Positions 1 to 64,000 of a stretch of DNA of 64,000 nt are shown piece after piece. The position numbers and the translations under genes are program-made. Under the pieces are notes generated by a model, which did not search any database, was not told where the DNA came from, and saw only the letters and a program-made list of their open reading frames with translations. The DNA lies in contig SVQK01000056.1 in assembly GCA_015065385.1 (NCBI GenBank), positions 1 to 64,000 on the forward strand, written 5' to 3'. How positions within the stretch are numbered: the stretch's first letter is position 1; each line of letters opens with the position of its first letter. Source of the DNA: Oscillospiraceae bacterium. GTDB lineage: Bacteria; Bacillota; Clostridia; Oscillospirales; CAG-272.

Positions 1-220
1 AGTGGATCCGGTAGCTGGACGTGTAGCCTTTGCCCCGCAGGTGAGTGGGCTCCACCCGGAAAACCTCCGGCTTCGGGGGCATACCGTCAAATTCCAATCC
101 TATCGTGTCTTCGAGGATCTCCGACCGCCTCGCTTTCCATTCCTCAAGGTTTTTCACCCTGTGCCCGTCACGGCAGACGAACGGGTCCGGCAGCATCCCA
201 AGACGCTGATCTTTGCGCAT
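1..220 (-). CDS. Carbohydrate esterase-like protein, N-terminal fragment
   Basis: Partial gene running off the left edge; the ORF track omits it. The minus strand reads from ATG at 220 for 73 codons with no stop, after a strong ribosome site (agggaggt, 7 nt upstream). The start has no signal peptide. It contains PDPFVCRDGHRVKNLEEWKA followed by RRSEILEDTIGLEFDGMPPKP. This layout (PFxxxDGxxVxxxEEWxxRRxEI, then a G-MPP turn) is what I remember from the N-termini of glucuronoyl or acetylxylan esterase-like alpha/beta hydrolases. The catalytic region lies outside the window, so the activity cannot be tested. A minus-strand sigma-A promoter sits just upstream. Confidence 0.55.
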   Translation of the reverse strand, partial: MRKDQRLGMLPDPFVCRDGHRVKNLEEWKARRSEILEDTIGLEFDGMPPKPEVFRVEPTHLRGKGYTSSYRIH

Positions 221-256
221 AGCAGTGACCTCCCTGTAACTGATCGCGTTTTTTAT

Positions 257-285
257 AGTATATCTCACTCTTCGGATGCTGTCAA
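257..285 (-). promoter_or_regulatory. Sigma-A promoter for the edge esterase
   Basis: On the minus strand TTGACA is followed by a 17-nt spacer and TATACT, about 40 nt upstream of the ATG at 220. The rest of the 221-516 gap holds only this and the divergent promoter. Confidence 0.75.
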
Positions 286-373
286 TCGTTTCCCTAAAGA
301 TCTTTCATTTGCTGAGTGTGCATCGGCATCCGTTCCGTGCGCGTAAACGCCCGATGGAAGAAACCGCATCCCC

Positions 374-403
374 TTGACGAAAGGATTGTCCCCATGGTAT
401 AAT
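374..403 (+). promoter_or_regulatory. Sigma-A promoter for the alpha/beta hydrolase
   Basis: TTGACG, 18-nt spacer, TATAAT, about 115 nt upstream of the ATG at 517. The two divergent promoters in this gap suggest separate transcription units. Confidence 0.65.
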
Positions 404-516
404 GATTCAGCCGCCGCGTCGTTATGAATATTCATGCGGTGCGGGCACACGGGAGCGAAGAAACGTCCCGCTGCGGAGGATGATCGCGCTTTCAGGGGAT
501 AAGGAGTACAGAACCT

Positions 517-1446
517 ATGTCAGATACATTCCAGATCCATCGCTTCAAGGTTTCGGCGGACTGCTCCGATATCCGGGGAGAGGAACCGGAGAAGATCTTT
601 TCCGACCACGCGATGCTGGCGCTGCCACAGAGCTATCGGAAAACGGGGACGCCCACAAGACTGGTGATCAACTGTCACGGAGCCGGAGGCACGGTATCCG
701 CGGACGGTTCGCAGGTCGAGGAACAGGTGATCACCAAATACCTGCTCGCAAACGGATATGCGGTTATGGACACGAACGGCCTGCCGGAGGAGTACGCCGG
801 ACAGGCGGGGATCGATATACGGAACAATATCGGCAGTCCCATAGCCGTGCAGTGCTATGTGAAAGCTTATCACGCCTGTATCGAAAATTTCAACCTGTAC
901 AGGGATGTTTTCGTCCACGGCGCTTCCATGGGCGGGATCAGCAGCACGAACGTCGTTCTGTCAGGCTGTATTCCGGTAATCGCGCAGACCGGCTACTGCC
1001 CCGTACTGGACACATGGAATCAGATCTTTCTGCATCCGTGGTCGGACGGGCTGCCGAAAACCGCGCTCGGAAAAGTTTACGGTTTCGACAAGGACGCGAG
1101 GGGCGAATACATCTACGACGAGGAACGCCTTGCGGGATTCAATCCGATGGGTCGGTGCGTCGCTGCCGGTGGGAGGGAAACCCTGCGTTATCCCGTACCG
1201 GTGAAATTCTGGCAGTGCGAGGATGATCCCACCGTTTCCATCGAAACGACGAAACGGTTTGTACAGGCGATACGAAACGGCGGCGGGATCGCTTACCTTC
1301 GGACCCTCCCTCATGGCGGACACGAACCGCAGGAATACGGGGATTTTGTCGCGGAACCGAGCGGGAAGACCGTCCTCGGAGGGGAAGAGCTCCAAATCCG
1401 CCCCGCAGTGGAAGAAACCTTCCGCTGGATCAGACGGTTCAGCTGA
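517..1446 (+). CDS. Alpha/beta hydrolase (serine esterase/peptidase family)
   Basis: A 309-aa cytoplasmic serine hydrolase with no signal peptide. The oxyanion segment INCHGAGG lies at residues 51-58. The nucleophile elbow is HGASMGG, with Ser137 as the likely nucleophile. The acid residue is probably in CEDDPTV (about 235) and the histidine in LPHGGHEP (about 265-270), in normal fold order. The start is set by ataaggag upstream of ATG 517. The gene stands alone between its own promoter and an intergenic repeat. It resembles acyl esterases and prolyl-oligopeptidase-like hydrolases used on plant polysaccharide decorations, which would fit the edge esterase, but the substrate is not visible. 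The longer frame-shifted ORF at 402-1226 is a shadow. Confidence 0.8.
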   Translation: MSDTFQIHRFKVSADCSDIRGEEPEKIFSDHAMLALPQSYRKTGTPTRLVINCHGAGGTVSADGSQVEEQVITKYLLANGYAVMDTNGLPEEYAGQAGIDIRNNIGSPIAVQCYVKAYHACIENFNLYRDVFVHGASMGGISSTNVVLSGCIPVIAQTGYCPVLDTWNQIFLHPWSDGLPKTALGKVYGFDKDARGEYIYDEERLAGFNPMGRCVAAGGRETLRYPVPVKFWQCEDDPTVSIETTKRFVQAIRNGGGIAYLRTLPHGGHEPQEYGDFVAEPSGKTVLGGEELQIRPAVEETFRWIRRFS

Positions 1447-1502
1447 CGGCTTGCGGCAGAATGACAGAAGATTGAGAATCTGAATAAAACGAATCGCATC
1501 CG

Positions 1503-1622
1503 AAAAGGGAAACGCGGCTTTCTTTCGGATGAAAGCACGCTCAATGAGTTGAGCAGGAAAGCCGTTCGCCTCCCGCACGGAGCGATCGAAACCCATGAAG
1601 GTTTACTTTTTGGCTGAGAGCA
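1503..1622 (+). repeat. Dispersed intergenic repeat, copy A
   Basis: Shares aaaagggaaacgcggctttc at its left end with copies at 38228 (same strand) and 52908 (opposite strand), then a short palindrome (gctcaa..ttgagc), a catg-agcgat-aaaaccca-like segment and a right end ggctgagag. Spurious ORFs in the repeat give the peptide SSERKPRFPF or its frame-mate FIRKKAAFPF. It fills most of the 1447-1784 gap. Confidence 0.7.
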
Positions 1623-1784
1623 GTTTGTCTTTGCGGTCTCAGCCGTAAAACCGGAGGAATCCGACATTTTTGTGATTCCCCCTTTTCATCCCGGAAAAGA
1701 TGTGATATACTCATTTCCACAGACAGACAAGAACGAAGAGGTCACGCCGGAACAGCAGCAAGAAAGACAAAGGGAGATCATCCT

Positions 1785-3134
1785 ATGAAAATCACTTATT
1801 CGAAAGAGATCGAAATCAAATACGAGGCAGACGTGTTCATAGCAGGCGGCGGTCCGGCGGGTGTCGCGGCTGCCGTGACCTGCGCGCGGGCAGGGCGGAG
1901 CGTGTTTCTCGCGGAGAGCTATTCGGCGTTCGGCGGCGCGGCGGTCACCATGCTCGTTCCGGCGTTCATGTCCTTCGGGAACGGCACGCAGTTTCTGGCG
2001 GACGGGTTCGGCCGGGAGGTCCGGGACAGGATCGCGGATGAGGCCGGGGAACGCTGGCGGACATACTGCCCGGATTCGATTCCGGCGGAAACGCTGAAAC
2101 GGATCTACGACGATATGGTGACCGACGCCGGGGTCCGGTTCCAGTTCCACACCACCCTGACGGACGCGGTTGCGGAGGACGGAAAGATCCGGTATGTGGT
2201 CTGCGCCGCGAAGGGACAGGTTTTCGCGGTCAAGGCAAAGCTCTACATCAACTGCACCGGTGACGGGGAGCTTTCCATGATGGCGGGAGCGGAATGCGAA
2301 TACGGGGACGAGAACGGACGCACCATGGCGGCGACCCTCTGCGGGCTGTGGAGCGGGATCGACTGGAGCCGCGTGCAGGGACCGGACAGACGGCGCCTCG
2401 ACGACGCGTTTGCCGACAACGTGTTCACCAACATCGACCGGCATCTTCCCGGCATGTGGCGGCTCTGCGCGGAAACAACGGACGAAACCGGAGCGCACCG
2501 TCCGGACGGAATCGGCGGATCGAACGCGGGGCACGTCTACGGCATCGACGCCCGGGACGCCGCCTCCCTGACCGAAGGGATCATCCGCGGGCGGAAGCAG
2601 CTCATGGAGTACCGGAAGTACTACCGCGAATACCTGACGGGATTTGAAACAATGGAGCTTGTCGCCACCGCTTCCCACCTCGGGATCCGGGAGAGCCGGC
2701 GGGTCATGGGCGACTACTGCCTCGTACTGGACGACTTCCGGAACCGGGCCGTGTTCGACGACGAGATCGGGCGGTACAACTACCCCGTGGACATCCACTC
2801 TCCGACGAACGACAGCGCGGGTTACAACAAGTTCATGAAGGAATATACCTCCTTTGTGATGGGGCCGGGCGAGAGCTACGGGATCCCGTACCGCTGCCTT
2901 GCACCCCGGGGACTGACCAATCTTCTGACCGCGGGACGGTGCATCTCCACCGACCGGTCGCTGCAGGCATCCGTCCGCGTCATGCCGGGATGCTATATCA
3001 CCGGACAGGCGGCGGGTATGGCGGCAGCAGTCCTGTGCGACGCGCATTCCGACGACGTGCACGGGGCGGACGTCCATGAGATCCAGAAGAGGCTCGTCGG
3101 GATCGGAGCCTTCCTGCCGAATTATCGGCCCTGA
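1785..3134 (+). CDS. FAD-dependent oxidoreductase
   Basis: A 449-aa flavoprotein. Residues 16-40 form the dinucleotide-binding start, with AGGGPAGVAAA and then a beta strand ending in Glu (VFLAE), typical of FAD ADP-ribose binding. The C-terminal block LTAGRCISTDRSLQASVRVM followed by GQAAGMAAA closes the FAD site, as in the FAD_oxidored family (PF12831-like). There is no signal peptide or membrane segment. It starts at ATG 1785 after gggag. It is probably transcribed alone and ends at the shared terminator at 3310. Members of this family act on varied small organic acids or sugar acids; the substrate cannot be inferred here. Confidence 0.8.
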   Translation: MKITYSKEIEIKYEADVFIAGGGPAGVAAAVTCARAGRSVFLAESYSAFGGAAVTMLVPAFMSFGNGTQFLADGFGREVRDRIADEAGERWRTYCPDSIPAETLKRIYDDMVTDAGVRFQFHTTLTDAVAEDGKIRYVVCAAKGQVFAVKAKLYINCTGDGELSMMAGAECEYGDENGRTMAATLCGLWSGIDWSRVQGPDRRRLDDAFADNVFTNIDRHLPGMWRLCAETTDETGAHRPDGIGGSNAGHVYGIDARDAASLTEGIIRGRKQLMEYRKYYREYLTGFETMELVATASHLGIRESRRVMGDYCLVLDDFRNRAVFDDEIGRYNYPVDIHSPTNDSAGYNKFMKEYTSFVMGPGESYGIPYRCLAPRGLTNLLTAGRCISTDRSLQASVRVMPGCYITGQAAGMAAAVLCDAHSDDVHGADVHEIQKRLVGIGAFLPNYRP

Positions 3135-3309
3135 CTTCCGGACGGCCTGTGCCATCGGCGGCGGTATCCGGCTATGACGAAAGCCTCCGCTCCATCCCCC
3201 TTTTTCGCAGTTCGGGAACGGGACTGTCCGCTCATGGAGGCCATTACCGAAGAACGTTCAGGAATAAGAGAAAACCCTTGACGGGACAACGGCTCCGGCG
3301 GGGAACAAG

Positions 3310-3345
3310 AAAGGACGATGAGACTTGCTTCTCACCGTCCTTTTT
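3310..3345. terminator. Bidirectional rho-independent terminator
   Basis: A 14-position stem (aaaggacgatgaga / tctcaccgtccttt, one mismatch) with a 6-nt loop and a T run on the plus strand. It lies between the convergent FAD oxidoreductase and solute-binding lipoprotein genes. Confidence 0.8.
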
Positions 3346-3365
3346 CCCTTGCGCCGGGCGGGGCG

Positions 3366-4874
3366 TTATCCTTCCAGCCCGTAATACTTGGCGATGCGCG
3401 CGAGAGTCTTTGTCACGAGCTTCTGCTTCGATTTCCATGTGGACATGATGTCCGGCGAATGGTTGATGATCTGATTGCGGAAGATGTACGGGATCTCGAT
3501 GTCGTTGCCGTACTGGAAGGAAAACTCGAAGAGCCTGCCGTCCATGATGATGTCGATGATTTTGGCGGTGTTGGCGTCCATGGAATAGCGGTTCTTCAGC
3601 GCGCTGTCGTAGAACGCGGGCACCACGTCCCGTTTGGAGATCAGGGAGAGCGCTTCGGTGATCGTGCCGAGGTATTCGTAGTCCGTGTCCGGCGTGTTGA
3701 TCGGGTAGGCGAGGACGGTGAACTGGTCAGAAGCCACAGTGTAATACGCGTTCTGCTCCTCGTCCCACATCGGGAAGGGAAGGACGCCGAAATCGTTTTC
3801 CATGCCCGCGAAGCTCGTTCTCGCGTTGTTCAGGATCCCGGTCGTGAACAGCCCGTGATTGGACGCGAACATCGGGAAGGCGACGCTCTCCTCCTTCCAT
3901 GCGCCGGGATTGTACGTTCCCGTGTTGTCGTAATACAGAGCCAGTACCTTTTCGAGGGCGCTTACGGTCTTGTCCGTGAACATCACGACCTCGATCACCC
4001 CCGCTTCCGAGGCTTCCGTCAGAGGCTGATGAAAGGCGGTGAGCCATTCGTCGCAGTGCGCGCAGGGCGAAAGGATCACGCCGTACAGATCGTCCGCATC
4101 CTTGGACGAGTTGCCGTTGGAATCCTCATATACGTCCGCCGTAAGGGAGGCGAATTGGTCGAAGGTCCATTTCTTTTCAAATACCATGTCCTGCAGGGAG
4201 GCGGTCGTGATCCCGTAGTTCTCGCACAGCGGGGCGTTGTAAAAGATGACGTTGCCGTAGAGGATGTTCGTGACGCAGTAATCCCCGGTCATGGTGAAAA
4301 GACGTCCGTTGATCGTCGCCTCGTTGTTTGCCGCCGTCGTCCACCAGGGCTTGTCAAGCTCGAGGACCGGGATGTCGAGCCAGTTGCCGCAGCTGCCGTT
4401 GCCGACGATCGCATAGGTCTTGAAATCGACCTGCGCGATAAGGTTGTAGAGATAATCTCCCGCGGTTACGGAGGCGCGCAGCTTGTCGCTCACGCCGTCC
4501 CAGTTCCCGCCCTCGAACGCGGAAATCTCGATTTCAAACGTGTCTTCGATCAGCTGATTCCGGTTGAAGACCGCGTCGTTCGTCACCTCGCCGGTCAGGT
4601 CTTCGGAAACGAGCTCGAACATGACGTTCGTCCTTGTGAGGATGTTGAAGGCCCGCCCGTCGTATTTCCGGACGGTCAGCGCGTTCAGCGCGTCTTCGTA
4701 GAGATCCGGCTCCGTCTCGGGCTCGGCCGTAGGGCTGAGGATCTCCTGTTCAGGCTGGGCCGTCGGCGTCTCCTCGTTCTCCGCGGGTTTTTCCGAGCAG
4801 GAGAGCAGCGCGCCGGAAAGCAGCAGAAGGACGAGGGCCAGAGAGAGGAAGCGTAAGGGGGTGGTGTGTTTCAT
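3366..4874 (-). CDS. Extracellular solute-binding lipoprotein (paralogue 1)
   Basis: A 502-aa predicted lipoprotein. Residues 1-25 are a signal peptide with lipobox LLSC (Cys26), followed by an acidic, Thr/Pro/Glu-rich linker. The mature part has the features shared by six paralogues in this window: a start like RAFNILTRTN, the sequence GEVTNDAVFNRN near residue 95, a DKPWW motif, and an EF-hand-like stretch DSNGNSSKDADDLYG. The fold is inferred to be a periplasmic-binding-type two-lobe protein for sugars or oligosaccharides, held outside the membrane. It lies 75 bp behind the GH110-like gene with no promoter between them, so the two are probably co-transcribed. No permease or ATPase genes for sugar import are nearby. 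The ribosome site is aaaggag. Confidence 0.75.
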   Translation of the reverse strand: MKHTTPLRFLSLALVLLLLSGALLSCSEKPAENEETPTAQPEQEILSPTAEPETEPDLYEDALNALTVRKYDGRAFNILTRTNVMFELVSEDLTGEVTNDAVFNRNQLIEDTFEIEISAFEGGNWDGVSDKLRASVTAGDYLYNLIAQVDFKTYAIVGNGSCGNWLDIPVLELDKPWWTTAANNEATINGRLFTMTGDYCVTNILYGNVIFYNAPLCENYGITTASLQDMVFEKKWTFDQFASLTADVYEDSNGNSSKDADDLYGVILSPCAHCDEWLTAFHQPLTEASEAGVIEVVMFTDKTVSALEKVLALYYDNTGTYNPGAWKEESVAFPMFASNHGLFTTGILNNARTSFAGMENDFGVLPFPMWDEEQNAYYTVASDQFTVLAYPINTPDTDYEYLGTITEALSLISKRDVVPAFYDSALKNRYSMDANTAKIIDIIMDGRLFEFSFQYGNDIEIPYIFRNQIINHSPDIMSTWKSKQKLVTKTLARIAKYYGLEG

Positions 4875-4949
4875 GTGAATCTCCTTTCCGATGATTCCTT
4901 CAATTCTATCAAAACACGGGCAGAACTCCGCCAGGTCCGCCGATTCCGG

Positions 4950-6677
4950 TCAGACGGGCTCGTCGGTCGTGAGCGTGCATGTCTCCGGGTCCGCGGAAAT
5001 TCTGTCCAGCGTGAAGTGACCCGTCCAGGTATTCCCCCGCACGACGGCTCCCCGGACGTGGCGCAGCCGGATCAAGGCGCTTCCGGGATGCCACCTCTCC
5101 GCGCGGGGGCTCTTTGTGATCCGGTTGTTCTCGAAGCGGAGGCCGTCGCAGGAGAAGCCGCAGAGGACCGGAACGTCCGGTGAGTCGAAGATGTTGTCGT
5201 GGATGCGGATGTTCTTATGGAACGGCTTGTCCGGTTTTGGATCCGGCACGACGGGGCAGATGCTGACGACGCCCTCGCAGAACTGATACATCGAGGAGAG
5301 GCAGGAATCGGTGAACACATTGCCCGCAATCTCCACGTCGTGACATTCGCCGGACTCGAACCACCCGTTCGCGTCCCCCGCCACGAGGATCGCCGAGCCG
5401 GAGGACTCGAACCAGTTGTTGCGGATCCTGACCGGCTTCGGGGTCGAGATGAGCACGCCGCGCGCCCGGCAGCTTCCGAAGCGGTTGTTCTCGCACACGA
5501 ATGCCGCCGTGTGGCTGAGATTGTCCACGGCGACGCTCCTCGAGCGGATCCCGTGTCCCTGCGGCGCGTCGAAGGTCAGAAGGAAGGTGTGCGGATCTTC
5601 CGTGCGGAACGCGGCGGCACGCGCTGTCCCGAGCTGTTCCATGGACCGGCGGTCGATGAAGGCGATCTCGTCTCCCTCTTCCGCCCACCAATCGAAGCCG
5701 CAGGCCTGCGGATGGCCGTACCGGCAGCGAACCGTCCGATCGTCCAGCCATTCGGCGACGGGGACACAGCAGCCGTGCACGTTGATCGGGTCGTCCATGA
5801 GGCCGAGGAAGCTGCATCCTTCCACCGTAACCGTCCCGGAGCAGCAGGTGATGTGCATCCCGTCGTCCCGGCCGCTCACGACGGTCCTCCCCGACGCCCG
5901 GTTTGGCAGGAAATTCACGTCCCGGAAGGTCAGAGTGTCGCAGAACTGGCAGAGGCAGCCAAGCCCGCCGGAGCTGTGGATGTTGATATGCTCGAAGGTG
6001 AGGTTTCTGCATTTTTCGGAGAAGATCGCGGCATGTTCCCGCGCGTTGTGGCGGAGAACCACGATGTTCCCGACGGTGGTGTCGGGATGATCCGCCCGGA
6101 ATCGGTACACATGATCGCCCGTCGCGCCGACGATCGGGCCGAGGCCGAACCGGTCCCCCGTCGTCCGGCGCACGGTGCGGGTGTTCGCGTCAAACTGCAT
6201 CACGCCGCATATACCAGACCATTCGCCGCCGATGTCGAAGAAGATCCGCCCGTCCTCGAACTTGTGCGGGAAGGCAGCCGGGTCGATGAAGAGATCGACG
6301 GACGAATCGGTGAACGCCGTGACGATGCCCTCGGCGACCATGGGCTTTTCCCAGTCGATCACGAAGTCCGCCGCCGTGACGTTTTCGCATCCGAGCAGCG
6401 TCAGGGGCTGCATCCGGCCTTCGCACAGGAAACGCGCGCCGGAACCGGTCAGACGGATGTCCTTCATGTTTTCGAGGACGATCCCGAGGCGGCGGTACGG
6501 GATCACGTCGGTGTTGGAGAGGGAGAGCGGTCTTTCCTGCCAGCCGGTCAGTCTGTAGTCGCCGGGCGCGAAGACAAATTCGCAGTCTTCCGGGTACTCC
6601 TGAAAAAGCTGTGTCAGGGCCGGCAGAAAATCCGTGCCGGGGGTGATTCCGTATTCGGGAAGAACAATGGTTTTCAT
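4950..6677 (-). CDS. Right-handed beta-helix protein, GH110-like (alpha-1,3-galactosidase family)
   Basis: A 575-aa protein without a signal peptide. The N-terminus (ILPEYGITPGTDFLPAL-like) resembles the pectate-lyase-superfamily cap, and the body has repeated short strands with N/H-rich turns. The segments DDGMHITCCSG and LMDDPINVHG match what I remember as the catalytic region of GH110 alpha-1,3-galactosidases. The length fits that family (about 550-620 aa). Lack of a signal suggests cytoplasmic action on imported oligosaccharides, in line with the downstream solute-binding lipoprotein in the same operon. The exact linkage is inferred. A general beta-helix polysaccharide enzyme is the alternative. 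Confidence 0.65.
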   Translation of the reverse strand: MKTIVLPEYGITPGTDFLPALTQLFQEYPEDCEFVFAPGDYRLTGWQERPLSLSNTDVIPYRRLGIVLENMKDIRLTGSGARFLCEGRMQPLTLLGCENVTAADFVIDWEKPMVAEGIVTAFTDSSVDLFIDPAAFPHKFEDGRIFFDIGGEWSGICGVMQFDANTRTVRRTTGDRFGLGPIVGATGDHVYRFRADHPDTTVGNIVVLRHNAREHAAIFSEKCRNLTFEHINIHSSGGLGCLCQFCDTLTFRDVNFLPNRASGRTVVSGRDDGMHITCCSGTVTVEGCSFLGLMDDPINVHGCCVPVAEWLDDRTVRCRYGHPQACGFDWWAEEGDEIAFIDRRSMEQLGTARAAAFRTEDPHTFLLTFDAPQGHGIRSRSVAVDNLSHTAAFVCENNRFGSCRARGVLISTPKPVRIRNNWFESSGSAILVAGDANGWFESGECHDVEIAGNVFTDSCLSSMYQFCEGVVSICPVVPDPKPDKPFHKNIRIHDNIFDSPDVPVLCGFSCDGLRFENNRITKSPRAERWHPGSALIRLRHVRGAVVRGNTWTGHFTLDRISADPETCTLTTDEPV

Positions 6678-6759
6678 CGTATCCTGCGCGGCGCGCGGGT
6701 CAAGCGAACGCCGTCCTTTCTATGGGGATCTTCGGCGGGGATGTTGGATTTTCGTTTGT

Positions 6760-6788
6760 ATTGTACCATATCCCACAGGTGCTTGCAA
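6760..6788 (-). promoter_or_regulatory. Sigma-A promoter for the GH110-like/lipoprotein operon
   Basis: On the minus strand TTGCAA, 17-nt spacer, TACAAT, about 80 nt upstream of the ATG at 6677. Confidence 0.65.
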
Positions 6789-6928
6789 GAGGGGTATGCG
6801 CAAAAGCCGCGGATTCGTCCCAAAGCGCGGCGAAAAATGGGGGATCTCTTCTTTACCGGACAGACGCAAAAAAGTCTGCGGATATCCACAGAACGGGCTT
6901 CATGGGCGGATCCGGTGCGTCAGATATT

Positions 6929-6980
6929 TATACTATTCTCAGCTTAACACTTTCCCGGCGTCACGTTCAGACTATATGGT
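6929..6980 (-). repeat. Possible fragment of the dispersed repeat (right end)
   Basis: tactattctcagc at 6931 is identical to the outer end of repeat copy C (52665), and an actatatgg block follows about 40 nt later, compared with about 15 nt in copy C. The rest of the repeat is missing. The remainder of the 6678-7160 gap holds two divergent promoters and nothing else recognisable. Confidence 0.35.
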
Positions 6981-7059
6981 TCTACAAAAATATATTTTAG
7001 TTTGCTCCTTCCTTCCCGTAAATGTCATTGAAAAAGACAGAAAAATCCCCAAAAACAGC

Positions 7060-7088
7060 TTGACATGCTCCCTGATTTCTGCTATCAT
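7060..7088 (+). promoter_or_regulatory. Sigma-A promoter of the nucleotide-sugar operon
   Basis: TTGACA, 17-nt spacer, TATCAT. It leaves a leader of about 65 nt before the ATG at 7161. It is a natural candidate site for self-control by the HTH domain encoded by the first gene. Confidence 0.75.
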
Positions 7089-7160
7089 TAGTGAACAGGA
7101 AAACTCATAATCAATACCGGCGGTGTCTCTGAAAATGACAACCGCAAGAAAGAAGCCAAT

Positions 7161-8687
7161 ATGCCCAAAAGATTCTCGCTCCCCCTCCTCACAAAAACCG
7201 TAACCGAAAGGCGGAAGAAGCTGAACTTGACCCAAGCGCAGCTGGCACAGGCAACCGGCATCCACAGGGGATTGCTGTCCCGTCTGGAAAACGGAGATTT
7301 TACACCGTCCGTCGATCAGATCCAGGCATTGGCAGACGTACTTCAGTTCGATGTGACGGATGTATTTGCGGAAGACCCGGCACAGATGATCCCGGATGCT
7401 CAGGCTGTCACAAGCGATCCGGAGAAGAAACGGATCGCCGTCGCCGGAACGGGTTACGTCGGTCTCTCCCTCGCGGTTCTTTTGGCCCAGAACAATCAAG
7501 TGACCGCTGTCGATATTCTCCCGGAGAAGGTGGAGAAGCTCAACAAGTTCATCTCCCCGATTCAGGACGAGTACATCGAAAAGTATCTCGACGAGGCGAA
7601 AACGGGAAAACGGATTCTGCATCTGACCGCCACGACGGACGGCGCGTCTGCTTATGCCGAAGCGGATTTCATCATCATCGCCGCGCCTACAAACTACGAT
7701 CCGAAGCTGAACTTCTTCGACTGCTCCGCCGTGGAGAGCGTCCTCTCCATGATCAGCGCCGCTACGGTGGGACGGGAAAAGCTGCCCACCGTCATTATCA
7801 AGTCCACCGTTCCGGTCGGGTACACGGCGCACATCCGGAAGGAGTTCGGGATGGACAACATTCTGTTCAGCCCGGAATTTCTGCGGGAATCGAAAGCGCT
7901 TTACGACAATCTCTATCCCTCCCGCATCATCGTCGGGTGCGACGAAGAAAACGCGGAAGCCGCCCGCACCTTTGCCGGACTGTTACAGCAGGGGGCAATC
8001 AAGAATCCCGTTGAAACCTTATTCATGGGAACCACCGAAGCGGAGGCGACCAAGCTGTTCGTCAACACCTATCTCGCGCTCCGGGTGTCCTATTTCAACG
8101 AGCTCGACACCTACGCAGAGGTCAAGGGACTCGAAACCGCTCCGATCATCAAGGGCGTCTGCCTCGATCCGCGGGTCGGGGATTATTACAACAACCCCTC
8201 CTTCGGCTACGGCGGGTACTGCCTCCCGAAGGACACGAAGCAGCTTCTGGCGAACTATCAGGACGTGCCCGAAAACCTGATTCAGGCGATCGTGGAGTCG
8301 AACCGCACGCGGAAGGATTTCATCGCCGACCGCGTCATGGAGATCGCCGGAACCTACACCGCGTCCGCCAATTATGACTCGTCGCAGGAGGAAAAGCAGA
8401 AGGAAACCGTGGTCGGCGTGTACCGGCTCACGATGAAAGCCAATTCCGACAACTTCCGCCAGTCGTCCATTCAGGGCGTCATGAAGCGGATCAAGGCGAA
8501 GGGCGCGACCGTGGTGATCTACGAGCCGACGCTCGAGGACGGATCCACCTTCTTCGGGAGCAAGGTGGTCAACAACATCCGGAAATTCAAGAAAATGTGC
8601 GGCTGCATCATCGCCAACCGCTACGATCCCGTACTCGACGACGTGGAAGACAAGGTTTACACAAGGGATCTGTTCCGCAGAGACTGA
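7161..8687 (+). CDS. XRE-type HTH domain fused to UDP-glucose 6-dehydrogenase
   Basis: A 508-aa two-part protein. Residues about 10-68 are a Cro/C1-type helix-turn-helix ([20 protein letters not shown], then [12 protein letters not shown]). From residue 91 there is a full nucleotide-sugar dehydrogenase: [14 protein letters not shown] (NAD site, 96-101), [19 protein letters not shown], and [11 protein letters not shown] with catalytic Cys354. The usual start of UDP-glucose dehydrogenases is next to the GTGYVG motif, so about 90 residues are extra. The reading frame is continuous and the ribosome site lies ahead of the HTH. Expected reaction: UDP-glucose + 2 NAD+ to UDP-glucuronate. It is first in a five-gene operon; the HTH may control the operon or sense the product (inference). 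Confidence 0.85.
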
Positions 8688-8699
8688 TAGATGAGGTAA

Positions 8700-9878
8700 A
8701 TGAACATGCAGTGTGAAGAAAGATTTTTTGAGATCTACAACCGCGAACCGGACAATGTGGCGTTCTGCCCCTACCGGATCTGCCCCCTCGGGGCGCACGT
8801 TGACCACAACCTCGGCAAGATCACAGGCCTTGCCATCGACAAGGGGATCCACATCGCGTACAGCCCGAAGCACAACGGCGTGATCGAGCTGGTGTCCCTG
8901 CAGTTCGACAAGAGAGCGCAGTGGCACATCTCCTCCACGCCCGAGGTGAAGCAGAACGACTGGGCGGACTATCTGCGCGGCGCGACCATCGAGCTGGCGA
9001 AGCGGTTCCCGCTTCAGGTCGGGCTGTCCGGCGTGATCGAGGGGACCCTTCCCATCGGCGGGCTGTCCTCCTCCGCGGCGGTGATCATCTCGTTCCTCGC
9101 CGCCCTCTGCAAGGTGAACCGCCTCCATCCGACGGCCCATGAGATCATCATGACCGCATTGGCGGCGGAAAACAAGTACGTCGGCGTCTCCTGCGGCAAG
9201 CTGGACCAGAGCTGCGAGGTCTACTCCATGAAGGACCGCCTGCTCTATCTGGACACGAAGGACGACAGCTACGAGCTGATCCCCCAGAACCGGAACATGA
9301 AACCCTACGAGATCATGATCTTCTTCTCCGGGATCGAGCGCACTCTTGCCGGATCGAAGTTCAACATGCGCGTGGACGAACTCCGGAGCGCGGCGTACGC
9401 CCTCAAAGCCTTCTCCGGCATGGAGTACGGCAAGTACAACGAGACCTACCTGCGGGACGTTCCGCGCGAGGTCTACGAGCAGTACAAGGACAAGCTCCCC
9501 GAGACTTGGGCGAAGCGGGCCGAGCACTGGTACACGGAGTACGACCGCGTGGAGGCCGGAGCCGAGGCATGGCGTCGGGGCGATATCGAGGAATACGGGC
9601 GGCTGTCGTTCGAGAGCGGCAAGTCCTCCATTTACAACTGGGAAACCGGATCCCCCGAGCTGAAAAAGCTCTATGAGATCATGACCCGCACGGACGGGAT
9701 CTACGGCGGTCGGTTCTCCGGAGCGGGCTTCAAGGGATGCTGCATGGCGCTGGTCGATCCGGCGTTTGAGGAAAGCATTCTCGAGAAGGTCGGCCGGGAG
9801 TACCTCGCGGCGTTCCCGGAGCTCGAAGGCAAATACAGCGCGCACGTCTGTCACAGCGCGGACGGCGTACAGTTCTGA
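8700..9878 (+). CDS. GHMP kinase, galacturonokinase-like
   Basis: A 392-aa cytoplasmic sugar kinase starting 12 nt after the dehydrogenase. GHMP motif 1 reads PYRICPLGAHVDHNLG (24-39), motif 2 LPIGGLSSSAAV (about 117-128), and motif 3 GGRFSGAGFKGCC (about 336-348). The motif 1 form PYRICPLGAHxDH and the stretch AKRAEHWYTEYDRVEAGAEA resemble plant galacturonokinase more than classical galactokinase (GRxNLIGEHTDY), as I recall them. Proposed reaction: D-galacturonate + ATP to galacturonate 1-phosphate. Neighbouring UDP-glucose dehydrogenase, nucleotidyltransferase and uronate epimerase genes support a uronic acid substrate. Galactokinase or glucuronokinase activity remains possible. Confidence 0.75.
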   Translation: MNMQCEERFFEIYNREPDNVAFCPYRICPLGAHVDHNLGKITGLAIDKGIHIAYSPKHNGVIELVSLQFDKRAQWHISSTPEVKQNDWADYLRGATIELAKRFPLQVGLSGVIEGTLPIGGLSSSAAVIISFLAALCKVNRLHPTAHEIIMTALAAENKYVGVSCGKLDQSCEVYSMKDRLLYLDTKDDSYELIPQNRNMKPYEIMIFFSGIERTLAGSKFNMRVDELRSAAYALKAFSGMEYGKYNETYLRDVPREVYEQYKDKLPETWAKRAEHWYTEYDRVEAGAEAWRRGDIEEYGRLSFESGKSSIYNWETGSPELKKLYEIMTRTDGIYGGRFSGAGFKGCCMALVDPAFEESILEKVGREYLAAFPELEGKYSAHVCHSADGVQF

Positions 9879-9889
9879 GGTAAACGAAC

Positions 9890-10630
9890 ATGAAGTGTCT
9901 GATTCTCGCGGCGGGCTACGCGACCCGTCTCTATCCCCTGACGGAAAACTTCCCGAAGCCTCTCTTGAAGGTGGGGGAGAAGACCATCCTCGACTGGCTG
10001 ATCGACGACATCGACGGCGCGGGGCTTGTGGACGAATACATCGTGATCTCCAACCACAAGTTTGCCGGTCACTTTGATGCGTGGGCTAAGGAACACACCC
10101 TTCCCATCACCGTGGTGGACGACGGGACTTCGACGAACGAGACCCGGCTCGGCGCGGTATGCGATATGCAGTTCGCCATCGACAAGCTGGGGATCGACGA
10201 CGATCTTCTGGTCATCGCCGGGGACAATGTGCTCGACTTCTCGCTGACGGCGTTCATCCGATACGCGAAGGAGAAGGACACCTCCTGTACCATGCGATAC
10301 TGGGAGGAGGACGTGAAGCGGCTGAGAAAGAGCGGCATTTCCGAACTCGGCGAGGGCGACGTCCTCCTGTCCCTCGAGGAAAAGCCGGAGGAGCCCAAGT
10401 CCAACTGGTGCACGCCGCCCTTCTATTTCTACAAGAAGGAAGACGCCCGGAAGATCAGGGACGCCATCGCAGACGGATGCGGAACCGACGCGCCGGGTTC
10501 GCTTGTGGCGTGGATGTGTAAGCATTCCGTCCTTCACAGCATGGAAATGCCCGGGAGCCGGTACGACATCGGCAATCTCGAGAGCTACGAGGCGGTCAAG
10601 CGGGACTACCGCGGCATCGTGAAGGAATGA
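9890..10630 (+). CDS. Sugar-1-phosphate nucleotidyltransferase
   Basis: A 246-aa NTP-transferase-family protein, 11 nt behind the kinase. The N-terminal signature LILAAGYATRLYPLTENFPK (4-23) is the nucleotide-binding and lysine motif of glucose-1-phosphate thymidylyl/uridylyl transferases, with GYATR in place of GxGTR. DNVLDF (around residue 107) provides the metal-binding Asp. The protein is shorter than typical UDP-sugar pyrophosphorylases and has no C-terminal beta-helix. In context it may convert the kinase product to a UDP-sugar (for example UDP-GalA), but the nucleotide and sugar are inferred. Its stop overlaps the next start by 4 nt (ATGA), suggesting translational coupling. Confidence 0.8.
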   Translation: MKCLILAAGYATRLYPLTENFPKPLLKVGEKTILDWLIDDIDGAGLVDEYIVISNHKFAGHFDAWAKEHTLPITVVDDGTSTNETRLGAVCDMQFAIDKLGIDDDLLVIAGDNVLDFSLTAFIRYAKEKDTSCTMRYWEEDVKRLRKSGISELGEGDVLLSLEEKPEEPKSNWCTPPFYFYKKEDARKIRDAIADGCGTDAPGSLVAWMCKHSVLHSMEMPGSRYDIGNLESYEAVKRDYRGIVKE

Positions 10631-11328
10631 AGCGGTTCAAAGGTTCCGCGTTTGCGGTTCTGTTTGCTGTCCTGTCCCTGCTCATGTTTCTCGGATGCCG
10701 ATGGGAGGAAATGGAAACGAATCCGGTCGAATCTGTAGAGGAAACTGAACCGATCCTCCCTGAACCGGAGCCGGTCAAGCCTGTTGAGACCTGCGTCATG
10801 CTCGGAGACAGCATCACGGCACAGGGGGATTTTCAGCCGTATTTTGAATCCGTCACGATGTACAACCTCGGGATATCGGGGGATACCATCGTCGGCGTGA
10901 CGGAGCGGATCGGACAGGTTGCGGAACTCTCTCCGGATCTCTTGATGATCCTGTGCGGGATCAACAGTCTGTCGGACGACACGCTGGAACAGAGTCTTGC
11001 GGAGTACAATCTGCTGGCCGAGCGAGCGGCGGACTTGCCCGGGGAGACGCGGATCGTGATCCAGAGCGTTCTTCCGGCGGACGAGGTTTTCATGCGCTGG
11101 AAGCCCTGCTCCGACGATACGATCCGCGCGTTCAACGACGGGCTCCGGGCGATCGCGGAAAAATCCGGCTTCGACTATCTCGATCTCTATTCCAGCTTTG
11201 CGGTGGACGGCGCGATGGATCCCGAGCTGACGACGGACGGGTTACACTTGAACAAAAAAGGCTACGACACATGGGCGGAGCTGATCCGGCCCATCATTGA
11301 GGTGCAACATGAAGAAAACGCGCGTTGA
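10627..11328 (+). CDS. SGNH/GDSL-family lipoprotein hydrolase
   Basis: A 233-aa predicted lipoprotein (signal 1-23, lipobox FLGC with Cys24), then a Glu/Pro-rich linker and an SGNH fold. Block I is VMLGDSITAQG (Ser62 likely nucleophile), then a Gly block (NLGISGD), the Asn block ILCGINS and DGLHLNKKGYDTW (Asp204/His207). All four SGNH blocks are present in order. It probably acts outside the membrane as an acyl esterase or acyl transferase on a polysaccharide or glycolipid. Its place inside the UDP-uronate operon suggests the target is the product made from those precursors. Confidence 0.85.
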   Translation: MKRFKGSAFAVLFAVLSLLMFLGCRWEEMETNPVESVEETEPILPEPEPVKPVETCVMLGDSITAQGDFQPYFESVTMYNLGISGDTIVGVTERIGQVAELSPDLLMILCGINSLSDDTLEQSLAEYNLLAERAADLPGETRIVIQSVLPADEVFMRWKPCSDDTIRAFNDGLRAIAEKSGFDYLDLYSSFAVDGAMDPELTTDGLHLNKKGYDTWAELIRPIIEVQHEENAR

Positions 11329-12376
11329 TTTGTACGGAAAAACCATTCTCGTCACCGGGTCTCCCGGATTCATCGGGGCGAACCTCGTCCTGCGGCTGCT
11401 CCGGGAAATGACCTCCGGCACGGTGATTTCCCTCGACAACATGAACGACTACTACGATCCGAAGCTCAAGGAATACCGCCTCGGTCTGATCGAGGAAGCG
11501 GCGAAGACGTCCCCGGTGAAGCATGTTTTCATCAAGGGATCGATCGCGGACAAGGCGCTGATCGACAGGATCTTTGCGGAGTACAAGCCGGCGGTTGTCG
11601 TCAATCTGGCGGCGCAGGCGGGTGTGCGGTATTCCATCGACCATCCGGACGTCTACATCGAGTCGAACATCATCGGATTCTACAATATCCTCGAGGCCTG
11701 CCGGAACCATCCGGTGGAGCATCTGGTCTACGCGTCCAGCTCCTCGGTGTACGGGGGCAATAAAAAAGTGCCGTTCTCGACAGACGACAAGGTGGACACC
11801 CCGGTCAGTCTGTACGCGGCAACCAAAAAGAGCAACGAACTGCTGGCGCACAGCTATTCGAAGCTCTACAACATCCCCTCGACCGGACTGCGGTTCTTCA
11901 CCGTGTACGGCCCGGCGGGACGTCCGGATATGTTCTATTTCTCCGCCACAAACACGCTGGCGAAGGGCGGGACGATCAAGATCTTCAACTACGGCAACTG
12001 CAAGCGGGACTTCACCTTTGTGGACGACATCGTAGAGGGCGTGTTCCGGGTCATGCAGGGCGCGCCGGAGAAGACGAACGGTGAGGACGGGCTGCCCCTG
12101 CCTCCCTACGCGGTCTACAACATCGGCGGAGGAACACCGGAGAATCTGCTCGACTACATCTCCACTTTACAGGAAGAGCTGGTGCGTGCGAAGGTGCTGC
12201 CGGAGGATTACGACTTCGAAGGCCACCGCGAGCTCGTCGGGATGCAGCCGGGGGATGTGCCGGTGACGTACGCGGATTCGGAGGCACTGGAGCGGGATTA
12301 CGGGTTCACGCCGAAGATCGGGATCCGCGAAGGGCTGAGACGGTTCGCGGAGTGGTATAAGGAGTATAATCAATAG
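11309..12376 (+). CDS. NAD-dependent epimerase, UDP-glucuronate 4-epimerase-like
   Basis: A 355-aa short-chain extended epimerase. I chose ATG 11309, preceded by gaggtg, not the TTG at 11297. It overlaps the SGNH gene by 20 nt. Motifs: ILVTGSPGFIGANL (TGxxGxxG with Ser-Pro in the usual AA position), NMNDYYDPKLKEYRL (the segment typical of UDP-GlcA 4-epimerases), NLAAQAGVRYSI, SSSSVYGG and YAATKK (Tyr169/Lys173). Expected reaction: UDP-glucuronate to UDP-galacturonate. With the dehydrogenase it forms one route to UDP-GalA, while kinase plus nucleotidyltransferase would form a salvage route. Confidence 0.85.
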   Translation: MKKTRVDLYGKTILVTGSPGFIGANLVLRLLREMTSGTVISLDNMNDYYDPKLKEYRLGLIEEAAKTSPVKHVFIKGSIADKALIDRIFAEYKPAVVVNLAAQAGVRYSIDHPDVYIESNIIGFYNILEACRNHPVEHLVYASSSSVYGGNKKVPFSTDDKVDTPVSLYAATKKSNELLAHSYSKLYNIPSTGLRFFTVYGPAGRPDMFYFSATNTLAKGGTIKIFNYGNCKRDFTFVDDIVEGVFRVMQGAPEKTNGEDGLPLPPYAVYNIGGGTPENLLDYISTLQEELVRAKVLPEDYDFEGHRELVGMQPGDVPVTYADSEALERDYGFTPKIGIREGLRRFAEWYKEYNQ

Positions 12377-12406
12377 CTTTTTGCCCGGCTGTTTTTCCTG
12401 CGGGGC

Positions 12407-12435
12407 TTGTCAATCCCGGAGCGAGATGCTATAAT
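12407..12435 (+). promoter_or_regulatory. Sigma-A promoter for the 728-aa lipoprotein
   Basis: TTGTCA, 17-nt spacer, TATAAT, 33 nt upstream of the ATG at 12468. It indicates that this gene is separate from the preceding operon. Confidence 0.75.
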
Positions 12436-12467
12436 GGGGTTGACTGCAATGGGAAAGGGGCGTAAGC

Positions 12468-14654
12468 ATGAAACGATTTTCACTGCTTGCTGTAACGATG
12501 CTTTTCTGCGCGGTTTCGCTTCTCCTCGTTTTCGCCGGATGTGAACGGAGCGCGACAACGGAGCCGTCGATCGGTTCGCCGGACGCGGCCGCTTCGGGAA
12601 ACAGCGGGAAACAGGATCCCGATGCGGAGGGAGAGACTTCCGCGAAGACGGACAGCCCGGAAACCGTGAATGATCCGGCGGAAGCGGAAAGCGACGTTCT
12701 GACGATCGTGCGGGGGGACAACTCGTCCGCCGCGGTGACAGAAGCCGCGAAGAGCCTGCGCAGGCTGCTCGAAAGCCGGAATTTTCAGGTTGACATCAAG
12801 ACGGACTGGGTGAAGCGCGGCGAAGAGATCAAGCCCTACCCGAACGAAATTCTGATCGGCCCGACGAACCGCCCGGCGTCGGAGGAACTGCACGCGGAGA
12901 TGGCGGAGACGGGGGAGACTTACGATTATTTCATCCGGCTCGGGGCGGTGAATTGCATTGCCGGCACGGACGATTGCATCGGGGAAGCAGCCGAGCTTTT
13001 CGCCGATGAATACGCCGCCCTGAGAGCCGCGGGAAATACGGAGGAGACGAAGGAAATGAAACGTGTTCATGTTTTTCCGGCACAGGGAATGACCCTTTGC
13101 GGCGCGGATCTCTCCGAATGGTCGATCGTGTGTCCCGTCGTGTATCACAAGGAGGATCGTGAGGAGCTTGAACTGCTCGCCTCGCTCTTCTATGAAGCAT
13201 GCGGAAAGAGACCCGCGGTTGTCGGAGCCTCGGAAACGGTCCCGACCTCCCACGCGATGATCTTCGGGACCGCTTCGAAACTGACTCCGCGGGAATGGGA
13301 TCTGTCCTATATCGTCCACTACGACGGGAAGGATCTGCACATCGGCGGCGGGAACCTGTGGGCGGATCTGCGCGCGCTGTACAACGAGCTGATCTACGGC
13401 GCGCTCGGAGCGGGGATCGATCTGAGCATGCCGAATCCGCCGCTTTCGATCGAGCTCGAAGACAAAACCGTCCCGGATGTAAACGGGCACAGGGCCTTTT
13501 CGGTTTCGGCGTGGGTGACGAGCGGGGATGCCTACAACACGGAGGCACAGGTGAAGGAGACCGCGGAGGCCGGCTTTACAAAGATCAGCGTCAGCGGACT
13601 CACGAATGACAGCCTCAGGCGGAACATCATGAAGTGGTGCGCGATCTATGACCTCGAGATCCTTTGGGCGGATGCGCACTATACCTCGATCGGCGAGAAC
13701 TTCTGGACCCGGTATTCCGCCGGACTCGACGCGCCGCACATTTGGGGCCTTTACCTCTGCGACGAGCCGAATTCCTCGATTTTCCCCGATCTGGCGAGGT
13801 GCGCGCAGGAGGTCGCCGGGGAATCGCTGCAGGTTCCTTTCATCAACCTCTTTCCCAACTATGCGAATCAGCAGCAGCTCGGAAACAGGAATTACGGGGA
13901 ACATATCGACGAGTTCTTTTCAACCGTCGAGCCGCCCTATGCGTCCGTCGATATATACCCCTGCGATACGAGCGGACTCTACAGCGGCTACATGGACAAT
14001 CTGGACGTCTTTGCATCCGCTTGCCGGCGCACGAAGACACCGTTCAGCGTATATCTCCAGAGTGTGTCCTTCGCGGCAAGCAAGCGAACCCCGTCCGAAA
14101 AGGATCTTGAATGGCAGACCTGGTGTATCCGGTCCTTCGGCGCGTCTGAGGCGATTTACTTCACCTACATCACCCCGTACAGTACGGCGGAGGATTTCAA
14201 GCCCGCCCTCATCGACCACGACTTGAAGCGTACCGACCGCTGGTATGCCGCGCAGAAGATCAACGGCGAATTCGCGGCGCTCGATCCGGCGTTCGCCCGC
14301 TATCCCGAAAACCTCGGCGCATTCACTGCCAACGTCTCGAAGTCCAATGTCTCCCAGGCCTTCATGCGTTTCACGGGGCAGTACGATTTCAGCGCCGTCC
14401 TCGAAGAGATCGATTCGGAATCCCCCCTGCTGTTCGGATGCTTCACCGACGGAGCGGACGGATACGCCTTCACCGTTGTCAACTGCGAGAACCTTTTGCG
14501 GGATAAAACGGCGGAGGTGCGGCTGAAACTATCCGGGAAAGCTCTCACCGTCTGGCAGAACGGAAACTCTTCCCGTCTCGAACCGGACGGAGAAGGGTAT
14601 GTATCCGTTTCGCTGGCCTGCGGAGAAGGCGCATTCTGTGAAGTCGAACAATAA
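12468..14654 (+). CDS. Large lipoprotein with a TIM-barrel-like putative glycoside hydrolase domain
   Basis: A 728-aa predicted lipoprotein: signal 1-24 with lipobox FAGC (Cys25), then an acidic low-complexity linker to about residue 80. Residues about 85-330 resemble the alpha/beta accessory domain found at the N-terminus of GH67 or GH20-type enzymes (PNEILIGPTNRP, MIFGTAS, LHIGGGNLWADL). Residues about 345-620 look like a TIM barrel, including AWVTSGDAYNT, HIWGLYLCDEPNSS (Asp432/Glu433 as acid candidates) and VDIYPCDTSG. The last 90 residues form a small beta domain. I cannot name the family or substrate. It has its own promoter and is cell-surface anchored. Confidence 0.6.
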   Translation: MKRFSLLAVTMLFCAVSLLLVFAGCERSATTEPSIGSPDAAASGNSGKQDPDAEGETSAKTDSPETVNDPAEAESDVLTIVRGDNSSAAVTEAAKSLRRLLESRNFQVDIKTDWVKRGEEIKPYPNEILIGPTNRPASEELHAEMAETGETYDYFIRLGAVNCIAGTDDCIGEAAELFADEYAALRAAGNTEETKEMKRVHVFPAQGMTLCGADLSEWSIVCPVVYHKEDREELELLASLFYEACGKRPAVVGASETVPTSHAMIFGTASKLTPREWDLSYIVHYDGKDLHIGGGNLWADLRALYNELIYGALGAGIDLSMPNPPLSIELEDKTVPDVNGHRAFSVSAWVTSGDAYNTEAQVKETAEAGFTKISVSGLTNDSLRRNIMKWCAIYDLEILWADAHYTSIGENFWTRYSAGLDAPHIWGLYLCDEPNSSIFPDLARCAQEVAGESLQVPFINLFPNYANQQQLGNRNYGEHIDEFFSTVEPPYASVDIYPCDTSGLYSGYMDNLDVFASACRRTKTPFSVYLQSVSFAASKRTPSEKDLEWQTWCIRSFGASEAIYFTYITPYSTAEDFKPALIDHDLKRTDRWYAAQKINGEFAALDPAFARYPENLGAFTANVSKSNVSQAFMRFTGQYDFSAVLEEIDSESPLLFGCFTDGADGYAFTVVNCENLLRDKTAEVRLKLSGKALTVWQNGNSSRLEPDGEGYVSVSLACGEGAFCEVEQ

Positions 14655-14690
14655 CGCGCTGTTTTCGAAGGTATTCCCGTCAAATAAAAT

Positions 14691-14736
14691 CGCTCCTCCC
14701 CGTGAGTTCGTTTTCTCCGGGGAGGAGACTTTTTTC
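14691..14736. terminator. Bidirectional terminator
   Basis: Perfect stem ctcctccccg / cggggaggag with a T run (actttttt) on the plus strand, between the convergent lipoprotein and glycyl radical enzyme genes. Confidence 0.8.
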
Positions 14737-14749
14737 ATCCTGTCTGCGG

Positions 14750-16894
14750 TCAGTGTATATCGGCGTGTTCCGTCCGGTGGAGGATATCCTCCTGCACATC
14801 CCTGCCGAGTCCGGTGAAGTAGGCTGAGAAACCGGACACCCGCACTACGAGATCGGCGTAGTTCTCGGGATGTGCCATCGCGTCCTTGAGCGTTTCGCGG
14901 GAGACGCAGTTGATCTGCACCTCCTGTCCGCCCTGACTGAAATACACCTGAATGGCCGCCCTCAGAGCCGCGCGCTTGACGGGATCTGTGAGCATATCCG
15001 GCGTGTACTTCTGATTCACGACCGTCCCGCAGGATACCAGGCGGTAGTCCGGCTTGCACAGGGACAGGAACGCGGAGGTCGGTCCGTTTTTGTCCATACC
15101 GTAGGTCGGGGAAGCCGCGTCGGAGAGGGGAACGCCCGCATGCCGCCCATCCGGGGTCGCGCCGGTGATATGCCCCGCGGAGACGCTCTGGGTGTTCGAG
15201 GCGATAGCCGTGTAGAAATCGCCGCCGTCCCGGGTGTGATACTGCGCGAAGACCCGGTCGAGGAATTCTACATACCACACGGCGTATTTATCGACGAAAT
15301 CGTCGTTGTTGCCGTACTTCACGACGTTTTGCAAACGGGCGCGGAGGGGCTCGTACCCCTTGAAATCGGCGGCCATCGCGTCCCGCAATTCCGTCAGGGT
15401 GCAGGCGCGGTCCAGATATACGACCTTCTCCACCGCCGCGAGGGAATCCGCCACCGTTGCGATCCCCATGCCGCACGCGCCGTGAACGGAGGGATACCGC
15501 GCGCCGCCGCAGTTGATATCCTCCCCGCGCGCGATGCAATCGTCGCAGAACAGGGACATGAAAGGCTGGGCATAATGCCGGTAGTTGTAACGCCCGTTTT
15601 CGTTGTTGAAGATAGTGACGTATTCTCCGGCCGCGAAGGCGATCTGTTTTTCAAACGCGCCGAGGAAGTCTTCCATCGTTTCCATGTCTTCGAGCGCGCC
15701 TGTGTCCAGACCCAGATAGTCTGGGTCAAGCGCGGAGGTCCCTCTGTAGAAAACCGCTTCGAGAAACTGCGGCACGTTGAACCGACCGTCGGACCACGCT
15801 GGCTGCTTTCCGGGGATGAAATTCTCGATGCACCCCACGAAGCAGTAGTCTCGCGCGTCTTCTAGAGAATACCCGTGGCGTTTCAGCGCGGGGATGTTCA
15901 CGCGGTCGTTCATCAGGGCGGGGTAGCCGAGCCCGGTTCCGATGACCTGCAGGCATTCGTCGAGGAACCTGTCGGGCATTCCCTCGTGAAGTCTGGCGGA
16001 GAGGTTCGGCCCGGGGACGTTGCAGTCCCGGACGGCGTGGAGGACTCTGTAGGAAAGGTCGTTGATCCCTTCCTCCCCCGCCGGCGTGACCCCGCCGATG
16101 CAGATGTTCACCACGTCGCTGTTTCCGTATTCCACGATTTTGATGAAGCAGCAGGCGATCAGATCCTCCGCGTCTTCGGGCGTCAGGATCCCCGCCTCGA
16201 TATCGTGTTCGTAATGGGGCAAAAGATACTGGTCGATCCGGCCAAAGGCCATCGCGTATTTGTTCTGGAACAGGAAGGAGAGGTGGACGAGCCAAACAAG
16301 GTTCAAGGCCTGACGGAACGTCACCGGGGCTTCCCAGGCGGCGAAATCCAGATCGTCCGCAAGGGAGAGGAGTTCGGCTTCGCAGGCGGGATCGTCGGTC
16401 CGTGAGGCTGCTTCGCGCGCGGCGTCGGCATGACGGCGGACGAAGGCGGAAAAACCGGTCAGCACGGTCTTCATCGCGGTGAGGAATTCCACTTTTTCGG
16501 GCTCTTCCCGGTGGACGAGGAGGGAAGAGTCTATCCTCGCCATCGTACCGCGGATGCCTTCCTTCAGGAAGCGATCATATCCGGGCGCGAAGTGGTCGGA
16601 ATTCGTCCAGAAGCCGAGGTATCCGTAGGATCCGCAGATGGCTCCCGCCCGTTTCAGCTCCAGCGGATCGGCGTTTTCGACGTAATTCCCGCGGCGAGAT
16701 CCCGCGATCCGGTCGCATTCGTAAACATAGACGGGGAAATTCTCAAACCATGCTTTCTGTGCCAGCGCGCAGGCAGTCAGCGGAGACTGTCCGTAGGTAT
16801 TCCGAAAGGATCTGTACCGGATCAGCTCGGTGTTGCGGTACTCCCCGGCGGGGGCGTGTTTCTGCGCTTCTTTCAGGAGAGGAAGATGTTTCAT
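14750..16894 (-). CDS. Glycyl radical enzyme (pyruvate formate-lyase family), subtype unknown
   Basis: A 714-aa enzyme when started at ATG 16894. The track start at 16936 lies only 8 nt below a consensus -10 box and would be leaderless, while 16894 has agggag upstream. The catalytic cysteine loop reads FVGCIENFIPG (Cys355). The C-terminal glycyl radical loop is RVSGFSAYFTGLG (Gly688). The layout fits PFL-like dehydratases and lyases (glycerol dehydratase or choline lyase branch), though somewhat short. GRE function needs a radical-SAM activase, and none lies beside it or elsewhere in the window as a recognisable activase. The substrate is therefore unassigned. Confidence 0.85.
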   Translation of the reverse strand: MKHLPLLKEAQKHAPAGEYRNTELIRYRSFRNTYGQSPLTACALAQKAWFENFPVYVYECDRIAGSRRGNYVENADPLELKRAGAICGSYGYLGFWTNSDHFAPGYDRFLKEGIRGTMARIDSSLLVHREEPEKVEFLTAMKTVLTGFSAFVRRHADAAREAASRTDDPACEAELLSLADDLDFAAWEAPVTFRQALNLVWLVHLSFLFQNKYAMAFGRIDQYLLPHYEHDIEAGILTPEDAEDLIACCFIKIVEYGNSDVVNICIGGVTPAGEEGINDLSYRVLHAVRDCNVPGPNLSARLHEGMPDRFLDECLQVIGTGLGYPALMNDRVNIPALKRHGYSLEDARDYCFVGCIENFIPGKQPAWSDGRFNVPQFLEAVFYRGTSALDPDYLGLDTGALEDMETMEDFLGAFEKQIAFAAGEYVTIFNNENGRYNYRHYAQPFMSLFCDDCIARGEDINCGGARYPSVHGACGMGIATVADSLAAVEKVVYLDRACTLTELRDAMAADFKGYEPLRARLQNVVKYGNNDDFVDKYAVWYVEFLDRVFAQYHTRDGGDFYTAIASNTQSVSAGHITGATPDGRHAGVPLSDAASPTYGMDKNGPTSAFLSLCKPDYRLVSCGTVVNQKYTPDMLTDPVKRAALRAAIQVYFSQGGQEVQINCVSRETLKDAMAHPENYADLVVRVSGFSAYFTGLGRDVQEDILHRTEHADIH

Positions 16895-16943
16895 GTCCGT
16901 GTGCTCCCTGATCGGTAAATAGTCTGCTTTTGCCATCGAATCC

Positions 16944-16972
16944 AGTATAGCATGAATCGGCCGCTTTGTCTA
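16944..16972 (-). promoter_or_regulatory. Sigma-A promoter for the glycyl radical enzyme
   Basis: On the minus strand TAGACA, 17-nt spacer, TATACT. It supports the downstream start at 16894. Confidence 0.65.
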
Positions 16973-17160
16973 TGGATTTTTGAGATAAATCCGGACAAAT
17001 CTGCCGACGCTTTGCGCGGCGTCGTTTCTTACCGCGCGCAGTCCATGGCGGGAGATTTTTCCTGCACGATCCCCCTGTCGAGGACTTGACTGTGGTCTTT
17101 CATATTGTATGCTGTGGATCTTGAACCGCGTTTTTCCGCATGTCAGACTGCGGAATCCTA

Positions 17161-17189
17161 TTGCACCGCCGCTCCGCATGTGTTATAAT
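17161..17189 (+). promoter_or_regulatory. Sigma-A promoter of the zinc-ribbon operon
   Basis: TTGCAC, 17-nt spacer, TATAAT, about 52 nt before the ATG at 17241. A second weaker pair (TTGACT, 16 nt, TATGCT) lies at about 17085-17112. The rest of the 16895-17240 gap shows nothing else. Confidence 0.7.
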
Positions 17190-17240
17190 AAATTCAGTAT
17201 AGCATAACGTGAAAACAGACGGTGCCGGAAAGGAGAAGAC

Positions 17241-20213
17241 ATGAACTGTCCTCATTGCGGAAAAGAAGTGAAAGACGGCGCGAAATTCTGCCAGCACTGC
17301 GGGAGCAGGTTGACGGAAGCCGAACTCGTGAAGCGCGAGCGCTGGTGCCCCTCCTGCGGCGCGCTGCTGCCAGACGGCGCGAAGTTCTGCAACAAATGCG
17401 GGCTGCCCCTCCGACCGACAGCGGCCCGGCAGGTTCAGACAGCGGCGCAGCCGGTTTATAATCAGACCCCCGCGGTACGGACCTCCAGGCCGCAGAAGCG
17501 GAAGAGCCGTTTTTCCGGCTTCACCCGCGCGTTGTCCCTCCTCCTCGCCGCCGCGCTTCTTGTGACAGGGCTGTGGAAGCCGGGATTCATGCTGCCTTGG
17601 ATCGGCAGGATCGGCATCTTCAAACCGGCAAACCCGAAGGTGGCATACAACACGGATTCCCTCGTTCTGGACCGAAAGGAAACCGAAGCGGTCAAACCCG
17701 TTACCGCGGCGCTCAGCATGGACGAACCCGCTGTGACCGTTGGGGAGATCAAGGTCGATTTCGGCGTGATGGAGGGGGAGCACACGCTCGAGATCCGGGA
17801 CGTCGGGATCAAAAGGGACAATTCCGAAGACGCCGAGGTGCATGTGTACGATTTCCGGCTCGACGGGGGGAAGACCCAGCCGGATACCTGCGTCGCCGTC
17901 ACCGTTCCGTACAACCCGGAAAACATGGATCCGTACGACACCGTCACCGCCCGGCATTACGACGCGAAGACGAAGAGCTGGACCGTGCTTCCCGCCGAAT
18001 TCGACACGGACGCGAAAACGGTCACGTTCTGGACGGATCATTTCTCCGAGGACGGGATCTACGACACCTGGCAGTCCCGGCTCGCCATCGCGGAGTATGA
18101 ATACGGGGCGGTCGCGGGCGGATCCGCTTCTCTTGAAATGCCCTATCAGGAGTACAAGCAGGACGGGACAGGGTTCGATCCGGACGGCGCGGGAACGGGC
18201 GCGGCGATCGGCTCATCCGTGGGAGGCATGATCCCGGGCGGTTCCGTTGCGGGAGCGGCTGCGGGCTTCTATATCGGCGGGAAGATGGCCGAATGGAACA
18301 ACGACGAACCTTTCCTCTACAATCAGAAGGATATTCAGGAGGGCAAGGGCGCGCTCTCAAGAGTCACCTTCAACGCGAACCGGCTGAATCAGATCGCAAA
18401 GAACATCAACACGCAGTTTGATTCGCTCCAAGCCATTGCGAAAGAAGAGCTGAACTGGCAGAACGACACCTCTGTCGCGGGCAAAGCAGCCGTCGCCACC
18501 GGATTCGGAGGGAACGCCGCCACCGCTTCCGACAATATTCAGCAGGTGTTCTCCTCCATGGGCAGGATCGCGGAAGGGACCTCCGCCGCGCTCTCCAAAG
18601 CGTTCTTCGCCGTCGGCGCGGTTCTGACCGCCGTCAAATTCAGCCTGAGCTGGTACGACAACGGCAGCTTCACGTCCGCCCTGTGGGATAACGCGGCGGA
18701 TATCGGTCTGGTTGCGCTCGGCGCTCTGTCGCTCGGAACGGGAGGAGCCGCCGGGGTCGCCATCGGGATCGTAGCGGCCGGGCTGTGGGCAGTGACATCG
18801 GTCGGCTCCGCGGTCAACGACAGCGATTTCGACTACATCACCGGCCTGCGCAACGGACACTACGACAACGACACGCAGAGGACCTACATGGTGTTCACCA
18901 CAAACTATATCTCCTACTCGGCGCAGGCGGAGAACAGCGGCAAGTGGCCGGGCGGGCTGACCTTCTCCAAATTCCCCGCATCCATGGAGAAAACGCGGGA
19001 TTACATTTTTAATACCTATAAAACCTACGGCTTTGACGACAGCTGGGCGCTCGGGAACGAGTCCTACGACAAGGGGCTCACGCATTGGAGATCATACCTC
19101 AAAGCGAAGGCGGATTCGTCCTCGAAGGATACCGCGCAGCTTGCGGGAAATATCGACGCGTGTTTCGCAAATGCCGCGGGCGTGTTCTGGAAGCTGCCCG
19201 CGGAAGTCCGGCAGGAGTTTGCGAAAGATATTAAGGCCTATAACTATCAGGAACCGGATTCCGGCACGAGAGGGACCTATACGTCACAGATGAAGCAGAT
19301 CCTCTCCATGCTGAATTCCGACAACATCAAGTATTTTTACGAGCAGCGCAGTACAAAGGCGAAGAACGACGCCCTTCGGAACATCGACGAGCTGACCAAG
19401 GCGATGAACACCGTCACGAGCTTCTCCTTCTTTGTGAAGGAAACGGACGGGAACGGAAGGGAAAAGAAGGTCCCGCTGGCGGAATCGCAGTATAAGGGGT
19501 ATATCGCCGCGTTCTGCGAAGGGAAGGAGAGCGCGCCCCGCAACGCAGGGTACGGCACGGTTGACGACTGGATCTTCGAGACCGGAAAGGAAACCGTCCA
19601 GTTCCAGTGCACCGCGTACAACTGGCTCAAATCCGGAGGAAAGGACGGTCAGCCGCTCGGATGGGTCCGGCTGTTCCCGGATGAAAACGCGCTGAAGCGG
19701 AACGTCTCCGCGGCGGAAGCGTCCTTTGAGTTTGCGAACGGCGGCGTGGAGGTGATCTTCGGCGCTTCGGACGACATCGAGGGCGAGTACGCGGGGACCG
19801 TCACGCCCACCGGTTTCTATCTCGGCGATCTCTGGTACAAGGTCTGGGGCGAGAAGCTCGGACTGTCCCGCGAGGACTGCGCGGATTCGGTCTCCATGTC
19901 GGAGAATATGCGGATCACGGGGGTGACCGTTGCGAAGGGAGGACTTCTCAGCGGCGGAAAATACAAGCTCACCTTCCACATGCTGGACACAGAGGAGGAC
20001 ACCGCGCTCAACGTTCCCGTGGACGCGGAATTCAGGGGAGGAAAGCTCATCATCAAGAACGACAAGGGGACCACGTCGATTTCGGTGATACAGGAGAGCG
20101 GGAAGCCGACCCGGCTCGAAGGCACGGGCGTGATCATCAATTTCGACCAGACCGCGCAGGCGTATGCGCAGATGTACCTGATCATCGACATCAGCGTGCA
20201 GAAGAGGGAATGA
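17241..20213 (+). CDS. Large zinc-ribbon membrane protein of unknown function
   Basis: A 990-aa protein with two N-terminal zinc ribbons (Cys3/6/17/20 and Cys36/39/50/53; pattern CPHCG...FCQHCG, CPSCG...FCNKCG). One membrane segment follows at about 92-112 (ALSLLLAAALLVTGLW). The extracytoplasmic part begins with a beta-rich domain (about 140-280), followed by glycine-zipper-like hydrophobic stretches GAAIGSSVGGMIPGG and LGALSLGTGGAAGVAIGIVA, then a long alpha region and a beta-rich C-terminus. The glycine-rich segments could insert in a membrane or form helix pairs. The ribosome site is aaaggag. No enzyme motif is recognised. It is first in an operon with an Lgt-like protein and a second zinc-ribbon protein. 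Confidence 0.7.
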   Translation: MNCPHCGKEVKDGAKFCQHCGSRLTEAELVKRERWCPSCGALLPDGAKFCNKCGLPLRPTAARQVQTAAQPVYNQTPAVRTSRPQKRKSRFSGFTRALSLLLAAALLVTGLWKPGFMLPWIGRIGIFKPANPKVAYNTDSLVLDRKETEAVKPVTAALSMDEPAVTVGEIKVDFGVMEGEHTLEIRDVGIKRDNSEDAEVHVYDFRLDGGKTQPDTCVAVTVPYNPENMDPYDTVTARHYDAKTKSWTVLPAEFDTDAKTVTFWTDHFSEDGIYDTWQSRLAIAEYEYGAVAGGSASLEMPYQEYKQDGTGFDPDGAGTGAAIGSSVGGMIPGGSVAGAAAGFYIGGKMAEWNNDEPFLYNQKDIQEGKGALSRVTFNANRLNQIAKNINTQFDSLQAIAKEELNWQNDTSVAGKAAVATGFGGNAATASDNIQQVFSSMGRIAEGTSAALSKAFFAVGAVLTAVKFSLSWYDNGSFTSALWDNAADIGLVALGALSLGTGGAAGVAIGIVAAGLWAVTSVGSAVNDSDFDYITGLRNGHYDNDTQRTYMVFTTNYISYSAQAENSGKWPGGLTFSKFPASMEKTRDYIFNTYKTYGFDDSWALGNESYDKGLTHWRSYLKAKADSSSKDTAQLAGNIDACFANAAGVFWKLPAEVRQEFAKDIKAYNYQEPDSGTRGTYTSQMKQILSMLNSDNIKYFYEQRSTKAKNDALRNIDELTKAMNTVTSFSFFVKETDGNGREKKVPLAESQYKGYIAAFCEGKESAPRNAGYGTVDDWIFETGKETVQFQCTAYNWLKSGGKDGQPLGWVRLFPDENALKRNVSAAEASFEFANGGVEVIFGASDDIEGEYAGTVTPTGFYLGDLWYKVWGEKLGLSREDCADSVSMSENMRITGVTVAKGGLLSGGKYKLTFHMLDTEEDTALNVPVDAEFRGGKLIIKNDKGTTSISVIQESGKPTRLEGTGVIINFDQTAQAYAQMYLIIDISVQKRE

Positions 20214-20214
20214 G

Positions 20215-20994
20215 ATGTGCCCGGTCATCCGCGTCTTCGGTCAGACGTTCTCTGCCTATCTCCTCTTTGGCGGAGCCGCCTGCGCCGCGTTCTGGATCCT
20301 CTTTTCGCACGCTCTGAGGCGGGATCTCTCCGGCCGACGTCGGTTCCTTCTGCCCCCGGCGGTCATCCTTGCCTCCCTGCTCGGCGCGAGACTGTTCCAC
20401 GCCGCGCTCCATCCCACGCGCTACGGGCCGGGGTATCCCATATGGACGCTGCGCTTCGAACGCCTCTATCTGATGGGAGGGCTGATCCTCGGCGCCGCTG
20501 TCCTCTACGCCGTCTGTCACGAGGCGAAGCTCCCTTTTTCGAGGATCTCGGACGATCTGACGCCCGCCGCCGGATGCGCGCTGGTCCTCCTCAAGGTCGG
20601 ATGCTTTCTGAACGGCTGCTGCGGAGGAAAGCCCACGACGAGTCCGTTCGGGATGGTTTTTCCCGCCCGCGCCGTCTTTTACGATCTGATGCACACCCCC
20701 GAGGAGGCGCGGAGGGTCTGGCCCGTGCAGCTCTTTGAATGCGCGGCCTATCTTCTGGGGATCGCCGCGCTCCTGCTGTTCTCGAAAAAAAGAAACCTCC
20801 CGGACGGCGGGCGGTTTCTCCTGTACGCCGCGTATGTCTCCGCTGTCCGGCTGACGCTTCACCCCCTGCGGGAGGCGGTCTATCCCGCGGCATGGAAAAT
20901 CCTCTATCCGGCTCTCTACGGCGCGCTGCTGGCCATTTCGGCAGTATGGCTGATCCTAAGGATGTGTCGCCGTATCGGACCGGCCTCTTCCTGA
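20215..20994 (+). CDS. Prolipoprotein diacylglyceryl transferase-like membrane protein
   Basis: A 259-aa integral membrane protein with about seven hydrophobic segments, starting 1 nt after the zinc-ribbon gene. The segment KVGCFLNGCCGGKPTTSPFG (about 129-148) resembles the Lgt signature (GRxGNFxNxExxG) in the divergent GCFLNGCCxGxPT form seen in Lgt-family paralogues. HPLRE-type residues near the end also fit the fold. The classical Lgt residues are only partly kept, so transfer of diacylglycerol to prelipoproteins is uncertain. Genomes rich in lipoproteins, as this one is, need an Lgt, but this may be a paralogue with another lipid-transfer role. Confidence 0.7.
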   Translation: MCPVIRVFGQTFSAYLLFGGAACAAFWILFSHALRRDLSGRRRFLLPPAVILASLLGARLFHAALHPTRYGPGYPIWTLRFERLYLMGGLILGAAVLYAVCHEAKLPFSRISDDLTPAAGCALVLLKVGCFLNGCCGGKPTTSPFGMVFPARAVFYDLMHTPEEARRVWPVQLFECAAYLLGIAALLLFSKKRNLPDGGRFLLYAAYVSAVRLTLHPLREAVYPAAWKILYPALYGALLAISAVWLILRMCRRIGPASS

Positions 20995-21036
20995 TTTCCG
21001 TCCCTGAACCGATTTCTTCATCACGGAGGACAAGTT

Positions 21037-21453
21037 ATGTTCTGCAATAAGTGTTCGTCAAAGATCCCGGACGGCAGCGTCTTCTGCCCCGAATGCGGAC
21101 AGCGGCTGACCGCGGCTCCGGCTCCCGCACAGATCCCGCCCCGCCAGGCGCCGCAGTACGTTCAGCCCCAGCCCCGGTCATTCATTCCCCCGCAGGCTCC
21201 CGCCGCCGATCCGCTGAATGCGCCGCTGACCACGGGGAACTTCTTCTGGATGCCCGTAGTGCTGGCCATCCCGGTCGTGGGGTTGATCGTGCTCCTCGTG
21301 TGGGCGTTCTCGAAAAGCGCCAACCTCAACCGGAAGCACTATGCCCGCGCGACGCTGATCTGGATGCTGATCTCCCTGATTCTGGTCGTCATCGTCACCT
21401 TCGCAGGCGGCGGGATCCTCGGGAGTCTCGGAGGGCTGCTCTCTTCTCTGTGA
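21037..21453 (+). CDS. Small zinc-ribbon membrane protein
   Basis: A 138-aa protein. One zinc ribbon at 1-24 (MFCNKC...VFCPECG), a Pro/Gln-rich linker (25-65), then two hydrophobic segments (about 70-90, WMPVVLAIPVVGLIVLLVWA, and about 105-128). The C-terminus is a short glycine-rich tail. The ribosome site is ggagga. It is a shorter cousin of the first gene of the operon (ribbon plus membrane anchor) and could be its partner. Function unknown. Confidence 0.75.
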   Translation: MFCNKCSSKIPDGSVFCPECGQRLTAAPAPAQIPPRQAPQYVQPQPRSFIPPQAPAADPLNAPLTTGNFFWMPVVLAIPVVGLIVLLVWAFSKSANLNRKHYARATLIWMLISLILVVIVTFAGGGILGSLGGLLSSL

Positions 21454-21542
21454 GAAACCGGAACGGAAAGACAGGCGGCTCCCCGTCCCTCCCGCCCAGA
21501 GCAGGGCATTCAATTCCAGAAACGCGCAGCGTTTCATTCCTT

Positions 21543-21565
21543 AATATCCCTATAGAAGGGATATT
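21543..21565. terminator. Inverted repeat at the convergent junction, possible terminator
   Basis: Perfect 8-bp stem aatatccc / gggatatt with a 7-nt loop, overlapping the stop end of the URO-D gene. The T run is poor, so termination is uncertain. Confidence 0.4.
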
Positions 21566-22527
21566 TATATCCTTCTGGCTGCCTCTGCCGCCCAGCGGAT
21601 CCTCTCATCGGGCAGGGAACTGTCCATGCTGCAATCCGCGCCGAGGATATAACCGGTCTTCCCGGCTTCGCCGATGAGGTTTGCGGTCTCCGCCTCGATT
21701 TCTTCACGCGTCCCGGTAAAGAGAAGGGAACCGGCATGGTTTTCAAAGCCGCCCCAGATCGTGCATCCGAAGCGTTTCTTCGCTTCCCGCATGTCCTTGA
21801 GGTCAACGTTCCGCGCCCAGCTGACGACCGCCGCCTTATAATCGTCCCAGACGGAAAGCCGGTTCGGAACGCCTTCCCAGCCGCAGAGGTGAATCACATT
21901 CCGATCGCTCAGCGTGTTGGCGTAATCGAGGACCTCCTTGTCGCTCGGCGTGACCCAGGAACGGTATTCTTCCTCCGTGAAGCGGTCGATCTCACCGTTC
22001 TGAACGCTGTAGAATATGCCGTCGGCTCCCGCGTCCTCGATCACGCCTTTGACGAGCAGTTTCTGATCCTGCGCGATGACACGGCAGGCATACGTGACCG
22101 CGTCGGGATTTTCCCGGATCAGTTCCATCATTTTCGGGTATCCGATCACCAGCCGGAGGGCGGAGAGGGGAACGAAGACCAGATAGACCGCCATGCACTC
22201 GCCGTGAAGACCCTTGATGACTTTCGCGGTTCGTTCGATCTGTCCGCGGATATAGGGATGGTTTGCTCCGAGCGGCTCGAGGCGCAGAAGGTCTTCCGCT
22301 TTTTCGACTCCCTTCAATAACGGAGACGGCCAGCCGAAGTACCCGTCGGCGGAGAGCTTCATGAAGTCCACATCCGTGGTCCGGAAAGAGTTGACCTGAT
22401 ACTCCGCGAAGCGGTCGAAGTCGTACCAGTACTCCCCGGGCACATGTTTCCACATGCAGACAGGGACGTGATCGACTTCTTTGCCCTGGAAAGCGGCAAG
22501 GGTGCGTTCTTTTTTCGTCATGAACAT
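21565..22527 (-). CDS. Uroporphyrinogen decarboxylase (URO-D) family protein
   Basis: A 320-aa cytoplasmic TIM-barrel protein. It starts with MTKKERTLAAFQGKEVDHVP, the typical opening of URO-D-like methyltransferases (MtaA/CmuA group). It contains IEDAGADGIFYSVQNGE (active-site strand), NVIHLCGWEG and a C-terminal WGGFENHAGSLLFTG segment. In Clostridia this family mostly transfers methyl groups or decarboxylates small aromatics and not haem intermediates; no corrinoid partner or haem gene is nearby. The start at 22527 follows aaagga; ATG 22521 is an alternative. Confidence 0.8.
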   Translation of the reverse strand: MFMTKKERTLAAFQGKEVDHVPVCMWKHVPGEYWYDFDRFAEYQVNSFRTTDVDFMKLSADGYFGWPSPLLKGVEKAEDLLRLEPLGANHPYIRGQIERTAKVIKGLHGECMAVYLVFVPLSALRLVIGYPKMMELIRENPDAVTYACRVIAQDQKLLVKGVIEDAGADGIFYSVQNGEIDRFTEEEYRSWVTPSDKEVLDYANTLSDRNVIHLCGWEGVPNRLSVWDDYKAAVVSWARNVDLKDMREAKKRFGCTIWGGFENHAGSLLFTGTREEIEAETANLIGEAGKTGYILGADCSMDSSLPDERIRWAAEAARRI

Positions 22528-22569
22528 GATGCAGAACGGTCCTTTCTAAATTTAGTTTTGCTATAGAAT

Positions 22570-23121
22570 CTATCTTTCCGATTTCAGCAGGGCGTACCAG
22601 CATGCGTCACAAATGCCCTGATTATTTCTGTCCGAACTGCGCAGGGTGCCTTCATAGGTCATTCCGCACTTTTTCATGACCATGCCGGAGTGCGGATTTC
22701 TCGGATCATGGCGGCTTTCTATCCGGTTCACCCCCACCTTGTCAAAGAAGTAATCCATGACCGCTTTCAGCGCCTCGGACATGATCCCGCGATGCCACAG
22801 GTTTTTGCCGAGGCAGTAGCCGATATGTACCATATCGATATCGTCGTTGATCTGTACGGCGGCGATGCTTCCGACCGGACCGTCCCCGCGTTCCTTCAGG
22901 ACGATGGCCCATTGATAGTAGTTCTCCTGTGCGTATGACCGCACCCATTCTTCCAGTACGGCTTTTGTGGCATTTACGTCGGCATGCGGCTGCCACGTCA
23001 AAAACTTTGTCACATCGGGATCGGAAGCCCAGTTTTTGTACATCGCTTCCGCATCATCGATCGTGAACCTTCTCAATATAAGCCTGTCTGTTTCAATCCG
23101 CTGCGTTCCGCGATGCCTCAT
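22570..23121 (-). CDS. GNAT acetyltransferase (RimJ/RimL-like)
   Basis: A 183-aa N-acetyltransferase. I moved the start from 23139 to ATG 23121, which has ggagg 8 nt upstream. It opens with RIETDRLILRRFTIDDAEAM, the standard RimJ/RimL beginning, and contains IGYCLGKNLWHRGIMSEAL, the acetyl-CoA pyrophosphate loop (Q/RxxGxG/A region, here NLWHRGIM), and IESRHDPRNPHSGMVMKKCG, the following helix. The likely substrate is a protein or amino-sugar amine. It is transcribed from its own promoter and may read through into the URO-D gene 42 nt downstream. Confidence 0.85.
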   Translation of the reverse strand: MRHRGTQRIETDRLILRRFTIDDAEAMYKNWASDPDVTKFLTWQPHADVNATKAVLEEWVRSYAQENYYQWAIVLKERGDGPVGSIAAVQINDDIDMVHIGYCLGKNLWHRGIMSEALKAVMDYFFDKVGVNRIESRHDPRNPHSGMVMKKCGMTYEGTLRSSDRNNQGICDACWYALLKSER

Positions 23122-23165
23122 GGCTTTTCCTCCGATCATTCCGACTTTCCGCCCCGCTCAACTTT

Positions 23166-23194
23166 ATTATACACCCCGGGAGTTGAGAATTCAA
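23166..23194 (-). promoter_or_regulatory. Sigma-A promoter for the acetyltransferase
   Basis: On the minus strand TTGAAT, 17-nt spacer, TATAAT, 45 nt upstream of ATG 23121. Confidence 0.7.
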
Positions 23195-23317
23195 GAGCCA
23201 GTTTTGTCAAGCGGGGGAAAACGCACAGACTCCATTGATGTGAACAAAGCATAATCCAGACGTACGGAAATCCGCTCCCAAGGCCCGCTTCCCGTTTTTC
23301 ATACAGCCGACCGTCTC

Positions 23318-23346
23318 TTGACATTCCCTTGTTTTTCCTGTACAAT
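23318..23346 (+). promoter_or_regulatory. Sigma-A promoter for solute-binding lipoprotein 2
   Basis: TTGACA, 17-nt spacer, TACAAT, leaving a leader of about 105 nt before ATG 23459. It also shows that the track start at 23318 lies inside the promoter and is not used. Confidence 0.8.
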
Positions 23347-23458
23347 GGCGATAACAGCAGCCGGCACAATCTTTCTGAGCTTCGATCAGGTGAGAAGACG
23401 CGGCTTTCAGCGGCGTCGGAGTAAAGGTTCAGCCCACATAAGTACAGGAGGATGTACC

Positions 23459-24964
23459 ATGAAAAAAGCAGGTTGCCTGTCCCTCGTTTTCCTGATGATC
23501 CTGCCTCTTTTGTTTTCCTGCGGCGAACGGAAAGAGGCTCAGGAAGACTCGCCCGCAGCAGACCTGGTACAGGCGCTCGGCGAAGACGTCTCAGCCGCCG
23601 GCGATGCTGCCGCGGAAACGGAGATCACGCGCGAGAACGTGCCTGACTCCCTCCCCGCCGATCTGGATTTCAACGGAAAAACCTGCACGATCTATTACAG
23701 CAACGGCAGGGATCGGTTCCCGTTCATCGAAGGCGGAGAAGAACTCAGCGGGGAGATCGTGAGCGATTCGGTTTTCAACTGCAACGAATCCGTCGCAAAC
23801 CGCCTGAATGTGGATTTGCGGTACTTTGCGGAGAATACCGGCAACTGGGATACCATCACGTCCCTCGTCAGCAATCTGATCATGGCGGACGACGACACCT
23901 ACGACGTCTATCTCGGCGAACAGTTCGGCATGGTTCAGACGGTGGCGAAGGGGTTCTACCGCAACGCGTTCGAGCTCCCCTACCTGGATTTTGAACAGCC
24001 GTGGTGGAACTCCGTCTTCATGGAAAATCTACAGATGACGTCGGATAACCGGATGTTCCTGACCGGTGATTTCGGTCTCACCACCCTGCGCGATCTCTGG
24101 ATCGAGTACTACAACAAGGGGATCTATGAAAGACTGTTCGGCGATCCGGACGAACCGTACAATCTGGTGCTCGAAGGGAAGTGGACCGTCGACAAAATGA
24201 GCGAGCTGGTTGCCGCTTCCTATCTGGATCTCGACGGCAACGGGGAAGTGAACCTCGACGACCAGTTTGGTCTTGTGGTGTACAAACTCTATTCGACCGT
24301 GGATCCCTTCATGTACTGCGCCGACGTTCCCTACACATCCCGCGACGAGGCGGGCAGGATCGTGATTGATATGAATCAGGAGCGCGGTGTCACGCTGACG
24401 GAAAAGACAGTCAGCCTCTTCCTTCAGAAGGGCGTCTTCTCGAATTCGCTGGATCCTTTCGCAGCGGGTGGATCGTTATTCTGCGGGTATACGTTGGGCA
24501 TGTCTGAATCCTTGCGTGAAATGGAGGATGATTTCGGCTTTCTGCCCTGTCCCAAGCTGGACGAGGAACAGGAGCACTACCGGGATCTCGTTGCCGACGT
24601 CTGCCTGCTGATGGCGATCCCCGTGACCAGCCGGGACGCGGATCTTGCGGCCTGCGTTCTGGAAGCCCTTGAAGCGCAGACCTATCGCACCGTCACCCCG
24701 GCGTGGTATGAGGTCGCTCTGAAATGCAAGTATTCCCGCGACCTCTTGTCGTCCGAGATCATCGACCTGATCCACGACTCGATCTATACCGATTTCCTCT
24801 TTGCATATTCCCCGATGGTCAACAATATCGGCCAGATCATGCGTTCTCTGGTCAATTCCGACAGCCCGAATTACGCGTCTACCGTCGCCTCCATGGACAA
24901 GGCCGCGAGCAAACAGCTCGAGCGGGTATATAAGGCTCTCGATAAACTCACCGAGCAGCCGTAA
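23459..24964 (+). CDS. Extracellular solute-binding lipoprotein (paralogue 2)
   Basis: A 501-aa lipoprotein with start ATG 23459 (aggagg upstream). Signal 1-20 and lipobox LFSC (Cys21). Shared family features: LDFNGKTCTIYYSNGRD at the first strand, GEIVSDSVFNCNESV, EQPWWNSVF, the calcium-loop-like YLDLDGNGEVNLDDQFG, and a C-terminal AWYEVALKCKYSRD. It probably binds a saccharide outside the cell. It is monocistronic between its promoter and a strong terminator, with no transporter genes beside it. Confidence 0.75.
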   Translation: MKKAGCLSLVFLMILPLLFSCGERKEAQEDSPAADLVQALGEDVSAAGDAAAETEITRENVPDSLPADLDFNGKTCTIYYSNGRDRFPFIEGGEELSGEIVSDSVFNCNESVANRLNVDLRYFAENTGNWDTITSLVSNLIMADDDTYDVYLGEQFGMVQTVAKGFYRNAFELPYLDFEQPWWNSVFMENLQMTSDNRMFLTGDFGLTTLRDLWIEYYNKGIYERLFGDPDEPYNLVLEGKWTVDKMSELVAASYLDLDGNGEVNLDDQFGLVVYKLYSTVDPFMYCADVPYTSRDEAGRIVIDMNQERGVTLTEKTVSLFLQKGVFSNSLDPFAAGGSLFCGYTLGMSESLREMEDDFGFLPCPKLDEEQEHYRDLVADVCLLMAIPVTSRDADLAACVLEALEAQTYRTVTPAWYEVALKCKYSRDLLSSEIIDLIHDSIYTDFLFAYSPMVNNIGQIMRSLVNSDSPNYASTVASMDKAASKQLERVYKALDKLTEQP

Positions 24965-25048
24965 CGTTTGCGGGATCAAGTCCGCCAAAAGGCTTCCGCC
25001 GATCCGCAAGCGCGCGGGGCCATCCCGAAGCAGATACCGAAGACAGAA

Positions 25049-25094
25049 AAACACGCCGTATCATCATTCAGAGATCCACGGCGTGTTTCTTTTT
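25049..25094 (+). terminator. Rho-independent terminator
   Basis: Stem aaacacgccgt / acggcgtgttt with an 18-nt loop and a T-rich tail (tcttttttctg), 85 nt after the lipoprotein stop. Confidence 0.8.
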
Positions 25095-25263
25095 TCTGTC
25101 AAACGGTCTGCTCCCTTATACATTTCCCCTTACCGCGGTCTATCCCCACGGTCCGGGCAGCTGCCGCATCCGTCGGCGGGCGCTCCCGATCATGGTCAAG
25201 GGAATGCCGGACAGCGCAGAGCGGCTGCTTTTTCGAGCGGCTCGGTGAAAGAATGGCGGGGAG

Positions 25264-26712
25264 TCAGTCGGCGAAGTTTGCCAACAATTTATCAAGCTGT
25301 TTGTTCGCGTTCTTTTCGACCTTCTGGAGATAGGAGGCAACAGCTAAATTACTGTTGTTGAGCATATCCTCGATCATGTTGCTCGCGGGGAGCTCGTAAG
25401 CATACGCAAAGCCGATCGTTCTGGTGTCTGCGAGAAGCTGAAGCATTTCAGCGTCGTCGGGTTCGTCTGCGATCCGGGCTTTCATCGTGACCTCGTAATA
25501 AGCGGGAAGAATGTTCTTGTAGTTGTAGCAGGACATAGCCTCCACGACCGCGCCGATCACATCCTGCTGTTCGGGGCCGACGATTGCCGGGATACCCCAC
25601 GGAGCGTCCGTGCAGCAGTTGATATACTCTGCCTGATTCTCGTCCAGCTTCGGTGTGGAAAGAAATCCGGCGTGCGCTTCGCAGTCGTTGACATACGCGT
25701 ACACGTCCTTCAACTGCATATAGGCGAAGAGGAAGTTCCCGCCGTCCAGCATACCGGGTTTGAATTCACCGGCGGTGTAGAACCGATCCGGAGTGGTCAT
25801 AGCGCGAAGTCTTGACATGATGGAGTCTGCGCGGTCCACGTCAAAATCCAGATAGATCGAGCCCTCGTTATCGCGGCGGTACAGCGGAAGATCCAGCGCT
25901 TCCTGCATGGCGTACCACGATCCGCGGAAACAGCAGAACCCGAAACGGTCCTGTTCGGTCATTTTCCCGTTTCCGTCAAGATCGTTCGTTGCCTGATCCG
26001 CAAGAGATTTCAAAGCATCCAGCGTCCAATTACCCTCGCGCACGGTGTTGTACGGAACCTCGATTCCGAGATCTGCGGCAAGATCCTTGTTGACCAGCAT
26101 CATTCTCGTCCAGTGCAGACCGCAGTAGCTGAGATAATTGGAGACAGCATACATTTTACCGTTGATCGTCCACGATTCGGTCGCCAGCTCGGGCCACCAC
26201 GGCATGGAGAAATCGAACTGATCGATGTCATATACATTGAACAGAAAGCCTTGCGTGCCGAGAGAGACGGTTTTTTTGTCGTGACCGATCGTAATGTCGA
26301 ATGCGTTGTCGCCCCCTTTGACCGTGGTCTTGACTGTCGTCGCGTTTCCGTCCGTATCGCCGGAATCGATGGAAGACAGTTTGACGTTGAAACGATCCTC
26401 GATGTACGCTTTGGACTGATAGAGCGCGTCATTGAGAGGCGTGCCGTTGATTTCGTCGCTTGCGATGAAAGAATATGTGTCCTGATGGTGCATGCAGGAC
26501 AGGACGCGGAACTCATAACCTGCAAGATCGGTCTCGGGCACGGCGTCCATGAGTTCGGTTTCTTCCGGTTCCTCGGCGGGGGATTCGACGGAAGGCATCG
26601 ACGCGGGTGCGCCTGTCTGCGGGGCAGTTTCGGGGACGGTTTCTCCGCACGAGACCGTGACAAAGGACGCTGAGATCAGCGCGCAAAACAGAGCGTTCAA
26701 CCGTTTTTTCAT
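25264..26712 (-). CDS. Extracellular solute-binding lipoprotein (paralogue 3)
   Basis: A 482-aa lipoprotein with start ATG 26712 (aaaggaga upstream), not the track start 26832. Signal 1-21 with lipobox VSC (Cys22). It shares GYEFRVLSCMHHQD at strand 1, GTPLNDALYQSKAYIEDRFN, SMPWWPELA, the loop NDLDGNGKMTEQDRFGF and AYYEVTMKARIADE. It is the second gene of an operon behind a glycerophosphodiester phosphodiesterase (29-nt gap). The ligand is therefore perhaps a glycerophosphodiester or deacylated lipid headgroup (inference), although the family generally binds sugars. Confidence 0.75.
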   Translation of the reverse strand: MKKRLNALFCALISASFVTVSCGETVPETAPQTGAPASMPSVESPAEEPEETELMDAVPETDLAGYEFRVLSCMHHQDTYSFIASDEINGTPLNDALYQSKAYIEDRFNVKLSSIDSGDTDGNATTVKTTVKGGDNAFDITIGHDKKTVSLGTQGFLFNVYDIDQFDFSMPWWPELATESWTINGKMYAVSNYLSYCGLHWTRMMLVNKDLAADLGIEVPYNTVREGNWTLDALKSLADQATNDLDGNGKMTEQDRFGFCCFRGSWYAMQEALDLPLYRRDNEGSIYLDFDVDRADSIMSRLRAMTTPDRFYTAGEFKPGMLDGGNFLFAYMQLKDVYAYVNDCEAHAGFLSTPKLDENQAEYINCCTDAPWGIPAIVGPEQQDVIGAVVEAMSCYNYKNILPAYYEVTMKARIADEPDDAEMLQLLADTRTIGFAYAYELPASNMIEDMLNNSNLAVASYLQKVEKNANKQLDKLLANFAD

Positions 26713-26741
26713 GACTGTTCTCCTTTCTGTCTTTCCGATGA

Positions 26742-27605
26742 TCATTTGTTCCGGGACTCCCACCATTCGGTGAAAGCTGCCGCATAATTGGTCTTGAACC
26801 CGAGAGCGCCGGTTTCGCACATTTCTTCCCACCAGCGCGGGTAGTCGCCGAGATTCGAGAAGACCTGAATTCCCCTGTCGTTCAGATAGTTCACATCGTC
26901 CCGCGTGTATTTCCGGTCGTTCAGGCCGATCTCAAACAAATCGAGGTTTTGGATATATGCTTTGTTTTCCTCGGTGAGATACCGGATATTCGCGCCGAGA
27001 CGGAGTCCCTCGGGTTTTCCGAGCATCCGGCAGGTTTTCTGCATGTCGTCGATGATATCCCGGTGGCCGGAGAACAGGATATACTGCCGGCGGTTCGGAG
27101 ATACGTCGAGGATCTCGAGCATCCGCTTCATCAGGCCGGGAGCGCAGAATTCCACCTCGACCGTGATCTTGCGCTCCTGCTGCGCCAGCCACCGATCAAA
27201 ATCCGAGAAACGCATCAGCTTGGCCATGCGCGGCTCTGTCATATACGCTTTCTCGTAATCTCCGAGCACGGTCCAAGGGACTGTGGCAAGCGATTCGTTT
27301 TCCGTATAAGGAGGCAGAGCTTCCGGGAGCAGATGCAGCGCATAGGGCAGCTCGATCTGACTGAGCTCTTCCCACGTCATATCCGCGAGGTGGCGGATCG
27401 AATACCGGGTCGGGTGACCGCAGGTCAATCGGGCAAAATGGCTGTCATGACAGACCACCGCTTCTCCGTCCTTCGAAAGACGGATATCCAGTTCGATTCC
27501 TTCATATCCCGCGTCTACGGCGGCCTGGAACGCTCCTTCCGTGTTTTCGGGCGCCTTCTGTGCAACCCCTCTGTGCGCAAAACGCATCGGTCCGGTATAG
27601 TTCAT
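26742..27605 (-). CDS. Glycerophosphodiester phosphodiesterase (GDPD family)
   Basis: A 287-aa enzyme without a signal peptide. The catalytic set is present: FAHRGVAQKAPENTEGAF (His-Arg-Gly and Glu-Asn-Thr), then EGIELDIRLSKDGEAVVCHD (metal-binding Glu and Asp, second His). The C-terminal YLNDRGIQVFSNL matches the last barrel strand. It splits glycerophosphodiesters to sn-glycerol 3-phosphate and an alcohol. Expected to be cytoplasmic, so its substrate would have to be imported; the co-transcribed solute-binding lipoprotein may deliver it. It has its own consensus promoter. Confidence 0.85.
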   Translation of the reverse strand: MNYTGPMRFAHRGVAQKAPENTEGAFQAAVDAGYEGIELDIRLSKDGEAVVCHDSHFARLTCGHPTRYSIRHLADMTWEELSQIELPYALHLLPEALPPYTENESLATVPWTVLGDYEKAYMTEPRMAKLMRFSDFDRWLAQQERKITVEVEFCAPGLMKRMLEILDVSPNRRQYILFSGHRDIIDDMQKTCRMLGKPEGLRLGANIRYLTEENKAYIQNLDLFEIGLNDRKYTRDDVNYLNDRGIQVFSNLGDYPRWWEEMCETGALGFKTNYAAAFTEWWESRNK

Positions 27606-27745
27606 ACGGTTGTCCTCACAAAACTCTCTGCGGCACTGTCGGCGGAACAGAACAGAAATGCCGCTTTTCTCATAGGTGTCTCCTCATTATCTGGAATCTC
27701 AACGATCCCATACAAATTCCGCAGGGGAAGGCCCCGGTCAGGAAT

Positions 27746-27774
27746 ATGATACAACAAATTCCCGCCCCTGTCAA
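27746..27774 (-). promoter_or_regulatory. Sigma-A promoter for the GDPD/lipoprotein operon
   Basis: On the minus strand TTGACA, 17-nt spacer, TATCAT, about 140 nt before ATG 27605. The -35 box lies inside one arm of a long inverted repeat (27761-27809). Confidence 0.75.
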
Positions 27775-27809
27775 GAGCCGTTTTCGCGTCAGCCGTTGAC
27801 AAGGGCGGG
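27761..27809. repeat. Long inverted repeat over a -35 box
   Basis: cccgcccctgtcaa pairs with ttgacaagggcggg (13 of 14 positions), 21 nt apart. The minus-strand promoter's TTGACA sits in the left arm. It could be an operator. The rest of the 27606-27925 gap shows nothing else. Confidence 0.5.
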
Positions 27810-27925
27810 TACAAGGGGGGAGATCATGGAGTTGTGGGAGGTCGTCCTCCCGCTTCACTTGCCGCCTCAGCGACCGCTCGCGGAAAAGCGGGGACCGCAA
27901 AAAGCCGGAGGATGTGCCGAGTTGC

Positions 27926-28525
27926 TTACAGACTGTTCAGGATGCCCGCGAGCAGTTCGTCATAGGTTTCGAATGCCGGAAGATCCGGGTTGTCGCGGCG
28001 GATCGCGTCGGTCGTGCGGAACAGGAAACCGGCCTTGCTCTGACGGATCATGGCCAGATCGTTGAAGCTGTCCCCGGCCGCGACGGTTTCGATCCCCATG
28101 GACTGAAAGGCTTTGACCGTCGTCAGCTTCGGAGAAGGACACCGGAGGGTATAGCCTGTGATCGTCCCGTCTTGCGCCACAGTCAGCTGATTGCACAGGA
28201 TCGTGGGGCGTCCCAGCTTTTTCATCAGCGGATCCGCAAACTGCGTGAAGGTGTCGCTGAGGATCACCACCTGAGCTTCTTCCCGGAGCGCGTCCAGAAA
28301 CTCCCTTGCGCCGGGCATCGGGTCGATCGTCTGAATGGTCTTCTGAATCTGAGAAAGTCCCAGACCGTGTTCCTTCAAAATCTGAATACGGCTTTTCATC
28401 AGCTTGTCGTAATCCGGTTCGTCCCGGGTGGTCCGGCGGAGTTCGGGAATCCCCGCGGCCTCTGCGAACGCGATCCAGATCTCCGGCACAAGCACACCTT
28501 CCAGATCCAAACATACCAGCGTCAT
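27926..28525 (-). CDS. thrH: ThrH-like HAD phosphatase (phosphoserine phosphatase / homoserine phosphotransferase)
   Basis: A 199-aa HAD-family enzyme. Motif I is CLDLEGVLVPEIWIAFAE (the ThrH form, DLEG in place of DxDGT), then TTRDEPDYDKLM, motif II ILSDTFTQFADPLMKKLG, a motif III Lys region (PSPKLTTVKAF) and motif IV AAGDSFNDLAM. This matches ThrH as I recall it; that enzyme moves phosphate between phosphoserine and homoserine or simply hydrolyses phosphoserine. It lies 105 nt downstream of the RiPP locus on the same strand. It is probably an independent metabolic gene, but a link through phosphoserine is conceivable given the kinase in that locus. Confidence 0.85.
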   Translation of the reverse strand: MTLVCLDLEGVLVPEIWIAFAEAAGIPELRRTTRDEPDYDKLMKSRIQILKEHGLGLSQIQKTIQTIDPMPGAREFLDALREEAQVVILSDTFTQFADPLMKKLGRPTILCNQLTVAQDGTITGYTLRCPSPKLTTVKAFQSMGIETVAAGDSFNDLAMIRQSKAGFLFRTTDAIRRDNPDLPAFETYDELLAGILNSL

Positions 28526-28630
28526 ACTTGTTGGTTCCTCCTATCCTTGATTGAAGCCGGACACGCAAAACAACGCGTTCCCAGCCTTGGGCGTTTCAGA
28601 ACGATACAGCCCCTGTTTCCTTTTTTTGCA

Positions 28631-29086
28631 TCAGAGCGAACCGGATCGCCTTCTGCGGAATCCCATTTTTTTCAATACCCGCTCTGCCAGGCGAACGCCG
28701 CAGACGGTCGCCGCTCTGACCGGATAAACCGCGTTCCAGAATCGGACGTAGGCCCGATAGGTTTTATCCTCCGCGCCGATTTCCTTTCCGTTCCGCTGAA
28801 ATCCCGTCAGCACGCCGATCACAGCGTCGTCCGGAACCGTTTCCAGAGCGTAGGTGTTGTCTCCCCGGATCAGGTAATACCCCTCCCGGACCTCGATCAC
28901 CCGGTGGAGCACATATGCATCCCCGCGCCGGTAGAGGGCGACGTCCAGGGGCTTCAGCCGCCCTTCCGGTACCCGGATCATCACAAGATCCCGGTTCTGC
29001 CGCAGCATCGGACGCATGCTCACGCCTTTGGTTTTGTACACCAGAACGCCGTCCCGGGCAAGAAGCTCGTCAAAGGTTCCGCTCAT
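28631..29086 (-). CDS. S26/S24-type serine peptidase of the RiPP locus
   Basis: A 151-aa peptidase-like protein. The box around the nucleophile is TKGVSMRPML (Ser23), and the second box is YVLHRVIEVREGYYLIRGDN, where His61 replaces the Lys of classical bacterial signal peptidase I. That gives a Ser-His pair like SipW or ER-type signal peptidases. No clear N-terminal membrane anchor is seen. Its ATG overlaps the PqqD gene stop by 4 nt (ATGA), so it belongs to the maturation operon. A likely role is removing the precursor leader (inference). LexA-like S24 function is unlikely, as there is no DNA-binding domain. Confidence 0.75.
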   Translation of the reverse strand: MSGTFDELLARDGVLVYKTKGVSMRPMLRQNRDLVMIRVPEGRLKPLDVALYRRGDAYVLHRVIEVREGYYLIRGDNTYALETVPDDAVIGVLTGFQRNGKEIGAEDKTYRAYVRFWNAVYPVRAATVCGVRLAERVLKKMGFRRRRSGSL

Positions 29087-29343
29087 TCCTCAAGCGCATG
29101 GATCCGGCGCAGGGTGTTCAGAATGGTTTCCACGTCTTTTGCGATGGTTTCCCGGGGCGCGTCGTATTTTTTGCACATGGCGTCCACGATCTGATCTTTC
29201 GTGGTCTCCTCTTTCAGGCAGTTCACGATGAACGCCGCGGTTTTGTTGCTCCGCACGATGCCGTGGAAGGTCTCGGCTCCGACCGGCACCAGAAACTGGG
29301 TGCCTTCGATGTCCTGTGTGATGAAATCGTCTTTGAGTTTCAT
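29083..29343 (-). CDS. PqqD-like peptide-recognition protein
   Basis: An 86-aa protein with the PqqD/RRE pattern: three N-terminal beta strands (FITQDIEGTQFLVPVGAETF), then NKTAAFIVNCLKEETTKDQI and a C-terminal helix with DVETILNTLRRI. PqqD proteins bind RiPP leader peptides and pass them to the radical SAM maturase. The start follows aggaga. It sits between the maturase (19-nt gap) and the peptidase (4-nt overlap). Confidence 0.85.
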   Translation of the reverse strand: MKLKDDFITQDIEGTQFLVPVGAETFHGIVRSNKTAAFIVNCLKEETTKDQIVDAMCKKYDAPRETIAKDVETILNTLRRIHALEE

Positions 29344-29362
29344 ATGGTTTCTCCTGATTGGT

Positions 29363-30709
29363 TCAGCAGTCGGACGGCTCGTTCCCGCTCCCGGATCCGG
29401 AGCTGTCCTCTGCGTGTTGTTCGATTTTCCGATCGATCATCCGTTTCAGCGCTTCGACGGTGCACATTTCCAGCGATTTCCGGCAATGGGTGTTCTCCAC
29501 GGGGCAGGAGGCAAAATTGGTGCAGTCCGGCAGGAACGGACAGCTCCGGCATTTCTCGCGCGTCCGGTCAACCCGGATGAATTCCGCGCGCGCCGCCCCG
29601 TCCGTCACCCCGTTCCAGACGTCGCCGAAGCGGCTTTGGGGAGGACACTGCTCGCAGGCGTACAGGCTCCCGTCCGGCCCGATCACCACGCACCCGCTGT
29701 CCGCCATGCAGTGGTTGGCGGAAAAGGTTGAAACACTTTGAATCGAACGGTGAATCCGAAATCCGCTCTGTTCGATCAAGGGGTAGACATCCAGTATTCT
29801 TTTTCGGATGGATAAATCGTCCTCGCCCACCCGTTCGCTGAACAGAGGCACGATGTGAATCGAAACCCGCTCTTTGTCTTCTACCGAAGCGCTGAGATCC
29901 GCAAAGAAGCCGGACAGCCGGTCAACGTTGTCGCGGTCTACGTTGCAGCGGACCAGTACCCAGACACCGGCTTTGGCCAGACAGTCAACTGCCCGGATCA
30001 CGGTATGATACTCGTCGTGATACGTCCTGTAACGCTTTCTGGCAATATAGTCCGCTTCCGCTCCGTCCATGGAGATCTGAATGCTTTCGATCTTCCAGCG
30101 GTTCACCATGGTGTCCACGATCTCGGGCGTGATCAGGCTCCCGTTGGATACCATGTAACCGCGGTAGTTCACCTTTTCATCGCGCATCGCCTGACAAATG
30201 CGCTCGATGCAGTCCGGACGGAGCATCGGCTCTCCTCCGAACCAGCGGAGCTTGATCGATCCGCTCTGCCGGTTGGCGAGAATGTAGCGGATCACCTGCT
30301 CCTCGACCTTCGCGTCCATGGAAACCTGCTCCCGTCCCGCTTCGTAGCAGTAGACGCAGCGCGCGTTGCAGGCGAGGGTCGGCAGCACGGTAAAGGTTCC
30401 GATCTTGCTTTTCCGGGTGAACGCGCGGAACAGGGAGGAGACGGATGTGTAATATTGAACCTCGTCCTTATCCGAGGGAACAAGAAACTGCCCCCGGATC
30501 AGGTCGGCAACCTGTTCCACCGCCTCCGCATGCGAAGGGATCCCCCCTTCGATACATTCCTTCGTCAGGGTGTTGAAGGAATATCGCGTCCCTCTGTGTT
30601 CAAACTGCACGACAAACCGGGAGGGAACATAATCGATCCCGCTCTGCATCCGGACAGGTGGCAGAACCTTTTGCAGGGCAGGATCCGGCATCTGAATTCT
30701 GTTGATCAT
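29363..30709 (-). CDS. Radical SAM/SPASM peptide maturase
   Basis: A 448-aa enzyme. The radical SAM cluster is LACNARCVYCYEAG (Cys114, Cys118, Cys121; CX3CX2C). Further elements are KLRWFGGEPMLRPD (the GGEP motif) and a Cys-rich SPASM tail from about residue 335 (CVVIGPDGSLYACEQC ... CRSCPFLPDCTNFASC). The N-terminal 100 residues resemble the leader-binding region of peptide maturases (TRYSFNTLTKECI). The enzyme probably installs a C-C, C-S or C-O crosslink in the precursor encoded just upstream, using auxiliary FeS clusters in the SPASM domain. The ribosome site is gaggtg. Which bond is formed cannot be read from sequence. Confidence 0.9.
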   Translation of the reverse strand: MINRIQMPDPALQKVLPPVRMQSGIDYVPSRFVVQFEHRGTRYSFNTLTKECIEGGIPSHAEAVEQVADLIRGQFLVPSDKDEVQYYTSVSSLFRAFTRKSKIGTFTVLPTLACNARCVYCYEAGREQVSMDAKVEEQVIRYILANRQSGSIKLRWFGGEPMLRPDCIERICQAMRDEKVNYRGYMVSNGSLITPEIVDTMVNRWKIESIQISMDGAEADYIARKRYRTYHDEYHTVIRAVDCLAKAGVWVLVRCNVDRDNVDRLSGFFADLSASVEDKERVSIHIVPLFSERVGEDDLSIRKRILDVYPLIEQSGFRIHRSIQSVSTFSANHCMADSGCVVIGPDGSLYACEQCPPQSRFGDVWNGVTDGAARAEFIRVDRTREKCRSCPFLPDCTNFASCPVENTHCRKSLEMCTVEALKRMIDRKIEQHAEDSSGSGSGNEPSDC

Positions 30710-30725
30710 TTACACCTCAACAAGG

Positions 30726-30761
30726 AAAATGCGGCATGCAGAATGGTACATACCGCATTTT
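30726..30761 (-). terminator. Leaky terminator between precursor and maturase genes
   Basis: On the minus strand aaaatgcgg-tatg...catg-ccgcatttt forms a stem with a T-rich tail (ttttcctt) right after the precursor stop. Such sites often raise precursor mRNA above that of the maturation enzymes. Confidence 0.6.
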
Positions 30762-30769
30762 ATCGTTTG

Positions 30770-30928
30770 TTAGAGAGACTCTTTGTTGACCGGGCGGCTG
30801 CTGTCGATTCCGTATCCATTTCCAGGGCTACCGCCATTTTCAGTACCAGTACCAACACAATCACCAATAGTTATGAGTTCATCCTCGATCTCCACGACCT
30901 CCATGACGGGCGTTTCGTATGCTTCCAT
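30770..30928 (-). CDS. Candidate RiPP precursor peptide
   Basis: A 52-aa ORF, absent from the ORF track, with a strong ribosome site (aaggaggag, 8 nt before ATG). The first half is acidic and leader-like (MEAYETPVMEVVEIEDELIT). The second half is rich in Gly, Thr, Asn and Ser, with one Cys at position 24 (IGDCVGTGTENGGSPGNGYG) and a tail ending RPVNKESL. Its leader/core contrast, position between the kinase-like and radical SAM genes, and following leaky terminator all fit a RiPP precursor. With a single Cys it does not match multi-Cys sactipeptide or ranthipeptide cores. Possible modified residues are Cys24, Tyr39, Asn/Asp and the C-terminal Ser51. Confidence 0.8.
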   Translation of the reverse strand: MEAYETPVMEVVEIEDELITIGDCVGTGTENGGSPGNGYGIDSSRPVNKESL

Positions 30929-30975
30929 GCTGTATCTCCTCCTTTCCGAAGATGTAATTTCTATGCCAATCCGGA

Positions 30976-31722
30976 TTACCGGTCTTGACCTTGATTCATC
31001 CCCTCATACGCGATCTTTGCCGCTTCGGGATCCATGTTGCAGCCCAGTTTATAAAACGGAACGGTGTTCAGAATCCGCTTTTCCATCTCTGCAATCCGCC
31101 GGGCGACCACGGGCTTTTCCGACGAGAAGCATTGGCCGAAAAGCGTGGGATAGGCGTCCGCTGCGCTCAGGGGGGTGATCCGGTTTTCCGCATCACGTTC
31201 CAGCTTTACGATAGCTTTCAGCGGTGCGGAGGCGTTCCGACCGAGACCGTGCTTGCCCTTCCAGGGAGAGCCGTACACCGTGACACCTTCCTCCGCAACT
31301 TTCAGCATAGGCTTGTCGTCGTTTACCATCCAGACCCGATTCCCAAAGACTTCCCGCCAGAGCCGGGCGTGTGTGCTCTTGCCGGTTCCGCTTTTTGCGG
31401 TGAAAACGTAGGCTTCTCCGTCCATGCTAAGCGCAGAGCCGTGCATGGCGATAACGTCGAACTCTGTCAGGGTTTCCGCCAGCAGCGTGTGAATGGCGGA
31501 GTTTTCCAGAGCAACATCAGTTTTTTGGACAGGTTCGAACCCAGCGCGTCTGCATAAAAAATCAAATCCTTCCTGTATTTTCGAAAGATCGCTTTCCTTC
31601 GGCTCGATAGACAAGAGCGGTTCCTTGTCCGTTCGAAAGTCTTTCAGGAAAGCTTCGGTCTCTGAAAACCGACAGCGGATTTCCACAGGTACACCGGCGA
31701 TCTCAACTCTGAAAATGGGCAC
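30976..31722 (-). CDS. HPr kinase/PEPCK-like ATP-binding protein of the RiPP locus
   Basis: A 248-aa protein starting with GTG at 31722 (aaggag 8 nt upstream). It carries an HPr-kinase-type P-loop AKSGTGKSTHARLW (109-122), a preceding MHGSALSMDGEAYVF strand and NDDKPML (metal or catalytic Asp), followed by GSPWKGKHG. The N-terminal 75 residues are not from HPr kinase. It lacks the long HPr kinase N-domain. Similar stand-alone kinases modify lasso peptides (paeninodin type) at a C-terminal Ser; here the precursor ends in ESL. First gene of the RiPP operon, behind a perfect-spacing promoter and 47 nt upstream of the precursor. Confidence 0.75.
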   Translation of the reverse strand: MPIFRVEIAGVPVEIRCRFSETEAFLKDFRTDKEPLLSIEPKESDLSKIQEGFDFLCRRAGFEPVQKTDVALENSAIHTLLAETLTEFDVIAMHGSALSMDGEAYVFTAKSGTGKSTHARLWREVFGNRVWMVNDDKPMLKVAEEGVTVYGSPWKGKHGLGRNASAPLKAIVKLERDAENRITPLSAADAYPTLFGQCFSSEKPVVARRIAEMEKRILNTVPFYKLGCNMDPEAAKIAYEGMNQGQDR

Positions 31723-31794
31723 GTTCGGGTCTCCTTGCTGATGATAACGGGGAGTGAAACGGACAGTCCTTGACAGAACGCCGCTTCATCTTCT

Positions 31795-31823
31795 ATTATA
31801 GACCAGTTTTCCCCCAAAGTCAA
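31795..31823 (-). promoter_or_regulatory. Sigma-A promoter of the RiPP operon
   Basis: On the minus strand TTGACT, 17-nt spacer, TATAAT, about 72 nt before GTG 31722. It separates the RiPP operon from the ABC exporter gene upstream. Confidence 0.8.
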
Positions 31824-31855
31824 GTGGAATTTGCTCCAAAACCGCGCCTTCCCGT

Positions 31856-33604
31856 TCACTCCCCGATCTTCGTCTGGTTCACGCTGGTCATGTCATAGTA
31901 CAGCCCGCCTTTGGCAATCAGTTCGTCGTGCGTGCCGCGCTCCGCGATTTTTCCGTCCTTCATGACGAGGATCTTGTCCGCCTTCATGATGGTGGTGAGA
32001 CGGTGGGCGATGACGATCAGCGTCTGCGGCTTTCCTCCGCCGCGGCGGTTGTGGAGATTTTCGATCGCCTGCTGGATCCGCGCCTCGGTTTCGTTGTCCA
32101 CCGCAGAGGTCGCCTCGTCCAGAATCAGCACGGGCGTGTTCCGGAGTACGGCGCGGGCGATGGCGAGACGCTGCTTCTGACCGCCGGAGAGACGGACGCC
32201 GCGCTCGCCGATCATGGTCCCGTATCCCTCCGGCATCGCACGGATGAATTCGTCCGCGCACGCAATCCGGGCCGCTTCGTACACCGCTTCGGGATCCGGA
32301 TGATCCGCGCCGTAGGCGATGTTGTCGTACACCGTCCCGTTGAAGAGGAACACATCCTGCAGCACGATCGAAAGATTCCGCCTCAGCGATTTCAGCGTCC
32401 CGTGCCGGATATCGTGACCCGAGAGCAGGATCCTGCCGTCCCCCGGCTGATAGAACCGCTCGAGCAGGGAGACAATGGTGGTTTTTCCGACTCCCGTCGC
32501 GCCGACCAGAGCCACCATCTCCCCCGGCTTGGCGGTGAAGGACACGTCGTCCAGCACGGTGGTTCCCTCGTTGTAGCCGAAGGTCACATGATCGAACGCC
32601 ACCTCGCCCGAGCCCGCGGGAATTTCCTCCGCGTCCGGATCCTCCTTCACTTCGCTCTCCGTGTCGAGCAGTTCAAGCACCCGGTCCGCGCAGGCTCCCG
32701 AGATGTGGATATCCTCCGCCAGCCGCGCCAAGGTGGAGAGGGGAGAGTAGAACAGGGAGAGGTACATGAAGAAGCCCACGATATCGGCCGTGGACATGCT
32801 CCCCCGCATGGCGAAGAGACCGCCCACGCCCATGACGATGATCGTCCCGACGGAGGTCATGAACTCCACGGAGGGGTGGTACATGGCGGCGTAGAAATTG
32901 GCGCGGATGTTCACATAGGCATAGTGCCTGCAATACTCGACGAACCGGAGGGATTCCGCCTCTTCCTTTCCGAAGGCCTGAATCTCCTTCATGCCGGAGA
33001 GGTTGTCCTGCGTGTGCCCGTTCAGATCCGCCAGAACCTCCTGATTGATCTTGAAGAGCGGCGCGACCTTCGTCACGAAGATCCGGGACAGCCAGACGAT
33101 GATCGGCACGGGGAGCATGGTGAACAGCGCGAGCTTCCAGTTGATCCGGAAGATCATCACCGCGACCCCGACGATCACGAGGACGTTCGAGGACAGATCC
33201 GGGATGGAGTGGGCGATGAGCAGCTCGAGCTGGCGCGTGTCGTTGATCATCCGGGACATGATCTGCCCGGTCTGCTTGTCGGCAAAATAGCGCATGGACA
33301 GGCTCTGCAGCTTGTCGTAGCACATCCGCGTCAGATGGGCTACGAAGTTCCACGCCGCGATGTGGGCCTGCCACATGGCGAGAAACCGGAACAGCGCGCG
33401 CAGCAGATACGCCCCGAGCAAAATCCCCGCGTAGGTCAGAAGCAGACGGTGGGTGAGCGTGTCGGGCGTCTGGAGCGCGGCGGTCAGGCGTCTCACCGCC
33501 TCGGGCGTAACCAGATTGAGCAGGGACGCGAAGAGCAGCGACACGATGGTGATTCCCAGATTCGGCCACCAAGGGCGCGCGATTGTGAGCATTCGTCGGA
33601 ACAT
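31856..33604 (-). CDS. ABC exporter, fused permease and ATPase
   Basis: A 582-aa half-transporter of the MsbA/LmrA type. Six membrane helices in residues 1-310 precede the ATPase: GATGVGKTT (Walker A), IVLQDVFLFNGT (Q loop), RLSGGQKQRLAIARA (signature), VLILDEATSAVD (Walker B) and IAHRLTT (H loop). It lies 134 bp upstream of the RiPP operon on the same strand but has its own promoter. It has no N-terminal C39 peptidase, so if it exports the RiPP, leader removal must be done by the S26-type peptidase. It may equally be an unrelated lipid or drug exporter. Confidence 0.9.
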   Translation of the reverse strand: MFRRMLTIARPWWPNLGITIVSLLFASLLNLVTPEAVRRLTAALQTPDTLTHRLLLTYAGILLGAYLLRALFRFLAMWQAHIAAWNFVAHLTRMCYDKLQSLSMRYFADKQTGQIMSRMINDTRQLELLIAHSIPDLSSNVLVIVGVAVMIFRINWKLALFTMLPVPIIVWLSRIFVTKVAPLFKINQEVLADLNGHTQDNLSGMKEIQAFGKEEAESLRFVEYCRHYAYVNIRANFYAAMYHPSVEFMTSVGTIIVMGVGGLFAMRGSMSTADIVGFFMYLSLFYSPLSTLARLAEDIHISGACADRVLELLDTESEVKEDPDAEEIPAGSGEVAFDHVTFGYNEGTTVLDDVSFTAKPGEMVALVGATGVGKTTIVSLLERFYQPGDGRILLSGHDIRHGTLKSLRRNLSIVLQDVFLFNGTVYDNIAYGADHPDPEAVYEAARIACADEFIRAMPEGYGTMIGERGVRLSGGQKQRLAIARAVLRNTPVLILDEATSAVDNETEARIQQAIENLHNRRGGGKPQTLIVIAHRLTTIMKADKILVMKDGKIAERGTHDELIAKGGLYYDMTSVNQTKIGE

Positions 33605-33637
33605 GACGGTTTCCCCCGGAGTTGCGGATTTTTCCCT

Positions 33638-33666
33638 ATTGTATCACACCCCGCCCGGATCCGCAA
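33638..33666 (-). promoter_or_regulatory. Sigma-A promoter for the ABC exporter
   Basis: On the minus strand TTGCGG, 17-nt spacer, TACAAT, 34 nt before ATG 33604. Confidence 0.6.
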
Positions 33667-33731
33667 GCGGGTTGAAAAAGAAAAGAGCGTTGAGAAAACA
33701 AAGCAGTTCAACGCGCAGAGAATCCCCTCAC

Positions 33732-33773
33732 AAAAACACAGCCCCGCGCCTGACACTTGCAGAACGCGGAGCT
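33732..33773 (-). terminator. Terminator after the membrane/nitroreductase operon
   Basis: On the minus strand agctccgcg / cgcggggct stem (9 bp, one wobble) followed by gtgttttt, 29 nt after the stop of the 304-aa protein. Confidence 0.75.
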
Positions 33774-33801
33774 GAATTCCTCTTTCCGGGGAGCTTCTCC
33801 C

Positions 33802-34716
33802 TCAATTCCCGCTCTTCCTGTACCCTTCCTTTTCGAGCCTCTCGTAAAGCTCTTTTGTCTTTTTCTTCTTCCGCAGAGCCGGGACGAAGATCAGCGCGCC
33901 GACGCCGAGAACGGCAAGAGCGAGCAGGATGTAGTCCACCCAGCCGGGAACGGAGTCGCCGAGCAGAACGCTCTTCGCGTGGAACTTCGCCAGCCCCTTG
34001 CCGTGGACGGAGTTTTCACCGCCGTACTCGCTGCCCGAGAAGTCGATGTTCTTGATCTCCAGATTCTTCGACACAAGGGCTGGGGAGGAGGCTTCGATAT
34101 CGACGCTCACGCCGTTGACGATGAGGGACTGCGTCGCCTCCACGGGGGAGTCCGCCGTGAACGACCCGCCGAGGAGATTCACGCACCGTCCGAGGATCGC
34201 CTTGCCGCCGGAGGAGATCTTCATGGATTTCCCCACAAAGGAGAAGTCCGCCGCGTCGCTGTAAACGCCGTATTTGCCGCCCGTCACGGAGTAGGTCCCC
34301 TCGATCAGGCGGATCTTCTGCGTCCTGTCCTGCGTGATGAGGTAGATCCCGATTTCCCCGGCGTCGATCGTCAAAGAGCCCGTGCCCTTGAAAATCACGG
34401 TTCCCGCGCAGGAGAGGCCGTATTTGGCGGATTTCACATAGTTGTCCCCCTCGAGGATCACGGTGCAGTCCTTCGGCAGGCGCAGGCCGTACGGTTCGTC
34501 CGTCTCCACCCGCATGCCGGAGAGGGTCAGGGTGTCGTAGCGGTTGGCCCAGTAGTAGCCGGGGCCGCTTTCGTTCTTGTTGGCCGCCGCGATGTTGACG
34601 GTCTTCGTGATGGTCTGTACAGCGGCGGAGACGGAAACGGGGAGGACCCCCGCGGACAGAAGGAGGAACAGGCACAGGGCGAGGAAAAGAGAAGCGGTTT
34701 TCACATGGGTTTTCAT
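33802..34716 (-). CDS. Secreted beta-repeat protein with C-terminal membrane anchor
   Basis: A 304-aa protein with a signal peptide (residues 1-31, ending SVSAA), then about 225 residues of short beta repeats (GLRLPKDCTVILEGDN, YGLSCAGTVIFKGTGSL, GGKYGVYSDAADF) and one C-terminal membrane helix (about 262-282) with a basic cytoplasmic tail (RKKKKTKELYERL). The repeats resemble the Cthe_2159-type polygalacturonate-binding beta helix, as I recall it; that would suit the pectin theme of the window, but the match is loose. Last gene of a three-gene operon; it overlaps the preceding gene by 4 nt. Confidence 0.6.
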   Translation of the reverse strand: MKTHVKTASLFLALCLFLLLSAGVLPVSVSAAVQTITKTVNIAAANKNESGPGYYWANRYDTLTLSGMRVETDEPYGLRLPKDCTVILEGDNYVKSAKYGLSCAGTVIFKGTGSLTIDAGEIGIYLITQDRTQKIRLIEGTYSVTGGKYGVYSDAADFSFVGKSMKISSGGKAILGRCVNLLGGSFTADSPVEATQSLIVNGVSVDIEASSPALVSKNLEIKNIDFSGSEYGGENSVHGKGLAKFHAKSVLLGDSVPGWVDYILLALAVLGVGALIFVPALRKKKKTKELYERLEKEGYRKSGN

Positions 34717-35321
34717 CTGGAAAAGCCTTTCTTAGGTGATTCGGAGGATTGTTCGGCCCGCCTCCCGCGCATCTCGACGGGCAGGAGCAGACGGAACGCA
34801 AGCGCCGCGCCGACGCCGGAGAGCAGGATCAGACAGTCGATGGGGGTATATCGGTTGACCGTGAGCACGGCGTAAAACGGCGTGAGAAGGAGAAACAGAA
34901 CGGAGGACAGGAGATTTGCCGCGGTACGGATCTTCGGCAGGGGGCCGGTTTTCAGCTTCGGAGAGGAGCGCGCGCCGAGGGAGGAGAAGGCGAGGACGAG
35001 GAACAGCAGGGCGAATACGGGGGCGGCGATCCGGTAGTACCCCGAGAACATGTCCCGGTCCCATCCCATCGTGTCGTTCCGCCATTCCCCCGTGACGCCG
35101 TTCCGCCCGGTGACGATCATTCCGGCGGCAAAGGACGCGGCGAAGATCAGGATCCCCGCGATCCCGAGCGCGAGCTCGAGCCGGATCCGTTTCCGCTCCG
35201 ATTCGCTGCCGCGCGCTTTTCGCAAAGTTAGGACGAACAGCGCGATCACAAGAACGGCGGCGAGGACAACGTAAACCGTTTCGACGATCGCGGTCCGGTA
35301 TGACAGCTCGAGACCGGTCAT
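34713..35321 (-). CDS. Unknown multi-pass membrane protein
   Basis: A 202-aa protein with about five hydrophobic segments (AIVETVYVVLAAVLVIALFV near 10-30, LALGIAGILIFAASFAAG near 50-68, then near 96-114, 135-152 and 160-176). A soluble loop (NGVTGEWRNDTMGWDRDMFS) faces one side. No family recognised. Overlaps both neighbours by 4 nt, so it is translationally coupled to the nitroreductase and the beta-repeat protein. Confidence 0.6.
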   Translation of the reverse strand: MTGLELSYRTAIVETVYVVLAAVLVIALFVLTLRKARGSESERKRIRLELALGIAGILIFAASFAAGMIVTGRNGVTGEWRNDTMGWDRDMFSGYYRIAAPVFALLFLVLAFSSLGARSSPKLKTGPLPKIRTAANLLSSVLFLLLTPFYAVLTVNRYTPIDCLILLSGVGAALAFRLLLPVEMRGRRAEQSSESPKKGFSR

Positions 35322-35896
35322 TCCACGATCACGTCCTCGAGGGAACGCTTCGGGACAAAGTGGAGATTGGCCTTGTCGCGGAAATAGTCCGTGGAGCCGC
35401 TCTCCGGGATCTCGCAGAGGAAGACCGTCTCGTCCGGCACGCCCAGCGCGATCAGCAGCATGGGGGAGAGCTTTTTCGGCAGACGGAGACAGACGGCGGT
35501 TTCCTCCCGGTCAAACGCCCCGATCATGCAGCCGCCGAACCCGAGCTCCGCTGCCATCAGCAGAATGGTCTGGGCCGCGATGCCGCAGTCCGTTTCCGCA
35601 TGGGCCGGATCTTTCGTGATTGAGGTGTCGCAGCAGACGGCGATGAACGCGGTGGGATGATGTCCGTCCGGCGGGAGCTTGATATCCGGGAGCAGACCCG
35701 CCCAGTGGGTGTGGGAGAGGACTTCCTCCACCTCGTCCGGCTCGTAAACCGGGCGGTATTTCAGCGGCTGGCGGTTGACGGCGGAGGGGCAGAGGCGCGC
35801 GGTGTCGATGAGGTCGTAAAGATCCTCCTTCCCGATGCGCTTCGATTCGTCAAAGGAGCGGTAGCTCCGGCTTTCGATGACAAGATCTCGGATCAT
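35318..35896 (-). CDS. Nitroreductase-family FMN enzyme
   Basis: A 192-aa protein. The N-terminal SRSYRSFDESKRIGKEDLYD gives the FMN-binding Arg-Ser-x-Arg pattern, followed by PSAVNRQPLKYRPV (second FMN contact), DCGIAAQTILLMAAELGFGG (central helix) and IALGVPDE near the end. Slightly shorter than usual. Reduces nitro groups, quinones or similar with NAD(P)H; physiological substrate unknown. First gene of the operon, with a promoter upstream. Confidence 0.85.
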   Translation of the reverse strand: MIRDLVIESRSYRSFDESKRIGKEDLYDLIDTARLCPSAVNRQPLKYRPVYEPDEVEEVLSHTHWAGLLPDIKLPPDGHHPTAFIAVCCDTSITKDPAHAETDCGIAAQTILLMAAELGFGGCMIGAFDREETAVCLRLPKKLSPMLLIALGVPDETVFLCEIPESGSTDYFRDKANLHFVPKRSLEDVIVE

Positions 35897-35947
35897 GGAT
35901 GCGGTTCCTTCCGTTGGATTTTCGGTCGGGCTGACTTCGTTTGATCC

Positions 35948-35976
35948 ATTATAGGCGAATCCCGCGCGGAATGCAA
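35948..35976 (-). promoter_or_regulatory. Sigma-A promoter for the nitroreductase operon
   Basis: On the minus strand TTGCAT, 17-nt spacer, TATAAT, 52 nt before ATG 35896. Confidence 0.7.
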
Positions 35977-36014
35977 GGCGTTTTTGTGAAGTTTTGCGGA
36001 TTCTCCCGAAGTTC

Positions 36015-36043
36015 TTGACAAAGACCGGCGTTTGCTTTATACT
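36015..36043 (+). promoter_or_regulatory. Sigma-A promoter for the rhamnosidase
   Basis: TTGACA, 17-nt spacer, TATACT, 71 nt before ATG 36114. Confidence 0.8.
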
Positions 36044-36113
36044 GAAAAGGATCGGACGGGGAACCCGGAAACCGGACCTCCATCCTCTTTCATGCGGGAA
36101 AGGATTGCTTTAT

Positions 36114-37781
36114 ATGAAACTCAACGAAAAATTCGGCGTTTACGGCATCGACGACGAACGGCAGAGACGGGTGCTGTTCCCGACGAGAGTGGTTCTGACA
36201 AAGGGCAGCGTCCGGGGCTCGGAGCACCTCACCGCCTACAAGCCCGCGCAGGTCGCCATCTACGGCTATCACGACCAGTGCGTGCTCGACAACCGGAACT
36301 CCGGGGAGAACGCCGCCGTGCTTGTGGACTTCGGACGGGAGCTGCACGGCACCGTCACCGTCTCCGTCTGGAGCATGCAGGGCTCCTACGCCAACTATAC
36401 GGTCCGGCTCGGCGAGAGCGTTTCCGAGGCCCTGACGCCGGTCGGCGAGAAGAACGCCACCAACGACCACGCCAACCGGGACATGAAGACCGGCTCCGGC
36501 CCGTGGTCCTCGAACGAAACCAACGAGAGCGGCTTCCGCTTTGCCTATGTGGAGCTCACGACGCCCGGCGTCTTCATGGAGATCCGCTGCATCACCGCCA
36601 CCCTCGTGTTCCGGGATATCGAATACCGCGGCTCCTTCGCGTGCAGCGATCCGCTTCTCGAGAGGATCTACGACACCGCCGCCTACACCGTCCACCTCAA
36701 CATGCAGCGGTATCTCTGGGACGGCATCAAGCGCGACCGTCTGGTCTGGGCCGGGGATATGAATACCGAGGTCGAAACGATCCTCGCGGTCTTCGGCGAA
36801 AACGAGGTGGTTCCGAAGTCCCTCGACCTCGTCCGCGACGTGACCCCGACCTCCGACGCCATGAACGGTATTTCCGCCTACAACCTCTGGTGGATCCTCT
36901 GCCACGAGGCATGGTACCGCGGGACCGGGAACTACGATTATCTCGCCGCGCAGAAGGACTACATCCGCGCCCTTCTCGAGCGTTACGCCTCCTATGTGGA
37001 CGAAAACGGCTCCGAGACCCTCCCGGAAGGACGCTTCTTCGACTGGCCCACGGCGAACGACCCGGCGGCGACCCACGCGGGATTGCAGGGACTTCTCCGC
37101 ATGGCTCTGCTCGGCGGCGCAAACATCATGACCGCCCTCGGGGAAAGCGAGGTGGCTGAGACCTGCGTCCGTTCCGCCGACCGTCTGCTCGCCCACGTTC
37201 CCGCTTACGGCGCATGGAAACAGCCCGCCGCCATCCTCGCCCTGTCCGGCATCGTCGATTCGAAGACCGCATTCGATTCCTGCATCGGAAAGGGAGGCGC
37301 GAAGGGCCTTTCCACCTTCCTCGGCTTCTACACGCTCAACGCCGTGGCCGCGGCAGGGGAGTACGAATCCGCGCTCGGGATCATGCGGGATTACTGGGGC
37401 CGGATGCTCGAGCTGGGCGCGACGACCTTCTGGGAGGACTTCAACGTGGACTGGGCCGAGGGAGCGACCGGGATCGATAAGGTTGTCCCCGCGGGCGGCA
37501 TCGATATCCACGGGGATTTCGGCGCGCACTGCTATGTGAAGCTCCGCCACAGCCTCTGCCACGGATGGGCTTCCGGTCCCGCTCCGTATCTGGCGAAGAC
37601 CATCCTCGGCCTCACCCCGCTCAAGCCGGGCTGCCGGGAAATGCGCTTCGATCCCCATCTCTCCGGCCTTGACTGGGCGCGCGGGACCTATCCGACTCCC
37701 TTCGGCGACATCGAGGTGGAGGTCACGAAGAACGGCGCGAAGTGCAAAGCTCCGGACGGCGTCACCATCGTAGGAGTGTGA
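36114..37781 (+). CDS. Alpha-L-rhamnosidase-like glycoside hydrolase (GH78 family)
   Basis: A 555-aa protein with start ATG 36114; the track start at 35994 lies above the promoter. Residues about 60-190 are a beta-sandwich (VDFGRELHGTVTVSV). The (alpha/alpha)6 barrel follows, with DGIKRDRLVWAGDMNTE (about 203-219), which is the conserved GH78 acid-containing motif, then FFDWP and a late SLCHGWASGPAPYL. The C-terminal beta domain ends GTYPTPFGDIEVEV, also typical. No signal peptide, so it should act on imported rhamnosides. The N-terminal accessory domains of larger GH78 enzymes are missing. Confidence 0.85.
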   Translation: MKLNEKFGVYGIDDERQRRVLFPTRVVLTKGSVRGSEHLTAYKPAQVAIYGYHDQCVLDNRNSGENAAVLVDFGRELHGTVTVSVWSMQGSYANYTVRLGESVSEALTPVGEKNATNDHANRDMKTGSGPWSSNETNESGFRFAYVELTTPGVFMEIRCITATLVFRDIEYRGSFACSDPLLERIYDTAAYTVHLNMQRYLWDGIKRDRLVWAGDMNTEVETILAVFGENEVVPKSLDLVRDVTPTSDAMNGISAYNLWWILCHEAWYRGTGNYDYLAAQKDYIRALLERYASYVDENGSETLPEGRFFDWPTANDPAATHAGLQGLLRMALLGGANIMTALGESEVAETCVRSADRLLAHVPAYGAWKQPAAILALSGIVDSKTAFDSCIGKGGAKGLSTFLGFYTLNAVAAAGEYESALGIMRDYWGRMLELGATTFWEDFNVDWAEGATGIDKVVPAGGIDIHGDFGAHCYVKLRHSLCHGWASGPAPYLAKTILGLTPLKPGCREMRFDPHLSGLDWARGTYPTPFGDIEVEVTKNGAKCKAPDGVTIVGV

Positions 37782-38070
37782 ACAATCGTGTGTTCACACG
37801 ATGAGGAGGAAAGAAACGCTCCGCGTTTCTGGATTTTATGACCCTACGCGGGTCGGGCGCCGGGAGGGATACCATCTCATGGCCGATCAAGCTTCGCTCT
37901 GCGAACTTGGGTGCCCCTCCCGGGGGTCCCTGAGTTGCTTGCAACTCGGTTGGCCGTATGGCATAAACTTACAGCTCGTATCCGGATCGAAAGCCCGACT
38001 GTGCATCCCACTGTCCTCGCGCGAAGTTTCGCCTTTGGCGAACTTCAGAAATTCGCCTTTGGCGAACTTT
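37776..38070 (+). repeat. Series of small perfect hairpins in an intergenic region
   Basis: Four kinds of hairpin follow each other: gtgtgaac/gttcacac (37776-37799, over the rhamnosidase stop), agaaacgc/gcgtttct (37812-37830), gagttgc/gcaactc (37932-37947), and ttcgcc-ttt-ggcgaa repeated twice (38028-38042 and 38052-38066). No convincing gene lies in 37782-38369; the ORFs listed there look spurious. Repeat copy B occupies the last part of the gap. Confidence 0.6.
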
Positions 38071-38227
38071 CAGCGGTCCGCGTTGGTGCGGTCGGAGGTC
38101 GAAGAGCTTCAGTCGCGCATTGCACGGGCGCGGGTACAAACAGCGAAACATGAGTGCAGCCGCGCGGAATGAAGGGTTACGGGATCGATGTCCTATCGTT
38201 TATGGGAACACTCCCTGATCTCAGGTG

Positions 38228-38348
38228 AAAAGGGAAACGCGGCTTTCTTTTGGATGTAAGCCCGTTCAACTCGTTGAACCGCACGGCGATTCGCCATCTG
38301 CATGAAGCGTTCAAAATCTGTAAAGTCAGTTATTGGCTGAGAATAGTA
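38228..38348 (+). repeat. Dispersed intergenic repeat, copy B
   Basis: aaaagggaaacgcggctttc left end, ttcaactcgttgaa palindrome, gcgattcgcc block, catgaagcgttcaaaa block and ggctgagaatagta right end, in the same order as copies A and C. It ends 21 nt before the peptidase T start. Confidence 0.75.
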
Positions 38349-38369
38349 CGAAAAAGGAGAAACAGATCC

Positions 38370-39587
38370 ATGACACTGCTTGAACGATTCCTTTCATATG
38401 TGGCTGTTCCGACATCCAGCGATGAACGCGCCGACACCGTGCCCACCACGGAGAAGCAGTTCGTTCTCGCCCGCCGCCTTGCCGACGACCTGAAAGCGCT
38501 CGGCGCTGAGGACGCCCATGTGGACGAAAAGTGCTACGTCTACGGCCATATCCCCGCGACCACCGGTTATGAGGATCGGACGAAGATCGGCTTCATCTCC
38601 CACATGGATACCTCTCCGGACTTTGCCGACGCGCCCGTCGATCCGCAGATCCGCCCGGACTACGACGGGGAAGACGTCGTCCTCGGGGAGAGCGGACGGG
38701 TCATCTCCGTCTCGAACTTCCCCCATCTGAAATCCCTCAAAGGACGCACCCTCGTCACCACCGACGGCACGACCCTTCTCGGCGCGGACGACAAGGCGGG
38801 CGTGGCGGAGATCCTTCATGCCGTGTCCCGGATCGTCGGGGAGAACATCCCCCACGGGCCGCTGTCCGTCGCCTTCACGCCCGACGAAGAGGTCGGTACC
38901 TCCGCGGATCATTTTGACCTCGACGCGTTTCGGGCGGATTTCGGCTACACCGTGGACGGCTCGGCGGAGGGCGAGGTGGTCTTTGAAAACTTCAACGCCT
39001 GCTCCGCGGTCTTTACGGTGAGCGGCTGCAACATCCACCCCGGCGAGGCGAAAAACCGCATGATCAACGCTTCTCTCGTGGCGATGGAGATCAACGGGAT
39101 GCTCCCATCGGCTGACATTCCGCGCCTGACGGAAGGCTACGAGGGCTTCTTCCACCTCACCGACATGACGGGGAACTGCGAAAAAGCGGAGCTGCGCTAC
39201 ATCGTCCGGGATCACTCCGCCGCCATGTTCGACGCGCGGAAGGAGATTCTGCGCCACATCGAAAAGACGCTCAACGAGAAGTACGGCCCGGGAACGGTCA
39301 GACTGACGCTCCGGGACTCCTACCGGAATATGGAGGAGATGATCCGTCCCGTCTTCAAGGTTGTACAGATCGCGGATCAGGCGGTCCGGGACGCCGGGCT
39401 CGAGCCGATCCACGAACCGATCCGGGGCGGAACCGACGGCGCGCGCCTGTCCTTCATGGGGCTCCCCTGTCCCAATCTCGGCACGGGCGGCTACGCGTTC
39501 CACGGCCCCTACGAGCACACCACCGTCGAGGGCATGGAAAAGGCCGCGGAGATCATTGTCAACATCGTGAAACGCTGGGCGGAGTAA
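38370..39587 (+). CDS. pepT: Peptidase T (tripeptide aminopeptidase)
   Basis: A 405-aa M20B zinc peptidase with start ATG 38370 (aaaaagga upstream). Metal ligands visible: FISHMDTSPD (His78, Asp80), LGADDKAGVAEI (bridging Asp), FTPDEEVG (catalytic Glu and ligand Glu), FGYTVDGS (Asp) and FHGPYEHT (His near 380). The length matches PepT (about 405-410). Removes N-terminal residues from tripeptides in the cytoplasm. Monocistronic; no promoter was clearly seen, but the intergenic repeat lies directly ahead. Confidence 0.95.
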   Translation: MTLLERFLSYVAVPTSSDERADTVPTTEKQFVLARRLADDLKALGAEDAHVDEKCYVYGHIPATTGYEDRTKIGFISHMDTSPDFADAPVDPQIRPDYDGEDVVLGESGRVISVSNFPHLKSLKGRTLVTTDGTTLLGADDKAGVAEILHAVSRIVGENIPHGPLSVAFTPDEEVGTSADHFDLDAFRADFGYTVDGSAEGEVVFENFNACSAVFTVSGCNIHPGEAKNRMINASLVAMEINGMLPSADIPRLTEGYEGFFHLTDMTGNCEKAELRYIVRDHSAAMFDARKEILRHIEKTLNEKYGPGTVRLTLRDSYRNMEEMIRPVFKVVQIADQAVRDAGLEPIHEPIRGGTDGARLSFMGLPCPNLGTGGYAFHGPYEHTTVEGMEKAAEIIVNIVKRWAE

Positions 39588-39600
39588 ATCAGACCGAAAG

Positions 39601-39629
39601 AAAAGGAAGGGCGAAGAACCCTTCCTTTT
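39601..39629. terminator. Bidirectional terminator
   Basis: aaaaggaaggg / cccttcctttt stem with a 7-nt loop and T/A runs on both sides, between the convergent pepT and lipoprotein genes. Confidence 0.8.
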
Positions 39630-39648
39630 GTCATGCGGTTTTCCGAAA

Positions 39649-41169
39649 TCAGTCGTCCAGACCTTCGAACGCCTTGATGAGCTTGTCCATGGTCTTGCTC
39701 CAGACCTTCGAGTTCTTGGCGATGGTGGAAGCGATGGATTCTTCCTTCGCGTCCGCGCGTCCGCGGAAGAAGTGGTTGATGTCGCCGAGCTTGTTGGACC
39801 ACTGCGCCGCGAAGTCAATGGAGATGTTCTCGTGGCAAAGCTCGATCATCCGGCCGGAGTCGGAGTCGCGGGTGAACTTCACCTTTAGCGCGATCTCATA
39901 GTAAGCGGGCGTGACTTCCTTGAAGGATTCGGAGGCCAGCGCTTCGAGAACCGCGGAGAGGCACTCCGTACCGCCGATGGATACCGGAACGCCGAACAGC
40001 GTGCAGGAGTCGTGGATTCTCGTGTTGTAATGCGGCTGCGTGTCATCCAGCTTCGGCATCGGGAGGATCTTGAAGTCGTCCTCCATGTCGCGCAGGTAGA
40101 TCGGGGACTGGTAGAGCTTGTTGTCGGTCATCATGAACTGACCGGCGGAGAAAGCGGTCATGATGGCGACGGAGTCGTCCGTGCCGACGGGATTGAGCAT
40201 GCAGGCTTCGTTGTTGAACATGAGAGAGTAGTACTTGTCCCAGAATTTGTAGGTCCACTCGTTGTCGAGGGAGATGACCGGGATGTTGTTCTCGTCGCGG
40301 GTCGAGAAATCGACCATGCAGCCCGCCGCAATGCCGTCCGTCAGGTCGTTGGACTGGGTCACGAAGCCGAACTGGTCGTTTCCGTCCACGGAGCCGTTGC
40401 CGTTCAGGTCAACATACGCGGCGGAGGAGAGCTCCGAGACCTTGTCCATCGTCCAGCTGCCTTCATCGACGATGGAGTACAGATTGAGTTCCGGATAGTA
40501 GTTGCTGAAAATCGTGGAGTTGACGTAGGTGACGTACATGCCGCCCGTGTAGCGGAGCGCGATGTCGCCGGTGGCCCAGTACATCTTCTGGCCGTCGAAG
40601 GACATGTTCTTCATGTAGCCGGAGCCCCAGTATTCGCGGTCGAAATCGTTGTAGGGGAAGTTTTCCTTGTTGTTCAGGTTGTAAAGGATGCCCTCGCTGC
40701 CGATGACGATTCCGTAGTACTGATAGGCGCCGAACACGTCGTAGTCGGTGGATCCGGCGCTGACCATGTTGCGGATGACGGTGGCGTTGCCGCTCCAGTC
40801 GGTGTTGACTTCCGGCTGGTTGATGGTGATGTTGAGTCGGTCCGTAACGGTCAGGTTTCTCTGGAAGACGGCGGAGTCAACGACTTCACCGGTGTCCTCC
40901 TCGGCCCAGATCGACAGCTCGGTGATGTTGCCGTTCGATCCTTCGGTTAGGAGGAAGTTGAGTCCGCGGCCCTCAAAGTCCATCGTCTCGGGCATGGAAT
41001 CGAGGAATCGGGCGGTCTCTTCCTCCTCGGTCAGATCCGCGGTCGGGGTCTGGGAGTTCGACTGGTTGTTCTTCTGTTCGTCCGCCGCGTTCTCCGAGTT
41101 GGTGGAGCAGGCGGCCAGAGATCCGGCCAGAAGAAGCGCGGCCAGAAGAACGGATAACGATTTCTTCAT
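39649..41169 (-). CDS. Extracellular solute-binding lipoprotein (paralogue 4, tandem pair)
   Basis: A 506-aa lipoprotein; start ATG 41169 (aaaggga upstream). Signal 1-20, lipobox LAAC (Cys21), Asn/Gln/Thr-rich linker. Mature part: MDFEGRGLNFLLTEGSN, GEVVDSAVFQRN, DREYWGSGYM, AAYVDLNGNGSVDGNDQFGF and AYYEIALKVKFTRDS. Same length and nearly the same sequence along its whole length as the next gene upstream, so it is a recent tandem duplicate. It has its own promoter (41227-41255). Ligand unknown; the C-terminal ends in EGLDD. Confidence 0.8.
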   Translation of the reverse strand: MKKSLSVLLAALLLAGSLAACSTNSENAADEQKNNQSNSQTPTADLTEEEETARFLDSMPETMDFEGRGLNFLLTEGSNGNITELSIWAEEDTGEVVDSAVFQRNLTVTDRLNITINQPEVNTDWSGNATVIRNMVSAGSTDYDVFGAYQYYGIVIGSEGILYNLNNKENFPYNDFDREYWGSGYMKNMSFDGQKMYWATGDIALRYTGGMYVTYVNSTIFSNYYPELNLYSIVDEGSWTMDKVSELSSAAYVDLNGNGSVDGNDQFGFVTQSNDLTDGIAAGCMVDFSTRDENNIPVISLDNEWTYKFWDKYYSLMFNNEACMLNPVGTDDSVAIMTAFSAGQFMMTDNKLYQSPIYLRDMEDDFKILPMPKLDDTQPHYNTRIHDSCTLFGVPVSIGGTECLSAVLEALASESFKEVTPAYYEIALKVKFTRDSDSGRMIELCHENISIDFAAQWSNKLGDINHFFRGRADAKEESIASTIAKNSKVWSKTMDKLIKAFEGLDD

Positions 41170-41226
41170 TTGTGTTTTCCCTTTCTGAAAAACTGAAAAA
41201 CACCGCATTTCGGTGTGTACTTATTC

Positions 41227-41255
41227 ATTATAGCGCACTATCGATTGAATTGCAA
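41227..41255 (-). promoter_or_regulatory. Sigma-A promoter for lipoprotein paralogue 4
   Basis: On the minus strand TTGCAA, 17-nt spacer, TATAAT, 58 nt before ATG 41169. Confidence 0.75.
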
Positions 41256-41296
41256 GAGGTTTCCGGGAGAAAATGAAAAAACTCGATCGAAAGACG

Positions 41297-41335
41297 CAAA
41301 AACACTCCCGAAACGGGCGGACCGTCCCGGGAGTG
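41297..41335 (-). terminator. Terminator between the tandem lipoprotein genes
   Basis: On the minus strand cactcccg / cgggagtg perfect stem followed by tttttg, 34 nt after the stop of paralogue 5. The two copies are thus separate transcription units. Confidence 0.85.
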
Positions 41336-41368
41336 CCGATGGTGTTCGGTTTGGCTGTTCCGCGCTGA

Positions 41369-42889
41369 TCAGTCGTCGAGGCCTTCCAGAGAGGAGACGA
41401 GCTTGCTCATGGATTTGTCCCAGACCTTCTGATTCTTCTGGAGCGTGGAGGCGATGGCTTCGTTGCCGGCGTCCGCGCACTTGCGGAAGAAGTGGTTGAT
41501 GTCGCCGAGCTTGTTGGACCACTGCGCCGCGAAGTCGATGGTGACGTTCTCGTGAACCAGCTCGATCATGCGCCCGGAGTCGGAGTCGCGGGTGAACTTG
41601 ACCTTCAGCGCGATCTCATAGTAAGCGGGGGTGACTTCCTTGAAGGACTCGGAGGCCAGCGCTTCGAGAGAGGCAGAGATGCAGTCCGTGCCGCCGACGG
41701 TGACGGGAACGCCGAAGATCGTGCAGGAGTCGTGGATTCTGGTGTTGTAGTGTTCCTGTTCCACGTTCAGTTTCGGAAGGGGCAGGATCTTGAAGTCGTC
41801 TTCCATGTCGCGGAGGTAGATCGGGGACTGGAAGAGCTTGTTGCAGGTCATCATGTACTGGCCCGCGCCGAAGTTGGTCATGATGGCGACGGAGTCGTCG
41901 GTTTCGGGGTTCAGCATGACGCCTTCGTTGTTGAACATGAGGGCGTAGTATTTGTCCCAGAAGGTGTAGGTGCGCTCGTTGTCCAGCGTGATGTAGGGCA
42001 GGCCGGCCTCGTTGCGGGAGGAGAAGTCCACCATACAGCCCGCGGCCATACCGTCGGTCGGGTCGATGGACTGGAGCACGAAGCCGAACTGGTCCTTCTT
42101 GTCCTTCTTGCCGTCCGCGTTCAGGTCGATGTACACGCTCTTGGCGAGCTCCGCGATCTTGTCCATGGTCCATTCGCCTTCGTCCACGATGGCGTAGAGA
42201 TTGACGTCCGGATAGAAGTCGGTGAAGATCTTGGAGTTGACGTAGGTGACGTACATGCCGCCGGTGTACCGGAGAGCCAGGTCGCCGGTCGCCCAGTACA
42301 TTTTCTGCCCGTCGTAGGACATGTTCTTCATGTAGCCGGAGCCCCAGTATTCGCGGTCAAAGTCGTTGTAGGGGAAGTTGTCCTTGTTGTTCAGGTTGAG
42401 CAGCATGCCCTCGGACGCCAGCACGATGTTGTAGTACTGGTAGCCGCCGAACACGTCGTATTCTGCGGAACCGGACTTGACGGCGTTGCGGATGCTGTTG
42501 CCGTTCGCGCCGGAGTCGGTGGAGACGATCGGCTGGTTGATGACGATGTTGAGACGTTCGGTCACGGTCAGGTTTCTCTTGAAGACGGCGGCGTCCACGA
42601 CTTCGCCCGTGTCTTCTTCGGCCCAGATGGACTGCTCGGTGATGTTGCCGTTTGCGCCCTCAGTCAAAAGGAAGTTCAGTCCGCGGCCCTCAAAGTTCAT
42701 CTCTTCGGGCATGGAGTCGAGGAAGCGCGCGGTCTCTTCGACCTCTTCGGTCAGGTCGGCAGTCGGGGTCTGGGTGTTCGTCTGGGTGGTCTTCTGTTCT
42801 TCCGCGGCGTTCTCCGTGTTGGTGGAGCAGGCAGCCAGGGAAGAAGCCAGAAGGAGCGCGGCCAGAAGAACGGATAACGATTTCTTCAT
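41369..42889 (-). CDS. Extracellular solute-binding lipoprotein (paralogue 5, tandem pair)
   Basis: A 506-aa lipoprotein; start ATG 42889, not 42982, which falls in the -35 box. Signal and lipobox are as in paralogue 4 (Cys21). It differs mainly in the linker and in the calcium-loop-like stretch YIDLNADGKKDKKDQFGF, which is Lys-rich here. The promoters of the two copies also match in type (TTGCAA-17-TATAAT). The divergence pattern suggests possible specialisation for different ligands or conditions. Confidence 0.8.
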   Translation of the reverse strand: MKKSLSVLLAALLLASSLAACSTNTENAAEEQKTTQTNTQTPTADLTEEVEETARFLDSMPEEMNFEGRGLNFLLTEGANGNITEQSIWAEEDTGEVVDAAVFKRNLTVTERLNIVINQPIVSTDSGANGNSIRNAVKSGSAEYDVFGGYQYYNIVLASEGMLLNLNNKDNFPYNDFDREYWGSGYMKNMSYDGQKMYWATGDLALRYTGGMYVTYVNSKIFTDFYPDVNLYAIVDEGEWTMDKIAELAKSVYIDLNADGKKDKKDQFGFVLQSIDPTDGMAAGCMVDFSSRNEAGLPYITLDNERTYTFWDKYYALMFNNEGVMLNPETDDSVAIMTNFGAGQYMMTCNKLFQSPIYLRDMEDDFKILPLPKLNVEQEHYNTRIHDSCTIFGVPVTVGGTDCISASLEALASESFKEVTPAYYEIALKVKFTRDSDSGRMIELVHENVTIDFAAQWSNKLGDINHFFRKCADAGNEAIASTLQKNQKVWDKSMSKLVSSLEGLDD

Positions 42890-42953
42890 TTTGCGTTCGG
42901 CCTTTCTGGAAACAATAATAGATAAAACACCGTTATTCGGCGTAGACTGAATC

Positions 42954-42982
42954 ATTATATCACGGGTCGGGCCGGTTTGCAA
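42954..42982 (-). promoter_or_regulatory. Sigma-A promoter for lipoprotein paralogue 5
   Basis: On the minus strand TTGCAA, 17-nt spacer, TATAAT, 65 nt before ATG 42889. Confidence 0.75.
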
Positions 42983-43094
42983 GAACTTTCCGGAAAAAAG
43001 AGAAAAATTCCGTCACGGAATTGTCCGCGGCGGGACGGGACTCCTTCCTCCGCGCGCATACCCGGACGGATGCCGGAAATTCTTACAAAAACGC

Positions 43095-43123
43095 TTGCTT
43101 TTTTCCCGCCTTCCGTGTACAAT
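43095..43123 (+). promoter_or_regulatory. Sigma-A promoter for the isomerase-like operon
   Basis: TTGCTT, 17-nt spacer, TACAAT, about 70 nt before ATG 43193. Confidence 0.7.
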
Positions 43124-43192
43124 AAAGATAAAGACAATTAACCGTCCGGGGGAGCGTATCGCAGCTCCGTTCCGGACAGAAGGGAAAGTTTC

Positions 43193-43951
43193 ATGATCGA
43201 CAGAATAGGACTTCAGCTTTTTTCCATCCGCAACACCATGAACATGGCGGAGAACATCCGCGAGAGCTTCCGCCGCATCCGGGAGATGGGATACGAGCAC
43301 GGACAGACCGCCGGATGCGCCGTTCCGTACGCGGAATTCGGAAGGATCGCGCGGGAGGAGGGACTTGAGATCTGCGGTACCCACGACGATTTCGGCCTGA
43401 TGGTGCGCGATCCGGACGAAGCTATGCGGAATCACGAGGCGCTGGGAACGCGTCTGATGGGCATCGGCGGATTCCACGCGACGGATCCCGACGAGGTGGA
43501 GCGGTTCATCGAACAGGCCAATGCCGTCGCCGCAGCCATCGCGCCCCACGGGTTCAAATTCACCTATCACAACCACTCCCACGAGTTCATGCGCATGAAG
43601 AACGGCAGAACGGTCATGGACATGCTGGTCGAAGGACTGGATCCCGCGGGGACCTCCTTTGTGCTCGATACCTACTGGGTCCAGCACGGCGGCGGGGACG
43701 TGCGCCACTGGATCGAAAAGCTCTCCGGGCGCATCGACATTCTCCACCTCAAAGACATGGGGCGGGGAGAGAACGGCCCCTTCATCACCGAGGTCGGAAA
43801 CGGCAACCTCTGGTGGGAGGGCATCCTCGGCGCGGCGGAAAAAGCCGGCGTGAAGTACTACGTCGTCGAGCAGGATACCTGGCCCGGCGATCCCTTCGAT
43901 TCCGTCAAACAGTCCGCCGACTACCTCAAAGCGAATTTCATGAAGAAATAA
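43193..43951 (+). CDS. Sugar phosphate isomerase/epimerase family protein (xylose isomerase-like barrel)
   Basis: A 252-aa AP-endonuclease-2-like TIM barrel. It starts IGLQLFSIRNTM, typical of this family (QLYSvR-D). Metal-site candidates: FTYHNHSHEF (His and Glu region), SFVLDTYWVQHGGGD (Asp, His) and ILHLKDMGRGE (His, Asp). It ends with YYVVEQDTWPGDP (Glu). It probably interconverts keto/aldo or epimeric sugars or inositols; the exact substrate is unknown. Followed after a probable terminator by the alarmone synthetase. Confidence 0.8.
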   Translation: MIDRIGLQLFSIRNTMNMAENIRESFRRIREMGYEHGQTAGCAVPYAEFGRIAREEGLEICGTHDDFGLMVRDPDEAMRNHEALGTRLMGIGGFHATDPDEVERFIEQANAVAAAIAPHGFKFTYHNHSHEFMRMKNGRTVMDMLVEGLDPAGTSFVLDTYWVQHGGGDVRHWIEKLSGRIDILHLKDMGRGENGPFITEVGNGNLWWEGILGAAEKAGVKYYVVEQDTWPGDPFDSVKQSADYLKANFMKK

Positions 43952-43972
43952 ATGGTTTGCAGCCGCAGAAAT

Positions 43973-43999
43973 GCCGCCTTCCGGTACGGCGGTGTTTTT
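43973..43999 (+). terminator. Terminator upstream of the alarmone synthetase
   Basis: gccgcc / ggcggt stem with 9-nt loop then gtttttg, just before the ribosome site of the next gene (gaaggag). May reduce read-through into the alarmone synthetase. Confidence 0.6.
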
Positions 44000-44016
44000 G
44001 CGCGAAGGAGCGTATT

Positions 44017-44691
44017 GTGAACAAGAATATTGAAATCCTGATCGGCCCGACTGCGAACGGGAAGGCGGCGGACGCGCAGAAGCTCTTCGAAAACTACCGC
44101 GAGTACGCCGAGATGGAACACCTCTACAACGCGGCCATCCGCCAGCTCACCATCAAATTCGAGATTTTGAACGACGAATTCAAGGTGAAGTACGAGCGCA
44201 GTCCCATCCATCACATCGAATCGCGCGTCAAGACCGCGGCGTCCATCGTCAATAAGCTGCTGTCCCGGGGCGCGGAGGTGACGCCCGCTTCGGCGAGGGA
44301 GAACATCAACGATATCGCGGGCGTGCGCGTGGTCTGCTGCTACATCGACGATGTGTACTCCGTCGCGGACATGCTGCTGAGACAGTCCGACATCCGCCTT
44401 CTGAGAGAGCAGGACTACATCCGCGAGCCCAACTACAACGGCTACCGGAGCCTCCATCTCGATATCGAGCTGCCGATCTATCTCTCGGAGCGCACGGAAA
44501 TGGTCAAGGCCGAGGTCCAACTGCGGACCGTTGCGATGGACTTCTGGGCCAGCCTCGAGCACGACCTGCGGTACAAATCCGACAAGGCGATCCCGCCGGG
44601 ACTCGGCGCGCAGATGCTGTCCTGCGCGAACGAAATCGCCGCCATCGACCGGCAGATGCAGGAAATCTACAAGCAGATCCAGGCGATCTGA
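44017..44691 (+). CDS. Small alarmone synthetase, GTP pyrophosphokinase family (RelP/RelQ-like)
   Basis: A 224-aa protein starting at GTG 44017 (gaaggag, 6 nt upstream); the track's 43813 start is not used. It has only the RelA/SpoT synthetase domain: HHIESRVKTAASIVNKL, NDIAGVRVVCCYIDDVY, NYNGYRSLHLDIEL and AEVQLRTVAMDFWASLEHDL (catalytic Glu and the conserved DFW..LEH). The HD hydrolase, TGS and ACT domains are missing, as in RelP/RelQ. It makes (p)ppGpp from ATP and GDP/GTP, acting in the cytoplasm. 15 nt ahead of the NUDIX fusion gene. Confidence 0.9.
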   Translation: MNKNIEILIGPTANGKAADAQKLFENYREYAEMEHLYNAAIRQLTIKFEILNDEFKVKYERSPIHHIESRVKTAASIVNKLLSRGAEVTPASARENINDIAGVRVVCCYIDDVYSVADMLLRQSDIRLLREQDYIREPNYNGYRSLHLDIELPIYLSERTEMVKAEVQLRTVAMDFWASLEHDLRYKSDKAIPPGLGAQMLSCANEIAAIDRQMQEIYKQIQAI

Positions 44692-44706
44692 GAGGGGAGC
44701 GCGTTC

Positions 44707-45819
44707 ATGAGCTTGGAAACGGAAACGGTCCGCGGGTCCGTCACACAGGTGGTTGCCGCCCTGATCTGGGACGGTCCCCGGTTTCTGGCCTGTCAGCGTC
44801 CCGCCTCGAAGAAACGGGGCCTGCTGTGGGAGTTTGCCGGCGGGAAGGTGGAGCCGGGCGAGACGAAGGAGGAAGCGCTCGTCCGGGAGTGCCGGGAGGA
44901 GCTTGACATCACGGTCGCCGTGGACGAGGTCTTCATGACCGTGGTGCACGAATACGCGGACATGACCGTCGAGCTGACCCTGTTTTCCGCCCGGATCCGG
45001 GAAGGCGAGCCGAAGCTGCTCGAACATGCCGCCCTTGCGTGGATCACCGCGGACGAGGCCGGAGAGTACCCCTTCTGTCCCGCGGACGTGGAGATCCTTG
45101 CGCGGCTGAAACGGACGGCGGGGAATCTGATCGTCACCGAAAAGGACGGGATGCGGGCGGTCGCTCTCCTTCCGGACGGGCCGTTCGATACCGCGGTCTG
45201 GCTCCACGAGGATTTTCTCACGGCGGCCCGGATCCGGGAGCGGCTTTCCGCCTGCCTTCCTGCCGGGAAAGTGCCCGTGCTTCTCACCTCGGACAGCGTG
45301 GTGTGGGACCGCGATCTCTCCCCGTGGCCTGCCGAGGGCGTCTTCCGCGGGCAGACCTTCACCGGGGAGGCCGAGGCATACCGGATCCGCCTGACCGAAG
45401 AGCTGATTCCCGAGGCCGAGCGGTCCCTGCCGTTTGCGCCCGTCCGCCGGTTCATCGCAGGGTATTCGCTCGCGGGCCTGTTCTCCCTGTGGAGCGCGTT
45501 CCGGTGCGGCTGCTTTTCCGGCGTCGCGTCCGTTTCGGGATCCCTCTGGTACGACGGATTCACGGAGTTTGTCCGGGATCACGATCTGTCGCGTGAGGTG
45601 AAGGCTCTGTATCTCTCCCTCGGCGACCGCGAGAAGAACGCGAAGAATCCCCGGATGGCGAAGGTGGAAGAAGCGACGGGGGAGATCGCGCGGATCCTGC
45701 GGGAGAAGACCGGCCTGCCCGTTCCGTTCGAGCTTAATCCCGGCGGCCATTTCCGGGACGTCCCCGAACGGATGGAAAAGGCGATTCTGTCCCTGATCAA
45801 AGAAACGGAGGAGAAATAA
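44707..45819 (+). CDS. NUDIX hydrolase fused to an alpha/beta-hydrolase (esterase-like) domain
   Basis: A 370-aa fusion. Residues 1-133 are a MutT-like NUDIX domain with the full box GGKVEPGETKEEALVRECREELDI split here as GGKVEPGETKEEAL then VRECREELDI (45-67). Residues about 160-365 look like an alpha/beta hydrolase, with the elbow AGYSLAGLFSLW (Ser254) and LNPGGHFRDVPERM (His near 350). The two parts share one frame without an internal ribosome site. NUDIX part: probably cleaves oxidised or non-standard nucleotides. Its link to an esterase is unexplained; a tailored ADP-ribose-ester or alarmone-related reaction can only be guessed. Operon with alarmone synthetase and ArsC-like protein. Confidence 0.8.
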   Translation: MSLETETVRGSVTQVVAALIWDGPRFLACQRPASKKRGLLWEFAGGKVEPGETKEEALVRECREELDITVAVDEVFMTVVHEYADMTVELTLFSARIREGEPKLLEHAALAWITADEAGEYPFCPADVEILARLKRTAGNLIVTEKDGMRAVALLPDGPFDTAVWLHEDFLTAARIRERLSACLPAGKVPVLLTSDSVVWDRDLSPWPAEGVFRGQTFTGEAEAYRIRLTEELIPEAERSLPFAPVRRFIAGYSLAGLFSLWSAFRCGCFSGVASVSGSLWYDGFTEFVRDHDLSREVKALYLSLGDREKNAKNPRMAKVEEATGEIARILREKTGLPVPFELNPGGHFRDVPERMEKAILSLIKETEEK

Positions 45820-45820
45820 C

Positions 45821-46171
45821 ATGCTGTTTGTCTGCTATCCGAAGTGCTCCACCTGCCAGAAGGCAAGAAAATGGCTCGAGTCCCGCGGCGCGGCGTTCGA
45901 GGAGAGGCATATCGCGGAGAACAACCCGATGAAGGAAGAACTGCGGCTCTGGGCGCGGAAGAGCGGGCTGCCGCTGAATAAATTCTTCAATACGAGCGGC
46001 CTGCTCTACCGGTCCATGAACCTGAAAGACCGCCTGCCCGCCATGAGCGACGAAGAAAAGCTCGATCTGCTCGCCTCGGACGGTATGCTGGTGAAGCGGC
46101 CCGTTCTCGTGACGGAGGACGCGGTGCTTGTCGGATTCCGCGAGGCGGAGTGGGAAAAAACGGTGAAATGA
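45821..46171 (+). CDS. ArsC/Spx-family thioredoxin-fold protein
   Basis: A 116-aa protein starting 1 nt after the NUDIX fusion stop. The N-terminus YPKCSTCQKARKWL has a CxxC (Cys9, Cys12), then RHIAENNPMKEELRLW and KRPVLVTEDAVLVGF, the ArsC-family binding strand with Arg-Pro. This is the arsenate-reductase-like (YffB/Spx) family; many members are not arsenate reductases. No arsB or arsR is nearby, so a redox or regulatory role is as likely. Confidence 0.85.
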   Translation: MLFVCYPKCSTCQKARKWLESRGAAFEERHIAENNPMKEELRLWARKSGLPLNKFFNTSGLLYRSMNLKDRLPAMSDEEKLDLLASDGMLVKRPVLVTEDAVLVGFREAEWEKTVK

Positions 46172-46192
46172 GGCAAAAATCCGCCCGGATGA

Positions 46193-46221
46193 TTGAAAAA
46201 ATCTCCTGTCTGTGATAGAAT
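46193..46221 (+). promoter_or_regulatory. Sigma-A promoter for the glycerol-phosphate genes
   Basis: TTGAAA, 17-nt spacer, TAGAAT, 52 nt before ATG 46273. Confidence 0.65.
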
Positions 46222-46272
46222 GAACCCGGATCGATCCGAAGTTGTTCATTCTTCCGGAAGGAGATTTTTCCT

Positions 46273-47073
46273 ATGACCGCTCTGCCGTACAGAAACAAGA
46301 TCGCCGTCGCGGGACACCGCGGGAACGCGAAGTATTTCCCCGAAAACACGATGGCCGGATTCCGCTCCTCCGTCTCGCTCCGTCCCGATATGATCGAGAT
46401 GGACGTTCACATGACGAAGGACCGCCGCCTCGTGGTCATGCACGATCACCGGGTGAACCGCACCACCGACGGAGACGGCTTCATCCGAGGCATGACATTT
46501 GAAGAGATCCGCGCCCTCGACGCCGGGAGCTGGAAAGGGGAAGAATTCCGCGGTGAAAAGGTCCCCTCCCTTGAGGAGTTTTTCGGTCTGATGGCGGAGA
46601 ATCCGGATATCATGCTGAACGTGGAGCTGAAAGACTATCCCGCCATGTCCGGACCCTTCGCCTACGAATCTGCCGAGCGCGCGATCGCTATGATGGACGA
46701 ATACGGCCTGACGGAGCGGAGCGTAGTCAACAGCTGGAGCGGGGAGCTCAACGAATGGATCGCTGAAAAATACGGCGGGAGGATCCGCATCCACGCCTAT
46801 CACCCCCAGGAGCTGATGGGAGCCGGGCAGAAGCGGTTCGTCTACGATTACGCCTACTGCGTCTGCCTGTTCTCCACATGGAAGGGACAGACCGTGGTCC
46901 CGAAGCCGATGTTCGACTTCGCCCTGTCGTACGGAGTGGAGCCGTGGGTCTTCTATTCGCCCGACACGCCCGAGGTCTATGATCAGGCTGTCGAAAACGG
47001 CGCGAAGCTCTTCACCTCGAATGATCCCGCGTGGGCGCTCTCTTATCTGCGCTCGAAGGGACTGCACGACTGA
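46273..47073 (+). CDS. Glycerophosphodiester phosphodiesterase (GDPD family), second copy
   Basis: A 266-aa enzyme with no signal peptide. VAGHRGNAKYFPENTMAGF and DMIEMDVHMTKDRRLVVMHD carry the catalytic His pair and metal ligands; LNVELKDYP is the next metal Glu strand. It ends AKLFTSNDPAWALSYL. It yields glycerol 3-phosphate from phospholipid-derived diesters. It is only distantly like the copy at 26742. 22 nt ahead of gpsA, which uses the same product. Confidence 0.9.
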   Translation: MTALPYRNKIAVAGHRGNAKYFPENTMAGFRSSVSLRPDMIEMDVHMTKDRRLVVMHDHRVNRTTDGDGFIRGMTFEEIRALDAGSWKGEEFRGEKVPSLEEFFGLMAENPDIMLNVELKDYPAMSGPFAYESAERAIAMMDEYGLTERSVVNSWSGELNEWIAEKYGGRIRIHAYHPQELMGAGQKRFVYDYAYCVCLFSTWKGQTVVPKPMFDFALSYGVEPWVFYSPDTPEVYDQAVENGAKLFTSNDPAWALSYLRSKGLHD

Positions 47074-47095
47074 CGGATTCGGAAGGAGAAACCAT

Positions 47096-48145
47096 ATGGC
47101 TGTCATCACCATCGTCGGCGCGGGCATGATGGGATCCGCGCTCGCGTTTCCGGCCCGGGAAAACGGACACGAGGTCCGGCTCACGGGAACCCATCTCGAC
47201 CGGGAGATCATCGAGTCCTGCCGCCGCACGGGCCGTCATCCCAAATTCAAAAAGGACTTTCCCGAGGGAGTGATCTTCTGTCAGACCGAGGAGACGGCGG
47301 AGGCGGTCCGGGACGCGGATCTTGTGATCGGCGGGGTGTCCTCCTTCGGCGTGGACTGGTTCGGGGAAACCGTCCTGCCCCTCGTTCCGGAATCCACCCC
47401 GGTCCTCACCGTCACAAAGGGACTGCTCGACACCCCGGACGGGAGGCTTCTGACCTATCCCGCCGTTTGGGAAGAGCGGCTCGCGGAAAAGGGCCTGAAG
47501 CGGAATCTCAACGCCGTCGGAGGCCCCTGCACGTCCTACGAGCTCGTGGCGCACGATCAGACCGAGGTCGCGTTCTGCGGGCACGACATGGACACGCTCC
47601 GCTTCATCCGGGATCTGATGCGGACGGACTACTACCACATCAGCCTGTCGCGGGACGTCACCGGGATCGAGAGCGCGGTTGCCCTCAAAAACGGGTACGC
47701 CCTCGGGATCGCCTTGACCGTCGGCGTCAATCAGCGGCTCTTCGGGCTCGATTCGGAGCTGCACTACAACTCTCAGGCCGCCGTTTTCGGGGAGGCCGTG
47801 CGGGAGATGGCGAAGCTGCTCGAACTGCAGGGCGCGGGGACGCTGGACAATCTCGCGGTCGGCGCGGGGGATCTCTATGTCACGGTCTACGGAGGCCGGA
47901 CCAGACTTGTCGGCATTCTGCTCGGGCGCGGGCTCGACATCGACGAAGCTAAGGCGGAGCTGAACGGCGTGACCCTCGAATCGCTCGTGGTGGCGGTCCG
48001 GGTGGCGCGCGCGGTCCGGATCCTAGCGGAGGCGGGGAAGGCGGATCTGGGCGACTATCCCCTGCTCATGCATGTGGACGCGATCCTCACCGAAAAGGCG
48101 CCCGTCGATCTCCCGTGGGAGTCCTTCGTCTTCGAGCGTCCCTGA
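47096..48145 (+). CDS. gpsA: NAD(P)-dependent glycerol-3-phosphate dehydrogenase
   Basis: A 349-aa enzyme with start ATG 47096 (ggaaggag upstream), not 46979. The N-terminal VITIVGAGMMGSALAFPARE is the nucleotide site. Other family elements are TKGLLDTPDG, GPCTSYELVAHDQTEVAF (the GP(S/C)xA-E strand with changes), ALKNGYALGIA (catalytic Lys), and NLAVGAGDLYVTVYGGRTR (substrate site GxGDLxxT). It links dihydroxyacetone phosphate and sn-glycerol 3-phosphate. The neighbours make and use the same pool. Confidence 0.85.
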   Translation: MAVITIVGAGMMGSALAFPARENGHEVRLTGTHLDREIIESCRRTGRHPKFKKDFPEGVIFCQTEETAEAVRDADLVIGGVSSFGVDWFGETVLPLVPESTPVLTVTKGLLDTPDGRLLTYPAVWEERLAEKGLKRNLNAVGGPCTSYELVAHDQTEVAFCGHDMDTLRFIRDLMRTDYYHISLSRDVTGIESAVALKNGYALGIALTVGVNQRLFGLDSELHYNSQAAVFGEAVREMAKLLELQGAGTLDNLAVGAGDLYVTVYGGRTRLVGILLGRGLDIDEAKAELNGVTLESLVVAVRVARAVRILAEAGKADLGDYPLLMHVDAILTEKAPVDLPWESFVFERP

Positions 48146-48150
48146 GCGGA

Positions 48151-48636
48151 TCATGGCTTTTCGAAGCCGTGGATGAATCCCGTCACGTCGGAGGAACACA
48201 GATCTCCCCCGATCACCCGGTTCCGCCAGAGGATCACGTTCGCCATGACCGTGCCTTTGTAATCCGGATAGTTCGTGACGGCGAAGGTGTAGCGGGTGAC
48301 CTCCTTGCCGCGGTATTTCGCAAGATCGAGGCCCTGTCCCTTCTGGAGTTCGTTGTAGGACTTCATCACCTTGTCAAATTCCTCCGGAATGCGGATCTTC
48401 ATTTCCTCGAGCGGCTCTGGCTCGACCTCCCAGCCGAACTGCGCGAGAAAGGCGATCACGTCGTCCTTGGTTTTGATCCTTGTGTAGCGGACGTTTTCGG
48501 TCGCCGCCGCCACGGCCTTTGTGGACGCCGGGACATAGGCCGGAACGGACAGGACCGCCGCGCAGAGGACGGCCAGCGACACGGCGATAACGCCGAAGAA
48601 TTTCAGCGTATTCGCCCTGACGGTGCAGATAAACAT
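48151..48636 (-). CDS. Membrane-anchored DUF4830-like protein
   Basis: A 161-aa protein; I chose ATG 48636, which has caggagg 7 nt upstream, over 48654. One N-terminal hydrophobic segment (about 12-34) is a signal or anchor. The rest matches what I remember of DUF4830: IAFLAQFGWEVEPEPLEEM, then EEFDKVMKSYNELQKGQGLD and VIGGDLCSSDVTGFIHGF. Function unknown; in other Clostridia it is found near cell-envelope or sporulation genes. It is on the opposite strand to its neighbours. Confidence 0.75.
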   Translation of the reverse strand: MFICTVRANTLKFFGVIAVSLAVLCAAVLSVPAYVPASTKAVAAATENVRYTRIKTKDDVIAFLAQFGWEVEPEPLEEMKIRIPEEFDKVMKSYNELQKGQGLDLAKYRGKEVTRYTFAVTNYPDYKGTVMANVILWRNRVIGGDLCSSDVTGFIHGFEKP

Positions 48637-48713
48637 AAACGCCTCCTGCTTCATGGATTCGGATTTTCACCCGATCCTATGCGGCGGAGGGAAGGAATAG
48701 AACGGAGAATACC

Positions 48714-49991
48714 ATGTTCGAACATGTGCTGAACATCATGAACGCCTGCCCCTGCGGGAGACGGCATACCCTTCTGACGGAGGAATGCGTCGTATCGAAG
48801 GACGCCGCTGTCAGGATGAAGGACTATATCCGCAAAAAAGGATGGCGCGCGCCCGCGGTCGTCGCCGACGAAAACACCCGGATCTTCGCGGACCGTCTGC
48901 TCGCGGAATTTCCCGCCAAGGTCACGACTGTCGCCGGGAACGCCCACGCCACCGAGATCTGGTGCGCGAAGGTCGGCGCGTTCTGCGATGAAGAGAAGCC
49001 GGACGTCCTCATCGCCTGCGGATCGGGATCGGTTCACGACATCACGCGGTACGTCGCCTGCGAGAAGAAGCTGCCCTTTTTGTCCTATCCCACCGCTGCC
49101 TCCGTGGACGGATTCGTCTCGGGTGTCGCGGCCATGACGTGGCACGGGCAGAAGCTGACCTTCCCGTCCGTCCCTCCCGTCGCCGCCTTCGCCGATCCGG
49201 AGGTCTTCTCCTCCGCTCCCGGCAGGCTGACCGCGTCCGGCGTGGGAGACGTGCTCGGCAAATACGTTTCCCTCTTCGACTGGCGCGCGGGACAGATTTT
49301 CACCGGCGAATATCTCTGCGAGGAGCTCTGTTCCCTCGAGTCGGAGGCGGTCGATGAGGTGATCGGGGCGCTCGAGAACCGCGGGAAGATCGGGGAGGCC
49401 GCCTACTGCGAAAAGGTGATGAACGCTCTTCTGATCTCCGGCCTCACCATCCAGCTCTCCGGCAACTCCCGCCCCGCCTCCGCCGCCGAGCACCATCTGT
49501 CCCACCTCTGGGAGATGCACCGGATCAACGAGACGAACGACGGACTGCACGGCGAACAGGTGGCGGTCGGCCTCCTGCTGGCGGCGCGTCGGTATGAGAA
49601 GGCTTTCCGGGACGGGTTGGATTACGAGAAGATCGCCGCGATCGATCCCGTCCGGGTCATGGATCGGAACCGACTGGAACCGATATTCCGGGATCTGACG
49701 GACGGCATTCTCCGGGAGAATCAGCCGGACGGGACACCCGCCTCCTCCAGCCTCGCCCGGATCCGCCTGACCGGGGACACCGACGCGCGTCTCAGAGAGG
49801 CTGCCCGGACGATCCTGCCTCCCTCCGAAGAGATCGAGCGGCTGCTGAAGCTGGCCGGAACGCCCGTCACGACGGCGGAAATCGGCCTCGATCCGTCCCC
49901 GGAGTTCGCCGCGAAATCCCTCGCCTTCGCCCCCTATGTCCGCGACCGGCTGACGCTTCTGAAGGTGCTCGCCGCCGCCGAACTGGATTGA
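48714..49991 (+). CDS. sn-Glycerol-1-phosphate dehydrogenase (EgsA/AraM-like)
   Basis: A 425-aa iron-containing-alcohol-dehydrogenase-type protein. ACGSGSVHDITRYVA is the NAD-site Gly loop with the G1PDH-type SxHD, followed by SYPTAASVDGFVSGVAAMT (metal Asp), PASAAEHHLSHLWEM (metal His and partner) and LHGEQVAVG (second metal His). These are the hallmarks of G1PDH/AraM rather than glycerol dehydrogenase. A Cys-rich start (ACPCGRRH) is also typical of the bacterial branch. It reduces dihydroxyacetone phosphate to sn-glycerol 1-phosphate, the enantiomer made by archaea. It lies close to gpsA, which makes the opposite isomer. Confidence 0.9.
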   Translation: MFEHVLNIMNACPCGRRHTLLTEECVVSKDAAVRMKDYIRKKGWRAPAVVADENTRIFADRLLAEFPAKVTTVAGNAHATEIWCAKVGAFCDEEKPDVLIACGSGSVHDITRYVACEKKLPFLSYPTAASVDGFVSGVAAMTWHGQKLTFPSVPPVAAFADPEVFSSAPGRLTASGVGDVLGKYVSLFDWRAGQIFTGEYLCEELCSLESEAVDEVIGALENRGKIGEAAYCEKVMNALLISGLTIQLSGNSRPASAAEHHLSHLWEMHRINETNDGLHGEQVAVGLLLAARRYEKAFRDGLDYEKIAAIDPVRVMDRNRLEPIFRDLTDGILRENQPDGTPASSSLARIRLTGDTDARLREAARTILPPSEEIERLLKLAGTPVTTAEIGLDPSPEFAAKSLAFAPYVRDRLTLLKVLAAAELD

Positions 49992-50020
49992 ATCCGGTGC
50001 GTCCCGAAAGGAAAGATCGA

Positions 50021-51139
50021 ATGATGAAACAGACCGTATCGCGTTTTCTCGCGCTGCTCTTGTCCCTCGCGCTTTTTGCGTCCTGCTCTGGCAAAGATCC
50101 CGATTCCGGGACACAAGATCCCTCTTTCGCAGAGGCTGAAACCGAGCCGGACGCCGGATCCGTCCCGGAGGAGTCCCGGCCTGAGACCGCGCCCGCCGCG
50201 TTCGTGTCGGACTACCCGAAGCTGACGGATTACAGCTGGTCCCTCACGGGTTCCGATGCCGTGGGCGTTCTGACCTTCAGCGGCGGGGAGGCGGAGCTCC
50301 TTCTCTGCGCGGACGGACAGAACATGAAGCTGTCCGGCTCGGCGACCGTCGGGGACAAGATCCTCACGATCGGGGACACCAAAATCGGATGGGCGGTGCT
50401 GGCCTCCTTCTGCCGGCTGACCGTCGATGGCGTCGGCTATTCCTTTATGAAATGTGACGATCCCGACGCGGCGAGAGGACCGATCGAGCTGATTGCCAAC
50501 ACATGGAAAGGGGACGGCGTGACGCTCTCCTTCGAGGGGGGCACCGCACGTCTCACCGTCGAGGGAGGAAGGAGCGCGGCCGGATCGTGGGAGCTCACAG
50601 CCGGAAAGACCCTGACCATTCTGGACGACGCAAGGGGCAATTCCACCGAAAATCTGGCGCTCGGCTCGACGGCGACCTCCTCCTCCGTGGAGACGCCCGA
50701 TTTTCCTCCGAAGCTGGCGGTGGACGGCGATTTCGGCACGCGGTTTTCCTCCGAATACATCGATCCCTCGTGGGTGCTGCTGGATCTCGGAAAGGAGAAA
50801 ACGGTCGGAGCGGCGGTCGTCTACTTTGAGGTGGCGTGCAGCGCGGACTTCTCCTTCGAGGTGTCCTCCGACGGAAAGACCTTCACCGAAGCAGCTTCCG
50901 TGACGGGCAATACCTCGTCCGGGGTGGAGAATCCGGTCACGGTGCTGTTCGACAAGCCGTATGACTGCCGCTATGTCCGCTTCAACGGGCTGTCCCGCGC
51001 GACGAGCTGGGGGCATTCGATCTACGAGCTCGAGCTTTACGAATACATTCCCGGCTCCGCGGAGTGCGGGATCGAATTCGACGGGGAGAAAATCAACCTG
51101 ACGATGGACGGCAAGGTCTACGCGCTGACAAAACAGTAA
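50021..51139 (+). CDS. Lipoprotein with a discoidin (F5/8 type C, CBM32-like) domain
   Basis: A 372-aa lipoprotein; start ATG 50021 (aaaggaaa upstream). Signal 1-21, lipobox FASC (Cys22), acidic linker to about 60. Residues about 70-200 hold two short beta repeats of similar layout (VLTFSGGEAELLLCADG and VTLSFEGGTARLTVEGG). Residues about 208-350 form a discoidin-like domain: NLALGSTATSSS, LAVDGDFGTRFSS, WVLLDLGKEKTVGA, CRYVRFNGLSR. It probably binds a saccharide at the cell surface. 29 nt after the G1PDH gene, so possibly co-transcribed. Confidence 0.8.
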   Translation: MMKQTVSRFLALLLSLALFASCSGKDPDSGTQDPSFAEAETEPDAGSVPEESRPETAPAAFVSDYPKLTDYSWSLTGSDAVGVLTFSGGEAELLLCADGQNMKLSGSATVGDKILTIGDTKIGWAVLASFCRLTVDGVGYSFMKCDDPDAARGPIELIANTWKGDGVTLSFEGGTARLTVEGGRSAAGSWELTAGKTLTILDDARGNSTENLALGSTATSSSVETPDFPPKLAVDGDFGTRFSSEYIDPSWVLLDLGKEKTVGAAVVYFEVACSADFSFEVSSDGKTFTEAASVTGNTSSGVENPVTVLFDKPYDCRYVRFNGLSRATSWGHSIYELELYEYIPGSAECGIEFDGEKINLTMDGKVYALTKQ

Positions 51140-51145
51140 GAAACA

Positions 51146-51202
51146 CCCGCTCCCGCCTTTCATTCCGCGGACGGAACAGGAGGCAGGGGCGGGATTTTTT
51201 GC
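51146..51202. terminator. Terminator between convergent genes
   Basis: cccgctcccgcct / aggcaggggcggg stem (one mismatch, one wobble) followed by attttttg on the plus strand. Can serve the discoidin lipoprotein gene and, less well, greA. Confidence 0.8.
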
Positions 51203-51214
51203 GCGGGGGGCCGT

Positions 51215-51709
51215 TCAGTTCACAGCAGTAGTCCGGTCATCCTCGCCTTTTTCGAGGTCGAGAATGTCGAGCCAGTAGCTGTTCGTTTCGTTGACCTGTA
51301 CCGTGACGCGGTCGCCGACCTTGTGCCCGATGAGCGCTTTTCCAAGCGGGGAGTCCTTGCTGATCTTGTTGTTGAGAATGTCCGCCCGCAGATGGGTGAC
51401 GAGGGTCACGGTGCTCTCCTCTTCGAATTCGTCCCGGATGGTCACCCGGTCGAAGAGGCCGATTTCGTCCGCGTCAGAAGCGTATTCCACCAGTACCCCG
51501 GACGCGAGCAGTCCTTTCAGATAGCGGATGCGGGAATAGTTCCGGTTCAGCTCCCGCTTGGCGGTACGGTATTCGTCGTTCTCGGAAAGGTCTCCGAAGG
51601 CCCGGGTTCTCTGAACCTCCGCGATGCACTGGGGTGTGACTTCGGTCTGGCGATGGCGGATTTCCTCTTCGATGCTGGCGATCTCGGCCGCGGTCAATTC
51701 ATGCGGCAT
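51215..51709 (-). CDS. greA: Transcription elongation factor GreA/GreB
   Basis: A 164-aa protein with the two-domain Gre layout: N-terminal coiled coil with the acidic tip FGDLSENDEYRTAKRE (about 38-53), and a C-terminal FKBP-like domain (VTIRDEFEEESTVTLV, SPLGKALIGHKVGDRVTVQV). It binds the RNA polymerase secondary channel and helps cut backtracked RNA. Slightly longer than usual at the C-terminus. Own promoter. Confidence 0.95.
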   Translation of the reverse strand: MPHELTAAEIASIEEEIRHRQTEVTPQCIAEVQRTRAFGDLSENDEYRTAKRELNRNYSRIRYLKGLLASGVLVEYASDADEIGLFDRVTIRDEFEEESTVTLVTHLRADILNNKISKDSPLGKALIGHKVGDRVTVQVNETNSYWLDILDLEKGEDDRTTAVN

Positions 51710-51744
51710 GGCAAAAATGCCTCCTTGTGATTTCGATTTTCCCC

Positions 51745-51773
51745 ATTATACCGCATCCGGGAACGAAAATCAA
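51745..51773 (-). promoter_or_regulatory. Sigma-A promoter for greA
   Basis: On the minus strand TTGATT, 17-nt spacer, TATAAT, 36 nt before ATG 51709. Confidence 0.7.
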
Positions 51774-51829
51774 GTGCGGGGCGGGGAAGAGTCAGCAGGG
51801 AGGACGCACAGGAAATTTTGCCGGAGCAC

Positions 51830-51858
51830 TTGCAATCCGGGACACAATGTGGTATAAT
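51830..51858 (+). promoter_or_regulatory. Sigma-A promoter for tRNA-Arg
   Basis: TTGCAA, 17-nt spacer, TATAAT, ending 11 nt before the first tRNA base. Confidence 0.8.
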
Positions 51859-51869
51859 AACAAAAGCAG

Positions 51870-51943
51870 GTCTGCGTAGCTCAGCTGGATAGAGCAGCCG
51901 CCTCCTAAGCGGCAGGTCAGGTGTTCGAATCACCCCGCGGACG
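51870..51943 (+). tRNA. tRNA-Arg, anticodon CCT
   Basis: A 74-nt cloverleaf: acceptor gtctgcg/cgcggac (one G-T pair), D arm gctcagctggatagagc, anticodon stem gccgc/gcggc with loop ctcctaa (anticodon CCT, reads AGG), T loop ttcgaat. The CCA end is not encoded (ggac-g-gcac follows). The outermost T-stem pair is A-C. Read directly as a match to the tRNA pattern. Confidence 0.95.
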
Positions 51944-52000
51944 GCACGGCGGGAGACGGTTGGTCTTCCGCTTTTTATCGTTTACGGGGGAGGGATTTCC

Positions 52001-52612
52001 GTGAAACCGGTTCTGAAACGGACGGCAGTCATTTTCGCGTGCGTCCTTCTGCTTTCAGCCGCCCTCTTTGCCGCCGTCGCCGTTCCGATCGTCCGGTACG
52101 CCCAGACGGACGAAACCCGGCCCGCTGACTGTGTGATCGTTCTCGGCGCGGGAACGTGGGAGGGCGAGGTCTCCCCGGTGTTCGCCGAGCGTCTGCGGCA
52201 TGCCCTCGATCTCTACCGGTCCGGGCTCGCGCCAAAGATCATCCTCACGGGAGGGCTCGATCCGCGGAACACGGTCACCGACGCGGAAGCCGCCCGCCGA
52301 TGGGTCGAAGCGGAAGGCATCCCCGCGCAGGACGTCTTCATGGAGGAGAAATCGCGCTACACCCACGAGAATTTCCTCTACGCCGGGGAAATCATGGCGA
52401 AGGAGGGCTGGGACGACGCCCTCGTGGTGAGCGATCCGCTCCACATGAAGCGGGCCATGCTCTGCGCGCGGGATTTCGGCGTGACGGCGTATTCCTCCCC
52501 GACGCCCACCTCCATGTACCGCAGTACCGGCGCGAAGGCGAAATTCCTCGTCCGCGAGACCGGCTGCATGATCGTCTACGGCGTCTGGAGACTCTTCGGA
52601 GTCCGCTCATAA
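52001..52612 (+). CDS. YdcF/SanA-like DUF218 membrane protein
   Basis: A 203-aa protein starting at GTG 52001 (gggggaggg upstream). One N-terminal membrane helix (about 8-30). The DUF218 fold follows: ADCVIVLGAGTWEGEVSPVF, ILTGGLDP, EGIPAQDVFMEEKSRYTHEN and ALVVSDPLHMKRAM. This family (ElyC, SanA, YdcF) is linked to envelope precursor metabolism and vancomycin tolerance; the active domain would face outward. 57 nt after the tRNA and possibly read from the tRNA promoter. Confidence 0.85.
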   Translation: MKPVLKRTAVIFACVLLLSAALFAAVAVPIVRYAQTDETRPADCVIVLGAGTWEGEVSPVFAERLRHALDLYRSGLAPKIILTGGLDPRNTVTDAEAARRWVEAEGIPAQDVFMEEKSRYTHENFLYAGEIMAKEGWDDALVVSDPLHMKRAMLCARDFGVTAYSSPTPTSMYRSTGAKAKFLVRETGCMIVYGVWRLFGVRS

Positions 52613-52617
52613 GTAAG

Positions 52618-52657
52618 AACCGCGCGTCCGCAGCGAAACGGATACGCGGTTTTTTTA
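52618..52657 (+). terminator. Rho-independent terminator
   Basis: aaccgcgcgtccg / cggatacgcggtt stem with tttttt tail, 5 nt after the YdcF-like stop. Confidence 0.85.
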
Positions 52658-52664
52658 CAGTTCA

Positions 52665-52908
52665 TACTATTCTCAGCCTAAAAAGCTAAACTATATGGGT
52701 TTTGATCGCTCCATGTAGGGTGCGAATCGCCTTGCGATGAGCTCGCGTACGATAACACTGATAAGGTTGGATAGCTAAATTGGTGTGCCGAAGCCTCAGC
52801 TTCACTTGATTGGTATAGCCTATCCATTATCTCCTCCCCCATGAAGTTCTTTGCTGCTCAACTTGTTGAGCGAGCTTTCATCCGAAAGAAAGCCGCGTTT
52901 CCCTTTTA
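52665..52908 (-). repeat. Dispersed intergenic repeat, copy C (longest)
   Basis: Read on the minus strand it starts aaaagggaaacgcggctttc, then gctcaacaagttgagc, then about 120 nt not present in copies A and B, then gcgattcgc, catggagcgatcaaaaccca, and ends gctgagaatagta. It fills the 52613-52922 gap and abuts the aroG stop. Confidence 0.75.
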
Positions 52909-52922
52909 GCTTGAGATTAGTA

Positions 52923-53951
52923 TCAGATCTGATCCGCGATCGCGTAGATCAGCTTTTCCGAATCCGCCCAGCCGAGGCAGGGGTCGGTGATGGATTTTCC
53001 GTATATCCCCTCGCCGATCTTCTGGGAGCCTTCCTCGATATAGCTCTCGATCATGAGGCCCTTGACCAGCTTCCGGATGTCTTCGGAATGGCGGCGGGCG
53101 TGGAGCACCTCGCTTGCGATGCGGGGCTGCTCGCGGAACTGCTTGCCGGAGTTGGCGTGGTTGGTGTCCACGAGGACCGCGGGATTTGCGAGGCCGGATT
53201 CGGCGTACCGTTCCGCAAGGAAGATCAGGTCTTCGTAGTGATAATTCGGCAGGCTCTGCCCGTGCTTGTTCACATAGCCGCGGAGGATGGCGTGCGCCAG
53301 CGGATTCCCCGCGCTCTCCACCTCCCATCCGCGGTAGATGAACGCGTGCGGATGCTGAGCCGCGGTGATGGAGTTCATCATGACCGAGATGTCGCCGCCC
53401 GTCGGGTTCTTCATCCCGACCGGAATGTCCAGCCCGCTCGCCGTCAGACGGTGCTGCTGGTTTTCCACGCTCCGCGCGCCGACGGCGGTGTAGGCGAGAA
53501 GATCCGAGAGATACCGGTAGTTCTCCGGATAGAGCATCTCGTCCGCCGTGGACAGTCCCGTCTCCTCGAGCACCCGGATGTGGACCTCCCGGATGGCGAT
53601 GATGCCTTTCAGAAGGTCGCTCTCCGCTGTGGGATCGGGCTGATGGAGCATGCCCTTGTAGCCGTCGCCGATGGTCCGGGGCTTGTTGGTGTAGACGCGC
53701 GGGATCAGGATCAGCTTGTCCGCCACCTTCTCCTGAACCGCCGCGAGCCGTGTGACGTAATCCAGCACGGGTTCCTCGGAGTCCGCGGAGCAGGGGCCGA
53801 TCACGAGGATGAACTTGTCGCTCTTCCCCTCAAAGACCTGACGGATGGCGACGTCGCGGGCGGTTTTCTTCTGTTCGTTGGCGAGGGAGAGCGGATAGAG
53901 CTCCTTGATTTCCATCGGGATCGGGAGCTTGCGCTTGAAATTCATGTTCAT
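52923..53951 (-). CDS. aroG: 3-Deoxy-7-phosphoheptulonate synthase (type I, AroG-like)
   Basis: A 342-aa DAHP synthase, the first step of the shikimate pathway (PEP + erythrose 4-phosphate). ILVIGPCSADSEEPVLDY, RVYTNKPRTIGDGYKGM, ARSVENQQHRLTASGLD, VGMKNPTGGD and LVDTNHANSGK are all class Ia landmarks, including the metal-binding Cys in GPCS and Lys in VGMKNPT. Last gene of the aromatic operon, 12 nt behind tyrA; being last is unusual for a pathway's entry enzyme. Feedback specificity cannot be read with confidence. Confidence 0.95.
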   Translation of the reverse strand: MNMNFKRKLPIPMEIKELYPLSLANEQKKTARDVAIRQVFEGKSDKFILVIGPCSADSEEPVLDYVTRLAAVQEKVADKLILIPRVYTNKPRTIGDGYKGMLHQPDPTAESDLLKGIIAIREVHIRVLEETGLSTADEMLYPENYRYLSDLLAYTAVGARSVENQQHRLTASGLDIPVGMKNPTGGDISVMMNSITAAQHPHAFIYRGWEVESAGNPLAHAILRGYVNKHGQSLPNYHYEDLIFLAERYAESGLANPAVLVDTNHANSGKQFREQPRIASEVLHARRHSEDIRKLVKGLMIESYIEEGSQKIGEGIYGKSITDPCLGWADSEKLIYAIADQI

Positions 53952-53963
53952 CTCTGTAACCTC

Positions 53964-54836
53964 TCAGTTTTCTTTCGGTTTCGGTTTGTCGAACAGTGCG
54001 CGTCTCGCCGTGGAGATGCGCATCATCTCTTTCATCTTGTCCACGTTCTCGTCCGCCAGATAGGTGCGCATCCGGTGCAGCTCCCCGGTGAAGGCGTCGA
54101 TCTGCGCCACGAGCTTTTTCTTGTTCAGGAGGAAGAGCTCCGACCACATGTCCTCGTTGATCCGGGCGATCCGGGTGAGATCCCGGAAGGAGTCGCCCGT
54201 GTAGTCCACCAGATGCGGTTCCGTGTTGGAGGTCATGAGGGCGACGGCGATGCAGTGGGTGAGCTGGGAAAGAAACGCGATCATGTCGTCGTGCTTGTCC
54301 GGCGTGAGCTCGCTGATCCGCGCGAATCCGAGGACCTCTCCCAGCTCCCGGCAGAGCGCGACAGCCTCCGGTGTGTTCTTCTCCGTGGGGATCACGATGT
54401 AGTTCGCCCCTTTGAAAAGCTCAGCGGTGCTGTTCTCCACGCCGTAGACCTCCCGGCCCGCCATGGGATGCGCCGCGATGAACTCCACGCCCTCGGGCAG
54501 CATCGCCTGAATGTCGTAGACCACCGCGCACTTGACGCCCGTGACGTCGGTGACGACCGTGCCCGGGCGAAGGAGCGAACCGTGCTCCGCGATCCATTCC
54601 CGGAAGACGTGGGGATACAGGGCAAAAATCACAAGGTCGGAGTCGGCGATGAGCGCGGGATCGACCTCTGTCGTGCCGAAGGAGACGATCCCCTCCCGCA
54701 GAGCGTAGTCCACGGAGGCCGGATCGATCTCGACGCAGCGGACGTCATAGCCCTTTCCCGTCAGGACCCGGGCATAGCTCCCGCCCAGGAGTCCCAGACC
54801 CACGATCAGGATTTTTCTCTCATTCAGTGATTTCAT
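53964..54836 (-). CDS. tyrA: Prephenate dehydrogenase
   Basis: A 290-aa enzyme. ILIVGLGLLGGSYARVL (NAD site, 9-25), TDVTGVKCAVV, IAAHPMAGREVYGVENS (the HPMxG catalytic His region) and ISQLTH-like LSQLTHCIAVAL (helix with catalytic His). It oxidises prephenate to 4-hydroxyphenylpyruvate for tyrosine. No C-terminal ACT domain and no chorismate mutase fusion. It overlaps aroA by 4 nt. Confidence 0.93.
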   Translation of the reverse strand: MKSLNERKILIVGLGLLGGSYARVLTGKGYDVRCVEIDPASVDYALREGIVSFGTTEVDPALIADSDLVIFALYPHVFREWIAEHGSLLRPGTVVTDVTGVKCAVVYDIQAMLPEGVEFIAAHPMAGREVYGVENSTAELFKGANYIVIPTEKNTPEAVALCRELGEVLGFARISELTPDKHDDMIAFLSQLTHCIAVALMTSNTEPHLVDYTGDSFRDLTRIARINEDMWSELFLLNKKKLVAQIDAFTGELHRMRTYLADENVDKMKEMMRISTARRALFDKPKPKEN

Positions 54837-56032
54837 TGGAGTTCCACCTCGATTCCGAGCGAACGAATCGCTTCAAAGTAGTCGGGCCAGCTTTTCCGGA
54901 CGGCCTCCGCTCGCGTCAGCTCCCCGCCGGTCAGAGAGAGCAGAACGGACAGAGCCATGGCGACGCGGTGATCGTTGTGCGAGTCCACCGGAGTCGTCGG
55001 CGCATGAGGCTGGGCAGGGCAGACGACGATTCTGTCCTCCCCGACGTCGCAGCGGATCCCGCATTTGGCAAGCTCTTCGGCCATCGCCGCGCCCCGGTCG
55101 CTCTCCTTCATCCGGAGCCGCGCGGTTCCGGTGAGGGTCACGCCGTGAAGAATACCGCCGAGAACCATGAGGATGGGGGAGAGATCCGGAATGTCCTCCA
55201 CCGCGATCGTCGGCGCGCCGTCCGCCAGCTTCGGATAGAGTTGCCGGTAGATCCGGTCCCCCTGTCCGCTTTCCGGATCGAGCCCCGTGACAAGGACCGA
55301 TCCCCCCGTGAGATTGAAGGCGTCCGGGAACGCCGCGTTGGACCAGTCGCCCTCCACAGTGACGTTCTGCGCCGATAAAGCCTGATTTCCCGGGATCGTC
55401 CAGCGCAGGGAGCCGGATTCCTCGATTTCAGCCCCGGCTTTTCTGAGCACGTCGAGCGTGAGGCGCAGATAGGGCAGGCTGACGGCGGGGGGAATCAGCT
55501 CGAGCGTCGATTCCCCGGGCAGACAGGGCAGGGCGAAGAGCAGTCCCGTCAGAAACTGGCTCGATACGTCCCCGCGCACCCGGAACAGTCCCGGCCCGAG
55601 CGGCCCCTTCACATGGATCCCGTCCTCACCGCGCCGGAAGGTCAGCCCCCGCTCCCGGCAGAGATCCTCGTACACGCCGAGGGGACGGGAGAGGAGCCGT
55701 TCGCTGCCCGTGAACACGGATTCCGAGTCCCGCAGAAGGGCCAGCGGAAGGAAGAACCGCAGCGTGCTCCCGCTCTCCCGGCAGGGGAAGAGAGAGGAGG
55801 GGGAATGCGCTCCGGGGGTGATTCTTGCCGTTCCGTTCTCAATCTCGATTGCCGCTCCGAGAGCTCTGGCGCAGTCCACGGTGGCGAGCACGTCTTCGCT
55901 GAGCATCAATCCGGCGATCGTCGAGGGCTCCCGGGCAAGGCAGGCCGCGATGAGCTCCCGGTGGGCGAGGGTTTTCGAGGGCGGCGCCGCGATCGATCCG
56001 GACGCGCGGGAGGGGGAGAAGACGGCCTTCAT
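54833..56032 (-). CDS. aroA: 3-Phosphoshikimate 1-carboxyvinyltransferase (EPSP synthase)
   Basis: A 399-aa enzyme, a little shorter than usual (about 425). SIAAPPSKTLAHRELIAACL (the S-K-S/T-x-xxR substrate loop in variant form), ESGSTLRFFLPLAL (PEP-site Gly-Ser), SSQFLTGLLFALP, RLRMKESDRGAAMAEEL and DSHNDHRVAMAL match both lobes. The N-terminal loop has A-P-P-S-K-T-L in place of P-G-S-K-S. Overlaps tyrA and aroQ by 4 nt each. Confidence 0.93.
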   Translation of the reverse strand: MKAVFSPSRASGSIAAPPSKTLAHRELIAACLAREPSTIAGLMLSEDVLATVDCARALGAAIEIENGTARITPGAHSPSSLFPCRESGSTLRFFLPLALLRDSESVFTGSERLLSRPLGVYEDLCRERGLTFRRGEDGIHVKGPLGPGLFRVRGDVSSQFLTGLLFALPCLPGESTLELIPPAVSLPYLRLTLDVLRKAGAEIEESGSLRWTIPGNQALSAQNVTVEGDWSNAAFPDAFNLTGGSVLVTGLDPESGQGDRIYRQLYPKLADGAPTIAVEDIPDLSPILMVLGGILHGVTLTGTARLRMKESDRGAAMAEELAKCGIRCDVGEDRIVVCPAQPHAPTTPVDSHNDHRVAMALSVLLSLTGGELTRAEAVRKSWPDYFEAIRSLGIEVELQ

Positions 56033-56475
56033 CTCCGCACCTCCCCGAAGTTTTCACGCAGATAATCCATCGCCTCGAGATAGCCTTCGAATCCGTGTCC
56101 CGCGATGGTGAGGACCGCCGCCTGACGGATGTAGCTGACCTGCCGGAAATCCTCCCGCTTCGATACGTCGGAGATGTGAACCTCCACAGTAGGAATGCCA
56201 ACCCCCTTGACCGCGTCGAGCAGGGCGACGGAGGTGTGCGTGTAAGCCGCCGGATTGATCACCAGCCCGTCGTACCGGCCGTACATCCACTGAATGGCGG
56301 TCACGAGATCCCCCTCGTAATTGGATTGGGCGACGGCGGCAAATACGCCCGTTTCTCTGGCATGCCGGTGGATCAGGTTCACTAAATCCCGGTAGGTGCG
56401 GCGTCCGTAGACGTTGGGCTCCCGGATCCCCAGCAGATTGAGGTTCGGGCCGTTCAGAACAAGAAGTTTCATCAT
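56029..56475 (-). CDS. aroQ: 3-Dehydroquinate dehydratase, type II
   Basis: A 148-aa enzyme; start ATG 56475 (aaggga upstream) over the track's 56499. LLVLNGPNLNLLGIREPNVYG (N-terminal catalytic loop with Tyr), AVAQSNYEGDLVTAIQWM, INPAAYTHTSVALLDAV (substrate-binding Asn-Pro) and VEVHISDVSKREDFRQVS (His, Arg). Type II enzymes are dodecamers. It converts dehydroquinate to dehydroshikimate. Confidence 0.95.
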   Translation of the reverse strand: MMKLLVLNGPNLNLLGIREPNVYGRRTYRDLVNLIHRHARETGVFAAVAQSNYEGDLVTAIQWMYGRYDGLVINPAAYTHTSVALLDAVKGVGIPTVEVHISDVSKREDFRQVSYIRQAAVLTIAGHGFEGYLEAMDYLRENFGEVRR

Positions 56476-56491
56476 GCGGAAGAATCTCCCT

Positions 56492-57583
56492 TCAGGCAAG
56501 ACAGTCGGTTCCGAAGCGCGCCGTCATGAGATCGGCCAGCACAAAGGCGCAGAGGCTGTCCACAACGATCCGCGCCCGGTGGATGATCGCGGGATCGTGG
56601 CGTCCGCGGACCTCGGTCACGGCGTTTTCTCCGGTGAGGAAGTTGACGGTGTCCTGCTCGATCCGGATGGACGGGGTGGGCTTCACGGCCGTCCGCATGA
56701 GGATCGGCATTCCGTTCGAGATTCCGCCGTTGATCCCGCCGCTGTGATTGGTGACCGTATAAAACCCTCCGTCCGGGGATACGCGGATGGGATCGTTAGC
56801 CGCGCTGCCCGTCATGTCCGCGAATCCGAATCCGGCGCCGAACTCCACGCCTTTCACGGCGGGAACGGAGAAAACCGCGTGCGCCAGCCGGCTTTCGACG
56901 GAATCGAAGAACGGCTCTCCCAGACCCGCGGGCAACCCTGCGACGGCGGTTTCCAGAATGCCGCCCACGCTGTCCCCAGCCCCCGCCTCTTCCTCGATCC
57001 GACGGGTCATCGCCTCCGCCGCTTCGTCCTCGAGAACGGGGAAGAACTTCGCGGACAGGGCCTCGATGTCCCCGGTCAGGTTCGATTCGTCAAAATTCCG
57101 GTCTCTCAGCTCCCCGATCCGCAGAATGTGGGTGCCGATGCCGATCCCTTTTTTCCGCAGCGCATCCCTCAGCGGCGCGCAGACCGCAACGACCGCCGCC
57201 GTCAGCCTGCCCGAGAAGTGGCCGCCTCCCCGGTAATCCTCGAATCCGTGGTACTTGATGAAAGCCGTGAGATCCGCGTGGGAGGGACGGGCGACGCCGT
57301 AGGAGTAATCCCCGCTTCTTGTGTCGGCATTCGGAATGAGGATCGTCAGGGGCGTTCCGGTGGTCTTTCCGTTGAATACGCCGCTCACGATCTCGAACTC
57401 GTCCGCCTCGGACCGCGCGGTGGAAATCGCTCCCCTCGGACGGCGGAGATCCAGCGCGGCGCGGATGGAACGCCCGTCCACCTCCATGCCGGGAGCCAGC
57501 CCGTCCAGCGTCGCGCCGATCATCTTGCCGTGGCTCTCGCCGAACAGGGTCAGAATCAGGCTGTCGCCGAAGCTGTTTTTCAT
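56492..57583 (-). CDS. aroC: Chorismate synthase
   Basis: A 363-aa enzyme. TLFGESHGKMIGATLDGLAP (signature 1), DLRRPRGAISTARSEADEFE, YRGGGHFSGRLTAAVV, a Gly-rich NHSGGINGGISNGMPI segment and RGRHDPAIIHRARIV (signature 3). Uses reduced FMN to make chorismate from EPSP. Overlaps aroB by 4 nt. Confidence 0.96.
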   Translation of the reverse strand: MKNSFGDSLILTLFGESHGKMIGATLDGLAPGMEVDGRSIRAALDLRRPRGAISTARSEADEFEIVSGVFNGKTTGTPLTILIPNADTRSGDYSYGVARPSHADLTAFIKYHGFEDYRGGGHFSGRLTAAVVAVCAPLRDALRKKGIGIGTHILRIGELRDRNFDESNLTGDIEALSAKFFPVLEDEAAEAMTRRIEEEAGAGDSVGGILETAVAGLPAGLGEPFFDSVESRLAHAVFSVPAVKGVEFGAGFGFADMTGSAANDPIRVSPDGGFYTVTNHSGGINGGISNGMPILMRTAVKPTPSIRIEQDTVNFLTGENAVTEVRGRHDPAIIHRARIVVDSLCAFVLADLMTARFGTDCLA

Positions 57584-58605
57584 GTTCTTTCACCTCCGAA
57601 TACGGACGCGTACCGTTCTGCCAGCTCGTCGGGCGTCATGCGGACCACCCGGCAGGAACCCGGCTCCTCCACCGTGACCGCGTCGATCCCGCCCCCCGCG
57701 CTCTTCTTGTCGTGGAGCATGGCCTCCCGGACGGCGGAGACGGGAAGGGAAACCGAGACGGGCAGATTCAGCTTTTCGAGAACCGGGACGAGCCGTTCCC
57801 TCACCGCGGGGGCGCACATCGGCAGCATCCCGAGGGCGACGCATTCCCCGTGATAGAGCTCCGGGGCCGCCGCGCTCTCGATGGCATGTCCGACGGTGTG
57901 GCCGAAATTCAGGATCTTCCGCAGTCCCGCCTCCCGCTCGTCCGCCTCCACCACGGCCTTCTTGATCCGGAGCGAGCGGACAATGATCTCGCCGAGCGCG
58001 GATTTGTCCGCGGGATCCTCCTCCTCGAAGAGACGGAACAGCTCCGCGTCCGAGGTCAGCGACATTTTCAAAGCCTCCGCCATGCCGTTCGAGAGGTGGC
58101 GCGGGGAGAGGGTTCCGAGGGTGTCCGGATCGATCAGAACGCCCTTCGGCTGCCAGAAGGAACCGACGACGTTCTTGACGCCGTGAAAATCCACCGCGGT
58201 CTTGCCCCCGATGGAGGAATCCACCTGTGAGAGCAGGGTGGTCGGGATGTTGTAGAAGTCGATCCCGCGCATGTAGAGGGACGCGGCGAATCCGACCAGA
58301 TCCCCGACGACGCCCCCGCCCACCGCGACGGCGCAGTCATGCCGGTCGAATCCGTTTTCAAGCATCGCCGAGAGCAGGATTTCGAGAGTCTGCATGGATT
58401 TGGACGCCTCGCCCTCCGGGATCGTGAGGATCACGGGATGCTTCACATTCCGCGCAACGGTTTTGACATATTCCCCGGGCACGCCGGAATCGGTCACCAG
58501 CAGCGCCCGCCGGTCCAGACGGAAGAGCTCGCCCGCCCGGGACAGCGCGCCGGATTCCACGATGATCCCGTAGCTTCTCTCGCCGAGATTCATGGTCAGC
58601 GTCAT
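57580..58605 (-). CDS. aroB: 3-Dehydroquinate synthase
   Basis: A 341-aa enzyme. LTIPEGEASKSMQTLEILLS, AVGGGVVGDLVGFAASLYMRG (NAD loop), PTTLLSQVDSSIGGKTAVDF, LRKILNFGHTVGHAIESA (zinc His) and LYHGECVALGM (second zinc His). It cyclises DAHP to dehydroquinate. It starts 1 nt before the pheA stop end. Confidence 0.95.
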   Translation of the reverse strand: MTLTMNLGERSYGIIVESGALSRAGELFRLDRRALLVTDSGVPGEYVKTVARNVKHPVILTIPEGEASKSMQTLEILLSAMLENGFDRHDCAVAVGGGVVGDLVGFAASLYMRGIDFYNIPTTLLSQVDSSIGGKTAVDFHGVKNVVGSFWQPKGVLIDPDTLGTLSPRHLSNGMAEALKMSLTSDAELFRLFEEEDPADKSALGEIIVRSLRIKKAVVEADEREAGLRKILNFGHTVGHAIESAAAPELYHGECVALGMLPMCAPAVRERLVPVLEKLNLPVSVSLPVSAVREAMLHDKKSAGGGIDAVTVEEPGSCRVVRMTPDELAERYASVFGGERT

Positions 58606-58606
58606 C

Positions 58607-59695
58607 TCATTTTCCTCCCGTCCGGTATGAGCCCAGTACTTTCAGTTTGTCGCAGACCGCGGAGAGCTCTTCGAGCATGGAGCGCCCGTTGTCCGAGCGG
58701 ATATTGCCCTCGCCCTCCACGGTGAAGTAGTAGTTCCAGAGGAGCGTTTTGAGCGGCCGGGAATGGAGGCTGCGCATATTGTAGCCGTGCCGCCCGATGA
58801 TATTCACCGCCTCGGCGAGCGACCCCGCCTGATTCTTGACCGAGAAGACGAGGAAAAAGCTGTCGTCCTCCCGGCCCGGCGCGTCGTTTTCCGTGCGGGA
58901 GAGGACCGCGAACCGGGTGGTGTTCTGCCCGCTCTCGTTGATCTTGCGGGCCAGCACCTCGAGACCGTAAAGCCGGGCCGCTTCCTCCGTTCCGATCGCG
59001 GCGAGGGAGGCGTCCCCCAGTTCCGCGACGAATTTGGCCGCCTGCGCGGTATTGCCGTATTCCCGGGTCTCGAATCCGTGCTCCCGGATGAAGGGGGCGC
59101 ACTGGCTCAGAGCCTGCAGATGGCTGATCACGGTGCGGATCCCGCCGAGCTTTGTCCCCGGGAGGACCAGAAGATTCTGGGTCACGGCGAGCTCGAGGAT
59201 CCGGTTGACGTAAAGCGGCCCGGAGAAGAGCAGGTCGTACACCGCGCTGACCTCGCCCGCGAAGCTGTTCTCCATCGGGAGCACCGCCAGATCGCAATCC
59301 CCGCTTTCCGCCGCTCCGTATGCGGCAGCGAAGTCGGGGCAGGGGACCGGGATCCCGTCCGGGAAGAGTTTTTTCACGGCTTCTTCCGCAAAGGCTCCGG
59401 GAACGCCCGCGTACGCGATCCTCATTCCCGAAATCAGCCGGGTCTGATACGCGCGGGAGGTCGCCATCATGTCTTTCAGAAAGCGGACGTAGTAGTCCCG
59501 GAGAACCGGATCCCCGATCCTTCCGCTGCCCGCCCGGATCACGGCCTCTTCCCGTTCCGGATCGAGAACCGGAAGACCGCGCTCCTTCTTGTAGGCCGCC
59601 ACCTGTTCCGCCGCTCTCATCCGCTCCTCGAACAGGACGGCCATTTTCGCGTCGGTTTCGGATATGATCTGCCTTGCCTTTTCCAGCTCGTTCAT
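58607..59695 (-). CDS. pheA: Bifunctional chorismate mutase / prephenate dehydratase
   Basis: A 362-aa fusion; start ATG 59695 (aggaggg upstream). Residues 1-90 are an AroQ-type chorismate mutase (ARQIISETDAKMAVLFEERM, then AEQVAAYKKERG). Residues about 93-270 are the dehydratase (IAYAGVPGAFAEEAV, LPMENSFAGEVSAVYDLL, ISHLQALSQC, NTTRFAVLSR with the TRF motif). Residues about 280-360 are an ACT domain (FVFSVKNQAGSLAEAVNIIG, NMRSLHSRP, YYFTVEGEG), the Phe-feedback site. First gene of the operon and directly behind an attenuator. Confidence 0.95.
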   Translation of the reverse strand: MNELEKARQIISETDAKMAVLFEERMRAAEQVAAYKKERGLPVLDPEREEAVIRAGSGRIGDPVLRDYYVRFLKDMMATSRAYQTRLISGMRIAYAGVPGAFAEEAVKKLFPDGIPVPCPDFAAAYGAAESGDCDLAVLPMENSFAGEVSAVYDLLFSGPLYVNRILELAVTQNLLVLPGTKLGGIRTVISHLQALSQCAPFIREHGFETREYGNTAQAAKFVAELGDASLAAIGTEEAARLYGLEVLARKINESGQNTTRFAVLSRTENDAPGREDDSFFLVFSVKNQAGSLAEAVNIIGRHGYNMRSLHSRPLKTLLWNYYFTVEGEGNIRSDNGRSMLEELSAVCDKLKVLGSYRTGGK

Positions 59696-59716
59696 GGGGA
59701 AAACCCTCCTGATCAA

Positions 59717-59835
59717 CAGAAAAACACAGAAAACGGGATGCTGCCGTCTTCTGCGTTCTCTCGTAAAACGAACCGGACCGCGCCGGAACGCTTCGGATAT
59801 GACAAAACCGCAGAAGACCTTCCGGCATTCTGCGG
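59717..59835 (-). promoter_or_regulatory. Transcription attenuator of the aromatic operon
   Basis: On the minus strand, region 1:2 is ccgcagaa / ttctgcgg (59828-59835 and 59808-59815, perfect 8 bp). Region 3:4 is cgcagaagacgg / ccgttttctgtg (59744-59755 and 59725-59736, 12 positions including two wobbles) followed by tttttctg, a terminator. Regions 2 and 3 can pair perfectly over 10 bp (gtcttctgcg with cgcagaagac), excluding the terminator. This is the standard attenuator set. No T-box motif is present. It ends 22 nt before the pheA ATG. Confidence 0.8.
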
Positions 59836-59852
59836 CGCGTGAAAATCGACGT

Positions 59853-59936
59853 TCACTGTGCGGACCCAGACTGCCGGGAGCAGAGAGCGTAATAATAATA
59901 AAATCGCACAGCAAAGCAATCGATGCGGTTTTTCAT
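59853..59936 (-). CDS. Aromatic-operon leader peptide
   Basis: A 27-aa ORF with gaaggag upstream of ATG 59936. It contains Phe8 and the run RFYYYYA (Phe12, Tyr13-16), and ends TGA 18 nt before region 1 of the attenuator. Four Tyr codons in a row (TAT TAT TAT TAC) plus two Phe codons point to control by charged tRNA-Tyr and perhaps tRNA-Phe. The ORF track shows it only inside a longer shadow (59853..60242). Confidence 0.8.
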   Translation of the reverse strand: MKNRIDCFAVRFYYYYALCSRQSGSAQ

Positions 59937-59981
59937 CCTGCGCTCCTTCTCCGGGTTCAGATCCGGCTTTTGATGTGAATG

Positions 59982-60010
59982 ATTATACCACGGAATGTAT
60001 GTTTTGTCAA
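59982..60010 (-). promoter_or_regulatory. Consensus sigma-A promoter of the aromatic operon
   Basis: On the minus strand TTGACA, 17-nt spacer, TATAAT: a full consensus match, 46 nt before the leader ATG. Confidence 0.85.
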
Positions 60011-60097
60011 GGATGATTGCGCGATGGAATCGAAATCGGCCATTTGTACGGAACCGTCCCCGTCTCCGCGCGCGGGTTCGGGTGATTTGACCGGAAA

Positions 60098-60763
60098 TCA
60101 GTCCTTGTTCCCGCGGAGTCCCTCGGACACTTTTTCCCGTCCCAGCAGCAAAAGCCGGGCAAAGAGCAGGTTCGCCGCCAGTATGACGAGGACGGTGATG
60201 TACCACCGCCCGCCGATGTTGAAGCCGTAGAAATCCGGCCATCCGCCCCGGTCCGCGCCGACGAAGATCACCATCCGGACGTAGACCGCTCCGTAGACCA
60301 GCGTCCCGGCGATCCCCGCAAAGGGGTTCTTCCTCGGGTAATCCGCCCCCGGCTCGAAGAACAGGAAGGAAACGATCGCCAGAACCGGGACGATCAGATG
60401 AAACCAGAAATTCGCGCCCGTGAGCACGGCGGCGTACCCGAAGAGCGGGCCGAGGAAGCAGAACACCGTCATCATCGTCAGCGTCAGAGCGGAGACGGAC
60501 ATGTAGCGGAGCAGGGACAGGACTTTCGGCACGCGGTCTCCCCCTCCGGCAAGCGTCCGGACCGCGCAGACCGCCATGGGGACGGCGGCGAGAGCGGCGA
60601 GGACGTTCGACAGGGTGGTGTAGTAGCGGAAGACCTTATACCTCGGCACAAAATCCGGTCGGTCCGGGATAAAGACAAGGGCGAAGATACAGACCGCCAC
60701 GATGACGAAAATCAGAAGATTCGAGACAAGGGAAAGGGCGGAGCGCAGGCGTTCGTTTTTCAT
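60098..60763 (-). CDS. Pr6Pr-family membrane protein
   Basis: A 221-aa protein with six membrane helices; start ATG 60763 (ggagggg upstream), not 60850. It has the PYRxFRYYTTLSNVLAALAAV-like segment (here PRYKVFRYYTTLSN) near helix 2, LFGYAAVLTGANFWFHLIVP, and PYGAVY-like VYGAVYVRMVIF, as in the Pr6Pr family. Function unknown. It follows the short-chain dehydrogenase gene by 19 nt and is the third gene of the candidate sphingoid operon. Confidence 0.75.
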   Translation of the reverse strand: MKNERLRSALSLVSNLLIFVIVAVCIFALVFIPDRPDFVPRYKVFRYYTTLSNVLAALAAVPMAVCAVRTLAGGGDRVPKVLSLLRYMSVSALTLTMMTVFCFLGPLFGYAAVLTGANFWFHLIVPVLAIVSFLFFEPGADYPRKNPFAGIAGTLVYGAVYVRMVIFVGADRGGWPDFYGFNIGGRWYITVLVILAANLLFARLLLLGREKVSEGLRGNKD

Positions 60764-60782
60764 GGAGTCCCCTCCGAATCGG

Positions 60783-61589
60783 TCACTTGGCGTAGAGAGA
60801 TCCGACGATCCGGTTGAACAGCGAGGCGGGCAAAATCCGCGCGAGCGCACAGACGGCCTTGTAGGAGAACCCGATCGTGGACACCGGGGGAACCGACTTT
60901 CTCAGCGCCTGAGCCGCGATGTACACCCCGGCCTTGGCGGGATCCATGCCGTTCTGCTCGTCTCGCTCCATTTTCGATACGCTCCGGGAGATCCGGCCCC
61001 CGTATTCGTCGTCGCCGAGCGCGGATTTTTCCCTCGCCGCCGTGAATCCGGTCCGGATATCCCCGGGCTGAACGGCCGTGACGCGGATCCCGTACGGGCG
61101 CACCTCGTTGGCGAGCGCGGCGGAAAACGCGTTCAGCGCGGCCTTGGCAGAGGAATAGAACGCCTGAAACGGGATGGAGACGGGCGCGGCGACGGAGGAA
61201 ATATTGACGATCATGCCGTCTCCCTGCTTCCTCATGTGCGGCAGAACGGCCTTCGTCACGCTGACGGCTCCGAAGAAGTTCACGTCGAACTGCTTCTTCG
61301 CGTCGGAGAGATTCGTGAACTCGATCGCCCCGGAGATGCCGAATCCGGCGCAGTTCACAAGGATATCGATCCGTCCGGCGTCCGCGAGCAGGGAAGAGAC
61401 GGCCTCGTTTACGGCAGCCTCGTCCGTGACGTCCGCCGTCAGGGAGACGATCCCCGGGACGGAGGCGGGGCGGCGGCTGAGCGTGTACACCCGGCATCCG
61501 CGGTCCCGCAGGGCTTTCGCAGTCTCAAGCCCGATCCCGGAGGTCCCGCCAGTGACAAGGGCAGTACGTCCGGCTCCCTTATTCTTCAT
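60783..61589 (-). CDS. Short-chain dehydrogenase/reductase, candidate 3-ketosphinganine reductase
   Basis: A 268-aa classical SDR. TGGTSGIG (13-20) is the cofactor site, then TADVTD, NCAGFG (79-84), NISSVAA (Ser131/132) and YSSAK (Tyr145, Lys149). C-terminal segments (VCALARILPASLFNRIVGSL) look hydrophobic and may sit on the membrane. Its ATG overlaps the upstream 2-oxoamine synthase gene by 11 nt. That pairing suggests reduction of the long-chain keto base made by that enzyme. The SDR class alone does not fix the substrate. Confidence 0.85.
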   Translation of the reverse strand: MKNKGAGRTALVTGGTSGIGLETAKALRDRGCRVYTLSRRPASVPGIVSLTADVTDEAAVNEAVSSLLADAGRIDILVNCAGFGISGAIEFTNLSDAKKQFDVNFFGAVSVTKAVLPHMRKQGDGMIVNISSVAAPVSIPFQAFYSSAKAALNAFSAALANEVRPYGIRVTAVQPGDIRTGFTAAREKSALGDDEYGGRISRSVSKMERDEQNGMDPAKAGVYIAAQALRKSVPPVSTIGFSYKAVCALARILPASLFNRIVGSLYAK

Positions 61590-62757
61590 GGGGAATGATG
61601 GAGGCGATGATGTCGTCCGCCTCTTCCACCAGCGCTTCGGTCAGGGTCGCCATGCAGGAGGTCCTCAGCAGGCATTCGTGCTCCGCGCAGGCCGGGGTGA
61701 TGACCGGGTTGACATAGACGCCGGCGTCGTACAGCTCGCGGGCTTTGCGGAGGGTGTTTTCCTCTTCGTAGGTGTAGATCGGAACCACGGGGGTTTCGGA
61801 TTCGATGATGCGGATATGGCGGTCGCGCAGGCACTTGCGGTGATACGCGCTGATATCGCGGAGCCTGTCCACGCGCTCGGGGTGCTTCTCGAGATAGCGG
61901 AGCGCGGCCAGAGCCACGGCACAGGAGGAAGGCGTGATGGACGCGGAGAAGATGAACGGACGGGACACATGGCGCACATATTCCACGACCTCGCGGGACG
62001 CGGCCATGTATCCGCCGAGGGAGGCGAGGGACTTGGAGAAGGTGCCCATGTAAATGTCCACCTGATCCTCGAGCCCGAAGTGGGACGCGGAGCCGCGCCC
62101 GCCCTTTCCGATGACGCCGAGCGCGTGAGCGTCGTCCACCATGACCTTCGCGCCGTACTTCTTCGCCAGAGCGCAGATTTCCGGGAGCTTGGCGATGTCG
62201 CCGCCCATGGAGAAAATGCCGTCCGTGACGATGAGGCAGCCGAAGGTGTCCGGAACCTTCTGCAGCTGGGCCTCGAGGTCCTCCATGTCGGCGTGCCGGT
62301 ACATCATCAGCCGTCCGAAGGAGAGGCGGCAGCCGTCATAGATGGACGCGTGGTTTTCGCGGTCGCAGATCACGGCGTCGTGACGGCCCACCACCGCGGA
62401 AATGATGCCGAGATTCGACTGGAATCCGGTGGAGAAGGTGGTGACGGCCTCCTTGCCGAGGAACCGCGCCAGCTCCTCCTCAAGCTCGATGTGCATGCGG
62501 AGCGTGCCGTTGAGGAAGCGGGAACCGGAGCAGCCCGTGCCGTACTGTTCGAGGGCGCGGATCCCGGCTTCGATCACCTCGGGCTCGGTGGTGAGCCCCA
62601 GATAGTTGTTGGAGCCGAGCATGATGCGCCGCTTGCCCTCCATGACCACCTCGCAGTCCTGACGGGTTTCCAGCGCGTGGAAATAGGGATAAATACCGGC
62701 GTCCTTCGCGTCGTCCACGCGGGAACGCTGCCTGCACTTGTCAAAAAGATCAACCAT
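61579..62757 (-). CDS. Serine palmitoyltransferase-like alpha-oxoamine synthase
   Basis: A 392-aa PLP enzyme; start ATG 62757 (ggagg upstream), because the longer track start overlaps the -10 box. GIYPYFHALE near the start, then SNNYLGL, GTGCSGSRFLNGTL (the GSGSGG(A)RxxxG site), ENHASIYDG (His136, stacks on PLP), VDDAHALGVIG (Asp208, His211) and MGTFSKSLASLGG (Lys242). YPYF near the N-terminus and SRFLNGT resemble bacterial serine palmitoyltransferase from Bacteroidota more than 8-amino-7-oxononanoate synthase or glycine C-acetyltransferase. Proposed reaction: serine + acyl-CoA or acyl-ACP to a 3-keto sphingoid base. Confidence 0.75.
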   Translation of the reverse strand: MVDLFDKCRQRSRVDDAKDAGIYPYFHALETRQDCEVVMEGKRRIMLGSNNYLGLTTEPEVIEAGIRALEQYGTGCSGSRFLNGTLRMHIELEEELARFLGKEAVTTFSTGFQSNLGIISAVVGRHDAVICDRENHASIYDGCRLSFGRLMMYRHADMEDLEAQLQKVPDTFGCLIVTDGIFSMGGDIAKLPEICALAKKYGAKVMVDDAHALGVIGKGGRGSASHFGLEDQVDIYMGTFSKSLASLGGYMAASREVVEYVRHVSRPFIFSASITPSSCAVALAALRYLEKHPERVDRLRDISAYHRKCLRDRHIRIIESETPVVPIYTYEEENTLRKARELYDAGVYVNPVITPACAEHECLLRTSCMATLTEALVEEADDIIASIIPHEE

Positions 62758-62808
62758 GACGGATTTGCCTCCGGGAAGTTCAAAACTCCGAACTATATTT
62801 TTTGAGTT

Positions 62809-62837
62809 ATTATACGCCCTGAACATGGATTTGTCAA
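62809..62837 (-). promoter_or_regulatory. Sigma-A promoter for the SPT-like operon
   Basis: On the minus strand TTGACA, 17-nt spacer, TATAAT (full consensus), 52 nt before ATG 62757. Confidence 0.85.
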
Positions 62838-63042
62838 CAGGATTCGGAAAAACTTCATTGTTTATTCATGATTATCAGAAGTACGAAGTATTCACATGTA
62901 CGAATTGAGTTGTACGGCCTCCGGACGGCTGCGGAAAACGCCTGTCCGAACCGGGCGTGAGGTGAACTGCCCAAATCTTCTCGGGGAGAATTGTGCGGAA
63001 TGACGAAATGCGCATGAATACTAAAAAGTTCACGTCCTTTTC

Positions 63043-63071
63043 TTGAAATCCTGGGACGGATCGAATATAAT
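63043..63071 (+). promoter_or_regulatory. Sigma-A promoter for lipoprotein paralogue 6
   Basis: TTGAAA, 17-nt spacer, TATAAT, 71 nt before ATG 63142. The 62838-63042 stretch between the divergent promoters shows nothing else. Confidence 0.75.
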
Positions 63072-63141
63072 ATTAGATTGATAGTTCAACCTTTTTGAAC
63101 ACCTTTTTCTATCCCTCAGCGGAAGGAGTGATCGCGTACCT

Positions 63142-64000
63142 ATGAAACTGAAACGCGTTTTGGCCCTGATCCTCGCCGGACTTCTTTTGAGCGCGGCCGG
63201 ATGCGGCGAGTCGGCGGAGAACACGGACTCCCCGCAAACGGACGACGGAGCCCAGCCCGCCTCCGAGACTCCCGGCAGCGAGGAAACCGTTCCCGAGGAA
63301 ACGGAGGAATCCTTCGATCCGGGACTCCCGGCTAAGGACTTCGGGGGCCGCACCTTCACGTTCATGACGAAGAACAGCGCCACATGGAGCGACTGGAAGG
63401 AATCCAGCGTCTGGTCCGAGGGCATGTCCGGCGAGGTGCTGAACGACGCCGTTTTCGAGCGGAACAACTATGTGGCAGAAACGTATAACGTCGAGTTCGT
63501 GGAATACGGTCCCGACTCCGGAAAGCTCTCCTCCGAAGCCGCCAACGCGGTCACAGCCGGGGACGCCACCTACGACGTGATCATGCCTCCCCTGAACGTG
63601 GCGGGCGAGCTTCTGAAGAAGGGCTATCTCGTCGATCTGACGCAGGTGGACAACCTCAATCTCAGCCAGAAGTGGTGGGATGAACGCTCCATCGCGGACC
63701 TCAGCATCGCGCACAAGCTCTACATGGTCTCCGGCGATATCAGCACGCTGAACAACGACGCCACATGGTGCACCATGATCAACCTCCAGCTGATCAGCGA
63801 CTACGATCTGAAAAAGCCCTACGAGTATGTCGCCAACGACGAGTGGACCTTCGACACCTACAAGCAGCTCTGCTCCACCGCCTCCCGCGATCTGGACGGC
63901 GACGGGGACTTCGATTCCGACGACGCCATCGCCAACCTGACCCAGAACGAGAACGCGACCGCCATGCTCGTGACCTTCGGCTATCATCTGATCGACAAGG
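63142..64000 (+). CDS. Extracellular solute-binding lipoprotein (paralogue 6), N-terminal part
   Basis: Open at the right edge (286 codons seen), so missing from the ORF track. Start ATG 63142 (ggaaggag upstream). Signal 1-20, lipobox SAAGC (Cys21), acidic linker, then FGGRTFTFMTKNSATWSD, GEVLNDAVFERNNYV, LSQKWWDERS, LYMVSGDIS and a calcium-loop-like DLDGDGDFDSDD. These are the shared landmarks of the other five copies. The rest of the gene, and any transporter genes after it, lie outside the window. Confidence 0.8.
   Translation, partial: MKLKRVLALILAGLLLSAAGCGESAENTDSPQTDDGAQPASETPGSEETVPEETEESFDPGLPAKDFGGRTFTFMTKNSATWSDWKESSVWSEGMSGEVLNDAVFERNNYVAETYNVEFVEYGPDSGKLSSEAANAVTAGDATYDVIMPPLNVAGELLKKGYLVDLTQVDNLNLSQKWWDERSIADLSIAHKLYMVSGDISTLNNDATWCTMINLQLISDYDLKKPYEYVANDEWTFDTYKQLCSTASRDLDGDGDFDSDDAIANLTQNENATAMLVTFGYHLIDK

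Follow-up and report, generated by a model that had tools for sequence, protein, structure and literature searches.

The stretch of DNA analysed here (the window, 64,000 nucleotides) carries on its minus strand a gene cassette in the order ABC exporter, promoter-like site, HprK-like kinase, precursor, radical SAM/SPASM maturase, PqqD-like RRE and signal-peptidase-like peptidase (Table 1). A sequence-only reading of the same DNA had named homologous maturases and a neighbouring HPr-kinase-like enzyme, and a radical SAM enzyme and such a kinase do belong to the cassette. The ABC exporter and kinase genes are separated by a gap of 133 bp that holds the promoter-like site, so the exporter may form a separate unit. 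Directly 3' of the cassette lies a gene for a ThrH-type phosphoserine phosphatase (27926-28525, minus strand), which was dropped as a candidate cassette phosphatase because it was not found in the best 80 of 577 kinase-related loci. Elsewhere in the window, a tandem pair of closely similar genes for solute-binding lipoproteins occupies positions 39649-42982 of the same strand.

Table 1. Features of the precursor cassette in the window.
Feature	Position	Strand	Remarks
MsbA-type ABC exporter, 582 aa	31856..33604	(-)	peptidase domain not recognised
Promoter-like TTGACT-17-TATAAT, 5' of kinase gene	31795..31823	(-)	consensus match only
HprK/PEPCK-fold peptide kinase, 248 aa, LppK-like	30976..31722	(-)	P-loop SGTGKSTH, motif NDDKP
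Shine-Dalgarno sequence AAAGGAGG	30938..30945	(-)	9 nt 5' of precursor ATG
RiPP precursor ORF (very probable), 52 aa, ATG start, MEAYETPVMEVVEIEDELITIGDCVGTGTENGGSPGNGYGIDSSRPVNKESL	30770..30928	(-)	read from sequence
Leader of precursor, MEAYETPVMEVVEIEDELIT	residues ~1-20		predicted leader/core junction
YxxP RRE motif (YETP)	residues 4-7 (Y4ETP7)		
Core of precursor, IGDCVGTGTENGGSPGNGYGIDSSRPVNKESL	residues ~21-52		predicted leader/core junction
Cys24 codon of precursor	30857..30859	(-)	predicted radical SAM maturase target, from the Cys/radical SAM association
15-bp hairpin between precursor and maturase	30726..30761	(-)	z -4.9
Radical SAM/SPASM peptide maturase, 448 aa	29363..30709	(-)	cluster motif CNARCVYC
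PqqD-like discrete RRE, 86 aa, LppB-like	29083..29343	(-)	N33 and D70 invariant
S24/S26 signal-peptidase-I-like leader peptidase, 151 aa, LppS-like	28631..29086	(-)	

Catalytic and leader-binding residues are conserved in the cassette. The predicted model of the kinase (pLDDT 95.9) matches HprK/P and PEPCK structures, and the SPASM cysteines of the maturase are invariant in a 21-row alignment. Among solved structures, 5wgg, which we take to be the thioether maturase CteB, lies closest to the maturase family. The best NCBIfam match of the maturase is Clo7bot, an assignment that was rejected since its score of 125.5 bits falls far under the cut-off of 600; PapB is also among the best family matches, below its cut-off. 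PADLOC matches to viperin reflect generic radical SAM similarity. In the RRE, N33 and D70 are invariant in a 19-row alignment, and the peptidase, whose predicted fold resembles signal peptidase I/LexA, keeps S23, H61 and D76 in 19 of 19 sequences.

The 52-residue ORF between the kinase and maturase genes is very probably a genuine RiPP precursor. The sequence-only reading had credited it with the strongest ribosome site in the locus, an acidic leader half and a single Cys; the ORF is present as described, AAAGGAGG is the longest anti-SD match among the cluster starts read off, and the acidic N-terminal half and the lone cysteine, Cys24, are both there. The peptide matched no database family in profile searches, and a direct search of 196 same-family genomes returned only itself because the core is too variable. 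Neither did a first scan of genome contigs with the window maturase alone yield a confirmed relative.

Relatives, most of them rumen and gut metagenome bins, were first located through their maturases, not through the peptide; a search with a kinase alignment gave 577 related places, of which the best 80 were kept. The relatives' maturases are adjoined by ORFs of 38-50 residues that have ribosome sites and a common leader. At eight clostridial-type loci (L046, L047, L048, L049, L051, L053, L056 and L057), with maturases 37-51% identical to that of the window, these short peptides combine the leader of the window precursor with a hypervariable core, and six of the loci (L046, L047, L048, L053, L056 and L057, the last with two cassettes) repeat the window's order of kinase, precursor, radical SAM enzyme and RRE. 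The aligned leaders of relatives read MEKYxKPSMEIVEI. The cores are unalignable except for that of the window against L046, where C4, G8, E10, S14 and G16 match without gaps (5 of 20 positions, shuffle p 0.02). A leader HMM built from the leaders beside homologous maturases and from one relative lacking a radical SAM gene (L035), with the window precursor left out, ranks that precursor first among 644 window ORFs (E 0.0043; next best 2.0).

These comparisons show the coding nature of the ORF and the conservation of its leader. A conserved leader and variable core beside the maturase, as the sequence-only reading had anticipated, are what the relatives at homologous maturases display. The same reading had named two grounds for abandoning the ORF, a reading frame not conserved in orthologous loci and nucleotide drift typical of non-coding DNA; instead, ORFs with the same leader stand at the same position in other genomes, and dS exceeds dN in close precursor pairs of relatives (0.32 vs 0.11, 0.49 vs 0.16 and 0.85 vs 0.15), so these pairs are under purifying selection. 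A chance ORF in an intergenic gap would agree with the short length, the absence of a database family and the empty direct search, but it is scarcely credible given the first rank in the leader HMM, the strong Shine-Dalgarno sequence, the conserved position and leader, and the purifying selection.

The gene set of kinase, RRE and peptidase, together with the exporter, matches that of the linear polyphosphorylated peptides (LPP; lppA/K/B/S/D/N) of Paenibacillus alginolyticus (Popov et al. 2026, PMC13381572). In that system, LppK adds phosphates to core Ser3, LppB binds a YxxP leader through N33 and D70, which hold the leader Pro and Tyr, LppS cuts after Thr-1, and an MsbA-like exporter belongs to the core set (PMC13381572). 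The window likewise has an HprK-like kinase, an MsbA-like exporter that is the probable counterpart of LppD by analogy, and a short precursor with a conserved YxxP leader and variable core. Its discrete PqqD-like RRE matches LppB of PDB 9x8z only weakly (E 0.21), with the invariant N33 and D70 at matching positions. Both systems have a signal-peptidase-like leader peptidase of the archaeal/SipW type, and that of the window has Ser, His and Asp; the Asp of LppS is D93, and its window equivalent is putative.

Despite this similarity, the two systems differ in several respects. The window cassette has a radical SAM/SPASM maturase and its core a Cys, the equivalent of Ser3 is missing from the peptide, an LppN-type NTP transferase (PF14907) was not found in the window's genome, and the kin of the window system are clostridial. 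The LPP leader consensus is YxxPxVLxHQxIxFETxxS (PMC13381572), of which the window peptide shares only YxxP and differs in the middle part; the FET of this consensus is found in clostridial relatives lacking a radical SAM gene. The main text of PMC13381572 mentions neither radical SAM enzymes nor Clostridia, and no further paper using the LPP name was found in the literature searched. The radical SAM step and its co-variation with Cys are new relative to LPP as published.

Other known systems resemble the cassette in part. Ranthipeptides and sactipeptides (CteB/SCIFF, PapB, Clo7bot) share the SPASM radical SAM maturase, the core Cys and the leader-dependent RiPP logic, but the window maturase does not reach the curated cut-off in any of these families, and the window system has a kinase, a discrete RRE, a signal-peptidase-like enzyme and often one Cys only. 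The SynChlorMet cassette (ScmC/ScmE/ScmF) and the HprK-related kinase A system also place an HprK-like protein beside radical SAM proteins, with ScmC and HprK_rel_A matches far under cut-off (19.5 vs 125 and 15.1 vs 200 bits). Paeninodin-like phosphorylated lasso peptides have in common an HprK-like kinase, a PqqD-like RRE, an ABC exporter and a leader logic of the YxxP type. Nevertheless, a lasso or paeninodin-like product is very improbable at the window locus, as the cluster has neither a macrolactam (lasso) cyclase nor a B2-type protease, the peptidase resembles signal peptidases, as it does in LPP, and the leader carries YxxP where paeninodins have WxxP.

The presence of Cys in the core tracks the radical SAM gene. 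Scoring a Cys after residue 20 against a radical SAM gene within 5 kb in 72 collected precursors, we observed Cys in 34 of 35 precursors near such a gene vs 4 of 37 without one (p 6e-15, or 3e-13 with near-duplicates and the window removed; these Fisher p-values treat sequences as independent). The kinase-near set gave 32 of 33 vs 3 of 28, and a further class-wide set 1 of 1 vs 2 of 10, with L050 not yet reassigned. A leader-type precursor was unrecognised at most kinase loci of the class-wide sample, which added few such precursors, and it is therefore chiefly the loci with kinases closest to that of the window that carry the test. Four Cys of precursors lacking a radical SAM gene sit at the leader/core junction (VLC, VIC, ITC). 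The precursor of L050, seemingly without the enzyme, has its Cys past the junction, and its locus proved to encode the enzyme within a kinase fusion. The kinase tree implies 11 changes in radical SAM content, four of them contrasts on well-supported branches; three with Cys agree, none is against and one is neutral (L050 still being counted as lacking the enzyme), which is too few for significance, so shared ancestry may contribute to the link.

The fusion gene (L050:6983-8848, plus strand) encodes 621 residues that join an HprK-like kinase to a PqqE/ScmF-like radical SAM/SPASM domain; genes for a leader-type precursor and an RRE come next. A related radical SAM domain adjoins a kinase at L038.

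Position within the core was also examined, with sequences taken as independent of ancestry: the first Cys falls within the first six core residues in 24 of 30 radical SAM-linked cores, and an Asp or Glu follows within six residues for 50 of 64 Cys, more than in shuffles. The view that the lone Cys excludes the customary multi-thioether patterns was misleading: no core feature other than Cys tracks the radical SAM gene, which makes one thioether, on Cys24, the favoured hypothesis. Judged from sequence, the maturase probably acts on the lone Cys24, and the modification would most likely be a thioether. The number of Cys in relatives' precursors ranges from 1 to 7 and their C termini are unrelated, so that neither the single Cys nor the ESL end is a family feature.

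Radical SAM/SPASM maturases elsewhere also form C-C links and epimers, and the same cassette could make a change independent of Cys (a C-C or C-O crosslink, or epimerisation), with Cys kept for dimerisation or metal binding, for example. The Cys at the far C terminus in L047, L048, L056 and L057c, off its usual place, would fit such a change. We consider it unlikely in view of the co-variation, of 5wgg as the nearest solved structure, and of the below-cut-off match to PapB, which joins Cys to Asp/Glu (PMC9413430). Still less probable is a peptide that is phosphorylated only, as a plain LPP, with the radical SAM gene serving another substrate. A radical SAM gene does occur at just 1 of 60 kinase loci in the class sample; against this stand the precursor lying between the kinase and maturase genes in several genomes, the Cys co-variation and the fusion at L050. 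Moreover, a leader search of the whole genome found no second leader-type precursor, and the single such precursor, the single RRE of its type and the single close maturase are all at the window locus.

The target of the kinase is less certain. The sequence-only reading had proposed the Ser of the C-terminal ESL, which finds no comparative support: ESL is not a conserved feature, Ser/Thr is missing close to the C terminus of several kinase-linked peptides, and the characterised LPP kinase instead uses core Ser3, directly after the cleavage site. Several peptides lacking a radical SAM gene (e.g. ...ITASGELPFVPAE and ...VILDSNELPILPAN) have no Ser/Thr beyond the junction, so the junction Ser is their likely kinase target, in agreement with Ser3 of LPP. 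The window precursor lacks the junction Ser that most relatives carry, which leaves its phosphosite uncertain; it has no Ser within 13 residues of the predicted junction, and the nearest core Ser is Ser34. At L072, L065, L094, L078 and L076, which lack a radical SAM gene, the precursors are the smallest of their kind among the loci examined (33-35 residues), with acidic or Pro-rich cores of ~7-10 residues past the junction (DDDDITMPEI, ELPFVPAE).

Altogether, our preferred reading, held with reasonable confidence, is that the ORF specifies an LPP-like RiPP precursor to whose pathway a radical SAM step has been added. For this product we infer chemistry, modification sites, cleavage point and export in the following order. 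The PqqD-like RRE would hold the leader through the YETP motif, and the maturase would then modify Cys24, most likely as a thioether, for which a neighbouring acidic residue, Glu30 for instance, is a possible acceptor. The kinase may subsequently phosphorylate a core Ser, with Ser34, the first after the predicted junction, as a tentative site. Finally, the Ser/His/Asp peptidase would cut at about Thr20/Ile21, and the MsbA-type exporter is predicted to release the product.

On a broader scale, the balance tilts slightly towards a two-chemistry RiPP class spread in rumen and gut Clostridia, in which an HprK-like kinase (poly)phosphorylates Ser of LPP-type peptides and a radical SAM enzyme crosslinks their Cys; in one lineage a single fused protein carries both enzymes. 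The proposed assignment would carry the LPP family, first described in 2026, beyond Bacilli into Clostridia of rumen and gut, with a radical enzyme added. The Cys/radical SAM link points to a residue to mutate and to shifts of -2 Da and +80 Da in the mass of one small peptide, and the short leader signature is a handle for many unannotated precursors of the same kind in gut genomes.

Further features accompany the precursor genes. Strong hairpins, unrelated in sequence, occupy the gap between precursor and maturase in most relatives examined, and the 15-bp hairpin of the window might act as an attenuator or mRNA end that raises precursor over enzyme output, as is common for such arrangements. 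L053, a MAG labelled Planctomycetales, carries two tandem cassettes whose cores are rich in Cys (four in one, seven in the other), and their occurrence in a bin of another phylum reflects either transfer or mis-binning. In Faecalibacterium prausnitzii (L064:9308-9660), a long run of the 4-bp repeat AGCA lies between two precursor genes and is a possible phase-variation site. At L014, L016, L021, L015 and L019, the precursors adjoin SLH-domain-like or 1700-1900-residue surface-like proteins, hinting at a biological role at the cell surface in some lineages.
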